Part shown: piece after piece, positions 1 to 64,000 of the stretch
How the letters are laid out: every line of letters begins with the position of its first letter
Numbering within the stretch: the stretch's first letter is position 1
Origin: Eublepharis macularius
Taxonomy: Eukaryota > Chordata > Lepidosauria > Squamata > Eublepharidae
Assembly: GCF_028583425.1 (NCBI RefSeq)
Contig: NC_072797.1
Span: forward strand, 20,494,001 to 20,558,000
Length of the DNA: 64,000 bases
Direction: 5' to 3'
Translations under genes and position numbers: made by a program
The notes under the pieces: model-generated
What the model was told of the DNA's origin: nothing
The model's input: the letters and a program-made list of their open reading frames with translations, nothing else
The model's database searches: none

Positions 1-423
1 AAAATGCTTCGCTGCCCAAGGCTAAACCGTTCTAACCTTTTTTCAGGGGAACAACCCCTTTCTGAATTGGGCTTGGATTTTAATTGAACCCATTCCTAAC
101 CGTTTGAGAAGTTATATTAGGGAAACATTGCAAAAAATTCTGTTTTCATATTAAGCAAACAAACAAAAAAATGCCCCAAAGCAGTTGCTAGGAAAAAAAA
201 TGTTTATTAAGAATAACTACAGTTTCCCCCTCCCCGATACATTTGAATATCAGTAGCATTAAAAACATGGACATGGAGTGGGTTGAACTTGAAAGTCGAA
301 ACAAACCTTTGTGACTGGTATTGCAGTATGAAAAAGGAGCCACAGACCTGTAGTTCAGATTGAGGCTAGTCCCGCCTAATAGCTCCTCTCACTCCTCCTG
401 GTTATTGGTACTATATTGTGGTG

Positions 424-618
424 GTGGAGAGTGCCCTCAAGTCATATCTGACTTATGGCAACCCCTGCTGGGGTTTCCATGGCAAGAGACTCACAGAGGT
501 GGCTAGCCATTGCCTGCCTCTGCAACCCTGGTCTTTGTTGGAGGTCTCCCATCCAATTACTAACCAAGGCCAACCCTGCTTAGCTTCTGAGATGAGCTCA
601 GACTCACCTGGGCTATCC
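424..618 (-). repeat. 5S rRNA-derived SINE (5S-Sauria type)
   Basis: On the minus strand: ctcagaagctaagcagggtt, ttggttag and attggatgggagacc, the 5S rRNA internal promoter, then the gttgccataagtcagatatg tail. Confidence 0.85.
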
Positions 619-1499
619 AAGTCGGGACACTATAGATGTAAAATGAGGAAAATGTATTTCATGCAAGAAGTGCCAACTGTCATGGAGCAATGGCAGTGCT
701 ACTGCCCTGGTTCTAGATTGTGATTTGGTCCTCCTCAGTCGGTGTGCTTGCCATTTGGAAAGCGCTCCTGAGAGACTATGACTGCATCTCTGTGTGGGGC
801 CATGGAAAAGCAGTCTTGCCCTTGGCGGCAGCGGCCAGTGCCTTGGGAATGGGCAGGAACAGTGTCCAAATGCCCATCCTCACATCACTTGCTGCTGTCA
901 CTTCCTCCTTGCCATCATGTTGGCAAAATAATATAAATCTGAAAATGATTTCTCTGGGATCTCTGTGGCCAGGAAGCCTCCCTTTACCCTTGTTTCCCCT
1001 TTGCCTACAAAACAGTTAAGCAGGTAAAGAGGTGAAAAAAAAACCCTTTAAAGGGCCATAAGTGGATCAGCGAGATGCCCCACACCATTGTGACAGTGGA
1101 ATTTGGCTCCGCCTCCCTCCCTGTGGTGGGAACGGGTGGGGTGTCAAGACAGGCCCTCTACCCACAAACTCTGTGCAGTCCTCCCTTTGCCCTTTTTGCT
1201 GGACAGGATTTGGTTTTCTTTGGACTAAAAGGAAAAGCCCCAGGAATCTTACCTGTTCTGTTCAGAAGGAGCAGGATATCAGGTGGACATCATTTAATTT
1301 GAGGGCTTCCTGTATCCCACGTGGTTGAAAATCCCCATGTGGAAGCAGACGATAATAACCCTCATCTGCCACTTTTGAGTAAATACAAAAGAGCCAGAAC
1401 GCTGGAGACACAGAGACACTAAAAAGATAGATTCAACCCACGATGTTAGATTGGGTTTACTAGCTCTTCATAGCTGGGTAAAATCAACAGCTGCCCACA

Positions 1500-1860
1500 C
1501 GCACGCTTTCTCTGTGGCGGCCTGCACCTTATGAAATGGCCCGCCTGAGGTCAGGAAGGCTCCCATTCTCTTGGCTTTCCGCAAACTATGCAAGACTGAA
1601 TTATTCAGGAGGGCTTTCTACCCTCACTGTCTTCCGCCAGCAGGTGAAGACTTTTTTGTTTGTCGTTCTTTCAGTGATCTCTCTTTCCTGGCCAGTGTTT
1701 TAATTCCTGTTTTTTCTGTGCTTTTTACATATGTATTTTAGTTTTTGTTTTAATTATTTTTATGGCGTGCTTTTATAATGCTTTGTTTTGAACTGTTAAC
1801 GACCTTAGAGGTTCTGATGGGTCAGAAAGGTGGGGTACAAATTTTTATAAATAAATAAAT
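1500..1860 (+). repeat. LINE-type 3' tail (CR1/L2-like)
   Basis: ctttctctgtggcggcctgc, a T-rich middle, then ggtggggtacaaatttttat and an ataaataaat tail, typical of CR1/L2-type 3' ends in reptiles. Subfamily not assigned. Confidence 0.5.
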
Positions 1861-1928
1861 TTGCAGTCCTGTACTTTCTCGTGACATGCAAACATTCAGT
1901 GCTCTGTAAGTACCTAGCATGTTTTCTT

Positions 1929-2476
1929 TTTATTCCATCCTTTCCTGTACAAAAACTCTACAGGGACAGTAAGAATTGGACGTTGATCTTTTATATCCCA
2001 GAACTGTCTCCTTTACTCTATTGCACTGAGCACTGGAAAACAACTGAAATCCCTTCGGAAATCCCTTCTTTAAGAATATTACAGCTTAGTGAAGTCCGTA
2101 TAAAGAAACAGTCCCACATAGCTCTGCTCTACTATCCCTAATGAGAATTACGACACTTGTTTTCAAAACCTGGGAAGCAGAACCAGCTAAATAACCAGAA
2201 CGGCTTCCACTCACTGTGAGGAGGTGAATCTTATTGAACAGTTCAGAACCCAAAAACACTAGGGGAGAACCAGTTCATGCCACTGTCTTTTGCAACCCCA
2301 GCCACTGTCTTGGATCACAGTCTGCATTTTTAGAATCCTACTCTCTTCATCAACATTTTCCGTTATGCTTTTTAAAAACATTATTTGAGGGGAAGAAGTC
2401 CTCATAGAGGGGTAGCAGGTGAATAGCCAGCCACTTCTAGGGGGCCGTTTGTACACAGGTCTTGGCAAAGTCACTG
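1929..2476 (-). other. CPLX4: Probable CPLX4 3' UTR
   Basis: Sequence after the CPLX4 stop codon. The first AATAAA on the minus strand that I noticed is the complement of 1929-1934, about 540 bases downstream of the stop. Transcript end not proven; other signals could be used. Confidence 0.4.
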
Positions 2477-2704
2477 TTACATCACAGAACATTTCTCTTC
2501 AGCCGCCTGCTTCATTTCTGTGAACGTCGCTTGGGCCTTTTCTTTGAGGGTATCTATGTCCATATTCTGAAGACTTTGAAGCTGCCCGAGAATGGAATCC
2601 TTGTCTTCTTCTTCTACTTGATCTTCTTCCACCATTTTCTGCAGGTCTTCTGGCAAGTCGACATCATCGCCACCCAGTTGGATCTGAGTTTCATCTACTT
2701 CACT
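2477..2704 (-). CDS. CPLX4: CPLX4 coding exon 3 (acidic C-terminus, CAAX box)
   Basis: The acceptor CTCTCAG precedes AGT GAA GTA GAT. The exon encodes 75 residues and a TAA stop (complement of 2477-2479). It includes [15 protein letters not shown] and the C-terminal CSVM. A plus-strand open frame over the same bases is a shadow. Confidence 0.95.
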
Positions 2705-5700
2705 CTGAGAGGTGATGGGGGAGAGAGGAGGAGGAGGAGGAGGAGAAAAATAGCACAACAAATCTCTGCTCAGTCCAAATTCTACACCAAGAAAAAGTGA
2801 ATTCTGCCACTGGCATAAATTATGTGGATTTCCTTGTTTGCTGTTATTTTGCACAAATCAGCACAGAGCTGCTGAGTTGCAGGGCCATTTTCAGTAGCAG
2901 TGGTAGAAAAATAAAAATACTGCCAGCTTTTTTGCCAGTACATCACTTTTGAGTTGTACCCAAAAGTGACATAGTGACATTGGCAACATCACAAATGTCA
3001 CATGATGCCCCCCATATCCCCCCCAACCCTTCTGCTGGTTGGCCTGGCAACTCTAAATAACATTGTTCCAGAATGTTCCTGGTTCTCTTCTCCTCCACCC
3101 CATTATAAACAACCTTTTTTCTTATTGTGTTCAATCTTTGTTCTCCTCCTTGGTATTATGATGGGAAAAGTTATAATTGGATTTAGGTTGCCAATTATAC
3201 CTCGGGAAATTCCTGGTGATTTGGTGGTAGAGCCTGAGGATGACAGAGTTTGGGGAGGGGAGAGAGATCAGTGGGGTGTAATACGATAAAGACCTCCCTC
3301 CAAAGCAGCCATTTTCTCAATGGGAACTGATTTATGTAGTCTGGAGATTAGTTGTAATTCTGGGAGATTTCCAGGTGCCACCGGGAGGTTGGCAACCCTA
3401 ATTGGATTTACCAAGGCAGTGGAGAAAGTACCTCAGGAGCACCATCAAAATTTACATCTGGGGTGGCTAGCAGTAAATAGTGCCAAGCACTGGCCGGTGC
3501 ATAAACAAACACTGCTTTGGCTTCTTTCACAATGTGCTTGGTGGTGTGATGGGGAAGTGTGGCATGGGCAGATAGTCCCCAACTTCTCTCAAAATCAATT
3601 GACCCCACTATTGTGAGGCCAGTGGCATTGGGCTGTGGGGGTTTTCCCGCCAAAAATATTTTAGTGCACATTCCTGCTACCTCAGATCATCACAGCCTCC
3701 AGAGAGACCCCAACTCAGCAAATGACATCATTTTTTGCTGCCATGGGGGAGCATGCACACCCTCTTCATGTATGCCTCCCCCCAATGGCAGGTGAGTGGA
3801 GGCAGAGCCATGAGTTGGGGGGGATCCCCTACCCTCAGGGGGGGAGGTTGGCACCCCTAGAAGAAAAGGCTGATCATCTGTGGTAGTGAGCAGTTTGCCT
3901 GGTCATTGCCCATTTGGCGGCCCGTTCTGGATTTGTTTACTCTGTTGACTTTGATAGAGAAAGTCATCTTCCTGATGGAGAAAGATTTGACAGAAGTGAG
4001 TAAGAGGATCCGGCTTAGGTAGAAGGTAGTCACAGAGTCCAACCCAAACTATTGAAATAACACTAACAGCAGCCTATGAGGTCCCTGGCCTATGAGCAGT
4101 ACAAGATGCTCTCACGGCCATCTTCTGCATCACATTGGAATCATATTGGATAGATTTTGCTTAACCAACGACCATTTGTGGTGGCAGCTTGCCATACATC
4201 TGAGGCTTGCCCGAGCCAGAACAGACCCTTGAAAGCTTCAAGGCTCAGCTCAGTTATATATTCCTGATTTTATAGAGCATTTGGGTTCCATTAAAGAATG
4301 GCACGGACCAGATTTTGGCTCATTTCTGCTCTCTTCTGGCCATTTCTACCTCCAGTATTGGCTGACTGTTTAAGGTCCATCACTCTCTATATACTCCCCA
4401 GTTTTCAAAATTAACCTGGTGACCTTCAGAGGTGTGACTGCCACTTGCCTGTAGTTCTGCACAATGTATTTTCACCCACCCATGTGGTTAGCAGGTTGCG
4501 TGGTGATATGCCACACTGATGGTATACCCAGACCTGTTCTGGATGCAGACAATAATTTGCATTACCCAGAATGGAAACATCCATGGGAGTGCGGTAGGTA
4601 ACATGAGCCAGGTCTTTGTCATACTCTAAACAAATCTAAGAAAGTGAAGGCTGTGAAGCAAAGATTGGGGTGTGTATCCTGTTCTTCTTCCAGGGAGCTT
4701 TGGACAGCATACATGGCTCTCCCCTCTTCCATTTCCAGTCAGGCTTGCCAACCTCCAGATGGGGCCTGAAGATCTCCTGGAATTACAGCTACTCTCCAGA
4801 CAACAGAGGTCAGTTCCCTGCTTTGGAGGGTGGGCTCTATGGCAATTAGAGATGGGCACGAACCAGAAAAATGGCGGTTCATTGCATTCATGGTTCATCA
4901 CATTTCACAAACCATGAACCACCATGAACTTGCCCAGTTCGTGAACTGATTCTTTTGGTTCGTCGGTTCATCACTTCCAGGGCTGCAGAAAGTCTGCAGA
5001 AAGTCCATCTTCCCCATTGCCTAGGTAACAGATTGATCAGCGCCAGACTGTCTGCAGTGAAGAACCAAAAAACAAACCATGCGAACTGCTGTAAAAATCA
5101 CAGCAGTTCGTCACGGTTTGTCAGAAATAAGCTCTGATGAACCACCAGTTTGCAAACCAAAAATTGTCCTGGTCCGTGATGAACTTTGGTTCGTATTTCA
5201 TTTCGTGCGCATATGCTAATGAGTTATGCTAATGAGTTCCTCCAGCTCTTTTTCTATGAAATGACCCCTGCATTCATTCATTCACCACCTTTCAACCCAA
5301 ATAGAGTCCTCAAGGAAGTGAACAGATATTAAAACATTTAAAACATTAACTTTTATAATGTATATAAAATGTAAACACAATTAAAAATGCAGACATGCAA
5401 ACAAGCAAACACATACACACTCAACCAGGGAGAAGAGCCAATAAGTTTACCGGGTTGATGCCAATAACAAAAAAAGAAATCTTCATGCACTGGCAGAAGG
5501 CGATGATGGAGACAGGTGATTCTTCCTGGGGAGAGAATCCCATTGTTGGGTAACCCTAAATTGATCCAAAAAATGGCATCTAAATTCAATAAATAACTCT
5601 GATGTGGTTCCCTCCATTAGTTGAAGTTGCCCGGCCTCAATGCCTTGTGCTTATAGTGTAAGAGGAACCATTTAACATACAAAGGTGCCTTATACTGAGC

Positions 5701-8700
5701 CAGAAAACTGGTCCACCTAGTTTTCTGCTGTCTATTCTGCCTGGCAGCAGCTCCCCAAAGTCTGCTGCGCAATATCCTTGAATGTGCAGATGCCATAACT
5801 GAAGCAGGACCTTCTGGCACGCAAAGCAGATGCTCTCCCACTGCGCTGCAGCCCCTCCACTGAAGCTGTCCAATTGCATGCCAGAAGTGCCCAGAGGAAA
5901 TGCAAACCATTTCTAGCGTTATTGCCAACGAAATGCTTTTGCTTTGGGGGGCGGGGTAAAGAACTGCAGGTTGAAAGAACAGTGGGAAGGTGTCAGTGGC
6001 CCTTTAAAAAGCTGGCCACTCTTACTTTTCCAAGTTGCCAGCTTCTCCTCCACCCAATTAGAACGACCATGAGTCATTTTTTCTGACCTCCTTTCATTGC
6101 AAGTCAGGATTTACTGCCCATTCGTTTTTCCACTACATCATATTTGCCAGACTACAGTCGGAGCAGTAAAATAACGAACAATAAAATCGCACAGAAATGG
6201 TCGCATTTATTGGGCCGAGCCCTAAACGGTGCTCTTAAGACACACAGGCCAAGGCAACCTTCTGCTTTATTTGACACACTCATTGTTTTGTCCCCTGCTC
6301 AACAGAAGCAGATTTTCATGCTATATGAATGAGGTTATGTTCTCACAAGATGGGAGTCAGGTAGACCTCGGGAGACAGGAGAACCCAGTCTAGCCCCTAG
6401 ATGCCAACCACATACCCTGCAGAGGTCACAGGCAGTGAATCAAATTGTGAAGGTTATAATTCTTCTATAATCCGCCCAATCCAGCAATTGGTTAGATGTG
6501 GAACATGACCCCCCCCCACACACACTAAGTTTTCCCCAGGAGCATAACTGCATGTCGGACTAAGAGCCAGGCGACTCAGGTGTGAATCCTTACTCTGCCA
6601 TGTAATCTCACTGGGTGACTTGGGCCAGCCTAGGCTATCTCAAGGGTTACTGTGAAGATAAAATGGAGGAGAAAGTTATAAGCTGTTTTGGGGTCTCCAT
6701 TGGGGAGGATGGACTTTTCACCTTAAAGTCTGTAATGGGCAGAATATGGGAGCTATTAGCACCTATAATGAGTTATAGGTCCCCATTAAACCCTGGAGTG
6801 GGGGCATTGAACTGAATTTGCGATTAATTCTAATTCAGCAATCTCCCATCGGTTCCTACCGATTTTTTTTTTAATTACAATTTTGTACTTTGCATTGAAG
6901 TGGATGAGTAAAGTAGAAGAATTTTTGGAATTTCCCCTGTAAGATCTCTGGTTCAGAGAAAGGGGCACTGGGTGGCATTCATTCATTCATTCATTCATTC
7001 ATTCATTCATTCATTCATTCATTCATTCATTCATTCATTCCCTTTCTCTGCCCCTCAAGGACTGTGCCTATTTCTGCACTGAACACCCCCCACACACAAC
7101 TTGTTCATTAGTTCGTTCATTCATTTATTCACATGATCACATCTATTGTTATTTGAATCTATGTTCCCATCTTATATTCTGATACCTCCTTCTGACAGCG
7201 TGAGTGCTTTGCTTATTCCCATTGGCCTTAAACTGCTGTCAGCCTTCATTTTGGAGGCATTCATGCTTATCATGTGTGAACTGTGTTTTTTTAAAAAATA
7301 CTGCATATACAAAGGCCTGGGCTGTCAGGATTCACAGCAAAAACCTGAATAATGAGGTCATTGTCTGAAACAAACCAGTCCTGTCAGTAAGAACTTACAG
7401 CAGTTTTATAGAAAACAACACAGTAGATATTCAGGAAACAACTAAGTCCTATGTACACTTACTTGGAGTAAGCCCATGGAACTTAAAGAGAGTTATTTCT
7501 GAGTAACAGATAGGATCAGCACTGCATAATAATCTGGATGTATCCATTGTATTACACTGCTTCTGTTAATTCACATGAAATCTCTTGCACAACTCTGAGT
7601 TTTGAACTCTTGCTGGAGGGCTGAATCTTAGAAGTGTCAAAAGTTATGATGACTGGATTTCTTTAAGCCAGAAGATCTTTGATCACTCTTTGCAGATCTG
7701 TTATAACAGATCAATCCATGTGTGTTCCTGGCCCATGGTCTTGTGGGCTTTCTGCAGCTAGGAGGTAGTAGGGCTCACTGAAGCCTGGCTAGCTAGCACT
7801 GAATGCATGAAGCGGAATCCATCGGTTGGTCTTTCAAAGTCAGCATCATCTGCTCAGCAGCTCTTCAGGGTCTTAGGTAGAGACCTTTCACTTCACCTAT
7901 GACCTGATCTTTTTAGCTGGAGATGCCGGGGACTGGACCTGGTAGCTTCTGCATGCAAAGAAGATGCTCCGTCACCGAGCCACAGCCCCTCCCCATTTTA
8001 TTTTCCCATCCTGCCCCAGATCAATCACTACCTCTCAGCTTAACCTACCTTACAGGTGTTGCTGTGAGGACAGGTGTGCATGGCAGGGAACACTATTTAA
8101 GCTGCCCTCCCTGTCCTCCTTGGAGGACGGGTGGGATAAAATGTAACGCAATCAATAAAAATGCACTGTGCTTAGTTTTTAGGCACTATTGAAAAGATGA
8201 TGGAGGCAGGGTGGGATAAAAAAAGAACGAAACCTATGTATCCATCAGTTGTGACAATACAAAGGATGCATAAAAAACAAGCTCTGTACAATGTCTTAAA
8301 GAAGGCAAGCCCAGGCCACTGGCTCAGCATCTAACAGAGAGAGAGAGGGAGGGAATGGGGGGAGGAAGACTGGAGGCCAACGGTTCTTAACTTGAAAATG
8401 AAATTTTAAAAGATACTTTTTAGTAACTTTAATCATAGGAAAAAGAGAAAAGCAGTATATCTTTATACTGTACACACTGTTAAGCAACTTTATAAGCACC
8501 AAACCACAAGGTGGCAGTGAGGGTACTATGCCAGGGTACCTTGCATCTTTCCAGTGTTATGAAAGGCGTACTAGGAGTAGATGATCTGTGACAGGGACTC
8601 AATAAAGAGCAACATCCTATTGGAACCATAAAGGATATCCTTTGTAAAAGTGAACAGCCATTAGCAGGGTCAGATCCTAGTTTCCTCAGACCCTATCAAA

Positions 8701-9101
8701 AGAGACAGAGATGCATGCTCTGGATAAAAGCCAAAAAATACCAGAACCTTACTGAAGCAAAGTGAGGCTGGGGGGGTCAATACCCAGAAAGTGGCCCACT
8801 TGAGAACCAAATACATCTTCTTTGACTTCTATGATGGAGGAAAGGTGAGATATAAATGAGATGGATACAAAATTGGTCCTGATCCAATTCTCTGCCCAGC
8901 CCCAGTGACGAAAAGATCACTGCCTACTTAACAGCCTATTCTCTTTGTAGATTGCCTGCCCTATCGTATCCTTCAGGATTTGATAGAGGGAAATGTTTTT
9001 AATACAAAGCATACAAGGAGAACTGAAGGTAGTGGTGAAGAATTTAAACCGCTAATCCCAATGCCTAGACTGCCAAAGAATACTTGTTATAGTGTCTTGA
9101 A

Positions 9102-9143
<42 letters not shown>

Positions 9144-12100
9144 AGAAGAACTAGTAAGAATTAGTGAATTACAAACAAAACAAAAAAGTCTTTACCCATT
9201 AGTGGAAGACCAAGATAGAGGGAGACAGACAAACCTCCCTGGGGAGGGAGTTCCAAAGTTTCAGCCCTCATCCTAGTTGCTTTAAACCACAGAAGGGAAG
9301 ACCAGACAAATAAGACATCTTACACAGGGATGCTGAAGTGTAGGGAGACGCAATGTTAGCTGGAAGCATAGATTAAATTTCACCTCTCTACATGAGGGTA
9401 GTTTAAAAAGACAGAGTAGGCAGAGATCAGCCCTCAGAGGGTTTGTTAATTTCATCTTTACCTCCCCAAAGGGGAAGTGAAACTAACAGAGCCTTGGGGA
9501 GGAGAAGATGAAATAAACAAACCCTCTGAGGAGCGATCTCTGTGGGTTCTCTCTTTTTAAACTACCCTCTTGTAAAGAGATGAAATTGACAGAGCCTTCA
9601 GAGAGCCAGCAGAGATCGCTCCTTAGAGGGTTTGTTAATTTTATCATCAAGTCCCTGAAGGCTCTGTCAAGATGAAATTAACAAACGATCTCCCCCAGCT
9701 CTGTCTTTTAAAACTATGCCTTAAACTACATTGCGTCTCCCCACACTTGAGTGCCCCTGTATAAGACGTCTCGTGTAGAGCGACGCCCACAGACACTCCC
9801 TTGCCCAAGGTCTTGGCCCTGATCCAGATAATCTGCCCTACAGCTGCTTTTTTGGTGCCAAATTCCACATCTGGAGTTCAAATCACCGTACTGTCCCCCT
9901 TCTTATTTACAGACGCTGGCTTGGCTGAATGTTCTCAGCTCCAGCCCTTTAAGGAGAATTCACTGGTTGTGCTCTGGCTTGGAGACAAGCATATTTATGG
10001 CACTCTGTGGTTTCTAGTTGAGTTGATCTGGCTATTGAGTTCCTGTCTTACGTGTGGCTTTAATTTTTGTGACCACTTTAAGAAGTTGCCTGATCCACAC
10101 AGTGTGTTAGCGCACACTAAATCATAATATAAATAGACTGAGATACTAGTTAGAAATAAATATAAATCAAACGAAACATATTCTTTTACAATATGCCCTT
10201 AAAGCAAATAGCATTTGATCACTAACTGGGACAACTTGCTATTAAATAGATATATTTTTGGAGGAGATTCAGGTCACATTACACAGTCCTTGTGTTTGTT
10301 AGGAAACAACAGAAGGGATTGTATCACACACGTGATGGGAGTTTTGTGCTTCCCAGATGTACAGCAGCACTTTTGTCTTTGTGACCACAGGTGCAACATG
10401 CACCTCTGCTGTTTTTGCATCCTCGTACTGCCCCATGGAGCCACCATTGGTGCCATTGTAAAAATCATGTTACTTACGTGGCTACATGTAAGCATTTCAG
10501 CAATCAATAGAGGCTGCAGATGCCCCTCCCTGTGTGCTGTGGTTGCAAATAGAGCCTGCATGCGTCCGGGAGACACAAAACTCCCATTGCATGTGTGATA
10601 CAAAGTCCTTGTGTTCCCCAACAAATATGAAGATTTAGTAATGTGTAGATGGAACCTCAGAGGCTGGATAAAGGAGTATCCAACCTTCTCAGACCACCAT
10701 TTGCCTGCTGAAACAGGGTAATGTATAGACGGGTGAATTTTTTTTGTTCAAAGCACAACTCCTTTTGTTCAGTGCTGGCTGTGTAATTACCAATGGCTAC
10801 ATGGGGAAGGGGGTCCAGAGAAGATGAAACCATGGCTGATTCCGCACACATTGGATAATGCACTTTCAATGCACTTCATCAATCATTTGAGGCGGATTTT
10901 TTGTTCCGCACACCAAAAAATCCGTTCCAAATGATCTGTAAAGAGGATTGGAAGTGCATTATCTAACGTGTGTGGAATCACTGTATGACTGATTCCACAC
11001 ATGTTGGATAATGCACTTTCAATGCACTTCAGCTATCATTTGGAAGCGGATTTTTTGTTTCACACTCAAAAAATTCAGTTCCAAATGATCTCTAAAGAGG
11101 ATTGGAAGTGCATTATCCAACATGTGCAGAATCAGCTCATAAGTACATGTGGACTGCAGAGGCTGGAGGCACATGGGATGCACCTGCATCCCCCTAATAA
11201 TCAGCCACATGGGCATGTCCAGTCATGAGGTGGAGAAGGTCACTGTCTCTACCAAATCCGGTGTAACCATCATGGCCTTTGATGCCACACTGAATTCCAG
11301 TGAAACAGTTCGACTTGGGAACAAGCCGCTATAGGGCTCATGGACGAAAACATCTTTTCAATGACAAATCTGCACTGACAATCCCATTAATAGGATTAAG
11401 GTTCATTAAGGATGTGTTTTGTCATATAAGTCTGCCCCAAATACTCTGGTGCTTTAAGCCTTGCACCCAAAACATGGGGCCTCTTAACTGCTAAAATCTT
11501 AAGTACATCTTCTAGTTCCCATTTTAACCAGAGAGCACTATGTCACTTTAGACCATCCCAGGTATGTTTCCTCTCCTATCCTTCTTGCAAGGGGCTGGAA
11601 ATAGTTGTTGGGTTAATACTTGATATGCCACCATTACACCCCCCACAAAAGATTCCTCTCTTCAGTGAAGGCAGCAGGTTCAGGCCTTGTAAGCCTGCAT
11701 GGATTCCCTTTTCCCTTCACTCCATTCTCCCTGGATCCTGCTGACACAACTCCCTTCCCCTTCTACCTTCATCCTTCCCTCCACTTCAGCGCTTTCTCAG
11801 AGTCTCTCTACACAAGACATCTTACATGGGGATGCTCAGGTGTAGGGAGACAGTTAGCCGGGAATGGTAGTTTTAAAAGACAGAGCCAACGGAGATTGCT
11901 CCTCAGAGGGTTAGTTAATTTCATCTTCGCCTCCTCAAAAGCGCTGTCAATTTCACCTCTCCTTTGGGGAGGTGAAAATGAAATTAACAAACTCTCTGAG
12001 GAGCTATCTCCATGGGCTCTATCTTTTAAAACTATGCTTCCCAGTGAACATTGCATCTCCCTACACTTGAGCATCCTCGTGTAAGAGGTCTTGTGTACAG

Positions 12101-15100
12101 AGACTCTCAATCTCCCTCCTTTTACTTAGTGCGCCTGTTAAATTCTGCCTCCACCAGGGTCCTTTGAGAATATACATATGCCAAGGCCCCTTGGGTGGGT
12201 TCCTTTTCACGATTAGTCATGGGAAGAACACATCAGAACAGCATTAATACATACATTAAGGACTGTTTACATACCGTTGCTGTTTATTCTAAGGGTTTCA
12301 TGGTGCAACTTGGGCCAATGAATCCTGGTTTTAAGCTTAGATTTTGTTTAGCATTTTATATTGCCTTCTTTCCGTGTTTTGTCTATCCTCTTGAATAATT
12401 CAAGAAAGTCGAATATAGATTGTTTCTGCACAAAGGCTTTGCTGCAGTTTGGTATCTAAACTGGAGCAGGGTTTTTTTTGGGAAGTATCTGCAAGTAGGG
12501 AGCCCATAATTGTCTGCTTTCTGGCCCCCTCCCTTAATGGTAATCTTTGTCAAACCTGGTTTGATACAATCTTTTGGGAAGAATTGCAGTCAAAGTACCT
12601 TTACATGCTGTTTGAAATGGAAGGTGCACATGTTTGGAAGGTTCTACCAACAGCAGGTTTCCTCTTGCCTCAGGCAAGAGCTTTTAAAAAATGGTAATAG
12701 CTAGATCACTGTAGTGTTATAATATAACTATCTGTTGACATGATCTATTAATTCCTCTGAACTCCCAGCTTTCATTTTAAAAAAAAGGCTCTACCCCTTT
12801 TCATTGTGAAGATGTAAGGTAAAAGGGTCAGATAACATTCTATAAATAGGCTTTAACGTGCAGTAATTCTGGCTGCCCTGGTTATGTTGATGGCTGAATG
12901 CAGGTGACTAGACATGGGCATGATCCAAAAAATAATCCCGATTTAGCTGATCATGATTCCGCAGCGGCGCCTAACCCAGGTACCCTAACCTCACCGATCA
13001 AGTCCCGTTTCCGATACAGAATCGGGAATCGGGAAGGTCGACGCGGGAAGGCGCCCCACCACCAACACTCCCCCAGACCAGAGTGACCAGGCACTAGAGT
13101 GTGTAATACTGTGTGAGCCCTCAGCCAAGGAGGTGCCCACTGAGCTTGGCCCCAGAGCTAGATGGCAGCCCTGGAAGCAGAGAGAGAGAATAGGAATAGA
13201 GCCCAGCCCCAGCTGCAACACTCCCCCCCCAGACCTGAGCCCTCAGCCGAGGTGCCCACCAAGCTTGGCCCCAGAGCTAGGCAGCAGCCCTGGAACCAGA
13301 GGAGATAGCTTCCTATTCCCTATCCTCTGAAGCCCAAAGCTAAAGCTCCCTCTTGTCCGGGGTCTGAGGCACAGCCCCCGGCCTCAACAAGAGGAAGCAG
13401 GGGGAGGCAGCCAGGAGACAGCAGTCCTGCCACCTCAGCCAGCAGCCAGGGCCAGAACCTGCCTACACCAAAGGGAGAGGGCAGAGGCAGGAAGAATTGG
13501 GACCCAGCAGCAGCCCAAGCAGGGCCCTTACCTGCAAAGGGGGAGAAGCAGCCACAGCAACTCAGAGCCATGCCCCAGCATCCACCCCAGCTTGAAGATG
13601 GCAACCTGACTCAGGAGGTGCTCAGAAGCCAGCCCCTCCGGGTAGAGCTGCTGAGGGCACTCTGTGGGAAGAGCTGGGCAGCCAGCCAAGGGGCCGCAGC
13701 TGGGCCCACCTTCCCTAATCAGCTCAGCCAGAGAAGCCCAGTAGCCAGCCAACAGGGTGCAGCTGTAGCTGATCCCGGCAGCCCAGCCAGCTACCCCTGC
13801 TGCAGCAGCTTGAGACAGCCCATGGCCACGCCAGGGCTAGAAGACAGCAGCCTGGCTCAGGAGTTGCTAGAAGCCAAGCCTCTACAGGGGGGGCTGCCAC
13901 AGGCATTCTGCGGGAGGAGATGGGTAGCCCCGCCCAGCATTGCCAAGCAGGCAGCACGGAAGCTGGCTAAAGCAGCTCCTCGTGAGCAAGGCCAGGCAAG
14001 CTCAGTAGCTCAGAGGCTGGCTGGGGCAGCCCCTCGTGAGCAAGGCCAAGGAGCCCTCAGCTGGGGATGGCTCACACTCAACCCCACCCTGCCAGCTAGG
14101 CAAAGGAGCCCAGAAGGGATTAGTGGTTGGAGGGAAACACCTGGGGGAACGCACAGCTGGGCCCGGTCAGGAGAGGGAACAAGCCTGGAAGGAGGGCGGG
14201 GTGGAGATAGGAAGCCCTATAAAGGGTGGCTGGGAAGAGCTCTGAGGTGGTGGGTGTGAGTGAGGAGTGATGATGTGGAATGAGAGCAGTAGGATGCAAG
14301 GGTGGAGGCTTGGAGGAGAGTTCTGGAAGGAGGAGATGGAGGACACAGAGGGTAAGCAGGCCAGGTTGAGCAGGCCAGCGAGTGGACTGAGAGGGAGTAT
14401 GGGTGAGGTATACCACCCCTCCTTCCACAGAGCAGGGTCCTGCAGAGTCCCTGGCCCCCCTGTGATGTCAGGAGCAGACCGCCCAGTGCCACGCCCAGCG
14501 GCAGCCGCGGCAAGCCCTGACACCTCTCTCTCAAAAGCGGCAAGCGAGAGCTCGCCTCTGTCCCACTCCACCCGCAAGCGGAAAGTGAAACTTTGTTGCT
14601 CAGCACATGGCTATTTATAAAGCCTGGGTCTGCTACGCAGGAAGGCTGTGTTTGGCCGTAAGAGCTGCCTCTCAGGGATGCTTCTCCCCCTTTGCAGGTA
14701 AGGGCCCTGCTTGGGCTGCTGCTGGGTCCCAATTCTTCCTGCCTCTGCCCTCTCCCTTTGGTGTAGGCAGGTTCTGGCCCTGGCTGCTGGCTGAGGTGGC
14801 AGGACTGCTGTCTCCTGGCTGCCTCCCCCTGCTTCCTCTTGTTGACCCAGGGATGAGATTCGAGTGCCCATGGCTACAGATGAACACCCTCTTCCCCCGC
14901 CCTCCCCTCTCTTCTCCCAAATGGACGAGACAGGCACGTGCTTTTCTGGCTGCTCCATGGTTGGAAGGAAGCCCTGCTGATCAAGGAAAGCTGGGCTTCC
15001 ATTCGTGTTTCCAGGGCGACAGAAGGAGGGCAAACAGCTCCAGCATTCCCCAGGCTCCGTTTCCACGGGGTTCCATTCCCTCGGGAACAGATGGCTGGCG

Positions 15101-18100
15101 CCAGACTTTCTGCAGACTGCAATCCCGAACGTAAACCGATCGATCCGATCGAGACCCGATAGAGCGCCCTACCCAAGCGCTGAACCGGGAGCCGTGGACG
15201 GAACCGGTCCCGATGGTGCAAACGCCAAAATCGGGGCAATTTTCAGACCGTAATTCCGATCGTGCCTATGTCTACAGGTGACCCAACAAATCAGGATGTG
15301 ATAGTTGGACATCTAAACCAGGTTTTAAAATAAGGGTTAACCACAGTTTGTACTAATTGTGGTTTATTACCTAATCATCAGTCTAATTGTGCTGTGTAGT
15401 AGGTCTGTTGAGAGCATTTTATCCCACCTTTCCTCCAAGGAGTTCCGGGTGGCATACATGGGTCTACCTTCCCTGTTTTTCTCCTCACAACAACCCTCGG
15501 TTGTCAATCAGACTAAGGTGGAGGGTCTGGCTTAAGGTCACCCAGTGAGCTTCAAGGCAGTGTGGGGGTTTGACATCAGATCACCCAGATCCTAGTCTGA
15601 CAGTCTACCACTACCCCACATTGCGGCATTTGAGTTCACAAACTGAGGTTTGTTGGGCAGCATGTCCCATGCATCCACCTGACAAGAAAGAGAGAGCAGT
15701 ATGTGGCAGATGTCCTCCTTGCTGAGAGGCGAAGAGGAGTCCATTTCAGAGAAAACACAAAACTAAAGTTCATTTTAATTATGGTCGATTTATCAAACCT
15801 CCCACTTCACTTGCACTAACTACTGCAGGGAATAGCACACTCCCTTGAGCACTCTGGGGACGAAGGGATCAACCACTCTCCCTCCTCCTGCTATTTCTTG
15901 AGAAGCATGACTGAATGGGGAGTAACATGGGCCATAGAGCCAGACTGGCAGCATTCAAAACATAAAGAATTTTAATAAGAAAATAAAAAGCATGCACATG
16001 GTCTGCAAACGCATCTAACTGAGCAAGGATAAAAAGAAAAAGTGATAAACTTCTGACCCTAACTCTTTACATACTCTAAATGATGGAAATTTAGGATAGG
16101 ATGGGCTATCGAGCTGCAAACTGTTTAAAAATAATCCATTCATTCCAGCATTTGAGGCTCTTCCCCATAGTTTCAGCAACATGTGCTCAAGATAAAAGAT
16201 AGATATAGGAAGAATGGCTTAATCGCTCATGGTAAAACAACAACAACAACAACAACAACAAAAAGAACAGTGAGTTTATATACCCCCTTCTAGACAGATT
16301 AGTGCCCAACTCAGAGTGGTGAATAAAGTCAGAGTTGGCTGTTGTGGGTTTTCCGGGCTGTATTGCCGTTTGGTGCTACACCTCTGAAGATGCCAGCCAC
16401 AGCTGCTGGCGAAACGTCAGGAACTACAATGCCAAGACCACGGCAATACAGCCCGGAAAACCCACAACAGCCATCGTTCTCCGGCCGTGAAAGCCTTCGA
16501 CAATACAAAGTCAGAGTTATTATTATCCCCAAAATACAGCTGGAGAGCTGGGGCTCAGAGGAGGGGCTTACTCAAGGCAACCTGCAGAGTTCATGGCAGT
16601 AGTGGAAGTCAAACTAGCAGAGTGCTTATTCACAGCTCAGCCAGTTTAGAGTCTGAGAGACCTTCTTCCTTATGTCCAGGTGTTTTATTACCTTCTCCTT
16701 TGCAGACTTTCTTTTCCTTTGCTGAATGGAAGATATGTTCTTGCCTTTAAGCCTTAGGAGGTCTGTAGCTATTGGCTCCAAAGGTCTGTAACTACTAACC
16801 TGACTATTGTGCTTCTCCAGGTAAGGTCTATTTGCATTTCTATGGCACTAGATAACTTCATGCCTGAGCTGTGAGTCATACCCTTCTCCTTTCCTGCTGC
16901 TAGCTTGCAAAAGGCAGTTTGTAACCTCTGAGCCAGCAGACCCAGTTATGATAAACCTTGATACACATTTAGGGGTGTTCAGTTTCTGGGGTGGAAGGCA
17001 TTTTATCACACTAACTGTAAGCTTGGGCTGCATCCTCATGCTGGAAAACATTTCACTGTCTTTGTGCTGTCGCAATCATTTGCAACTGCCCTTACTTGTG
17101 TGAACAAGGCAAACAATGGCTCACAGCACAACAGTAGCATGATACCCATTAATGTGTGGCTACAGGTTTGGATCCACAGCAGCCTTTCCACAGATGGAAA
17201 GATTTCTGCCCATAGAATGTGAATTTCTTGTTTTCACTGCAGGTCAAAATGCTCCCCAAAATGCTTGTCCTAAAAAAACAGGGGACCTCTAGGAACAGCT
17301 TGAGGTGGGTGTCACATTTTGGTCTGCATTCCAGGGAGGAGGTGAGGAAACCACCTTCATACAATGGAAATCCTCCTGTGGATACAAGCCACTGTTGGAT
17401 CCACTCCAGTAAATCCAAGCCATTATGATGTCATGTGACATCCGAACCACTGTCCAAAGTACAGTTTAAACCAACCATGGTTAGTTGTGATACCTGATGG
17501 CAGCTTGAGTTATGTTTCTGATCATACAGAGAACTCTGAAAGTGGATTTATAATTCAGCTTGTTTATTAAATCCCTGCAGACTTTTTAGTCTAACAATGG
17601 CTGAACTTTCTGATTTAGAACGAGTTCAGATCAGTTCTGGTGAGCTTCTGTAAAGAGAAAGCTTCTTGCAGCCTGTGCTGGGCAGTCGATTGTACATTTT
17701 TTTGCAGCAGAAATATGATGCCAAAAATCTAACACCACCCCTCCCCTCACTCTGAGAAAAAAACAGTTCCTCAACCAGAGTTTTGACAAAGTGGACAGTA
17801 TAAGACCGGACAGCTCCTGGGAAGATTTCCCCCCTAACTTTTCTTTAAGTTGAATCTTAATAAGGTGCTTGCTCATAGACCTTAAGGTTAACTCTTTTTT
17901 CCCTGCTGTTCCGCAGCCTCAGTGATTGTGACCCGAAGCAATTATGAATGAAGTACCCTGGGGATTACATAATTGGTTACTTGAGGACATTTTCCAATGT
18001 GTTGAACTCCCTGTGGATTTATAATTTCATTACTGCAGCTTAATTTATACAGAATCTATAAGGCTGCAGAGAGACTTCCGAAACTTTCATGTGGCCATCA

Positions 18101-21100
18101 CTTCAGATAAATACCTTGCTCAGTTTAAAAGAAAAAAGGAGGAAAAACTGTTGGGAGAGGTGGGTGGGGTTTCAGTAACTAACTGCTAAGGTTCTCTTAC
18201 AGGAATACCCTTTACTTACAATAAAAGCTTAACTTTTTGTTTATGGGAGTTGGTGAGCCCTTGAGTTGCGTTTTGACTTGAGCTCATTAGTTATTGCTGC
18301 AGGAAACCAGTGTTATAAAAAGTCACAATGTTATTACGTGCAACCATCGTTGTGCACATTTCCCTCTCTGCACAAGTGCAGAGTAAGGCCATAGGGTTTT
18401 GTACTGGTGCAGACTCCTGAGAATGTCAACTTTGGTGCTATTTTTTTTAAAGGATGCACATACACATGAAGCTGCCTTATTCAGAGTCAGGCCATTGGTC
18501 TATCAGGGTCTGCTCTGCCTTACAGTGGTTCTGCCAGGTCTCAGGCAGAGAAAGGGCTTTCCCAGTACTACCTGATCCTTTTTAACAGGAGATGTTGGGG
18601 ACTGAACTTGGCAATTTTGTTAGCAGCTCAACCCTCCGTCATGCTGAAAGGGCAGTTTATGAATATGGCTATACCATAACCCCCTTCTCATGTGCTCCAA
18701 GCACATGGCATGTTGCCTGGCTAGGCAGAACAATTCCCAACTCCGGCTGGAGATGGAAAATTACTGGCATGTGAGTCATGAGGCAGGACTGGCTAGCAGC
18801 CCCACACCCCAGAGATGTGCATAGATTTAAAGACAAAAGGTTTTCCAGGAGTTTCTGAGTTAATCTCACCTACACCTGGCCGATTTTCCCCCTCCCTCCT
18901 TCCTAATCAGAGTTAATCAGGGACCTGATAACTCTTCCCTTCTGCTAATTGCGTATCATCAATTGCTATTCTTACCTTTAGTAACACTCAGGAAGGCTTA
19001 ATCAAGCCTTTCCCATTTTATTGTCTCACCGCTGGAGACAGCCATTAAGCTATTGTTTTGGGGGCAGAAGATGGGATCCTGCCCCCATACATTTCATGGT
19101 ATACTTGGACTGCCTTGACATGTGCTTTGTGTATGTGTTCTTGGGGCACTATGCACACCCTGTGTTGCCAAGTAGGCCCCCTCCCCTGCTTTAAGGCCTG
19201 CCATGAACTGTGTTAAAGTTTCCTGCATTACTGTTTCATTACTACACAAAGATTGTGTTGCACGTGTGTGCTCTGATGCACGTGTCAGCTTCCTGCCTGC
19301 GTGTCAGTTACCTTGCTGCTGCAATAGACTGTGTAGTTCCCTGACTCCATGTTTGGGTGACTGCACAAAGGACTCTCTTTCTGGGCAGCCCTGCCCTGAC
19401 CTGTATCTGGATTTCCCAGTGTGTGTTTGGACTGTGTTACAAGTGTGCCCCGTGCCTGCATTGCCATCTGCCATGGACGGTGCCTGCTCCCTGCTTTGGA
19501 CTGTGTTTTGTGTGCTGTTTCCCCTGCCTCCATGGAAGCCTGCCTCATATGGGCCCAAGCCGCTGCTAGCAGCCGGGCGCCTGCCGGGGAAACCTCCAGC
19601 GAGCCTGGCTAGGCGCTCCCTGGTCAGTTCCCGCCTGGAGCCTCCCGCGGGCCGGTCCCCGAGCTTGCCCTCGCTACCGGGCAACCTGCAAACCAGCCCC
19701 AGCTATGCCCAGCCGGCATCCATGTTCTCAGGTAGCCAGAAGACCCTGAGGAAGAGACTGCTTTGGGAAGCCATTTCGGCGAAGCGGGCACACCACGTCC
19801 GCAGCGAGAGTACCTCGCCCCGCTCTGCATATCTTAGGAGCCGCCCCGGAGAAGAACTAAGTGCCGACCATCCCAAGCACTTAGAGAATGCATCTCAAAG
19901 AAACCTCCGCATTCCAGAGCTGATGACATCAGGACAAGCCCTGTCCGCTGGAACATCCTTTCAGCCCACTTGGATTTCCCCCTCCCTCTTTTGTCCCCTC
20001 TTCCTGAGGTGTCACTTATCGCAATCAGATTACCAAAGTGGCCCATCTAAGCCATTCAGTAGCCCATTAGAACCTTTGTTTTAAACTGTGAGAACCACCA
20101 AGTACAGCACCAGCCCCAGGGTACGTTTTGGGGTATTTAAGCTGGTCTCCCAGACCACTCGGTGCTTAGGCCATTCCTACCCAGACTTCCTTGCTGTCCC
20201 CCTGTGGTTCCAGTGCTGGCATTGGGCCACCCCTCGCTGTCGTGTCTCTGCTTCGCTTCAGGATAAGTGAGTATTCCCCTTATCATCGTTGGGAACCAGC
20301 TAATGCGAACGTCTCTGTATTTCATACTCTGTATTTCCTAGATCTTGTGTGTTTCTTGTATGCTTGTGCAAGTTTAGGCTTACGCCACACTAAATACACG
20401 TGTTTGGAACCTATTTGTAGTCTGCCTCTTTTTCACTAGAGTGTCTGGGATCGGGACCTCCGTAGACATAGGTTAAGATCCGCGCTAATTTTAAGTTACA
20501 GACTGCTACAGCTAATTCCCCATTATAATAAAGAGCAGTTCTGGTAACACCTGAGACATTTGTCTGAGCCTTCTCACTCTTCTTGCTGTGAAGTGCTGGT
20601 TGTTTAGCCACTGTTCTCTATGGATATGCTCTGTCTCCTAGACTGGTAAATATCACCTGACCCTGTACTCCTCTATCTTTTCCTCCCTATTTTCTAGTTA
20701 GCTCTTTGTGTATGCTGTATGTGATTTCCTATGTATTTGCTTTTACTGCCCTTTTAATAAAACCTTTCCTGTTGAACACCTGCCTGGTTCTTTCAGAGAG
20801 TTGTCTAAGGGAATAATCCTGGTATACATTGGTCGAGATCCTGCTAGTTACTCCCCCTTACTGCTTCTCCTTGTATGCTAATTATCCCAACTCACAAGGA
20901 GACCCCCATTTAGGGTAGCACTTTCTGCATGCCAAGCAGAAACTCTACCCCTGAGCCACAGCTCCATCCAATGTTTCTAGCCCTTATGAATGCAAAGATA
21001 AAACCTAAAGCAAGGATCAGCCCAGACAAAATCCAGATGCCAGAGGAATGTTCTCTGCCCTTGCCCCCGGTTTATAATTAAGAAGTTTCAGAAAGGTAAA

Positions 21101-24100
21101 GTATCTGTAGAAATTGGACTTGATGAGAGGGAAGAAGTGAGAGGCAGAGGTGTGTGGAGGTGGCAACAGTGGCACCACCCCTTGTTGAATCCTAGTGAAT
21201 CCCAGGACCAATGATCCCCCATATAATGCCCTTGGGAGGCACGGCATGCAATAATGTGTGTTTTTCCCTGAAAGCAAAGAGCCAGTTCTGGCTTTCCTCC
21301 GCCTCACTGGAGCTGGAAGTTCTTCTGAAGAGGCCAGGTGGTGGGTGGGTGAGAGGAAGGGAGGGAAGGAAGGAGAGAAGAAAGCAGGAAAGGGGGAGGA
21401 AGTAAGGGGACTTTCAGGGAAAGGAAAGAGGAAATAGTGGGAGGTGGGGAAATGAGAAATTCTCAATACAGCCAAATCTGTGGATACTTACTCCAGAGAC
21501 AGATCTTTCTACAAACTTGAAAAATGCACCTGCTTATCAGAAAAATATGAAATCTAAAAAACAAAACAAAACAACAGAAGCAGTGCCGGTAGCTTTAGGA
21601 AATTAATACTCTCAGTGGCTGTTGCTAGGCAACCACAGCAGTATTGCCAGCCTTTAAGCATTGGTTTTTGTCAGGAAAAGGCAGCAGGAGGGCTATTTTG
21701 GCCTTTGAGGGAGGACTCATTGACCCCAGGCCCAGCAGCAATCACTGGGTGACTTGCTACCATCCAACTTACATGACTTATCCAAGACTGGCTGCTTACT
21801 GCACTGTTCAACAGCAGCCACTTTCTGAAAGCTAGTGCAGTGTAGTGGTTAGAGTTTCAGACTAGGATCTAGAAGACTCAGATTCAAATCACCACTCTGT
21901 CACGGAAGCTCTGTTACTGGAACTGCTCTTTTATTTGGATGGGGAATTAGCGTAGCAGTCCAGAACTAAATTTAGTGCGGATCTAGCCAATGTATACCAA
22001 GGTCCATTTTCGGAAATCCCCGTGACAAAGAGGCAGACTACAGATATTCAATCAATAACATGTATTTTCTAATAGTGTGGCGTATGCCTGAATTTACACA
22101 CATACAAGATTACATACAAGATCTAAGAAATACAGAGTATGAAAATTAGAGACAGATGCCTGAGCAGGATACCACGATGACAGGGCATACTTACAACCAG
22201 TAGGCAGGTCAGAGATATAGCAGTGACGTGGTCCAGCGCCCGCACTGGAATCACGGAGAGACAGCAAGGGGGTTGGGACGGGAATGGCACACGCGCACCC
22301 TCGGGTTTGAGGGGCTAGCTTATATACTTTCAAATTACCCAGGGGCTGACACCCCTGTCAGTGGTTCTCATGACATAAATCAAAGGATTTGAGGCCATCG
22401 GAACAGCCTTGATTGGACCATGTTTGAAGTCTGATTGATCTGTAATGACACCTTTTGGGAGAGGGGATGGGGAGGAGAAAGGGGAACCTGGCCGTTTACA
22501 CTTTCCCAGCGCTCATCCTGGTGCCTTCAAGTCCGGAGTGCAATGGTTGCTTTGATGTGCGCTTGTTGATTGCCCTGGCTGACTGATGATCAATCTCCAT
22601 TCTGGATAGGTGTTAAGATATGCAGAGGAGAGCGGAATTCTCTTGCCGTGTACGTGGTCCGCTCGCTTCTTCGAAATGGCTTCCCAAAGCAGGCTGTTCC
22701 CCTCGACTTCTTGGCTGTTCTGAGAACATGGCTGTCATCTGGGCACGGCTAGGGCTTACCAGCAGACTGTCTGGCAGTGAGGGCAACCAGCCCACGGGAG
22801 GCTCCCGGCAGGAGCTGGCCAGGGAGCGCCTGGTCATTCTCGCGGAAGGTTTCCCCTGGCTGGCATCCGTCTGCTGACAGCGTGGCTGGGGCCCAGGGTG
22901 AGGCAAGCTCTCATGGCAGGCAAGGGAGCAGCGTTTAAGACACAGTCCGTGATTGGCAACAGGGCAACATCACACAGGAGAGTCCAGATATAAGCTTGAG
23001 CAGGGCAGGGCCACGTAAGGGTCCTGAATAGGGGTGTGCAAAGGCACACTGTTTCGGGATTCGCGTTTCGGGTATAACCGAAACGAGAATCTGTTTCGGC
23101 AACAGCTAAATCCGAAACGGCAAGCCGTTTCGGGTTTAGCAGTTCTGGTATTGTTTCGGGTTGTTTCGGGTTTTTCAATGGGAAAAGCCTCCATCTTCCC
23201 GGACGCCTGTGGGAGGCATTTTCCCACCAAATCAAGCCAAAATTGGTAGGGACCTTCCTCTAACTCCTCTCTAACAACCCCCCAAGTTTCAGACCGATTG
23301 GACTTTGGGGGGCCATGTTATGCCCCCCCAAACCCGGTCACCCTATCCTCGCCTAAAAAAGGGAAACGTGAACGTATTTTTAGCTTGCTGCTGCTAATCT
23401 TCTTCATTATTTCCTATCGGGGAAAAATGAAGAGGCAGGCTTGTCTTGCCAGGGGTGGCATTTTGCATGCAAAATGCCCCACAACCCTCAAGGGCCCTTC
23501 TCCCACCTTTCCTCCCACCCTCCACCAAGGCTCAGCCTGCTCCCACTTGGGGGGGCCTTTCATGGCCTCCCCAAGTAGGTGCTCTTTTCTCCACCAATTC
23601 CACCTAGGGGAGGCTTGTCTTGCCCCCCAGCCCTCAGGGGCCCTTCTCCCACCTTTCCTCCCACCCCCCACCAAGGCTCACCCTGTTCTCACTTGGGGGG
23701 GGCATTTCATGGCCTCCCCAAGTAGGTGACCTTTTCTCTACAACCTACAGCTGGGGGAGGCTTATCTTGCCAGGGGTGGCATTTTGCATGCAAAATGCCC
23801 CCCAACCCTCAGGGGCCCTTCTCCCACCTCTACTCCCACCCCCCACCAAGGCTCAGCCAGCTCCCACTTGGGGGGGGCATTTCATGGCCTCCCCAAGTAG
23901 GTGCTCTCAGCCCCCAAAGTCCACCCCCTACATCCCCACACAAACCCAATTCCCCCCCAGCTGCCACACACAGACCCAAATCCCCACATTAGCCCCTCAC
24001 AGATCCAAATCCACCCCCAGCAGCCCTACACCCATAAACCCAGGAACAGGCTGGCCAGCCCTCCCCCTTTGTTCCCTATGCTGGGAACTTCTAAACTCTC

Positions 24101-27100
24101 TTTCCCAGGGCAATTCCGCACAGCCCAGGGGTGCCACAATGGTGGGCAAACTTCTGAGTGACAACTTGTCTCTGGGAAAGAGCACCTGACCTGACACACA
24201 GACAACCACCCCCTGACACCCCCATCACCTACAGAGGAGGCTGGCCAGCCTCCCCATTGTTCCCTGTGCTGGGAACCAACTGCACAACAAAGAATAAAAC
24301 ACGAACAACACAAAATAAAGTTTTTAAAAAATATTTTCTCCCTTTCAAAGTACAAGTAGGCAAAGCATTATGACACATTACACCAGCAGTCCCCCACACA
24401 GAAAAATAACACAACTCTCACTTAACATCAGAGAATCACAAAAGCACAATTCCTGTCAAAAACACTTTATTTCTATAACTGCTTTAGGTTACACAGTAGG
24501 AGGGCACAACAGGGCATGATAGCAGTGTACTACACAAAATAATACAACCCACTTCACCGTTTCTGACAGCAATTGTGTTTGGGTGATTCTCTGATGTGAA
24601 GTGAGTTGTGTTATTTTTGTGTAGTACACTGCTTTCATGCCCTGTTGTGCCTTCCTACTGTGTAACCTAAAGCAGTTAAAGAAATAAAGTGCTTTTGACA
24701 GCAATTTTTGGGGTGATTCTTTAATGTGAAGTGAGTTGTGTTATTTTTGTGTAAGATACTGCTGCCATGCCCTTTGGTGTGCCCCCCTGCTGTGTAACCT
24801 AAAGCTGTTCAAGAAATAAAGTGTTTTTGACAGGAATTGTGTTTTTGTGATTCTCTGATGTTAAGTGAGTTGTGTTATTTTTGTGAGTTGGAATGCTGGA
24901 ATGCCCTTTGGTGTGCCCCCCTGCTGTGTAACCTAAAGCTGTTCAAGAAATAAAGTGTTTTTGACAGGAATTGTGTTTTTGTGATTCTCTGATGTTAAGT
25001 GAGTTGTGTTAATTTTTCTGTGTGGGGGACTGCTGGTGTAATGTGTCATAATGCTTTCCCTACTTGTACTTTGAAAGGGAGAAAATAATTTTTAAAAAAC
25101 TTTATTTTGTGTTGTTTGTGTTTTATTCTTTGTTGTGCAGTTGGTTCCCATCATAGGGAACAATGGGGCTGGCTGGCCAGCCATCTCTGTAGGTGGTGGG
25201 GGAATTTGAGTGAGGGTGTCTGTGGTTCAGGTGCTCTTTCACAGGGACAAGCTGGCACTCAGAAGTGTGCCCACCATTGTGGCACCCCTGGGCTGTGCAG
25301 AATTGCCCAGGGAAAGAGAGTTTAGAAATTCCCAGCATAAGGAACAAAGGGAGAGGGCTGGCCTTTGCCAGCCTGTTCCTGGGGTTATGGGTGTGGGGAT
25401 GCTGGGGGTGGATTTGGGTCTGTGTGTGGCAGCTGGGGGGGAATTGGGTTTGTGTGGGGCTGTAGGGGGTGGACTTTGGGGGCTGAGAGCACCTACTTGG
25501 GGAGGCCATGAAATGCCCCCCCAAGTGGGAGCTGGCTGAGCCTTGGTGGGGGGTGGGAGTAGAGGTGGGAGAAGGGCCCCTGAGGGCTGGGGGGTATTTT
25601 GCATGCAAAATGCCACCCCTGGCAAGACAAGCCTCCCCCGCTGTAAGTAGTAGAGAAAAGAGCACCTACTTGGGGAGGCCATGAAATGCCCCCCCCCCAA
25701 GTGGGAGCAGGCTGTGCCTTGGTGGGGGGTGGGAGGAAAGGTGGGAGAAGGGACCCTGAGGGTTGGGAGGCATTTTGCATGCAAAATGCCACCCCTGGCA
25801 AGACAAGCCTGTCTCTTCATTTTTTCCCCATAGGAAATAATGAAGAAGATTAGCAGCAGCAAGCTAAAAAGACGCTCACTTTCCCCTTTTTTAGGCGAGG
25901 ATAGGGTGACCTGGTTTGGGGGGCCATAACATGGCCCCCCAAAGTCCAATCGGTCTGAAACTTGGGGGGTTGTTAGAGAGGAGTTAGAGGAAGTTCCCTG
26001 CCAATTGTGGCTTGATTCGGTGGGAAAATGCCTCCCCCAGGCGTCCGGGAAGACGGAGGCTTTTTCCCATTGAAAAACCCGAAACAACCCGAAACGTTTT
26101 GGAAATTGCTGTTTTGGATTACCCAAAACGTTTCAGGTTTTCTGAAACGTTTCGGGAGAACCCGAAACAACCCGAACCAGGTTGTTTCGGGGGGTTTTCG
26201 GGTATCATATACCCGAATTGCACACCCCTAGTCCTGAATGTATTTGTCTAGGAAACTGACACAGTCTGTGGCAGCATCAGATATGAAACTGACACGTGTA
26301 TTAGAGGCACACATGCAAGGCAGTCTTTTAGTGTAGAACTCAAGGGAAGGCAGTTTGTGGTTGGTCTCAGGCGGGGGGGAGGGGCTGCTAGGTAACAGCT
26401 CAAGGAGTAATTTTGGGCCAGTTGACATTCTTAGCCTGACTTACCTCACAGAGTAGTTGTGAGGATAAAATGGAGGAAAACGATAAAAGCTGCTTTTGAG
26501 GGGAAAGGTAGGGTATAAATGAAATAAATAATAAATATAGCTGAAGATGAGGGGAAGATAAAAGGTAGGTTGGTAGGTGTCTTGGAAGGAGAGAAGGAAT
26601 CAGGGAAAGGTGAGGATATGGAAGTTGTCAGGAGAAGGGAAATAGGAAATAGTGTGGGAAGAGTTAGATTTTAAGTACAGCTGCGCCCTCTAATAAGCAA
26701 GCTTTAGCTCTGTAATGGTCTTGTCACACAATGTCTGAAGGATCTTGTCACACAAAGTGCTGGCCAGGCCATATGAGGCGCTTTAAAGCTTTTACCTTTA
26801 TTTAAAAAAAAAAAAGAACATCAGATGTCACGGTTGCTTCAGCTGTATGTTTCCCAGTTCTTAAGTTTCAATTGGCTTCTTTTCCTCAAGAAATATGTAA
26901 TTATTGACTGTGAGCTCTCTGGGGACAGAAACATTTGATTTTGGAAAATCTTTGAGTAACACGGGTGAGGGTGAAATATAAAACAACATCATTCAATAAA
27001 ACATCTAGTGATCTAATTTTATATTCAGTGTTTTTAAAACCTCCCCCCCGCCCACTATTCTTGCTTTTCTTTAGTTGCAACTTGTGACCCATAAATGTCC

Positions 27101-30100
27101 TTAGCATCAGAAGAAGCGGGCAAAAACTTACGCTGAAACAAAATGTTGTACGTCTTTAACAGGAATATTGATTCCTGTTTAAATAAAACTTCTGTAATTT
27201 GGGAAAGGGCAAAAAATAAAATTGCAAAGCAAACATATAATGGTTGTTGTGGATTTTCCGGGTGTATAGCTGTGGTCTTGGCATTGTAGTTCCTGACATT
27301 TCGCCAGCAGCTGTGACTGGCATCTTCAGAGGTGTAGCACCAAAAGACAGATCTCTCAGTGTCACAGTGTGGAAAGCATAAGCACAATTTCAACAGGAAA
27401 GAAGAGACTTTAAGAATGAATAGAGCATGGTTTCCAGTCCTGAAAAACACCAGGCTAACAAAATACTCTATACCCTACAATAGCCCTGCAGAGAAGATTA
27501 GCATATCAAGCACCAATCCATATGCAAAAGAACCTCCTCAGGATACAGTGAAGCATTAGCATTCTATTAGCATTCCACACCCTGGGAAACTCTTACAGGA
27601 TGACTCAGCCCAACCCCACCTTCCTGAGTACATCTTTTCCACACTGTGACACTGAGAGATCTCTGTCTTTTGGTGCTACACCTCTGATGATGCCAGTCAC
27701 AGCTACTGGCGAAACATCAGGAACTACAATGCCAAGACCATGGCTATACAGCCCAAAAAATCCACAACAACCATCGTTCTCCGGCCGTGAAAGCCTTCGA
27801 CAATATGTCAAACATATAATGTTTGACCTTACCTTGGGTAACCGGTACTTCTCTCTCAAGTGAACCCTCAGAATGGCTCTGCCTGCCTTTTTTTGTGTAA
27901 ACGCAGCATCTCTCTCCATTCTGAAAGCAGAAATGAGACATGACAAAATTGAATATTTTCCCTTCATAATGTTCTGTACTGTGCTTGGCAGCCTAAGAGG
28001 CAGAGTAGTATATTTATTTTAATATATATACCCAGCTCTTCCCCTCAAACATGGGTCCCAAAGCAGCTTACAACACTGTTTCCCCTCATTTTCTGTTTTA
28101 TAACTTCATAACAACAACCTTGCGAGATAGTTTAAGCTGAGAGAAGGACTGACCCAAGGTTATCCAGCGAGTCTCTATTGCACAGGAGAGATTTGAACCT
28201 GGCTCTTCCAGATTCTATTTCAAAGCTCTAACCGCTGCACCATGTAGATGGCCGGGGAGAGGGGGGGCGGTTCAAGTCACACCATGAGACACGTTTCGCT
28301 ACATATGTGTCTCCAATGTGTCTCCAGAGCATTCGGTGGACATATGCTAGACAGCTATGATAGGCCATGGTTTCTGACAAGTACCCATAACAAATTTGCA
28401 AGGTTACCTGACTCTCCTTTACATCTCAAGATGGCAAAAAAAAAGCAATTGCAATGTGAAGCAGGTGACCCCCTTCTACCACTCGCTTTGCTTCAACTCC
28501 AGTCCCCTGACAACTGGGCCCAGCACGGCACAATCATGTTTGGATTGCACAAGAAAAGGGGCACAAATTCTGAAGGTAACTGGATCTGGCCAGCAGCCCT
28601 AACGTTGAACGTAAAGGCCAGAATTGAAACACTCCTTCCTCTGGCTGCTGCTTTCATAGATGGTGCTTCAGGTCACAGGAAGGAGGATCTACACGTGAAG
28701 TGGTAGAGTCCTGTGATGACTGAGTGGACTGTACCACTTCAGGGAACGTATCACATTTTGAATCTTTTTTTTTAAAACCTCTATGCATAGACAATAAACA
28801 CAGCATGGAGAGGGCTGGATAAAACCCTTCCTTACTGGCCAGCTGATTTTCTATTAGCATGGAAGTTTGAGAGAGTTTTTTTTTAACATAATGGAACTTT
28901 CAGACATATGATTCTCCACCAGCCGTGTGAAGTGGTATATCCTATTTTATTGTTTGGGGATTCTTGTACTTCAGTCCACAGCATCTGTAAGTCTAGCTAT
29001 TGAGCATCTTTCTTGGTGATAGTGATCCCCCAACAGAATGCTATCCCATAAGCTCAGGCAAGCCCAATCTCATCAGATCTCAGAAGCTAAGCAGGGTCGG
29101 CCTTGGTTAGCAATTGGATGGGAGACCTCCAACGAAGACCAGGGTTGCAGAGGCAGGCAAACCACCCATTTGTCTCTTGCCTTGAAAACCCCAGCAGGGA
29201 TTGCCATAAATCAGTTATGGCTTGATGGCACTTTCCACCAATACAACCTCATGACCCTACTTCTTTCCAAGGCAAATAAGGGCATTCCCATTTGGCTGTA
29301 ATCCAGCGGGAGGTCTAGGGTGCAGTTGGGGAATAGAGAACCATGATTCTTGTCTTTCTCACACTCATAACCCCACTATAATCCTTTCAGGGTTGATCAT
29401 TTATTAACACCAGTGAAATGAGTCACCAAGAATGATCCACAGCCATGGACTCAGCACAAGCGTTTCCAGTCAGAGCGGTATGATGGTCTTATCGCTTCCA
29501 TGACCAAATTACATTAGTAGTATTTGGTTGTGCATTACAGGAGGACTTTGCTGCCAACCTGTCAATTACAGAGGTGTGCAAATGACCAATGAGAGAGAAA
29601 AAAAGCTCTTCTATCACACAGTTCAGGCTAACAGGAAAACAAGAGGGTCACCGAGGGTTTAATCCACTTCAAGCCAGTGATTCACTGTGTCACCTTTGAC
29701 AAGTCTTTCAACCTCTATGAACCTCAAGCTGTTTCAGCCGTAAAACTGAGATTTCTCTGTGTGTGTATAATGGGGGGGGGGGGATGGTGCATCAAATTCT
29801 TTTGACAAAGAAGTCTCCCATTTACATGATGGCTGCTCCCTCCTCCCATATAGTGCCACATGTATACATTTTAATATTAATCTGTAAAAGAGCTCGACTC
29901 TCTTCTGCTAAGATATGCAAGTGAGCATTTCAGGCGGCTTGGCTCCAAACCATTAGCGAAGGGAATCCTTGTTCTATAAAAGGCTTCTTCTGGTTCCCAT
30001 GTTTTCAAGGTGGAGGAGTTTAACTTTTTGTGCATGTGTTTGTTTTTTAGATACTTGATTCCATACTGAAAAGCCCTCAAAATTGTGGATTGTAAAAAAT

Positions 30101-31594
30101 GTTGCATTTTAAGATTCCATGTGGTTAGAGAGCCACATTGCAAAACTGCTTCTAAATATAGTTCTGCTCCAACTTAAATTCCATATGTAATTAACCTTTC
30201 ACCCATAATCATCTTAGATGTGGGGATTTAGACAACCATTATGTAATTGATCATTAGTGAAATGATGCACCAGAGATTTGAAATTCAGTTGTTGCCATTT
30301 CTGTAATTGTGCTTGGCTTTATAATGCTTATAAGATTGAAACCATTTGTTTTGTTTAGCATCCTGCAAGCAGATTACTGATATAGTTGATACGAATATCC
30401 CACAATTAATACATATAGATGCATGTATTATACTTAGCTACCTTTTTCTCCTTGGTTGTTCCTTTTAAACATTTTGAAGATTAAAGGATAAGGGGAACAT
30501 TTAGGACAAATAAAAATGCTTGTATCTTTAATCAGTTGACTGTCCTTTAGAGTAAGAAAATTATAGTAGATCGCATTTCCTGTGTTTTCCTAATTGTAAT
30601 AAAACATGGGGATTTAATGATTATTTTAAGCACACTTTATTGGGTTTTCAGGGGAACGCTCACTAAACTCTCGCTCACTAAACCCGCTTGTACTTTTTAG
30701 AATAAAGCCAATTTTATTGAAATAAAACTAAGAAACACTACCCAACCAATGCACATAAAAAGAAGAAAAAAATTCATTTAGCAGACCAACAGTGGAATTC
30801 TAAATAGAGTGACACTCTTCTAAATCCATTGAAGTCAATGGGCTTAGAAGGCTATTAACTCTGTCTAGGACTGCAGTACAAGTTAGGATTGGGAGGAGAG
30901 TAAGGATAATATGAAATACCAAATATATTAATATTCGTGGAACTTTTGTTTTGGAGAACTTATCTAGTATATATGTTTCTCTCCTGCCTCCTACCCCACT
31001 CCAGGAAACTGAATGGAGATAAAAAGGTGATATAATTTATATCTTTGTTTACTTCATTTATACTCTGCCTCTTTTCCTAAGAGACCCAAAGTGGCTTGCA
31101 GTGTTCTTCTCTCCTCCATTTTGTGCTCGCAATAACCCTGAGGTAGGTTAGGCTGATAGCGTGTGACTCATCCAAGGTCACTGTGCAAGCCTTTATGGCA
31201 GGACTGGGAATTCAAACCTGAGTCTCCTACATTCCTAGTCCCGTGCTTGAACCTCACCACAACGCTTCTCTATAAATCTTCAAGTCAATGACTTTGGAAG
31301 TCCTGCCATGAAAAATCAATGGGACTTCGAGAAAGCAAGCAGCATAGAGATGTGGTCTTGCTCTCTTATAAACTAAGACATTATAAACTAGCCCCGTGAC
31401 GACAACATGGAAATGCATACTCACTTCTCCTCTATCAACTGCTTTTGATATTCCTCATATTCCTCTCGAGTCATCCCAGCAGCTGTGGCAGGATCAGTGG
31501 GAGCCGCTTTTTCTTCCTTTTTCTCTTCAGTCCCACCACCAAGTCCCAGATTTTTCACCTGGTTGCTCAGTATGTTTTTCACTATGAAAGCCAT
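2477..31594 (-). CDS. CPLX4: Complexin-4, complete spliced coding region (3 exons)
   Basis: Complexins bind assembled SNARE complexes and tune vesicle fusion; CPLX4 is the membrane-anchored form of retinal ribbon synapses. Joined exons 31594-31425, 27920-27833 and 2704-2477 total 486 bp, giving 161 residues (human about 160). Exon 1 opens [20 protein letters not shown] and carries the [12 protein letters not shown] segment. Exon 2 carries the basic central helix ([20 protein letters not shown]). Exon 3 is acidic and ends KCSVM, a CAAX-type prenylation signal typical of CPLX3/CPLX4 and absent from CPLX1/2. All junctions are GT/AG with matching phase. The frame is intact. Intron 1 is 3.5 kb; intron 2 is 25.1 kb and full of repeats. 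LMAN1 lies upstream on the same strand, as in human. Identification is from remembered family sequence. Confidence 0.96.
3184..3400. mobile_element. hAT-type MITE (TAGGTTGCC...GGCAACCCTA)
   Basis: 217 bp with terminal inverted repeats TAGGTTGCC/GGCAACCCTA and exact 8-bp flanking duplications attggatt (3176-3183, 3401-3408). Internal sequence is the reptile repeat with 'ctggagatcagttgtaattc'-like text. A partial copy lies at 4740-4846. Confidence 0.88.
4740..5271. mobile_element. Composite of three DNA-element pieces
   Basis: 4740-4846 is the left part of the same MITE as 3184-3400. 4847-about 5209 begins TAGAGATGGGCACGAACC and ends with GGTTCGTATTTCATTTCGTGC-like inverted sequence, a hAT-type element with many gttc/gaac palindromes. 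About 5210-5271 is a reversed, truncated copy of the MITE at 54050-54379. No clean right-hand duplication remains. Confidence 0.65.
5668..5850 (-). repeat. tRNA-derived SINE (tgcatgcag family)
   Basis: Reverse copy with gccttatactgagccagaaa and the head tctggcacgcaaagcagatg. Confidence 0.65.
6560..6735 (+). repeat. tRNA-derived SINE (gggtgac/ggataaaatgg family)
   Basis: gccaggcgactcaggtgtga, then tgggtgacttgggccagcc and gaagataaaatggaggaga. Same family as the split SINE at 21829/26402. Confidence 0.65.
6977..7040 (+). repeat. (ATTC)n microsatellite
   Basis: Sixteen uninterrupted units, with shorter related tracts to about 7130. Confidence 0.95.
7842..7992 (-). repeat. tRNA-derived SINE (tgcatgcag family), partial
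   Basis: Reverse copy with ctggagatgccggggactgg and the tRNA-like head gcatgcaaagaagatgctcc. Confidence 0.7.
9103..9136 (+). repeat. (CA)n microsatellite
   Basis: About 17 uninterrupted dinucleotide units in CPLX4 intron 2. Confidence 0.95.
9306..9778. mobile_element. Palindromic DNA element, copy 1
   Basis: The ends are inverted repeats (TAAGACATCTTACACAGGGA and its near complement at about 9760-9778). The inside holds further inverted blocks (gagggtttgttaatttcat and complement), so most of it can fold back. Same family as 11809-12097, here enlarged. Open frames inside are by-products. Confidence 0.7.
10321..10601. mobile_element. Short inverted-repeat element
   Basis: Bases 10321-10354 (gtatcacacacgtgatggga...) are complementary to 10568-10601. 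A direct repeat agtccttgtgtt lies outside both arms (about 10285 and 10604). Probably a MITE; family not recognised. Confidence 0.55.
10837..11134. mobile_element. Two side-by-side copies of a hairpin MITE
   Basis: Copies at 10837-10980 and 10990-11134 each begin TGATTCC(G/A)CACA and end TGTG(T/C)(G/A)GAATCA. Each is a self-complementary hairpin with ttggataatgcactttcaat near one end and its complement near the other. Both lie in the same orientation with only 9 bases between. Confidence 0.75.
11809..12097. mobile_element. Palindromic DNA element, copy 2
   Basis: About 289 bp, TACACAAGAC...GTCTTGTGTA, nearly a full hairpin with a small central loop. Shares ends and body with 9306-9778. Flanks are only imperfectly repeated, so the insertion duplication is uncertain. 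Confidence 0.72.
12909..15274. mobile_element. Non-autonomous hAT-type element, 2.4 kb, GC-rich
   Basis: Ends TAGACATGGGCA / TGCCTATGTCTA, flanked by exact 8-bp duplications caggtgac (12901-12908, 15275-15282). Inside, about 13373-13560 is the reverse complement of about 14680-14850, and the centre is GC-rich with proline/alanine-rich open frames in several phases. I recognise no transposase, so these frames look non-coding. It lies in CPLX4 intron 2. Confidence 0.87.
15404..15630 (-). repeat. tRNA-derived SINE (gggtgac family)
   Basis: Reverse copy: tatcccacctttcctccaag, aaggtcacccagtgagcttc and the tRNA-like head gatcctagtctgacagtcta. Confidence 0.7.
16239..16262 (+). repeat. (AAC)n microsatellite
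   Basis: About eight uninterrupted units. Confidence 0.9.
16337..16506 (+). mobile_element. Penelope-like element fragment with hammerhead core
   Basis: 170 bp flanked by exact 12-bp duplications aaagtcagagtt (16325-16336, 16507-16518). The outer blocks (about 16337-16366 and 16441-16471) are reverse complements. The centre holds ctgaagatgccagcc...gctggcgaaacgtc. This text recurs in squamate Penelope-like elements, whose terminal repeats are known to carry hammerhead ribozymes. It split an older SINE-like repeat (about 16264-16610). Confidence 0.7.
16370..16436 (+). ncRNA. Hammerhead ribozyme-like motif
   Basis: Conserved box CTGAAGA (16384-16390), stem II GCCAGC/GCTGGC (16392-16397 with 16405-16410), then GAAAC (16411-16415) and GTC (16416-16418). 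Stem III would be the minimal two-pair AC/GT with no loop, as described for Penelope-type hammerheads. Stem I can form with CCT/AGG next to the core and TTGG/CCAA further out. Activity not shown. Confidence 0.65.
18466..20972. other. SINE-like pieces and unassigned repeat around the plus-strand solo LTR
   Basis: 18466-18620 looks like the body of the tRNA-derived SINE in reverse, and 20913-20972 like its head (tgcatgcc...accctgagccac). Between them, outside the LTR, lie about 880 bases with an AATAAA near 20755 that may be a second, older LTR. I cannot fix its ends. Confidence 0.4.
19163..20549 (+). repeat. Solo LTR (retroviral or LTR-retrotransposon type)
   Basis: 1.39 kb, begins TGTTGCC and ends GGTAACA, with 4-bp duplications cctg (19159-19162, 20550-20553). 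It has a TATA-like tatttaagc near 20136 and an AATAAA before its end. Same family as the minus-strand copy at 21912-26397. A 4-bp duplication fits some endogenous retroviruses. No internal region is present. The 293-codon open frame inside is not a gene. Confidence 0.8.
21829..21911 (+). repeat. tRNA-derived SINE, left half
   Basis: Head with gtgtagtggttagag and gattcaaatc (box B-like). Interrupted by the solo LTR; the right half is at 26402-26540. Confidence 0.75.
23029..26230. mobile_element. Non-autonomous hAT-type element, 3.2 kb giant palindrome
   Basis: Ends TAGGGGTGTGCA / TGCACACCCCTA with exact 8-bp duplications gtcctgaa (23021-23028, 26231-26238). About 23029-24550 and 24900-26230 are reverse complements, so each arm is roughly 1.3-1.5 kb. 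Each arm holds about three tandem units around 'cttgtcttgccaggggtggc'. The loop holds a 132-bp tandem repeat. Long open frames here (for example 25239-26126 minus) come from low-complexity arms and match no transposase I know. Confidence 0.9.
24564..25045 (+). repeat. Tandem repeat, period about 132 bp
   Basis: Units begin tgacag(c/g)aatt at 24564, 24696, 24828 and 24962 and contain gtgagttgtgttatttttgtg and taacctaaagc. An inverted unit lies at about 24385-24545. The array is the loop of the palindromic hAT element. Confidence 0.82.
26402..26540 (+). repeat. tRNA-derived SINE, right half
   Basis: Body with gtgaggataaaatggagga and the tail gggtataaatgaaataaataa. Continues the SINE begun at 21829. 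Confidence 0.75.
27276..27342 (-). ncRNA. Hammerhead-like motif, degraded
   Basis: On the minus strand: CTGAAGA, a stem around TGCCAGT/GCTGGC, then GAAAT and GTC. One core-adjacent base differs from the 16370 copy. Confidence 0.5.
27670..27736 (+). ncRNA. Hammerhead-like motif, degraded
   Basis: CTGATGA, stem TGCCAGT/ACTGGC, GAAAC, then ATC where GTC would be expected. The short stem III pair is lost, so self-cleavage is less likely. Confidence 0.5.
27833..27920 (-). CDS. CPLX4: CPLX4 coding exon 2 (SNARE-binding central helix)
   Basis: This 88-bp exon begins after a TTTCAG acceptor, completes a Lys codon split from exon 1, and ends CCCAAG before a GTAAGG donor, phase 0. It encodes the central helix that lies in the SNARE groove in the family. 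A Penelope-like insertion lies within about 25 bp of the donor. Confidence 0.95.
28020..28245 (-). repeat. tRNA-derived SINE (gggtgac family)
   Basis: Reverse copy with caaagcagcttacaacactg and gagatttgaacctggctctt. In CPLX4 intron 1. Confidence 0.7.
29051..29240 (+). repeat. 5S rRNA-derived SINE
   Basis: Contains atctcagaagctaagcaggg and attggatgggagacctcc, with the SINE-specific tail around ccttgaaaaccccagcaggg. Not a functional 5S gene because the 3' part is the SINE body. Confidence 0.87.
31045..31265 (-). repeat. tRNA-derived SINE (gggtgac family)
   Basis: Reverse copy: gacccaaagtggcttgcagt, aaccctgaggtaggttaggc and gaattcaaacctgagtctcc. Shortly downstream of CPLX4 exon 1, in intron 1. 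Partial relatives at 58920-59090, 60175-60300 and 63190-63300. Confidence 0.7.
31425..31594 (-). CDS. CPLX4: CPLX4 coding exon 1
   Basis: The start ATG is the complement of 31592-31594. The exon encodes 56 codons plus two bases and ends before a GTGAGT donor. The N-terminal MAF start and the EEYEEYQKQ segment match the CPLX3/4 pattern. No other in-frame ATG close upstream is needed to complete the family N-terminus. Confidence 0.95.
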
Positions 31595-32412
31595 TTTCTT
31601 CTGTGCCCCAAACCCTCAAAAAGTGGAAAGACACGCCGGGGACAGAAAAACAACCCCCTAAACAAAAGAATAATCTAGTCAGCAAATGGAATTTCTATAG
31701 CCCAAGGCAGATCTTGGAGGGTGCAGTGCTAGTGAAAACGGTATGCCAAAAATGGTTTGTCAGCCATAATCTGGATTAAGGGCAGTGAACTCCTTAGTAT
31801 CTAGAGACAGATGGTTCAGATTACTCAGAGGGGGGAAAATCATTAGACACAGCTACCTACTTTTTATATTAATACCGTAAGCCAATTTTCATTTAAAACA
31901 AATCGCAGTTGTCATTGCAAGAAGGCTAAAATTTCCTTCCTTTTGAGATCTTCAGGCACAAAGGATGCCTCTGCAAGTGGATCAAATCACTCAGATTTAC
32001 ATGGTAGGACCTAGTTGATTACATGAGCCACGTGGACCCAACAAATCATGTTGGATGGACGTGCTCAAAAGAGATTTGGGATGGGATGGGATGGATTCTT
32101 AGATGAGAACCAGTCCTTTGATCGATTCATATTGTTTTATCCAAACGGACACTGGATTTCATTTTTTGACAGACATCTAAAAGTTTTGTGACTGGCTATT
32201 GGAACATTCCGCCAAACTTGTCCTGCAACAAAGCTCTAATCTCTACATGGAATACCACCCACTCCCCCAAATTCTACATGTGACAGGTATTTCCCAACCT
32301 TTTTGTTCCATGAAAGAATCCCTAAATTAATTTTTCAAATCCCAAAGAACCCCTGCCTTTGAAAACTTTACAGGTCAGAAAAAGTTGATGGCAGGGAGGG
32401 CAATTCAATTGT

Positions 32413-32546
32413 GTATGTGTGTGTTATGTGCTGCCATGTCGCCTCTGACCTATGGCAACCCTATAAATAAAAAGGCCTCCAAAATGTCCTATCATTAATA
32501 GACTTCCTCAAGTCCTGCAAACTGGAGGATGTGGCTTCTTTTATTC
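32413..32546 (-). repeat. Interspersed repeat fragment shared with 52620-52745
   Basis: gtcgcctctgacctatggca and tgcaaactggaggatgtggc are the reverse complement of the family seen at 52620-52745 (atgagatggatcgattcatt, agtttgcaaggctta). Confidence 0.5.
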
Positions 32547-32950
32547 AATTACTGCTAAACTACTGTCAAGAAAACTATGACATTGCTATGTGTTGTGTGT
32601 GTGAGATAGCTTACATTGTAAGAAAAAAAGTGAAGTATTTTTCCTTTTTTTGTATTTTTTTAAAAAAATTCAAAATATATCAAATCAAAATAAAAGTTTA
32701 CTTCAATGTGAAAATAAAGTCTCCATCTAAAATCAGTATAAGGATTATTTTCAGTGTGATATTTGGGCGTGTTTATTTTTGCACAAATGGTGAATTCTTG
32801 GCTAAATTTTTGACAAACACACTCGCAATTCTTGCAGATGATTTCTCTTTTTAGCTTTTAATATTTGTCAGGCATAAGAAAACTTGTTTACAGAAGTGAG
32901 GTTGGAAATTGGAATAAGAGGTTCACTGCTTTTGCCAAGATTGTAGGATA

Positions 32951-33671
32951 AATGCACTGTGAAAACCTTACTAACAAAGTGAAATAAACTCCATTGATAT
33001 ATGTACAGTGTCTCAAGAAATAATTACGAAGGATTAGTCAATATTACAAATTAATTCAAATTCTGATGTACAATAATTTCTGGCTGCGCAACAACTCTCT
33101 AAGGCATCTTATTATAATGCATCTGCTGCGGTAGACATAGGAATCGTTATGGACATGTTCTTTTTCATGGAGTAGTGGTTTTCGTGATAACTGCGAGAGG
33201 AAGGAATACAGAAACAGGATGGAAATACTGGTACCCCCCGTTGCAGTTACACCTCTACTACACCTCCACCATTGGAACATCTCCTCCTGGAAATGAATTG
33301 GACTCTGTCTCATTAAGACTTTGGTCTTACAAAAATTTATATACTCAAGGCACTAGCGCTTTAGCATTGTAAGCATAGGTCACTTTAAGTCCATGTTTAT
33401 TCATACGGTCTGCTGTTAAGCTTGTCTTCCAAAGGACATGTGACCTTGCAGATGCATTATAATAAGATGCCTTAGAGTGTTGTTGCGCAGCCAGAAATTA
33501 TTGTACATCAAAACTTGAATTAATTTGTAATATTGACTGATTCTTTGCATTTATTTCTTGATACACTGTACATGTATCAATGGAGTTTATTTCACTTTGT
33601 TAGTAAGGTTTTCACGGTGCATTTGCTTGCTTGCTTGCTTGCTGTTTATCTTCGCGATTCTCTCATGTGTG
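32951..33671. repeat. Long inverted repeat with 12-bp flanking duplications
   Basis: 32951-33126 is nearly the reverse complement of 33447-33624, sharing ggttttcac(g/a)gtgcatt and the stretch with attattgtacatca. Both ends are flanked by gattgtaggata (32939-32950, 33672-33683). A ttgc microsatellite (33623-33642) sits at the right. The 320-bp centre matches nothing I know. Confidence 0.7.
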
Positions 33672-36059
33672 GATTGTAGGATATTCTTTTCTTACTGAAA
33701 TCCAAAACACAAACACAATATAAATATAACCTTAAATAATCACAATATTTTGAGAAATATTTGGAATGTTTTGCATTATTTCATTCCCCCTCCCCCCATT
33801 TATTCCAGTTTGTCATGGAATCTCTGGTGATGTCCTGTGGAACCCTGGCTGGGAAACCCTGCCCTAGAGTGATCAAAATCGTAGGCACCGCTACATAGGT
33901 ATAGGGGAAGAGTCGAGGCTTGGTAGCCGAGGTCATGAGGACAAGGGACAGCTTTAGTCTTTGTACTTTAGCCCTTATTTATTTCTCCCATTGAAATGAA
34001 TGGTTGGCCATTCAGTTCCATGAGGGAAAAATACAGTAAAGGAGAATGGCAGAAGTAGCCTTCCACCTTTACACTGGGTGGCCTGACCCTTCTTGGCAGG
34101 GATCCTGAAAGGGGTGGAGCGATACAATGTGTGTCTGTGCCACACAGCATCCAGAGACGCAAACGCTCATTCCTAGAGGGTCTTCTCCCCATGCACACCT
34201 TTGCTATCATAAAGACAGGTATGTTGTTAGGAAGGCAATGGCGGCTTGGGTTCTGCAATACGTTTCCTGTAATCTTAGCATGGGCATTTTTCACCTATTT
34301 CCCCCTTCCTACTTCAGATCTCCAACTCCCCACTCATACTGTTCCTGGGGGGGGGGATCCACTGTCCCCCAAATGTAGCACATCAGGGATCCTTTTGGGC
34401 TGCCATGGAGGGAATGGGAGACAAGGAAACCCAACTCGACTGATCCCTTCCACTCCCCCAAATGTATGGCCAGATCCAACCCATTAGGTTTATCCTATAA
34501 AAGGTTGTCAAAGGGTTGTATCTAATTAATCCTGATGCTGTTATTACAACAGATATCTTGATTATATAAGCACGCTGTTGTTTTTGTTATTATTATTATT
34601 AAGCAGCATGTGGTCCTGTCATTCTTGGTTTCTGTTTCTTATCTGTAAGATGAGCGTAAAATTGGCAGGCCTTGCAAGTAAAACAAATGAAGCACTTTTC
34701 ATACCTTATTTTAATATATAGCTACACGCCTGTGCTTTAAGAGTCCACTAGTCAGTAACCAAGGGTATGTTCAGAGGCATCAGACATCACCTGGCATCTC
34801 GGAGTAACAGAGCTAAGGAAAGCCGTTGCCACTTAGTGGAGCCAATGCGGAACTAGAGGACTAATGGCCTAAATTCCACGTAAGAGAGGCTTCGTGTTAT
34901 TTCTATTATGCTCATGAATTATTACTTTAGACTCTGCTGTAGTTTAAGGGAGCAAATAAATATAATGAACAATAAAACTTAACTAATACAAAGGGAAATC
35001 TGCCATACTGGTAGCGCAGTGCACATGGTGGTAGTGTTACTATCGAAGGCTGCCGCATGAAGAGTTCCAAAAGATGGAACACTTTGTGTGGCCATGAGAA
35101 AACGACGCATTATGGAGTAAAAGCTTTGTTTAGTGGCATCCATCAGGCAGGGGAGTTGGCAAACACAAAGCTTTTACTGGCAGCACAACGCAGGAGTGCT
35201 ACATGGGCAACAGCCAGGCCCAGGATCTACAGTCCACACCATAAATGTCCAGTCTACACTGCTGCCGAAGCCACTCAGCTGGTGCCCAACCAAGTCACTT
35301 CCGCATCTGCCAGTGTCCTGGGTTGCTGGCATCAAGAAGGCAGCAGTGCTGAGTGGGTGGCACATCACTCAGAGGAACCCCTGGGTCCTCAGCATGCTGG
35401 TTAACCAGGCTGTTCAGTTGAATAGGTTCTGAATAGGTTCTGTTTGTTTTTGTAATGCACTACAGTTTTGTTTTGTGATTATGGCAAAACTTTACTTTTC
35501 TGTAAGAATTTATGAAATAAATGACAGTTCTTTGAAAGCAAAAGGTGGCAGGCCCAGAGTTACTATAAACAAACCCAACACCAACCTGGGCCTTACAAAT
35601 ATTGGCACTGCCGGTAACACACCAGCGGTGATTGTCCAGCTCTGCTTAGCTTTGGTGATAGCTTTGCCAAAGTTATTACATTTAGTTTTATTCACTGCAC
35701 CCCAGAAAAGTTATGGTCCAACTAGTATTAATACTCTGAAGAATGTGATACACGACACAGCCAGGTTGATGATGTCATCCATTTGTAGGAAAGGAAATAT
35801 TAGAGAGACACAAGATACAAAGGTCTGAGCATGTAAAAGACATACGTGCACTAGAAATGCATGGTACATAAACAGGAGGATAAAGAATTGCATCCAATTG
35901 GAAGACTTTTAATGACCAGATAAGAGTTGGTTTCGTTAGAATGCCTCGCATTAGAGGCTTCTTTTAATCTCTGTTTCAAATGTGTGCACATGCATGGTTT
36001 GATTTCTGAGCAATTTGCATCACAAATTGGAATCTTTTGGGGGCAGAGCACTGTTGTAA

Positions 36060-36295
36060 CGAACCTGTTTGTATATTGTCTAATGTTAGTCCTAGAATTA
36101 TGTATTTTTTCTACTCTGTATTGGATTCTTGTTAATATTATGTCTTTTAAACTTGTATTTATTTACCCTATCTTGATACTGTATTGAAATGTACTTGATA
36201 CTGATTGTACTAATCTCATACTGTGTAATCTGCCTTGAGTCTCAGTGAGAAAGGTGGACTATAAATGACATCAAATAAATAAAATATCACAAAGA
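36060..36295 (+). repeat. LINE-type 3' tail
   Basis: ctgccttgagtctcagtgag, aaggtggactataaatgaca and a tcaaataaataaa tail. Subfamily not assigned. Confidence 0.5.
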
Positions 36296-38669
36296 ATGTA
36301 TGGACAATTATTGGGTATAGATTTAACAACCTTTGAGATCATTCCCATGTGAATGGACCTCCCACCATAGCTACTACATCTTTGAACATCTAGGAGGAGT
36401 CGTTCTTGGCTAATCTCTTAATCCACCTTAGTACCTTTCTAATTAAAGCACACCCTACCCAAGAAACAGTACAGGATGTTCAATAATCCAAGATTATCAC
36501 GTTAATCAGTAGCTATGGAGTTTCCTTTAGAAAAGATGGCATTTTGGACTAAACATACACATTAAAAAAAAATTGCTTCATAGAAAGGTAAACAAATTCG
36601 TCCTCAGTTCATATTGCTGTTTTTTAAAAGAGTTGCCCAATACATCTAATAAATTTAATTGGACATCTAATAAAGGACTGGACGTCCTGGTTGTGGAAGG
36701 TAGATTTATAAGGCTGTGTTCAGCTCATCTTTAGTAGGGTTGTGAGAAAGGGTCCTAAAGTGTAATTTCCTTGTTTCCAAATTATATTCCGGGGAACCCT
36801 TAAATGCTTACCCTCTTCAGGTACCATTTGAGGAAGAAAGCTTGGATTATAAAAGTTTTAAAGATAGTGTGGTACATCAAGAAGATCAATAAAACCAGAC
36901 AAGCTTTCTGTAAAGAGAGCTTATTCAACACTTCCAACCTTCCCATGCCTTACGCAGGTGCAGAAGAATTCTAGGAATACACCAAGTTTTTATTATTTTT
37001 TTAAATCTTAACTGTCATTAATAAATAATAGATTCTTATTATAATCTATTATAATAAACTCTTGTTATAATTTTCACTTCAATGCAAAACACATTTGCAC
37101 CTTCAGTTTTTCCTCGACGAACCAGTTGGGATGAAATTCTCAAGCGTTCATGTGAGGAATCCTGCATTCTCAATTGCAAGCAGATAGGAGAAATCGTTCC
37201 CATTTGGGGGGTAATTAAAGATCATAGTTGCAAAGCAAAAACCAGAGTACGTGAACAAGGGGAACTAAACCCTGCCGCACCCACTTTACCAAACCCGTCT
37301 CTCTGTTCATTTCAGCATTTTTCTTCCACTCCGCCCTCCCCTCTCAAGAAAAGACAGCAAATTTAGTTTCATTTATCTCATGCTCTAGTTTTTGTCTTAT
37401 GATTGGACTCTCCAGGCCTTGCTTTCTTGACATGTGAAAGGGAAGTTGTCTTTTCCCCTCTACTAGCAGCTAGGGAAGTAGTTGAGGGATTGCAATGCAG
37501 AAATGGTTCCGCTGGTTTTACAAGAATTTGATTTTTTTACTCATCCTCATCTTTTTCATAGATCTCATCTGATCTGGCTCTACCTTGTTGGAGTGAGGAG
37601 ACATTTATCTCTACTGCTGCCCCCCCACATCTGCTGGCTGAAGCATATAAACAAATGATGTATCTGTTTTCCTTGTAGGTAAGAACTACCTTCAGATTGT
37701 GCCAAGCAAAACACGTACCCTTAAGCAGGCAAGCAGATATAGCTCCAGAGCTGAGAATCTATAAATATTATAGAACCAAGAAAACCATTAGAATCAGTTC
37801 CGAACAAGAAGTGGAATGTTGCACACAGACCCACATACAGGGATGATCTTCTTTGGTGGGAAAATCTGTTAGCTTGTCTGGGTGGAAGACAGCCCTGAGA
37901 GTCTGGTTAGCTGCTAAATTACTCTCTCCAAGATCGCCTTGCCTCTCACAGCCCTTGAAACACACTGAGACATGAAGTCATTTCCAGACATTAATGACTT
38001 CTCCTCCAAAGCAACTTCAAGATCTGAAAGGCCTAGTCCATTTTCAGTATGAACAGAATGTATGTACTACATATACCTCAAAATTCTACAAGGAGTGGGG
38101 ATTCTATAGCAGACAGACAAGAGGCCGTTGGCTTAGAAAATGTGGAAAACACTTTTTGCTGGTAGAAAATTTTAGGAGTAGGAAAGGAAGGAAATCCTGT
38201 ATTGAGCAGAGTAGCAGTAAATCAGATGACACGTTTGGAAGGGGGGAGGTTGCTGAGTGGCAGATTTTATGTTGAAGCTGCAAGTCTCAAATGCCATCCC
38301 TCGCTTCTCCATTTAAACATCTTAAGCAGCAGAGCGAAGGGAAGACCTAAGTTCACCCATCGAGCTTCAACTGGACCACTGATCTATCTAATCCAAGGTA
38401 TGCTATGGCCCAGATGATACTGGGTGAGCTACACCAACGGTCTGGTGTAAAGCAGCTTTGCAGGTTCCTGTTGGGTAGAATCAAAGCGATACTAATAGGG
38501 AAAAAACCAGACTCATAAAGAACTAAACATACTGAGGAAATCCATTAGGATCATCTAGTTTCTATGCATAACTTGACATAACCCCTAATAATGCATAAAG
38601 AACGATGGAGACGGTCAGTGTCCTTTTGCCAACTTACAAATCTCAACACAATGTACTAAAATATGTGCA

Positions 38670-41127
38670 TTTATTCAAATAAGATTCTGGTTCTGTCAAA
38701 TGTCTGAATTTGGAAACAACAGGACAGCTTTTTGTTAGAGCATTACAAGAGTGGATGGTACAATTAAATTCTCTTTCAATTGCATTTCTACAAAAAGACA
38801 GCAGCAGCAGAAAGGGCTTGCACAAACCATACATCCGAGTCATTCAGCCTTGTCTGTTTTGAGCTTTCCCCACCAGCATTAATGTGCATAACAGAGACCG
38901 ATGCAATGCTGACCCAAGCTGCCTTGTACTAGACTGTAACTTATGAACACATCCTGCAGGCAGAGGAAGAGACGGGATAGGAAACAATGAGCAAATAACC
39001 GTTTGGAGATAGTCTTTTTGCACGCTATTCAACCCCGTGCCAGAATCGAGGGAAGTATAGCTAGATGGGCCTAGGACAACATGCTGGGCTTTACCACCCC
39101 TGAGCTTCAAGTGTGCCTATATTGGCTTATACATACATAGGCCAAATAGGGTCACTGGAAAAGTAGAAGGGATACAGCTATTTTGAAAAGGTCCATTTTG
39201 TATTTTGTCCATGCCCATTCGAAAAAGGTCAAATTTTCACAGACATCATTCCAGCCTGCAGCATGTCTTCAAAATTCTGGCTTTATCCATCCTGAACGCA
39301 AGATACAATACCAGTAGTTGCTTCAGTATTTTAATTCTCAAATTACACACGTCACAGCTGGGGAAAGGTTCACATTATGCAGAAACCAAATATAGATGTT
39401 TTATAAACTGATGTTCGGTATATTATCTCACCCCCTCAAGTATATTCCGAAAGAAATATCCCCAAAAGAACTAGTCCTTTCAGCATAAAAAAATGCACTG
39501 AAAAAGTAACATGTCACGGAAGTGGGCTCCTCATTGGCGCTGGTGGTGGGTAGCCAAAGCTGAAAGTTTAAAACACAAACAATCCCTTGGAGGGGGGGAA
39601 ATACTTTTTTTTTTTTTTAAACAACACTAACTTTTAGTATTCATTTTAGTCCAAGGCACCTGTTAGAATACTTGCTGGTGTGAACTTCAAGCGAGCTGTG
39701 GCACAACACAATTGTGGTTGATTTGAAAGATGCTGTTGTTTGCTTGTTCTCACTTGCGACTTTGTTTTAAACGAAAGGGTTAGTTTGAAGCAGACACTTC
39801 TTTTAGCAGAGCGGTAAACAGCAACTTGACATCACTGAGAAAATTCGCCTACAATCCAGCACACGGAGCGACTGATACCACCCGGAAGGAGAGACACACG
39901 ATTCTACTTGAGAATACGTTGCAGAGATCTGTTCTTGCAAAATGTCAGGGGCAAGGCATTCAAATGTACGTAATACTGAATGTGGTCAGACAGCAGTAGC
40001 CTTTTGTTATCCTTCAGAAAGTTATTTTTTATGCAAATATTTGAGTCTTCAGTTTTGGAATGAGGTCACATCCTCTAGTCAGTTACATTGTTATGGGCAT
40101 TTAAAAATTAGCCTTGAAGATGGCAACGGAAAGACAAGTTAGAGATGTCAAATCAGGCAGGGCGAATTCACATTCTGCTTTATCCTTTTCCCCCCTGTAG
40201 AACAAAATACTTACATGATAGTATTACTCCAGGTGGAGACACATACAATACAATGAGTAGATTATACACAATACCCTTCAGTAAGAGGTGGAGGATTATT
40301 AACGGGAGAGTTTGTAAAATGCTGTCAAGGTTATACACATTATGTTCCTGGCTAAACATGCACCATGTTTTGGGGATAGCTCTGCCACTCTGAAGGTCTT
40401 GTAGCAACATCTGTACGGTTTGCAACAATGCTCAGAGACTTAGTACCACCACTAGACTGTATGCTATCAAGCTGGATGAATTTTAAAGTCATGCATGTTA
40501 AGATCTCTTCGCTGAAGAGGGATTAAAGAACACTTTTACAAAAGTCTACTCAGAGTACAAAGTAGTATACCAAAACATGCTAAAAAAAGGGACATGGCTG
40601 ATGAACCTGTTCTCTCCAGCTGCATCCACAAAAGGAACATTCTCCAAATGTTGGTAACTTTTTTTTTCTAGAGATGTCTTCACTAAATGCCTCTGCTGGT
40701 CATAGTTGTTTTAAAGTTAGACTTTGCAACGTATTAAATGACTTTTTACAACTCTTTCCGTAAAATCAAAAAGGGAACGCAGTCTTAGAGTCTCCCTTCC
40801 CCACAAAAAAAAAATTCTGATATAATATTTCATGACAAGATCTCTCACAGACCAAAATGATAAAATAAATCAGGGACCTTCACGTCCTGGTTCTCTAACC
40901 TGGGAAATGCCTCAACGACAGGTTAAAGAACATATTCCAGCATCTGTCAGAACCTAAGGAAGGGCAGACCTTGCTGCGGTTTTGTTCCAGCCAGTCAATT
41001 TCACCGTATTTTAAATCCTGAATTCACTTCATCCAAAACTCAATAATTTACAATATTGACGCATCTTTAAACACTAAACTTTCCCTCATATGCAACTCAT
41101 GAACTGCTCTGCATGTATGACTGACCA
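38670..41127 (-). other. LMAN1: Probable LMAN1 3' UTR
   Basis: About 2.5 kb of mostly unique sequence after the stop, without recognisable repeats. A minus-strand AATAAA is the complement of 38670-38675. LMAN1 has a multi-kb 3' UTR in mammals, so the extent is plausible but not proven. Confidence 0.5.
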
Positions 41128-41164
41128 TCAAAAGAACTTCTTAGCTGCTGCTTCTTGCTGACTC
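41128..41164 (-). CDS. LMAN1: LMAN1 exon 13 (cytosolic tail)
   Basis: Acceptor TTTTAG, then codons for SQQEAAAKKFF and TGA (complement of 41128-41130). The KKFF end carries ER retrieval and export signals. Confidence 0.96.
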
Positions 41165-44100
41165 CTAAAACCACAAAAAAAAGAGAGAGAAACCTGTAAA
41201 TTCAGATTGAAAGGAGAAGGTCTTTCGCTTGATTAAAGAAGTCAGTGCGCCCTTCAGGTCCAGGGCAAACATGAACCACCCCCTGTCCGTTTCACCTGAA
41301 AACTCCTAAATCCAAGTACTGTTGACACCAAGCAGTGCTGGTTCCAACTTTTGGATCTACCAATGTAACTTTGCTTAGACTGAGCCCCGTATACAAATCG
41401 TACTGTTTTAAATTTTGTAAAGATTGTTACACGGCCACTTTAAACCAAGCACTGGGGCTTCTGGGGTGTGATTCCAAGCATGGAGACACTCCAAGCATCT
41501 CCGATGGGCAACACACTAGTCTATTCCTCCTTGTCTCTCAGCCACATAGGAGGGAAGGGGCCAGTCTGCATGGGGCCAAGCCTTGGAGAAAGACTGGGAA
41601 AGCAATGGGGCATCTCTTTAAACAAATACACAGAAGAATGAGGATTACCTGAGCTGCCCTAGCTGGTCAGTTTCTACGGGCTGAATCTCATACTACATAG
41701 CAGTTGCGTTGGGTAGTCCAGTACCTCCATTGCCATGCACCCTTGTGAAGACTGTGCTTAATCTTATTTTTGCTGGTTTCCCCTCATGAAACTCACCCTT
41801 CCCACATACCATCTCCTTTCTCTGGATTTCAGAGATAAAAAAGTGGGGTGAGGTGGGGGACAGTTTCAGAAAGGAACACAGCTGATAGCTTGAGCATCTC
41901 CTCACAAGGGTGCACTGCCACAGACATGTGACCACGGGCGCCACCTGCTCTGACGACAAGGCAAAAATCAACCCTCTGTTTCTTGACTGGGGAGAATTAG
42001 CACTGTTTTTCTCAGCTGGTTCTGGGACCAGAGAGAACTTCAGGCCCCTCTGCAGCTACTGGCGTCCTCCTCAGAAGGGCCGCTTCACACACTGAACTAG
42101 TCAGTTCTACGGAGGCACACTGCAACAAACCGTTCCCTCCGAGCAAGTTTAAGCAGTGACTTACCTGTACATGATGTAACCAATGAACAACACCGTTTGG
42201 ACTGCTACAAACATAAAGAAGTGTGTTGTTGATAAACACGATGGAAATGGAGGCAGCTCCGGACATTTGGGCTTTTCGTTTGATGGCTAGAAAGCAAGAG
42301 GAATCGCTCAGCAAGTGTAGTGGATGGAGATATTCAGTACATACTCTTCAAGTACTTCTTTAGAAGCTAGACGTCTTATGTGCCAGTGTTAAACAACAGA
42401 TCTTTCTTGCCAGTGTTGCCACTGGCATTTGCCAAATCAGGCACGTAAATGACTTGGGACAGGCTTATCCCAGGAGAGCTCTTAAGTGAAGTCACTTATA
42501 TTTGGCAAAAGGTGCTTGGGATGGCCACAGGCCGACGTTAATCCATCCCACTGCCACTGCAAGACATCAGCAAGAAGGGTGAGATGCAGCAGGCAGGGAT
42601 TAAGACACTGAGCATGTTGACTCGGATGCGCAACTCCCACCAATGGGACTTATTTCCAAGTAACTGTGCTCAGGGTCATAGCACAGGAGGCCTGTAGTTA
42701 GAACATGACATAAAGTCGCTCACAATTGACCTAAACAATTGTCAACTGATGAGGAACAGCTCTGCCTGTCAGGTCATGCAGACGGCGGTTTTTGCAGGTG
42801 CAACATTGATCTGCAGCGTTCGGAATAAAAGTTAGAAAGGGAGGGTTCGGGACGGAATCAGAGTTACGAAGAATCCTTAGGGGCCATCTAGTCCACGCCC
42901 CGATGCAGGAAAGCCAAAGCCAAAGCATCCATGACAGAGGGCTGCTCAGCATCTCCTTGAAGGTCTCCAACAAAGGAGTCACCCCCTGCCCCCAGTGGTT
43001 CCACCGCCCATTACTCTCACCGTTAGGAAGTTTGTTGAGCTGTGCTCCTAAGGCGGATTGTGAGAGGGAGGGCAGGAACGGATGAGCCGGTGGCTAGGCT
43101 CTTGTGGCCCTTTCCTATACGGCTCAAGATAATGCTGAATGCCACTTGGGGGGTAAGGAAGGAAATTTCTTCCAGGCCAGATTGGTCAGGGATCCTGGAG
43201 GGTTCTTTTGCCCTCCCTCTAGGCACAGAACAGCGAGCACTGAGGAGTTGGGAGGTAGCTATGAATGCCCTGCAGGGGGGTGGACTGGGAGACCTTTGGA
43301 ACCGCTTCAGCTCCATGTTTCTGAGACAAAACCCAACAACATCCATTAACCTTTCCCCTTGCAATGTATGGACCACTCCTAGACTCTGTAGCGCTGCTAT
43401 AAATGATTTTAATGGCCTCATGCAGACACCACATTAGACAGAGATGGGTCTGCAAGGCCTGCCTTTCCTAGAGTTATCTGCATGCACCTGTACTGTCAAA
43501 GTCTTGGGGGGCAGATGGAGAAGGGGTATGGTGTGTGTGCAAATAATGACCTGAACGGTCACCTACATCGAGTAAGGCCTGCCTCCAGGTTACGAGAGAG
43601 ATCTTTGTACACCAGAAGTGAGACACGGGCCTCTGCCAGGTCATTCACATGCCACAAATGGCAGCCTACAGAGGCATGAATGGCTCAGTAATTGCTGAAT
43701 ACATCAAGCTGCCTTATGCTGAGCCAGAAGATCAGTCCATCAAGGTCAGTATTGCCTACTCAGACTGGCAGCAGCTCTCCAGGGTCTCAGGCTGAGATCT
43801 TTCACATCACCTACTTCCTGGTCATTTTAACTGGAGACCTTCTGCATCGAAAGCTCGTGTCCTAAAGCCACTAACAGCAGCACACAGGGAAAGAATGCTG
43901 AACAAAAACGCACCCACTTCACTTCTTCCCTTAGTGTTTTGCATCAAGCACTTTTGTTAGCTCATTTCCAAAAGCAGAGCCAGGAAGGGAAAGCAGCGCT
44001 CAGACCCATGAAGCAAAGCAAGGTAAGGGGCTGGTGTCAGACGACGACTGTCTGTACCCTCCTTCTACGATGCAAGCAACATACCTCTGTCCCCTGATTA

Positions 44101-47100
44101 ACAGGTGAATATGGAAAATGTGGCTGATGACCCCCCCCCAACATCACATCAACTTTGGCTTTTAGGGGCAGCATGCAGACCCACGTGAGTGACCAAATAT
44201 CCCAGTACCATGTTTCTCTGGACTAGATGTTCAATGTCCCTTTTTACTACGTGGAGATGCTCCTTGATGTCATTGAAGTGTTGAGTTGTTTCGTAGATTG
44301 CACCAGCCGAGCCGGGATGCTGAACACCACTAACTAGCCTCAATGTCTCTCCCATGGAGTTTCTGGAAAGAGACAAAACGATTGTTTTCAGCCAGTTCCA
44401 CTGTAATCCTCTCTAAGGCAAGATGAAAACTTCTCACTGCAATTCCAAGAGTAAACCATTCCTCAAAAACACTCACTTTAAGTAGCAGGATCCAACTGGA
44501 TCAGAGAAAGAGGGGAGAAGCAGAGCACCAGAACAAGAGGTCTCTTCTCTCCCTCTCCTAGCACAATAGCAATTGATGCTCTCCCAAAATTCTCTCTTTA
44601 GGTAACCTGCAATGCAGCAAATGGGAGAGAACAGCAGAGAAGTATAAGGGGGGAGGGTATCCTGCCAAAGACTGGGGAAAGAGGGCCAACAAAGCCCTTT
44701 GCCTGGGCTATGTTGCTTATGGGAACCAGTTGACATGACTCAAAATAACACCCCCACACCCTGGTTAAAGCTTCAGTTTGCATGGGGCAGAAAAGCAGCG
44801 ACAAGTTCCTTGCGTAGATCCATTGTGCTGGCTGTGATTGAACAAGGCATCTTGCCCCTATCTAGACACACCGGGACAGGCATTAGAGGAGAGTGCAGTT
44901 CCACCAACCTGCAGCTACTTAGGGGCACCAAAACATATGCTCCAGTTTTAAATTGTAAGCTGCTTGAGGGCTTGTCCTCATCATTACATTTATATCTCAC
45001 TTTTCTTCCAGTCAGGCAAGTCAGGGCTTTGTTAAGGATCATGACCAGACCCAGACCTAAAATTTCTAGAAATTTTGAAACCATGGGTGAGGGGGATAGA
45101 CATTCTGAGGAAAACTGAAAAAAAACGCTATAGATAGCCCAGGAGAGCCTGATCTCAGAAGCTAAGCAGGGGCAGCCTTGGTTAGCAATTGGATGGGAGA
45201 CTTCCAGTGAAGACCAGGGTTGCAAGGTAGGCAATGGCAAACCACCTGTGTTAGTCTCTTGCCATGAAAACCCTTGCCAGGAGTTGCCATAAGTCAACTA
45301 TGACTCAAGGGCAGGATTTCATTCATTCAATAATAATATTTGATTTATATACCAGGACAACTTAATGCCTGCTCAGAGCGGTTTACAAAGTGTGTTATGT
45401 ACTTTGCTATCAAGGTAAAAGGTAATCCCCTGTGCATGCACCGAGTCATTACTGACCCATGGGGGGGACATCATATCACAACATTTTCTTGGCAGACTAT
45501 TTGTTGCAGGGTGGATTGCCATTGCTTTCCCAGTCATCTACACTTTACCCCCAGGAACCCCGGGAGGATGGAAGGCTGAGTCAACCTTGAGCCGGCTACT
45601 TGAATCCGGCTTCCGCCAGGATCGAACTCACGTCGTGAGCAGAGCTTGGGCTGAAGTACTGCAGCTTACCACTCTGAGCCATGGGGCTCTTTGCTATCAA
45701 ATCTAAACTAATTTTTATGCCCTAACATAATACTGCATCATTTATAACAAGATAGCATATAAAACGGTACTATTTTTATATATATGGAATTTAAAAGTAG
45801 ACACATCTTAAGTTTCTCCAAATAAAATATACCTAATACCTGAGAGATGGCTGCAAACTAATATACCCTATCCTAACTAAGCACACGTATCTTACATTTT
45901 TTTCCTGCTCTTTAGACAACGAAGCAAGAAAATAAATTTTGTATATTCGGCCAGAAACACATTCTCAATAGGACTACCAGTACATTTGGCTATCAAGTTA
46001 AGTTTTATAACACTAAACTCTAATGATTTATGATCAAATCGCATTATAGCATATCGCCAAAATTATTCACATTTAAATAAACATATCTGAAAATGTGTAT
46101 GTCTACAGTATACATAGGAATTGACATTATCAGCATCATCTAGCACTACAGATTTGTAGAACTGTAGTGCTACTTAGAAGAGTTAAAAAGGTAAAGGTAG
46201 TCCCCAGTACAAGCACCAAGTCATTACTGATCCACAGGGGGACGTCACATCACAACGTTTGCCTTCCCCAGTCATCTACACTTTACCCCCAGGAAACTGG
46301 GTACTCATTTTACCGACCTTGGGTGGAAGGCTGAATCAACCTTGAGCCGGCTACCTGAACCTGACTTCCACCAGGACCGAACTCAGTTTGTGAGCAGAGC
46401 TTGGGCTGCAGTACTGCAGCTTACCACTCTGCACCACGGGCAGTTAAACCTTCTCTTAAAAAATCATTTCAAAGGAAAAAATATTTCAAAGGAGAGTGTA
46501 ATGACTGAGGACTGAGAGAGAGAAGAAAGCAGGCTAGCTGTGTGCTGCCTGAATATGTTGGAGTGTTTATGAGAGAAATATAACCTGTGTGGAACCTAAA
46601 CTGAGCATGTTTGTGAAAGGACACTCAGTCAGGGAAAGAGAGGCCAGCTGTGGGAATGAGAGTAAATGAAGTAACTTTAAGAACTAAGAACTACTTTTAT
46701 GAAACCAATACGCTTCTTGAAAAATAAACATTTATTTTGTTTTATTATATCCCAGTGTAGCTGTCATTGCTATATCCCATTCATATCCTCAGGCCACATA
46801 GAACCACGAAGGAGCCTGACGCTTAAACACGTTACCAAAGGGGAAATTTGAATAAAATATTTTGGAATAATACATTCCTGGTGGCAGCAAACTACCCAGA
46901 GGGTGTAAGGGGAAGATTAAAAGAAAAATCTACCCCAAAGAAAGTGAAGATCATAACAAGTGATGTCATAACAAGTGATGTCCTGAGGAGAAGAAAATAT
47001 TTTAAGGGGGATATAATAGCCTGAGAGGAAGGAACATTGAGAGAAAGGCATTCTGAAGGGACAGATAGCCAAGGAGACAGAGTGTTCAGTTAAATCCTAT

Positions 47101-50100
47101 GAGAAATATAGAACTGTTATAAAGGAAAGACACAGAAGAACTAGTAGGATGTATAAGAGAGAACATGATCTGGTGAAGTTTAGTACAACTTTAGAAGGAA
47201 CTAAAAGTAAAAGAGAAATGGCAGAGTTTATGGGGATGAAAAAGAAGGCTCTCATTCAGAAGTGCATAGAGTTAAATTTACCTCATGAGGGGAAAAGTGT
47301 AGAAGAACTGAAAGTTATACTGATACAGAGCAGTGTGGAGCCAAGTAGAACTGCAGAGGAAACCCTGAGAGAATGTACAACCCTAATCCAGAATATTTAG
47401 AATTTCTGAGGGAAAAGCTGAAAGCTGAAATGGAACAAAAACAAAGGGAAAGGGAAGCTGAAATAGAACAAAAACAATTTGAGAGGGAAAAGTGGAAAGC
47501 TGAAATGGAACTTAGAGTTCAAGAGATGGAAAGACACACCAGTTTGGAAGCTGAAAGATTACAATTAGAAAGAGAGAGATTTAAGAATGGGGACAAAAAG
47601 GAGGGATACTCTGAACCCAGAGCTGATTTACCTCGAGTTACCCCAAAAGATTTTATGGTGTATGTGTCAGGAGAAGACCCACAAATTTTCCTGTCCACTT
47701 TTGAACGATCTGCTCAGAACTGGGAAATACCAGAGACACAATATATGAAGTATTTACCCAGCTTAATTAGAGGGGAATTGGCTGAGATCTACAACACATT
47801 TCCCTCAGATAAACCTGTTGTTTATGCTGAATACAAAGAGGCAGTATATGACAGATTTAGGCTAGGTCCTGATTACTTCAGAAAAAAGTTCAGAAGCCTA
47901 GTGCCTCAGAAAGAGAAGTCATTTAAGACTTTTAGTGCCAAACTGACAGACTATTTTGATAAGTGGATTTCGTCTGCCAAAGCTAACTCTAAAGAGGGAA
48001 TAAGGGATCTAATGATTTTGGATCAGTTTTTATTTCAACTTCCTTCAGAGATCAGACTTCTGGTTAAAGACAAACTTCCAGAGAATGTCAACCAAGCATC
48101 AGAGTGGGCAGACACTTAACACTTAATAGAGGAGGATGGGATTGCTGTGAAAAGAAAGACTATTCTTATAAACCAGAGTTTAAATCAAGTAAAGGACAAG
48201 AGGGAGAAAGGAAAGGAACATATGAGAGAGCTGAGATTATAAAAAGTCAAGATAAAAATATAGAAAGAAACCAAGATGGATACTGGAATGATAGAAGATG
48301 TTATGTATGTGGTCTGAAAGGGCATTTAGCTTACAAATGTCGAAAGAACCAACCCAAGCAAACAATGCTTGAGCATGTAAGGAGGGTCACTAGAACTGAC
48401 TCAGATGATCAGAGTGATGAAGATGATAGAAACTCCAAAGGCTCAACAAACACAAATGAAACTCCCAGTAAGAACACTGCCTTACCCATAAACACTGAAG
48501 AAACAGTCTACTTGTGTGGGGTAAAGACAGATAAGGTTGCTCAGGGTACTGAACTGAGAGAGGTGGTACAAATAAATGGGAGAGCTACTTTAGCCATTCT
48601 AGACACAGGAGCCTCAGTAACACTGGTCAGGGAGGATTTTGTTGATAAGAAAAACCTGATTCCAGATAAACAAATATCCTTGCAAGGTGTGTGGGGAAAT
48701 TCTAAAAGAGTGCCACTAGCACAACTAAAAATTAAATGGAGAGGAAAAGAAGAAGATTTTCTTGTAGCAGTTATTAAAGAACAGAAAATACCGGTAGTAT
48801 TAGGAAGAGATGTAATGGGAGCAAAAGCAAGAATTCAAATATGCACTGACTCCAATGATTTGCTACAAGTTGAAGCCAGGGGAGCAGAAGACAAGCCCCT
48901 AGGTATCCTAGCAACAGACACAATTGACACATTGCAGGAGGGAAAGAGAAAGAGACAAACTCCTGTTAGTATTACTGCTGAAATGTCCCAAGAAAAAGGA
49001 GGAGGCATAAATAAAAACCCTGAGGAGTTTAAAAGAGAAATTATGAAGGATCCTGAGTTAAAGGACATAAGAGAGGAGGCCAGGCAGAATGAGAAGAATG
49101 CAGAAACAAACATTTTTGCATGGGAAAATGAGTTGTTACAGAAAAGGGTTACTAACCTGAAGCTAATTTGTGAAAAAATAGATACATCACAGCAAGAAAA
49201 CTCTTAGCTGGATATAGAAAACAGAATGCCAAAAAAGGCTCTAACTAGCCGGAGAAACCTCAGATTTCAACTAGAGTCCTTAGAGAAACAGAATACACAA
49301 ATTGATGAAGAGAATTTAGAACTCAGAACAGTTGAATCTTTGAAGAGTATGAACCTCAAGATGGCTCAGTTACAATTAGAAAATAAAGAACTGGAAAGTG
49401 AGAAACAACAGCTTCAGAAAAGTCTAGAGCTTATGAAAACCTCTTTTAAGAAGGCTAAACATTTAGAAGTCAGTTACCGAGGTTTGGATATAGAAAACCA
49501 AAGGCTGCAGAAAGCCCTAGAAAACAGCAACAAAAAAATGCAGCATTTAGAAGTGGTGATTTATTTTGCCGTTGTTGCCTTTTTAATTGCCTTTCTACTA
49601 ATGTACAGAAGCTATCAGTCAATTAGAAACAGACTTTGTTGGAGGAGAGAAGCAACTTGATAGTAAAGTTGCTGAACTGATTGAAGACAAATGGAAAGTA
49701 CTAGAAAAGCTCAGCATGTGCAAAAAACAGTATAAAGAGTTAGGAAACTTCTTGAAGGATGCTAGCCTTTTAAATGAGTCACCCAGTGCATCAAACATGA
49801 AGACAGCATGTAAAGAACTGAGCTCAAACCCTGTTCGCAAGAAAGAAATAGACTGTTTAGGAAAGAACAGAATATTGATAGAGAAACAACCAGAAGAAGC
49901 AAACAACAACCTAGTAGAGAAGGCCAAAGCCGAGATGACCTCAGCCCAGCAGTGGAGCATCCCAGAGAGGAAGATGACACCCCAGCAGAGGAGGAACGCA
50001 AGTTAAAGAAACCCAAGACTTTAAACCAAAAACCACAGAAGAGTGAGAAGTGGACTTAACTGGAACTGCAGAGACAATAAAACATTCCCTAAGCCGGAGA

Positions 50101-53100
50101 AAGCTGCACACCACTCTTCTGGAAAAGAGATGTGTTCCGCTTAAGGAGAAGGGGGGGGGAGATTTGTAATGATTCCAAGTAAATGGGTGCATGTGTCTTT
50201 AAATGTTTGGTGAGATAGGTGTAGAGTGGGGGGTGAGAGAGATGAGTGAGTGATATGATTGGTTGATGACACAGTGGGCGGAGTGAAGGCAGTTTTCAGT
50301 TACTGAGGGAGAGAAAAAGAGTTCAGTTAAGGCAAGAGAGGCGAGCTGTGTGCAGCCTGAGTGTGTCCATGTATTTGTGAGGGAAAGGCAACCCGAGTGG
50401 AAGCCTGAACTGAGTGTGTCTGTGAGACTATATATTCACTCTATTTGAAGCAGACAAACTGTGTGTGCGCCTGAGAGAGAAAGGATTGAGAGAGAGAAGA
50501 AAGCAGGCTAGCTGTGTGCTGCCTGAATATGCTGGAGTGTTTATGAGAGAAATATAACCTGTGTGGAACCTGAACTGAGCATGTTTGTGAAAGGACACTC
50601 AAGTCAGGGAAAGAGAGGCCAGCTGTGGGAATGAGAGTAAATGAAGTAACTTTAAGAACTAAGAACTACTTTTATGAAACCAATACGCTTCTTGAAAAAT
50701 AAACATTTATTTTGTTTTATTATATCCCAGTGTAGCTGTCATTGCTATATCCCATTCATATCCTCAGGGCCACATAGAACCACGAAGGAGCCTGATGCTT
50801 AAACCCGTTACCAAAGGGGAAATTTGAACAAAATATTTTGGAATAATACATTTCTGGTGGCAGCAAACTACCCAGAGGGTGTAAGGGGAAGATTAAAAGA
50901 AAAATCTACCCCAAAGAAAGTGAAGATCATAACAGAGAGTTTCTCCCCTCCCTCCAGGGCTCCCCCAAATTTCCCAATTTTTTCCTCTAGAAAAAGAAAT
51001 CAGTGCCCCCAGGCCTTTACATCACTACCTCATACTCTGGAACATATTGTCTTCTGGTCACTGTAAAATGCCACATGTTAATGACACACATGACTTGCAA
51101 AATCACAGCTCTAAGTGCTTGCCAAAGTGTAATCAGTCAGGCAAATCTACCTTCTTCATTTTTCCCACTGGAACGGATATATTTTATCCAGCTCTTGATT
51201 TTCCCGGCTCCATTACTGGTTTTAAAAATTATGCACGTTGAATGTATAACACATTGCAGCGTAAATGCAGAAAATACTGCCAGTGTGTAAAGAAAGGGAT
51301 TACTGGAAAACTTCCAATTTGGTTTCTGAGACTGTTTCAAATCCAAGTCTCCCACAGCTTTAGATAATATCATAATTCCAAAGGAAGTGAAATTATATTT
51401 CAGAAAAGGCAAACAGAACTATACAACGCTCATGTAAGAAATAAAGAAGAAGCTTTAGGGATAAGCGAAGATTTAAGGATGAGGGTCACGATTACCTTTT
51501 ATAGGACAAATTCATTTGCTGCATGCATCAATGCAATACATTGCCTTATCTTGGCATGCCTACCCATATAGAAAACACATTTAAAAGCCATAAAAAGTGC
51601 AGATGCTGAAATTGTGATTAGACATCTAAACGGATCAGATAAGGTAGCTAGCATGTTTCTTAATCAATATGTTTATATCCATTTCCCTATTGGGATGCTT
51701 CTTTCCAGTTGCAAAGAGGATTAATGCCTACCGCTAGATATCATTATATGAATGATAATCCCCTCTCAATGTTAACAGAATAATCAAAATTTGTGTCTCG
51801 AACCAGATTTTCATTTACTTGAAACTGCAACTCTTGGCTTAGCTTCTTCCTCTAGCATCTTTAGAAAAGCACTCTACTCAGCCGTATAATCATCACAACT
51901 ACAAATTTTACCTAATTTCATTGGAGACAGTCACTTCTTTTACTGTAAACACCCAAATGCACTAGAAAGATTTCCTCTTGTCTAAAAAGTTGCCATGCAC
52001 AGAAAGTTATTTCCCATAGTCAGTGAGGACAGTTTTGATGTTTTAAAGAAGATGTTAAGATGACAAACTTGCTTGCATTGCTTTCTCACTTAACAGCTGA
52101 TAAAATTTAAGAGGCACCGAACATGTAGCATGAATGTCTTAGAGATTTCCATCTGATCTAACTGCATCAAGATCGCATGTCTCTCAGTGCTCAATTACAC
52201 CCTTGCAGGTTTCCTGTTTTAAATGGGGCCTGTTCAGCGAGGAAAAAGGGGGTTTAACCCATCTATTATTGCTTGTCTTCATTAATCAAATCCAGGCCTC
52301 CATACTATTGTTAGCCCTTTGGGGTTTTTTTTTTAAAGAGCTATGATACCATAGGGGTTTTTGTGTTTTATGGTTTCATTAGCAAAACCATAGAGGGATA
52401 GAAGAGTTAAACTCTCCCTCCCTTCCCTGTGAGGCCACAATCTGAATTACAACTCCATGTATTATGTTGCTCTTACTGTATTACTTTCTAATTCTGTCAT
52501 TCCATTTTTTTGGGCATTATTTTGAGATGGCATGTCTAACACTTTTTTGCATTGTTTCTGATTTTTGTGGACCTGTCCTATTGTATTGTTGGATTTCTCA
52601 TAGTGTTTGAGTGCATTGTTTTACACTGTCATCTGCTTTGAACAGAAGACAAGACTCACTGGAAAAGAGGAGGTCCCAACATGAGATGGATCGATTCATT
52701 AAAGGAAGCCTTAGCCTACAGTTTGCAAGGCTTATTGCTTATAAATGGGAAGTGACAGAACAGAACAGAACACACACACACACACTCTGCCTCAAGGCTC
52801 AGCAAGAAAGATGGCTATAATAATAAAACAATCAACTTGAATACAATCTACCAGTATCTCAGTTTGGGTAACAGATAAAGAGGAATTTTGTAATCATTTG
52901 GAGAGTCAGAACTACATCTTGAACAATTATGGAACCTCTTTTTAGAGGAAGCAAGCTTGGAGTTTGGGATATGGGAAATCAAAGTTCAGACCCTGATGAG
53001 CTACGAAAGTCAACAAGTTTAGGTGAAAACTTTCTCAGCCTCATCTATTTCACAGGCGTGTTCCAATGATAAGATGAGAAATGTTTATAGCCAGAACGGT

Positions 53101-56100
53101 GAAAGATGCAGGGAAGAGAAAAATAAAGTCTTAACAAATTAAAGCGGTAAGCAAATGAGTCGATTATTAAGAGAGAATTTTGGAAATACAGGAAGGCAAA
53201 GCAAAGTTTTCGGGATCAAAAGCTCTGATTAAGAAGTGCTTGCATCAAATAAATAATAACACTGCAAATGCAAGGGGGTGGGGTGGGGACAAAGACTGAT
53301 TTCTTCTATTGTCTACATAAGCCAGAAGTCTTTTCTAATCAAGTGATTAGGAGATGTGCAAGTCTGGACACGAAAATTACATAGACAATAAGTTGTCTTC
53401 CTTCAGGGATGACCAACTCGGCAGAAGGATGATCACTTTATTTTTTATCCACTACTAGACATGCTTTAATCTCTAGCCGAAAATATTAAGACGTTATGCA
53501 AAAGCATTCGTAATAAGTATTCACGAAAAGGGCAGGCTTCTGATGTTAATAAGGAAATCTAATTTACTTGCCAAGTATAAAGACTGGACAAGAATATTAA
53601 AGTGAAAGATGACCCTGAAAAACAAGGGCAACAATTCTAATCTTCATTCCGTAAAAGCTGACCTACTTATATACCCTGAAGGAGCCATCCTTGAACTATT
53701 AATATTGAGAGACATCCAATTTTAGAACTGTTACACAAAGATTCCCTGCAAAAATTTCTTGCATGGTATCTGAGGGCTTCAAGACAGTGAATGGGTTTTG
53801 GGGGGGGGGGGGGTTCTATTAACTCTGCATTACTCTTGACTATTCCAGTTCCAAGTTCTTCATTGCCCACAGGGTCTACCAATGCAGCTACGACAGGACT
53901 CTACAAAAGACAAACGCTTATCACAGCAGGTGTGTAGTTTTATGCCATATGCCAAGTCAAATGGCAGCTGAAATACTTCCATAAGAACTTAAGGGATGTG
54001 CTAGATCACACAGCTGGTCCATCTCGCTCAACAGACAACACCCCCTCGCCAGGGGTCATTTCGTAGAAAAAGAGCGGGAGGAACTCATTAGCATAACACA
54101 TTAGCATATGCCACACCCCTTGCCATCACTGGAAATGTCATTAGCATAACTGATTTGCATATGCCACACCCCCTGACATCACCTATCCTGGCTGCTTTGG
54201 ACAGAATCCTGGCCATTCAGGGCCAAAATTGGGTCCAAAATGGCAAAAAGGGGCTGAAAATGGCCGAAAAGGAGCCCAAAATGGCCGAGAGTCAGGTAGG
54301 TAGGGCCACCTGACATGTGACCTCTTTGGGGAACTGCCGGAACTGCGTTCCTGCACATTCCCCCTCGAAATGAGCCCTGCCCCTCGCCTTCTGATTGCTC
54401 CCTGACATCTGACAATCAAGAGACATTCTGCCTCTAGACACGGAGGTCACGTCAGTTATCATGGCTAAAGGCCAGTGATACTCAAACTGCATCAACTTGT
54501 TCAAAATCCCCTTTTAAAGCCACCTAAACCACACACAACTCACACTGACAGGTAATACAAAGAACCCCCAAAATGAATCTCTGGTAGCTGACCTCCTTAA
54601 CAGCTAACATTCAGTTCAACAAGTTGTAAATTTACAGCAAACAAGATGGCGCCTCTGCCAGAACTGAACTGAGCCATTACACTCTCCTTTTGCTTACCTT
54701 ATTTCACCGACTTGCCTCAGTACCTCCTCTTGAGTTTTCACAACTGTGTCAAATCCTTGTAGGGAAACCTGGCACCAGGGGAGGGGAGAGAAGAGGAGAA
54801 AGAAATTATGCGAAACACGTTGATGGTAACAAGAACAACAAAATGCAGAATTGTGGCATCTATGGCACATTCGCCGGCAGGGAACCTTAAGCTACCTGCC
54901 CTTGCTGGCCAGGGACACCAGTTCCTCTTTTTGAAATCTCCTCCGACACCATAGAGACGTATCTCCTCTGCTCATCCAGAATCATATCCAGTTGCCTGTT
55001 AAGTTGCTTTATTTCAAGATGAATCCGGTTTTGGCCCTCGAAGATTTGCCTCAGTTCACGGTCACTCACTGACTCAAAAAGATCGTCTGCTAACAAAATG
55101 GAAAGAAAAAAACTGAATTGTTTTGAATTTTAAAATATGTATATTATAAATATTTCTATCTTGCTTTGCTAGCATATGTTCAAAGAATTATGACAGAACA
55201 CTACAAAATATAATATAAAATATAAAAGCCATTACAAAGTAACTAGACACTGAATCAAAAAGACAGTATCAAATATGCACAGCTGCGAGTTCCCATATAC
55301 CAGAGTGGATCTAAAGAACTACGAATGATACTCTGAAAATGGAATTCAGCCTTCACACCTATCCTGTTGGATCCTCCTTCTTTACAATGCCACGTACAAG
55401 ATTTTCTCCTCTTTGGACAGCAACTGTAAGAAAGCTTTATAAATATATTCAAAGAAGCCTCTGATATCAAACTGATATGAATATTTTGAAATCAGGGGTA
55501 AGACTGATATTTAGGGATTCAATAAAGCAACAGATTGGGCAAGGAATGGAAGTGCACTTTAAACACAGGAGAGGGCTAGCACAAGGATATGACCAACCAC
55601 AGACCCAGGCAACTGGAAATGAAAGTGTCTGACTTAACGTCGCACTGCAGAATGAAGAGGTGTATCTGGATCCCTCTTTAAATTCTACATGGTTTCAGGA
55701 GCACTCTGGAGACTTACAGATTCCCTGGCTGTTCCTTGGATCAACAGTATAGCAGTATTCAGACATATCAACAAACCATGGTTTATGAACCCTGGAAGTC
55801 CTCAAGCTTGTACACTCCCTCCCTCCCTCGGTTCAGATACAAGAGATTTGTTACGCAACAAACTACATTTTATTGTGACATCCAATTCAGAGGCAACAAA
55901 ATTTGGTTTCCTCTCTAAAAACCACATTCCAAACAACATATTAACGTTTGTCTATAGGCATGAAAGCAAGCTACGATTAGTCATTTCCTCTGACTCAGAC
56001 ATCACAACAAACCATGGTAAGTTGGGGAACCACGTCTTCAATATCCAAACCATCTGTGAAGGAAGGAATAGCATGAGCCAGAGGACTTCTGGGGCTCATT

Positions 56101-59100
56101 CCCTTAACAGTAAAGCTCACCAGAGATGCATCATTCAATTAAGATCATATCATAGTTCGCGTGCATCACAGAACAGGCAGACTCACAAGCTGCAACGTGC
56201 CTTTTCGACTTGGTCATTTTGCCACCTACCTATCTGCCCTTCCACGTCAGGGTGCTCCTTCTGGAACTCCTCCTTCTTTTTATCCAGCTCTTGCTGGAAA
56301 TGCTCAAACTCTTCTTGATATTTTTCTTTGTCCTTCTCGGGGATTTCCGTGTCAGGGGCAGGCTATAAAGGCGAGTTTTAAGAGATAAATTGGTTAGGAG
56401 GGCATCAAATGTTTCTCCCAGGATTTTTGGCATGAGGACTACAGCCTTGACCCAGCATCAAATTTCTAGAAACATTCACACAGTTGTTTTGTCTTTAAAA
56501 ATACTGAAATAATCTAGTACAATGCTATTCCTGGGCCAGTCCACACATGTTAATGCACAAGCGTGGATTTGTAACAACTTCAAAAAAAGAACACAAAAAG
56601 AACAGAAGATACCCACTTCTACCACCATTCAAGCATGCTGATTATGTGGACAACTACCACCTAAAAATGGCAACATTATTATATTCTGTACCAAACAAGT
56701 TGAGCCAACTGAATGCCCTGGGCAGGTGATTTTATTATCAAATGTGTGGAACCTTTTGTATGCATTTTATGCTGCTGGGATTAAACAACTGTTTTGCAAA
56801 ATTCTCAAGACTTTTTTGTGGTGGGGTGGGGGAGCAGCAAGGCCAAATGTAAAATGTAAGATGCAAATAGGCAGAGTGTAACTCTTTTAAATAGGTAATA
56901 GATTAAAAAATTCACATCCAGTAGCACCTTAAAGGCCAACAAGTTGTTTTAAGGTGCTACTGGACTCAAACTTTCCTCATCTTAAATAAATTACTGATCT
57001 TTTAACTAGAACATGAAGCTTAGTGTTAAAGATACTCTCCTTAACTAAAGTCTGAGTATTACTCTTTTGATAACACCCGGAACTGAAAACACACAAAAGC
57101 CCATTAAACTCAAGATTGCTCCAGGCTCTGGCCTCTCTTAAAAAAGTTTCTTCTAGCTGTAAATTAAACATTCGTATCTCTTTTCTTGTAAACACTGAAG
57201 AATACCCTGTGTGTGCGCTGTAGAAATGGCTTTCTTGAGTTTGCTTCCAAGACAACAAACTGGGATCTCACACACACAAATAAGAAATTTCATTGCTGAA
57301 GAATGCCTACCGCTACTTTACCAGGCTCTGTCAGCTGGAAAGTCAGGAAAGACAAGACATCATGGTCATCTGGAAGGGGGGAAAAAACCCCAAACACATC
57401 AAGTTATTAGTGTGAAGTGTCCTGGCACAACAGAATTCTTGTCAGCACAGAAGCCAAACTTCCTATCATCTGGCCCACCAGAAGAGGATGCCATTTCTTG
57501 AGAGGGTAAGCACAGTGCCAAACAACACAGCAGATGAACACCAGTCCTTCCCCCACTGCAACTGTGAATTCAGCAAATGCAAAAGCGCTGCTTGTGTGTG
57601 CGCGCAACCAGCTCCCACAGATGCATGTATTTTTAAAGACAGACTATTGCCCGACAGAAAAGAAAGGCCTTTAAGGAGAAACCTGAACTTGTTCATCCTG
57701 TCTACTTGATTCCTTCTTGCTGTAGCGTTCCAAGAATGGAACCGACTAATGCCAGAAATGGATGCTAATGACCGAGTTGGCAGAAATTTTTAATTTGCCC
57801 TCCCCTTGGTTTGTTCAAAAGAACAAAAAAAAAAAATTAACACCCCCTCCCAAATGCAAATAAGACGTACAACTCAAAGAGCAAGAACTCACCTGCAAGA
57901 CCACCAGTTGCTGCAGAGATTCCAAAGTACCCCTGAGATGGTAGCACCATATTTTCAACTTTGGCACAAAATTCATAGTCGTCTCTGTCTGGAGTGAAGC
58001 CATTGTTTATCAATACCTAAAGAGAGAGGCATGAACATATGAAGCCACCTTATACAGGATCAGGTTTATTGGTCCACCGAGCCCCATGCTGTCTACTCCA
58101 ACTGGAGGCAGCTTCCCAAGATCTTAAGCAGTGTCTTCCTCCCATGTGTGTGTGTGGGGGGGGGGGGATGTGCTACATTAACAAACTACTACCCTGAGTC
58201 CAGAAATTGAAATCATATTGGACAAAAGCAAGTAGCCCTACCTAGAAGCTGCACACATCTTATCTCACTCAGCTTAATCTCTCCTTTCACAATTGTCAAA
58301 ATTTAGGTCAACAGAAAGTCTGTAGGTTCAGAGCGATTCTAATGTTAAATACACACAATACAGAGGAGCCCCAGAAAAGTGCTTACATGCAAGATTTTTT
58401 GGTAGTAGATGATCTTTGCTCGGACAGGGTAAGGCTTGTTACGAAAGTCTCTCTGACATGATGCCAGTGCTTGCGTGGAACCATCACTGAAGAGAGAGAG
58501 AACAAACATCAACTTGAAAAAAACAAAGAAAAAGCTTAGTTTTTTTTTTTTAAGTAGCAGAAAGAACAGCTGAAGTGATTTAAAAGAAAACTGACCAAAA
58601 AAGGGACAAGTGATTTATTCAAACGCAGAAATACTCAGGGCGATTTAACTGAATTTCATTAGAGAAATACACTACAGGAAAAAAGCCAGGATCCAAAGTG
58701 AGTTTCCAAACTCTGCCTAAGAGATTCAGTGCACAAGCTACACTGAACTAGTGGTTTGCAAAATGTATTCCAGGGAACTGTGCAAATGTATCAGGAGTTC
58801 CTCTGTGGGAAGTTTGATCCTCAACCTTTCCTGAAACAGGGCTCACCATCTTCCCTGGCATCTATCCATTACAACTTTATTCTGCCAAGAAGTTCAAGGC
58901 AGCAAAACAAGTTCTCTCTTCTACATTTTATTCTCACAATCATCCTATGAGGTAAAATTAGGGGGGCGGGGGAGAGAAACGACCAGCTGAAGGTCACCCA
59001 GTGAGTTTAATGGCTAAGTGAGGACCTCAGCCCAGATTACCTCAGCCCTCATCTGACATTGTAGTTGGTACATCACACCTCAGCGTGCAGCTGCTAGAGT

Positions 59101-62100
59101 TACTGAGACAATGGTAAGGCCTGAAAGGACAGGTCAACACCACTTATGACCCTTGAAACTTTCCCACAACCTGCTCTCTTACTTTCCCCTCACCCTCAAA
59201 CTCCAAGCTTTCATGACTGACACTTAAGGGTTCATGACAGATGAGCTGAGGCACATAGGGTTGCCAAAAGTGAGACAAATCTGAAAGTTGCTGTGCTCTA
59301 CCACCATTAAGACAAAACGAATTTGTTCCAAAGAGCAAATGCACATTTCTGATTTTAAGGCACGAGTGCTTGAGCTTAACCACACTGGAACTAATGCACT
59401 TACCTTGGGGTGGGAATGGCAAGAGGCCCATAACATTTTACCTTGTGTACTATCCGAATTACAATCTTTCATGCAAATAAAGTCAGAGCATAGCTGCAGC
59501 TAGGTTTTCAGCAAGAGCCTTTCAGCTGTGCAGTTAAGTCAACTGGAGGAAGGCTTTCAACTTTAGTTTTTCTGTTATATGACAAATGGATGGGAACCAA
59601 ATGGGTGGGCGATCAGCTGGCTTCCAATGGGAGCTTCAAAGACAGCAGATGAATTTTGAGCAGCTCTCAGCCCCTGCCTCGTCCCATCTAGCTGGCATTT
59701 CTTTCAACTTCAATATTCAAAATTATTTATGTAACTGATCCTTACATCAAGTACGCCACTGGAGAGACTGGGAAGGAAAGGGGGAGGAGAAAGGGAAAGG
59801 AAATGAGCAGACTCGGGGGCGGACTTTACCCCATGTCAGTATGCTCAGAGTTTAACTGGAAAACATGAGGCAACGACAGAGGCTTATCGACAGTTAAGTA
59901 ATCCACGCTGACTGTTTTAGTGGTGAAACAAGGGGCGGGGGGGGGGGGGCAGAAAACAAGAGAACAGACTGTGTGCTTAAGCGTGTGCCAGTATTTTAAG
60001 GTGTTAATTTTGAAACATGAGGGAGAGGGATGAAACTCTCTGGAGCGCAAGACAAGGCAGCCAAGGTGGCAGAGAGGGATTTAAACTACCCTAGGGCCGG
60101 AGTACTGGGTACCAGAAAAATGGATGCAGAAAGGACTGGTATGTTATGCTTGGGTGGGACAAGACAAGCAGCATGGTCATGTTTTCCATCTCACCCTCCT
60201 TTGAAGGAACTCAGGGCAATTTACACAGCTTGCCCTTCCTCCATTTTATTGCTCAGAGCAATCCTGAGACATATAGGTTAGGCCAAGAGTGCATGACTGT
60301 TCCAAGATCCATGGTATTCTGAGCTGTGCGGGAAGTTGACCACAGATCCCACTTTCTCAAGCTGAAAAGTATTGCATGGGAGTAGGGAAGAATGGTGAGC
60401 CAGGTGGTGTCAACACTATCTCCATCTCTATTTTTAAACTTGTGTTTCGGTTGTGTTTTAAATCCCTGTAACACCCCTGAAGCCTCTGAGATCTAGTGGG
60501 CTTAAAAAACAATCCAAAGGAAAGATTCTAAAAACCGTTTCATTCCAGAATAGAAATCCTTCCAACTAGTTTCCGCAATCAACACTTGACAAAACAAATT
60601 TGCAACTTACTTCTGATGGTCGTAATTCAGCTTGCCATTGTTGCCAACAATAACTACCGCTGGGTTGTTTTTCTGCAGGGAAATGCAAATCTCATTAAGA
60701 ACACACTCAGATTTAACCATAACTTTAAGCAGAACTATGCGAGCTTGAGATACTGAGATGGGGACAGGCTGTGGCTTTGTAGTGCAGCATTTGCTTTGCA
60801 TGCAGAAGGTCCCAGGTTCAATTCCCGGCATCTCAAGTTAAAAGAATCAGGAAGTAGGTGACGTGAAAGGTGACATGCCTGAGACCTCTTAGAGCTACTG
60901 TGAGTTGCAGTAGACAATACCGACCTTGACATACCAATGGGAAAAGGCAGCTTTCATGTGTAAGTTAACGTTCTTACCCATATCAAGATGATATCACCAG
61001 GCAATCGTTCAACTGTGCTGGAAATTTTATATAGGTTTTTTTTTTTTTAAGGAGACTTTAAAGTCCTGCACCAATCATAATTCCATAACTCACAAACATT
61101 TAATGTAGACTTTACATGCCTTATCAGACAATACACAACACTAAGTTGAAGCACTCAGTGGTTAGTTCTTGGCCAGTATGCAGATAACAATGAAAGGCAT
61201 TGTTCAGAAATACGACATGAACAATCTAAAGAGCTTAAACACAGCTAGAGAAATCAAAGCCAAGAACTTAGTCAATATTGCTATCTATAAACTGGATGTC
61301 GAGGGTAGGTGAGGGGAGAGTTTCTGCAAAACTGTTTTATGCCTCATGCCATCCTTGCTGGCAGTAGCCATATTAAGGGGGTTCCTCCGCACAGGTTGGC
61401 CAGTCAGCTTCTACTGACCAAGCGGTTACTCTTCCAAGCTTAAGGGCTTCAACTTTTGTAAAAGTTTTTAAACTTCATGAAAACAGAAGGCCACAAGCTT
61501 CTTGATCTTTCCAAGGAAAGTAGCTTTAAAACAAACAAACATACATAGTTTTAAGGTACGTGTATCATGATAAAAAATTTCCTGCTATCACCACCATCAG
61601 CCATATTGCAACATGGAAGCAGCTACAGAAGCAGCACAAATTACTTCCACATTTCCCAATGCCTGTATGGTCTAGAGAAAAGCGGGAGATCCACGAAGGC
61701 ATCCTCTTTCATGTACAAAGCTCCCATTACATGACATCAGTTGGGTTGGAAGCAAATTGCACATTCTTAATTGCATACAATCCACTCGGTTTTGCAGATG
61801 GCAGCAATTATGCACAGACCAAACATGCACATTAAGCACTGAATCCCAGTCCATGATAATGTGTACCTTTCATGGTACTGAAAAAAAATGCACTTTTCAA
61901 AGTACAGGCTAATCTTTGAGATGCAACACGTGAGCAGGCAGTCAGGACTTCATTTTCAAAACACTGACTTTACAAAAAAAAAATCCCATTTCATACCTTT
62001 TCAAAATATGACCACCCCAAAACATAGGATGGGATACCAACATAAGAGTTAAGTGATCTTCAAGAATCTGTCCACCTCTTAAAACGTCATTTTTTGCACA

Positions 62101-63024
62101 TCTGCGCTGAAGCAGATCACCCTGGGATCCTGTGCCAGCAGCCAGAGGCAACTCACATTCTAAGACACCTTGTTAGCCCACTGCAATATTCACTTGAAAG
62201 TGGATTAATGGTGTGCTCTGTGAACATTAAATTCAATTAAATACGTTTACATAGGACTGCCACCTAAAAACATGGACTCACGGGACTAAGAAAACACGCA
62301 CAGGAACCAGCTACAAAACATGATTGTTTCAATTTGTGTGCCCGTATCCGATGGCTATTTTATAAGAACTCTGGCAAAACAGAGCAATTCACACTTTCAA
62401 GTATTTTATCCAGCATAAATATTCTTCAGTCCTGACCTAGATAGCCCAGGAGGGCTGGATCTAGTCAAATCTCAGACGGTAAGCCCTTGGTTAGTGATTG
62501 GATGGGAGACCTCCAGCGAAGACTAGGGTTGCCGAGGCAGGCAATGGCAAACCACCTATTAATCTTTTGTCATGAAAACCTCACCGGGCCGGGGGGGGGG
62601 GGTGTTGCCGTAAGTGAACTATGACTTGAAGGCAGGACTTCATTCATTTCAAATGTTCTTTGAGGCTTCCCACTCACCTTTGCATCATTGTCGAAGGAGT
62701 CAAAGAAGATGCCCACGCCATTCCAATTATCGGCCGCTCCGAAAACAGGACCGTCTAAGCCTTGCCCTTCAGTAAACCAGACTGCCTGTCCAGAGAAATT
62801 CAAACCCCAGATCTGAGATACTTGTTTCCGTACAACAAATTTGTTTGTAAAGGCAAGAGTTCAACATACCAGGCCGTCGGCTCCTACTCGTCCCCTGCCC
62901 GTCACTCGGAAGGTCACTTCAATCTCCCAGTATTCAAAAATAGATTTGTTTTTTGTCCATACTGATCCCCTTTGGCTCTTTAACGATGGAGTTATTCTTA
63001 TCTGATCTGCACTGGGTATGGCAT
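41128..63024 (-). CDS. LMAN1: LMAN1/ERGIC-53 mannose-binding cargo receptor, exons 2-13 (exon 1 outside window)
   Basis: LMAN1 is a hexameric type I membrane lectin cycling between ER and ERGIC. With MCFD2 it carries glycoproteins such as coagulation factors V and VIII. Twelve exons join in phase from an Ala-Ile-Pro-Ser start matching family exon 2 through to AAAKKFF and stop. Visible parts: the L-type lectin domain with the Ca/mannose motif FFDSFDND, the DHQNDG segment and the ATGGLADDHD loop; a coiled-coil stalk (EKYQEEFEHFQQELDKKKEE, then RIHLEIKQLNRQLDMILDEQ); two stalk-end cysteines (KPKCPELPPFPSC) used for disulfide oligomers; one membrane helix (HFFMFVAVQTVLFIGYIMY); and the C-terminal KKFF with dilysine ER-retrieval and FF exit signals. 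The human gene also has 13 exons. The signal peptide and first lectin strands lie beyond 64000. The frame appears intact. Confidence 0.97.
42165..42286 (-). CDS. LMAN1: LMAN1 exon 12 (cysteine pair and membrane helix)
   Basis: 122 bp, acceptor TTCTAG, donor GTAAGT. Encodes PSNEKPKCPELPPFPSCLST, with the two oligomer cysteines, then the hydrophobic helix ending IGYIMYR. Confidence 0.96.
43697..43860 (-). repeat. tRNA-derived SINE (tgcatgcag family)
   Basis: Reverse copy with gctgccttatgctgagccag and cagcagctctccagggtctc. Confidence 0.7.
44209..44362 (-). CDS. LMAN1: LMAN1 exon 11 (stalk end)
   Basis: 154 bp. The acceptor TTCCAG is followed by A AAC TCC ATG, completing an Arg codon. Encodes LRLVSGVQHPGSAGAIYETT and KEHLHVVKRDIEHLVQRNM. 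Donor GTACTG, phase 0. The preceding intron (44363-54697) is 10.3 kb and holds the LTR element. Confidence 0.95.
45127..45325 (+). repeat. 5S rRNA-derived SINE
   Basis: Contains gatctcagaagctaagcagg, the 5S A/C-box region, and the gttgccataagtcaactatg tail. Confidence 0.87.
45411..45690 (-). repeat. Sauria-type tRNA-derived SINE
   Basis: On the minus strand: head gagccccatggctcagagtg and box-B-like gagttcgatcctggc, then agatgactgggaaagcaatg and the acgtt/gatgtga tail region. Confidence 0.75.
46186..46440 (-). repeat. Sauria-type tRNA-derived SINE
   Basis: Second copy of the family at 45411, same strand, ending just before the LTR element. Confidence 0.75.
46497..46958 (+). repeat. 5' LTR of the Gmr1-like element
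   Basis: Matches the distal part of the 3' LTR almost exactly and includes an AATAAA-type signal. Shorter than its partner. Ends ATAACA before the internal region. Confidence 0.8.
47149..49207 (+). pseudogene. Fossil gag-protease region of the LTR element
   Basis: Parts in order: a basic N-terminal region; a charged helix of REREAEIEQK type; a SCAN/capsid-like region with GIRDLMILDQFLFQLPSEIR (about 47640-48115); a CCHC knuckle CYVCGLKGHLAYKC (about 48300-48341); and an aspartic protease motif LDTGASVTLV (about 48600-48630). It reads in more than one frame and is treated as a fossil. No polymerase domain follows. Confidence 0.88.
49226..49552 (+). pseudogene. Girdin (CCDC88A)-like coiled-coil segment carried by the LTR element
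   Basis: An open block with heptad-rich sequence. Its pieces FQLESLEKQNTQIDEENLEL, MAQLQLENKELESEK and LEVSYRGLDIENQRLQK match my memory of a single continuous stretch of the girdin coiled coil nearly word for word, far closer than generic coiled-coil similarity. It sits between protease and 3' LTR with no intron, which suggests capture from spliced mRNA. Inference from remembered sequence. Confidence 0.8.
49553..50006 (+). pseudogene. cTAGE5 (MIA2)-like membrane and coiled-coil segment carried by the LTR element
   Basis: Directly after the girdin-like part come a hydrophobic helix (IYFAVVAFLIAFLLMYRSY) and QSIRNRL. These resemble the membrane segment and RSFQSVRSRL of human cTAGE5. Further on, LEKLSMCKKQYKEL and LKDASLLNES resemble the LLEKFSLVQKEYEG and SLKDASFEKE that follow in that protein. 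The order is the same as in cTAGE5. Similarity fades near 49950, before the purine tract. Treated as a fossil part of the element. Confidence 0.72.
50165..50934 (+). repeat. 3' LTR of the Gmr1-like element
   Basis: Begins directly after a purine-rich tract with a long G run (about 50148-50162). Two diverged copies of a unit of roughly 170 bp (containing the GCTGTGTG(T/C) and CCTGAACTGAG motifs) lie side by side inside it. Confidence 0.8.
52620..52745 (+). repeat. Interspersed repeat fragment
   Basis: gagatggatcgattcattaa and aggaagccttagcctacagt; same family as 32413-32546 in the other orientation. Family name uncertain. Confidence 0.45.
54050..54379. mobile_element. hAT-type MITE (CAGGGGTCATTTCG...CGAAATGAGCCCTG)
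   Basis: 330 bp with exact 8-bp duplications cccctcgc (54042-54049, 54380-54387). Internal aaaatggc units repeat at 54237-54290. In LMAN1 intron 10. Open frames inside are not genes. Confidence 0.88.
54698..54768 (-). CDS. LMAN1: LMAN1 exon 10 (stalk)
   Basis: 71 bp. The acceptor TGCCAG precedes GTT TCC CTA and the donor is GTAAGC. Encodes a segment containing DTVVKTQEEVLRQVGEIR. The first six residues (VSLQGF) differ from the mammalian ITQQEL, but phase and length agree. Confidence 0.9.
54896..55089 (-). CDS. LMAN1: LMAN1 exon 9 (stalk)
   Basis: 194 bp, acceptor TGTTAG, donor GTAGCT. Encodes ADDLFESVSDRELRQIFEGQ and RIHLEIKQLNRQLDMILDEQ, near-identical to mammalian LMAN1. Ends at GQQGQ, phase 0. 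Confidence 0.96.
56230..56362 (-). CDS. LMAN1: LMAN1 exon 8 (start of coiled-coil stalk)
   Basis: 133 bp, acceptor TATAG, donor GTAGGT, ends phase 1. Encodes PAPDTEIPEKDKEKYQEEFE and the highly charged helix that follows. A plus-strand open frame across this exon is a shadow. Confidence 0.94.
56912..56982. repeat. Short palindromic element
   Basis: ccagtagcaccttaaaggcc and ttaaggtgctactggactca are inverted around a tiny loop. Matches the ends of a common squamate hairpin repeat, with the middle missing. Confidence 0.5.
57311..57369 (-). CDS. LMAN1: LMAN1 exon 7 (end of lectin domain)
   Basis: 59 bp. The acceptor TTCCAG precedes AT GAC CAT GAT. Encodes DDHDVLSFLTFQLTEPGKVA. I chose the GTAGGC donor because it gives the family's spacing into exon 8; an earlier GT (at GGTAAA) would shorten the linker. 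Confidence 0.88.
57893..58016 (-). CDS. LMAN1: LMAN1 exon 6 (lectin domain)
   Basis: 124 bp, acceptor TTTAG, donor GTGAGT, ends phase 1. Encodes INNGFTPDRDDYEFCAKVEN and GYFGISAATGGLA. The GGL is the sugar-contact loop in the family. Confidence 0.95.
58036..58140 (-). repeat. tRNA-derived SINE (tgcatgcag family), truncated
   Basis: Reverse body part only: gaagccaccttatacaggat and the following text. Confidence 0.6.
58387..58486 (-). CDS. LMAN1: LMAN1 exon 5 (lectin domain)
   Basis: 100 bp. The acceptor CTTCAG is followed by T GAT GGT, completing Asn then Asp-Gly. Encodes ALASCQRDFRNKPYPVRAKI. Donor GTAAGC, phase 0. Confidence 0.94.
58920..59090 (-). repeat. tRNA-derived SINE (gggtgac family), partial
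   Basis: Reverse copy with tcctatgaggtaaaattagg and ggtcacccagtgagtttaat. LMAN1 intron 4. Confidence 0.55.
60175..60300 (-). repeat. tRNA-derived SINE (gggtgac family), partial
   Basis: Reverse body: cagggcaatttacacagctt and caatcctgagacatataggt. LMAN1 intron 4. Confidence 0.5.
60611..60672 (-). CDS. LMAN1: LMAN1 exon 4 (lectin domain)
   Basis: 62 bp between acceptor CTGCAG and donor GTAAGT. Encodes KNNPAVVIVGNNGKLNYDHQ plus two bases of the next Asn codon. The His in YDHQ belongs to the family's ligand-binding loop. Confidence 0.94.
60764..60960 (+). repeat. tRNA-derived SINE (tgcatgcag family)
   Basis: Head tgctttgcatgcagaaggtc and caggttcaattcccggc resemble tRNA A and B boxes; the body ends gaaaaggcagctttcatgtg. 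Reverse copies, some partial, at 5668-5850, 7842-7992, 43697-43860 and 58036-58140. Confidence 0.75.
62436..62645 (+). repeat. 5S rRNA-derived SINE, diverged
   Basis: attggatgggagacctccag and caggcaatggcaaaccacc are clear. A G run interrupts the tail. Confidence 0.82.
62678..62785 (-). CDS. LMAN1: LMAN1 exon 3 (Ca/mannose site)
   Basis: 108 bp, 36 codons, phase 0 at both ends. Encodes AVWFTEGQGLDGPVFG and FFDSFDNDAK, whose Asp/Phe/Asn residues form the calcium and sugar site in the family. Confidence 0.96.
62870..63024 (-). CDS. LMAN1: LMAN1 exon 2 (lectin domain)
   Basis: 155 bp. The acceptor TTTTTAG precedes ATGCCATACCC, and the first two bases complete a codon from exon 1. Encodes the PSLKSQRGSVWTK strand region and VTFRVTGRGRVGADGL. 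Donor GTATGT, phase 0. Confidence 0.95.
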
Positions 63025-64000
63025 CTAAAAAGGAACAAAAGTAATTGATTATTTTAGAAGTTTTCACCATTTTTGTAGTAATAATGCATGCTACAAAGGT
63101 GCCACCACCAGTATTTGGTGAACTGGTTTTCCAAAATGTTTTTTGGGAAAAAATCATTACATTTTCAATCCTGTCCTTAGTCTAAGGAGAACAGAGTGGT
63201 GAACTTAAGTCTCTCACACACCCTTTTATGTACTCAAAGCCATCCTGTGAGCTGCGCAAGGCTGAGAATCAATGATCACTCAGTGAGTAGCTGAGTAGAT
63301 TGAAGCAGGCTAAATTTCTCAGATGCACAGGGGGGAATAAAGATAGTGCAGTAGCAAGAAAAAAAAATCTAAACGTCATTCTTTCCAAGCACATTAGCTC
63401 ATTTGTAGCTTTAAGCTGCAGAAGTCTCCAACTACCTGCTCATCTGAGACTCACAGCAGTAAGAGTTTCATACCTAGGATTGCAAAGTATATTTAGATAC
63501 TCCTCCACGAACTCCATCAGTGGAAGGTCCATATCTTCCATATGCAGTGCTGTAGACAATGAGCAGTGACATTTGCAGGAATGTGTAAACTGGAGAAATG
63601 AAGTCAGTGTTGCCAGCAAGTTCTGAAAACTCTTTGGCAGGATGTTAAGCAAACGGGGTGGGTGGGAATTGTGGAAGATGCTGCTGCTAGGCAAGATTTA
63701 TGTCTTCTTTAAATCTGATGGGATTTCCTACAAGGCATCAAAATCTGAGAAGGTCTTGTTGACAAAATCTTAGGTGCCAGGTCACCACAGCGGCTAGCAA
63801 TATCATTGTAGCACCAACATAGTCTCTCTCTGTGATTTTCAGTAGAAGTACAAAACATCATTTAACATCAGAATATTTTTGACGTATGATATAAAAACGC
63901 ACATGTGCAAAGTTCATGTGATTGCTTCTTTATATGTTAAATTGGCATCATTCAATGGCAGTACATGAGATAATTTTTTAACCAGTCAATTTCTGTATTG
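63025..64000 (-). other. LMAN1: LMAN1 intron 1, partial
   Basis: Runs off the right edge. A partial SINE lies at about 63190-63300. No match to LMAN1 exon 1 (HKYSFKGPHL-type sequence) is present, so exon 1 lies beyond the window. Confidence 0.75.

What the first reader, a model, noticed from the sequence alone, without database searches (positions are those of the whole stretch)
46497..50934. LTR element that appears to have swapped pol for pieces of two host genes
Between gag-protease and the 3' LTR, where reverse transcriptase and integrase should lie, sits a coiled coil close to girdin (CCDC88A) followed by a membrane helix and coiled coil close to cTAGE5 (MIA2). Motifs such as MAQLQLENKELESEK and LEVSYRGLDIENQRLQK are too specific for chance coiled-coil similarity. 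The element has paired LTRs and a 5-bp duplication, so the host-like part was inside it when it inserted. Capture of two unrelated cellular mRNAs by a Gmr1-like retrotransposon is, as far as I know, undescribed. It resembles oncogene transduction by retroviruses, but in a Ty3/gypsy lineage.
Basis: partly seen in the sequence, partly recalled or inferred. Interest (0 to 1): 0.93.

Follow-up and report, generated by a model that had tools for sequence, protein, structure and literature searches.

The report
Gecko retrotransposon carrying two host genes
A jumping element in what is probably a gecko genome has replaced the middle of its own enzyme genes with pieces of two ordinary cell genes (girdin and MIA2) and has since spread that hybrid to many places in the genome.

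Summary
The element (46497-50934, GAGAG duplicated on both sides) has Gmr1-like gag and protease, then a piece of girdin (CCDC88A; gecko girdin 84%, E 6e-43) joined in frame to the membrane helix and first coiled coil of MIA2/cTAGE5 (leopard gecko MIA2; sister copy L027 75%, E 1.7e-37). It is a mobile family: of 56 places compared, 49 span the protease/girdin junction, 53 girdin/MIA2 and 41 all three junctions. Two places have open frames of 963 and 971 aa. Three relatives with integrase match the window up to 49132 and stop there; one shows gag-PR-INT-RT order, others share the LTRs. An older form, L075, resumes in RNase H after a longer MIA2 piece: the capture replaced the middle of pol, and the window lineage later lost more. 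Joins in frame at short shared words suggest template switching. Protease variants suggest purifying selection; captured parts look neutral, so their function is unproven. Maize Bs1 and crocodile retroviruses are precedents; I found no report from a vertebrate Ty3/gypsy family.

The parts
46492..46496 (.). target-site duplication GAGAG (5' copy)
   Evidence: sequence
46497..46958 (+). 5' LTR, TGTAATGA...CATAACA, lacking about 310 bp present in the 3' LTR
47041..47400 (+). N-terminal gag-like open frame, shifted against the SCAN part in this copy
   Evidence: SAP domain E 0.058, below cut-off; the stretch 47039-47572 is 85% conserved in relative L087
47349..48119 (+). gag with SCAN-type capsid domain
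   Evidence: PF02023 E 4e-15
48068..49132 (+). CCHC motif, aspartyl protease and linker up to the capture junction
   Evidence: PF13650 E 8.7e-7, PF00077 1.3e-6 (zinc knuckle below cut-off); relatives L084-L086 match 90-92% up to 49132
49124..49552 (+). girdin (CCDC88A) coiled-coil fragment, residues 639-782 of gecko girdin P0010; first 9 bases also present in pol at the junction; stop codon at 49205-49207 in this copy
49550..49868 (+). MIA2/cTAGE5 fragment, residues 66-172 of P0003 in most copies: membrane helix (49547-49603) plus start of the first coiled coil; frameshift after the helix in this copy
49869..50164 (+). remnant of the pol tail, with a 39-bp unit repeated variably between copies (around 49930-49993), then purine tract before the 3' LTR
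50165..50934 (+). 3' LTR (770 bp)
50935..50939 (.). target-site duplication GAGAG (3' copy)
   Evidence: sequence

Best explanation
It is a non-autonomous family of Gmr1-like Ty3/gypsy LTR retrotransposons. In a gecko ancestor, reverse transcription of a parent element's RNA copied in stretches of spliced CCDC88A and MIA2 mRNA (template switching at short shared words), replacing pol from the start of integrase into RNase H. The first product joined gag-protease, girdin coiled coil, MIA2 membrane helix with coiled coil, and the end of RNase H, each join in frame. One descendant lost the rest of MIA2 and RNase H and multiplied, presumably using integrase and RT supplied by sister elements with related LTRs. 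Shown: junctions, copies, in-frame joins, relatives with pol, older form, paired LTRs and target duplications. Inferred: template switching, mobilisation in trans, and that the host part is mostly passenger.
For: Copies: 40 scored places each for gag, girdin and MIA2 blocks (of 225, 135 and 199 candidates). Shared junctions: 49, 53 and 46 of 56 places, all three in 41. Target duplications in other copies: of six tested, GCATC/GCATC and GTAGG/GTAGG perfect, GTCTC/ATCTC one base off, one disagreed (tandem array), two not found in the stretch fetched. Relatives: L084, L085 and L086 match 90-92% up to 49132 and no further; L085 reads gag, protease, integrase (H2C2 E 6.6e-23), RT (Ty3 RT in PDB E 1.5e-18); L090 and L091, 5' ends of two pol-bearing places, share the LTR (88-95% over its later part, 76-77% over its first 260 bases). 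Older form: L075 has MIA2 to residue 231, then RNase H (Pfam 1.4e-16, Ty3 in PDB 0.0015). Splicing: unnamed CCDC88-like proteins P0001 and P0002 carry what reads as intron between ERLEV and SYQGL, where the element has none. Gecko origin: element girdin groups with three gecko girdins (87/82); L075's MIA2 part is 85% like leopard gecko MIA2, which is 75% like Varanus. Shared words: parent L084 GGGAAAATGAGCTAATTT, captured GAAAATGAGCTGTTACAG, girdin ENELLQK.
Against: Host CCDC88A and MIA2 loci of this genome were not obtained, so shared words on the host side are seen only as protein letters, and splicing only through unnamed models at 49-50% identity. Support for the gecko grouping is modest, and a skink (Tiliqua) ranks above two geckos in the girdin search. 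Mobilisation in trans is not shown. Features of the parent are spread over different copies: L085, with RT, had no LTR match in the flank fetched and LINE-like frames further on; its integrase-core piece gave no Pfam match and its RT no Pfam RT match; L089, the 5' end of the L084 copy, is only 66-77% similar. L085 and L086 differ by a base in the shared word. L075 and L076 themselves carry stops and frameshifts. No expression data.
Confidence: 0.86

Rival explanations
1. The captured part has a selected role: a Gag polyprotein anchored by the MIA2 helix in the ER membrane, with coiled coils for oligomerisation and the Sec12-binding stretch directing it to ER exit sites.
For: Joins are in frame, and places with open frames of 963 and 971 aa exist (768 aa of the first read in L027). 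The MIA2 piece is the membrane helix plus the region just after it, which a review says binds Sec12 (PMC5572378, passages). Among girdin variants present in 4 or more copies 0 of 66 are stops, 5.9% expected.
Against: N:S of variants shared by 4 or more copies is neutral-like in girdin (48:18, expected 2.74) and MIA2 (23:6, expected 2.80), unlike protease (10:11, expected 2.68). Several frameshifting deletions in the girdin part are shared by 2 to 5 copies; 1 of 13 shared variants in the helix region scores as a stop; variants in 2-3 copies include 1 stop of 39 in girdin and 2 of 30 in MIA2.
Confidence: 0.15
2. The captured part is pure passenger: it happened to keep frame at capture, and the subfamily amplified because of its LTRs and gag, not its host cargo.
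For: Neutral-like N:S in captured parts against apparent constraint in protease. The derived lineage discarded part of MIA2 and RNase H and reads its tail out of the pol frame.
Against: Rarity of widely shared stops in the girdin part (0 of 66) and survival of very long open frames.
Confidence: 0.6
3. A pre-existing chimeric host transcript or retrogene (CCDC88A-MIA2) was captured in one step.
For: Both fragments are joined the same way in 53 of 56 places.
Against: No such fusion protein is named among the hits listed for either part, though length filters and the 120-row list would hide some; the join sits at a glutamate present in both genes, as expected for a switch.
Confidence: 0.12
4. Chance coiled-coil similarity or assembly chimera.
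For: Coiled coils do give spurious matches; Pfam and PDB gave nothing above cut-off for this block.
Against: 84% and 75% identity over about 100 residues, and the same junctions at dozens of places.
Confidence: 0.01

Closest known systems
Bs1 of maize (LTR element with pieces of three host genes)
   Same: LTR element carrying several transduced cellular gene segments that formed a chimeric gene (PMC13317346, passages seen; the Bs1 papers themselves not read)
   Different: Plant and three other genes. Its gag and lack of RT are recalled, not seen. Here a vertebrate Ty3/gypsy element with pol-bearing relatives, an older form with RNase H, and many copies
Crocodilian ERVs with captured KIT-ligand and nectin3
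   Same: Reptile LTR elements that captured host mRNA and multiplied; in CrocERV31 in place of env (PMC4299795, passages including parts of the abstract)
   Different: Retroviruses, one gene each, captured ORFs reported under purifying selection; here a Ty3/gypsy element, two gene fragments joined to gag-protease, neutral-like
LTR-mediated retroposition in metazoans (Tan et al. 2016, known here only through the review PMC5408686, passages seen)
   Same: Template switching at microsimilarities between LTR element RNA and cellular mRNA, giving chimeric copies, in vertebrates too
   Different: The passages speak of retrocopies of genes; here the chimera became a family with derived subforms
Gmr1-like Ty3/gypsy elements
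   Same: SCAN gag (reported in over half of frog Gmr elements, PMC4131045, passages seen) and integrase before RT in a sister copy
   Different: Captured family lacks integrase core and RT

Membership tests
LTR retrotransposon | paired LTRs with TG..CA ends, purine tract, short target duplication | tested here: met
   window; copies of L010, L011, L027; three other copies did not show it
LTR retrotransposon | primer-binding site complementary to a tRNA | not tested
   not examined
Gmr1-like Ty3/gypsy | integrase upstream of reverse transcriptase (definition recalled) | tested here: met
   in one sister copy, L085; not testable in the captured family, which lacks both
Gmr1-like Ty3/gypsy | SCAN-type gag | tested here: met
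   E 4e-15 in the window, 3.6e-16 in L084
Gmr1-like Ty3/gypsy | RT groups with the Gmr1 clade in a tree | not tested
   no RT tree made; the best RT match in PDB is Ty3
Host-gene-transducing LTR element (Bs1 type) | cellular gene fragments without introns between the LTRs, shared by separate insertions | tested here: met
   lack of introns judged only from CCDC88-like models
Host-gene-transducing LTR element (Bs1 type) | capture by template switching at microhomology | tested here: inconclusive
   element side seen in DNA, host side only as protein
Transducing retrovirus | retroviral pol and env | tested here: inconclusive
   the RT piece of L085 matches Ty3 best; env was not searched for

The most novel reading that the evidence does not exclude
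The capture gave a Ty3/gypsy element a new working part: a Gag-protease polyprotein with a host-derived membrane anchor and Sec12-binding segment that places particle assembly at ER exit sites, an env-like step built from cell genes.
Probability: 0.12. Interest if true: 0.92.

Novelty: new variant of a known kind. Interest (0 to 1): 0.74.

Why it matters
It is a case where relatives with pol, an early capture product, a derived family and (at protein level) both donor genes can be seen in one vertebrate, so steps usually inferred for gene transduction can be dated and tested. It shows that an animal Ty3/gypsy lineage, not only retroviruses and plant elements, can pick up and spread fused pieces of host genes, moving two cell genes' coding sequence to many places.

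Tried and rejected
Chance coiled-coil similarity: rejected. Single aberrant event: rejected. Pol hidden elsewhere in the element: not found in the five frames scanned; the tail is a remnant. L003 as a pol-bearing copy: its break at 48967 pairs with L041's start at 48946, so it looks like an interrupted captured copy. L006, L007, L036-L038 share new sequence from 49615 on and look like one duplicated lineage. IQ-TREE codon runs were slow and no omega was read from three of them; replaced by counts. The first girdin search found only two unnamed CCDC88-like fragments because of the length filter. Paper searches: I saw the listings only (15 of 91, 10 of 10, 12 of 37, 7 of 7, 12 of 24, 8 of 20, 12 of 65 and 8 of 11 papers); none of those titles or abstract openings reports this element. 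Only open-licence PMC papers are held.
Full report
What is there. The window element runs from 46497 to 50934 with TG..CA ends, a GAGAG duplication on both sides, a purine tract before a 770-bp 3' LTR, and a shortened 462-bp 5' LTR. The LTRs differ at 7 of 451 shared bases, K2P 0.0157. Between them lie a SCAN-type gag, a CCHC motif (below Pfam's cut-off) and an aspartyl protease, then the block in question, a short tail and the 3' LTR. The window copy is broken: gag lies in shifted frames, a stop interrupts the girdin-like part at 49205-49207, and the frame shifts after the membrane helix.

Which host genes. With 49208-49555 as the scored part, 2391 proteins pass E 0.001; the 120 listed are girdin/CCDC88A/GRDN by name apart from a few hypothetical proteins. 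Best are Sphaerodactylus (84%, 6e-43), the skink Tiliqua (83%) and the gecko Paroedura (82%). For the second block, residues 616-745 of an open frame in sister copy L027 gave six hits, all MIA2: Eublepharis macularius 75% (1.7e-37), Varanus 61%, Pogona 56%. The contig listed for the Eublepharis protein (235,967,456 bases) is almost the size of contig C2 here (235,964,284), so the host is probably leopard gecko or a close relative; this is inference. In a tree of 17 rows the element's girdin groups with the three gecko girdins (87/82, modest). L075's MIA2 part is 85.4% like Eublepharis MIA2, which itself is 75.0% like Varanus and 71.4% like Pogona. So the capture is probably younger than the split of geckos from other squamates.

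It is a family. Searches of the own genome gave 40 scored places each for gag (of 225 candidates), girdin block (of 135) and MIA2 block (of 199); counts are lower bounds. The 82 loci L001-L082 merge to 62 groups, of which six are 5'-end fragments of copies already counted, leaving 56 places. The protease/girdin junction is spanned in 49 of 56, girdin/MIA2 in 53, MIA2/tail in 46, all three in 41. The places were chosen by similarity to the window, some are segmental duplicates (L006, L007, L036-L038; L059 with L060) and L003 with L041 is probably one insertion, so independent insertions are fewer. Of six copies whose 5' ends were fetched, two have perfect 5-bp duplications, one differs by a base, one lies in a tandem array and disagrees, and two showed no LTR start in the stretch fetched. 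Girdin homology ends at residue 782 in 47 of 73 matching sequences; MIA2 homology starts at 66 in 47 of 70 and ends at 172 in 47 of 70 (loci of one place counted separately).

Relatives with pol and the older form. A piece of L076 that encodes the integrase zinc-binding domain (Pfam 8.5e-10) finds 39 further places (40 scored of 138 candidates). Three of them, L084-L086, match the window at 90-92% up to 49132 and not beyond. L085 reads gag, protease, integrase (H2C2 6.6e-23), integrase end and RT (Ty3 RT in PDB 1.5e-18), in that order; the integrase-core piece and the RT gave no Pfam match. The flank fetched upstream of L085 shows gag leader but no LTR match, and LINE-like frames lie further downstream. 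L090 (5' end of the L086 copy) and L091 carry related LTRs, 88-95% over the later part and 76-77% over the first 260 bases; L089 (5' end of the L084 copy) is 66-77% similar. So the captured family derives from a family with integrase before RT. L075 shows the older state: girdin, then MIA2 to residue 231, then RNase H (1.4e-16) and the pol tail. The capture thus replaced pol from the start of integrase into RNase H. The window lineage lost the rest of MIA2 and RNase H at 49868. L076 has integrase followed by girdin from RLQKALENSN, probably a later recombinant.

How it arose. Each join, read locally in L075 or L076, is in frame, although both copies also carry stops and frameshifts. L084 reads GGGAAAATGAG|CTAATTT where captured copies read GAAAATGAG|CTGTTACAG and girdin reads ENELLQK; L085 and L086 differ by a base in that word. 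Girdin ends and MIA2 begins on a glutamate present in both; MIA2 'NRER' meets pol 'NYS..VQKEC'. Unnamed CCDC88-like proteins P0001 and P0002 (49-50% identical) show what reads as an intron inside the captured stretch. Template switching between co-packaged RNAs at microsimilarities is the described route (PMC5408686, passages). The element-side words are shown; the host DNA is not, because every search for the host loci did not complete.

Selection. The set was 49 loci, after dropping 19 that repeat the same place (L060, a segmental duplicate, among them); other segmental duplicates stayed in. Against a mutation spectrum from rare variants, variants shared by 4 or more copies are, nonsynonymous to synonymous: protease 10:11 (neutral 2.68), linker 25:11 (2.96), girdin 48:18 (2.74), helix 8:4 (2.32), MIA2 coil 23:6 (2.80). 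Stops among them: girdin 0 of 66 (5.9% expected), MIA2 0 of 29, helix 1 of 13. Rarer variants in 1 to 3 copies: girdin 102 N, 34 S, 4 stops; MIA2 74 N, 22 S, 6 stops; protease 62 N, 26 S, 4 stops. Frameshifting deletions shared by several copies exist in girdin. Pairwise dN/dS: protease 0.43, linker 0.66, girdin 0.59, helix 0.69, MIA2 0.80; wrong-frame controls 0.39 to 0.98, tail stretch 0.48 to 1.18. The controls overlap the real frames, so pairwise ratios alone prove nothing. My reading: protease is kept by selection, the cargo mostly is not, although two places show open frames of 963 and 971 aa (768 aa of the first was read, in L027).

What it could do. A fusion of Gag-protease with a coiled coil, a membrane helix and the cytoplasmic stretch just after it would be membrane-bound. 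That stretch of cTAGE5 is reported to bind Sec12 (PMC5572378 and PMC5851698, passages). Assembly at ER exit sites is therefore a testable, unproven idea.

Novelty. Maize Bs1 and crocodile ERVs are real precedents (passages). None of the papers listed in eight searches reports girdin or MIA2 in a retroelement, as far as titles and abstract openings show. I call it a new variant of a known kind.

Noticed in passing
L076 (G000:C5:92295224): Copy with integrase zinc-binding domain followed directly by the girdin end, MIA2 and RNase H: either a recombinant between pol-bearing and captured element or a second route of capture.
   Followed up: partly
L006, L007, L036-L038 (C20; C1 4.69-6.63 Mb): Copies sharing non-element sequence from window position 49615 on: probably one insertion spread by segmental duplication.
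   Followed up: partly
L021, L022, L071 (C4:102287000-102296300): Two captured elements in tandem; two of the LTRs are identical over the 715 bases compared, suggesting LTR-LTR recombination or very recent duplication.
   Followed up: partly
window 49930-49993; L013, L014, L017: 39-bp unit (13 aa, like EMTSAQQWNIPER) in the tail varies in number between copies.
   Followed up: no
LTR, window 50323-50627; L053, L059, L060, L067: About 110-bp units in the LTR occur in several tandem copies in some insertions.
   Followed up: no
window 45418-45685 and 46193-46440: Two diverged copies (84-97%) of a repeat about 750 bp apart, ending just upstream of the element.
   Followed up: no
L053, L059, L060, L067: About 215-bp extra sequence inside the girdin part at 49290-49300.
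   Followed up: no
L003 and L041 (C1:25032540, C1:25040279): Captured copy apparently split by several kb of other DNA, with a 22-bp overlap at the break.
   Followed up: partly
L061 (C4:98635036): MIA2 block joined directly to what reads as the start of an LTR at 49567.
   Followed up: no
L088 (C4:30622300-30624500): L1-like LINE frames, judged by eye, next to a pol-bearing relative.
   Followed up: no
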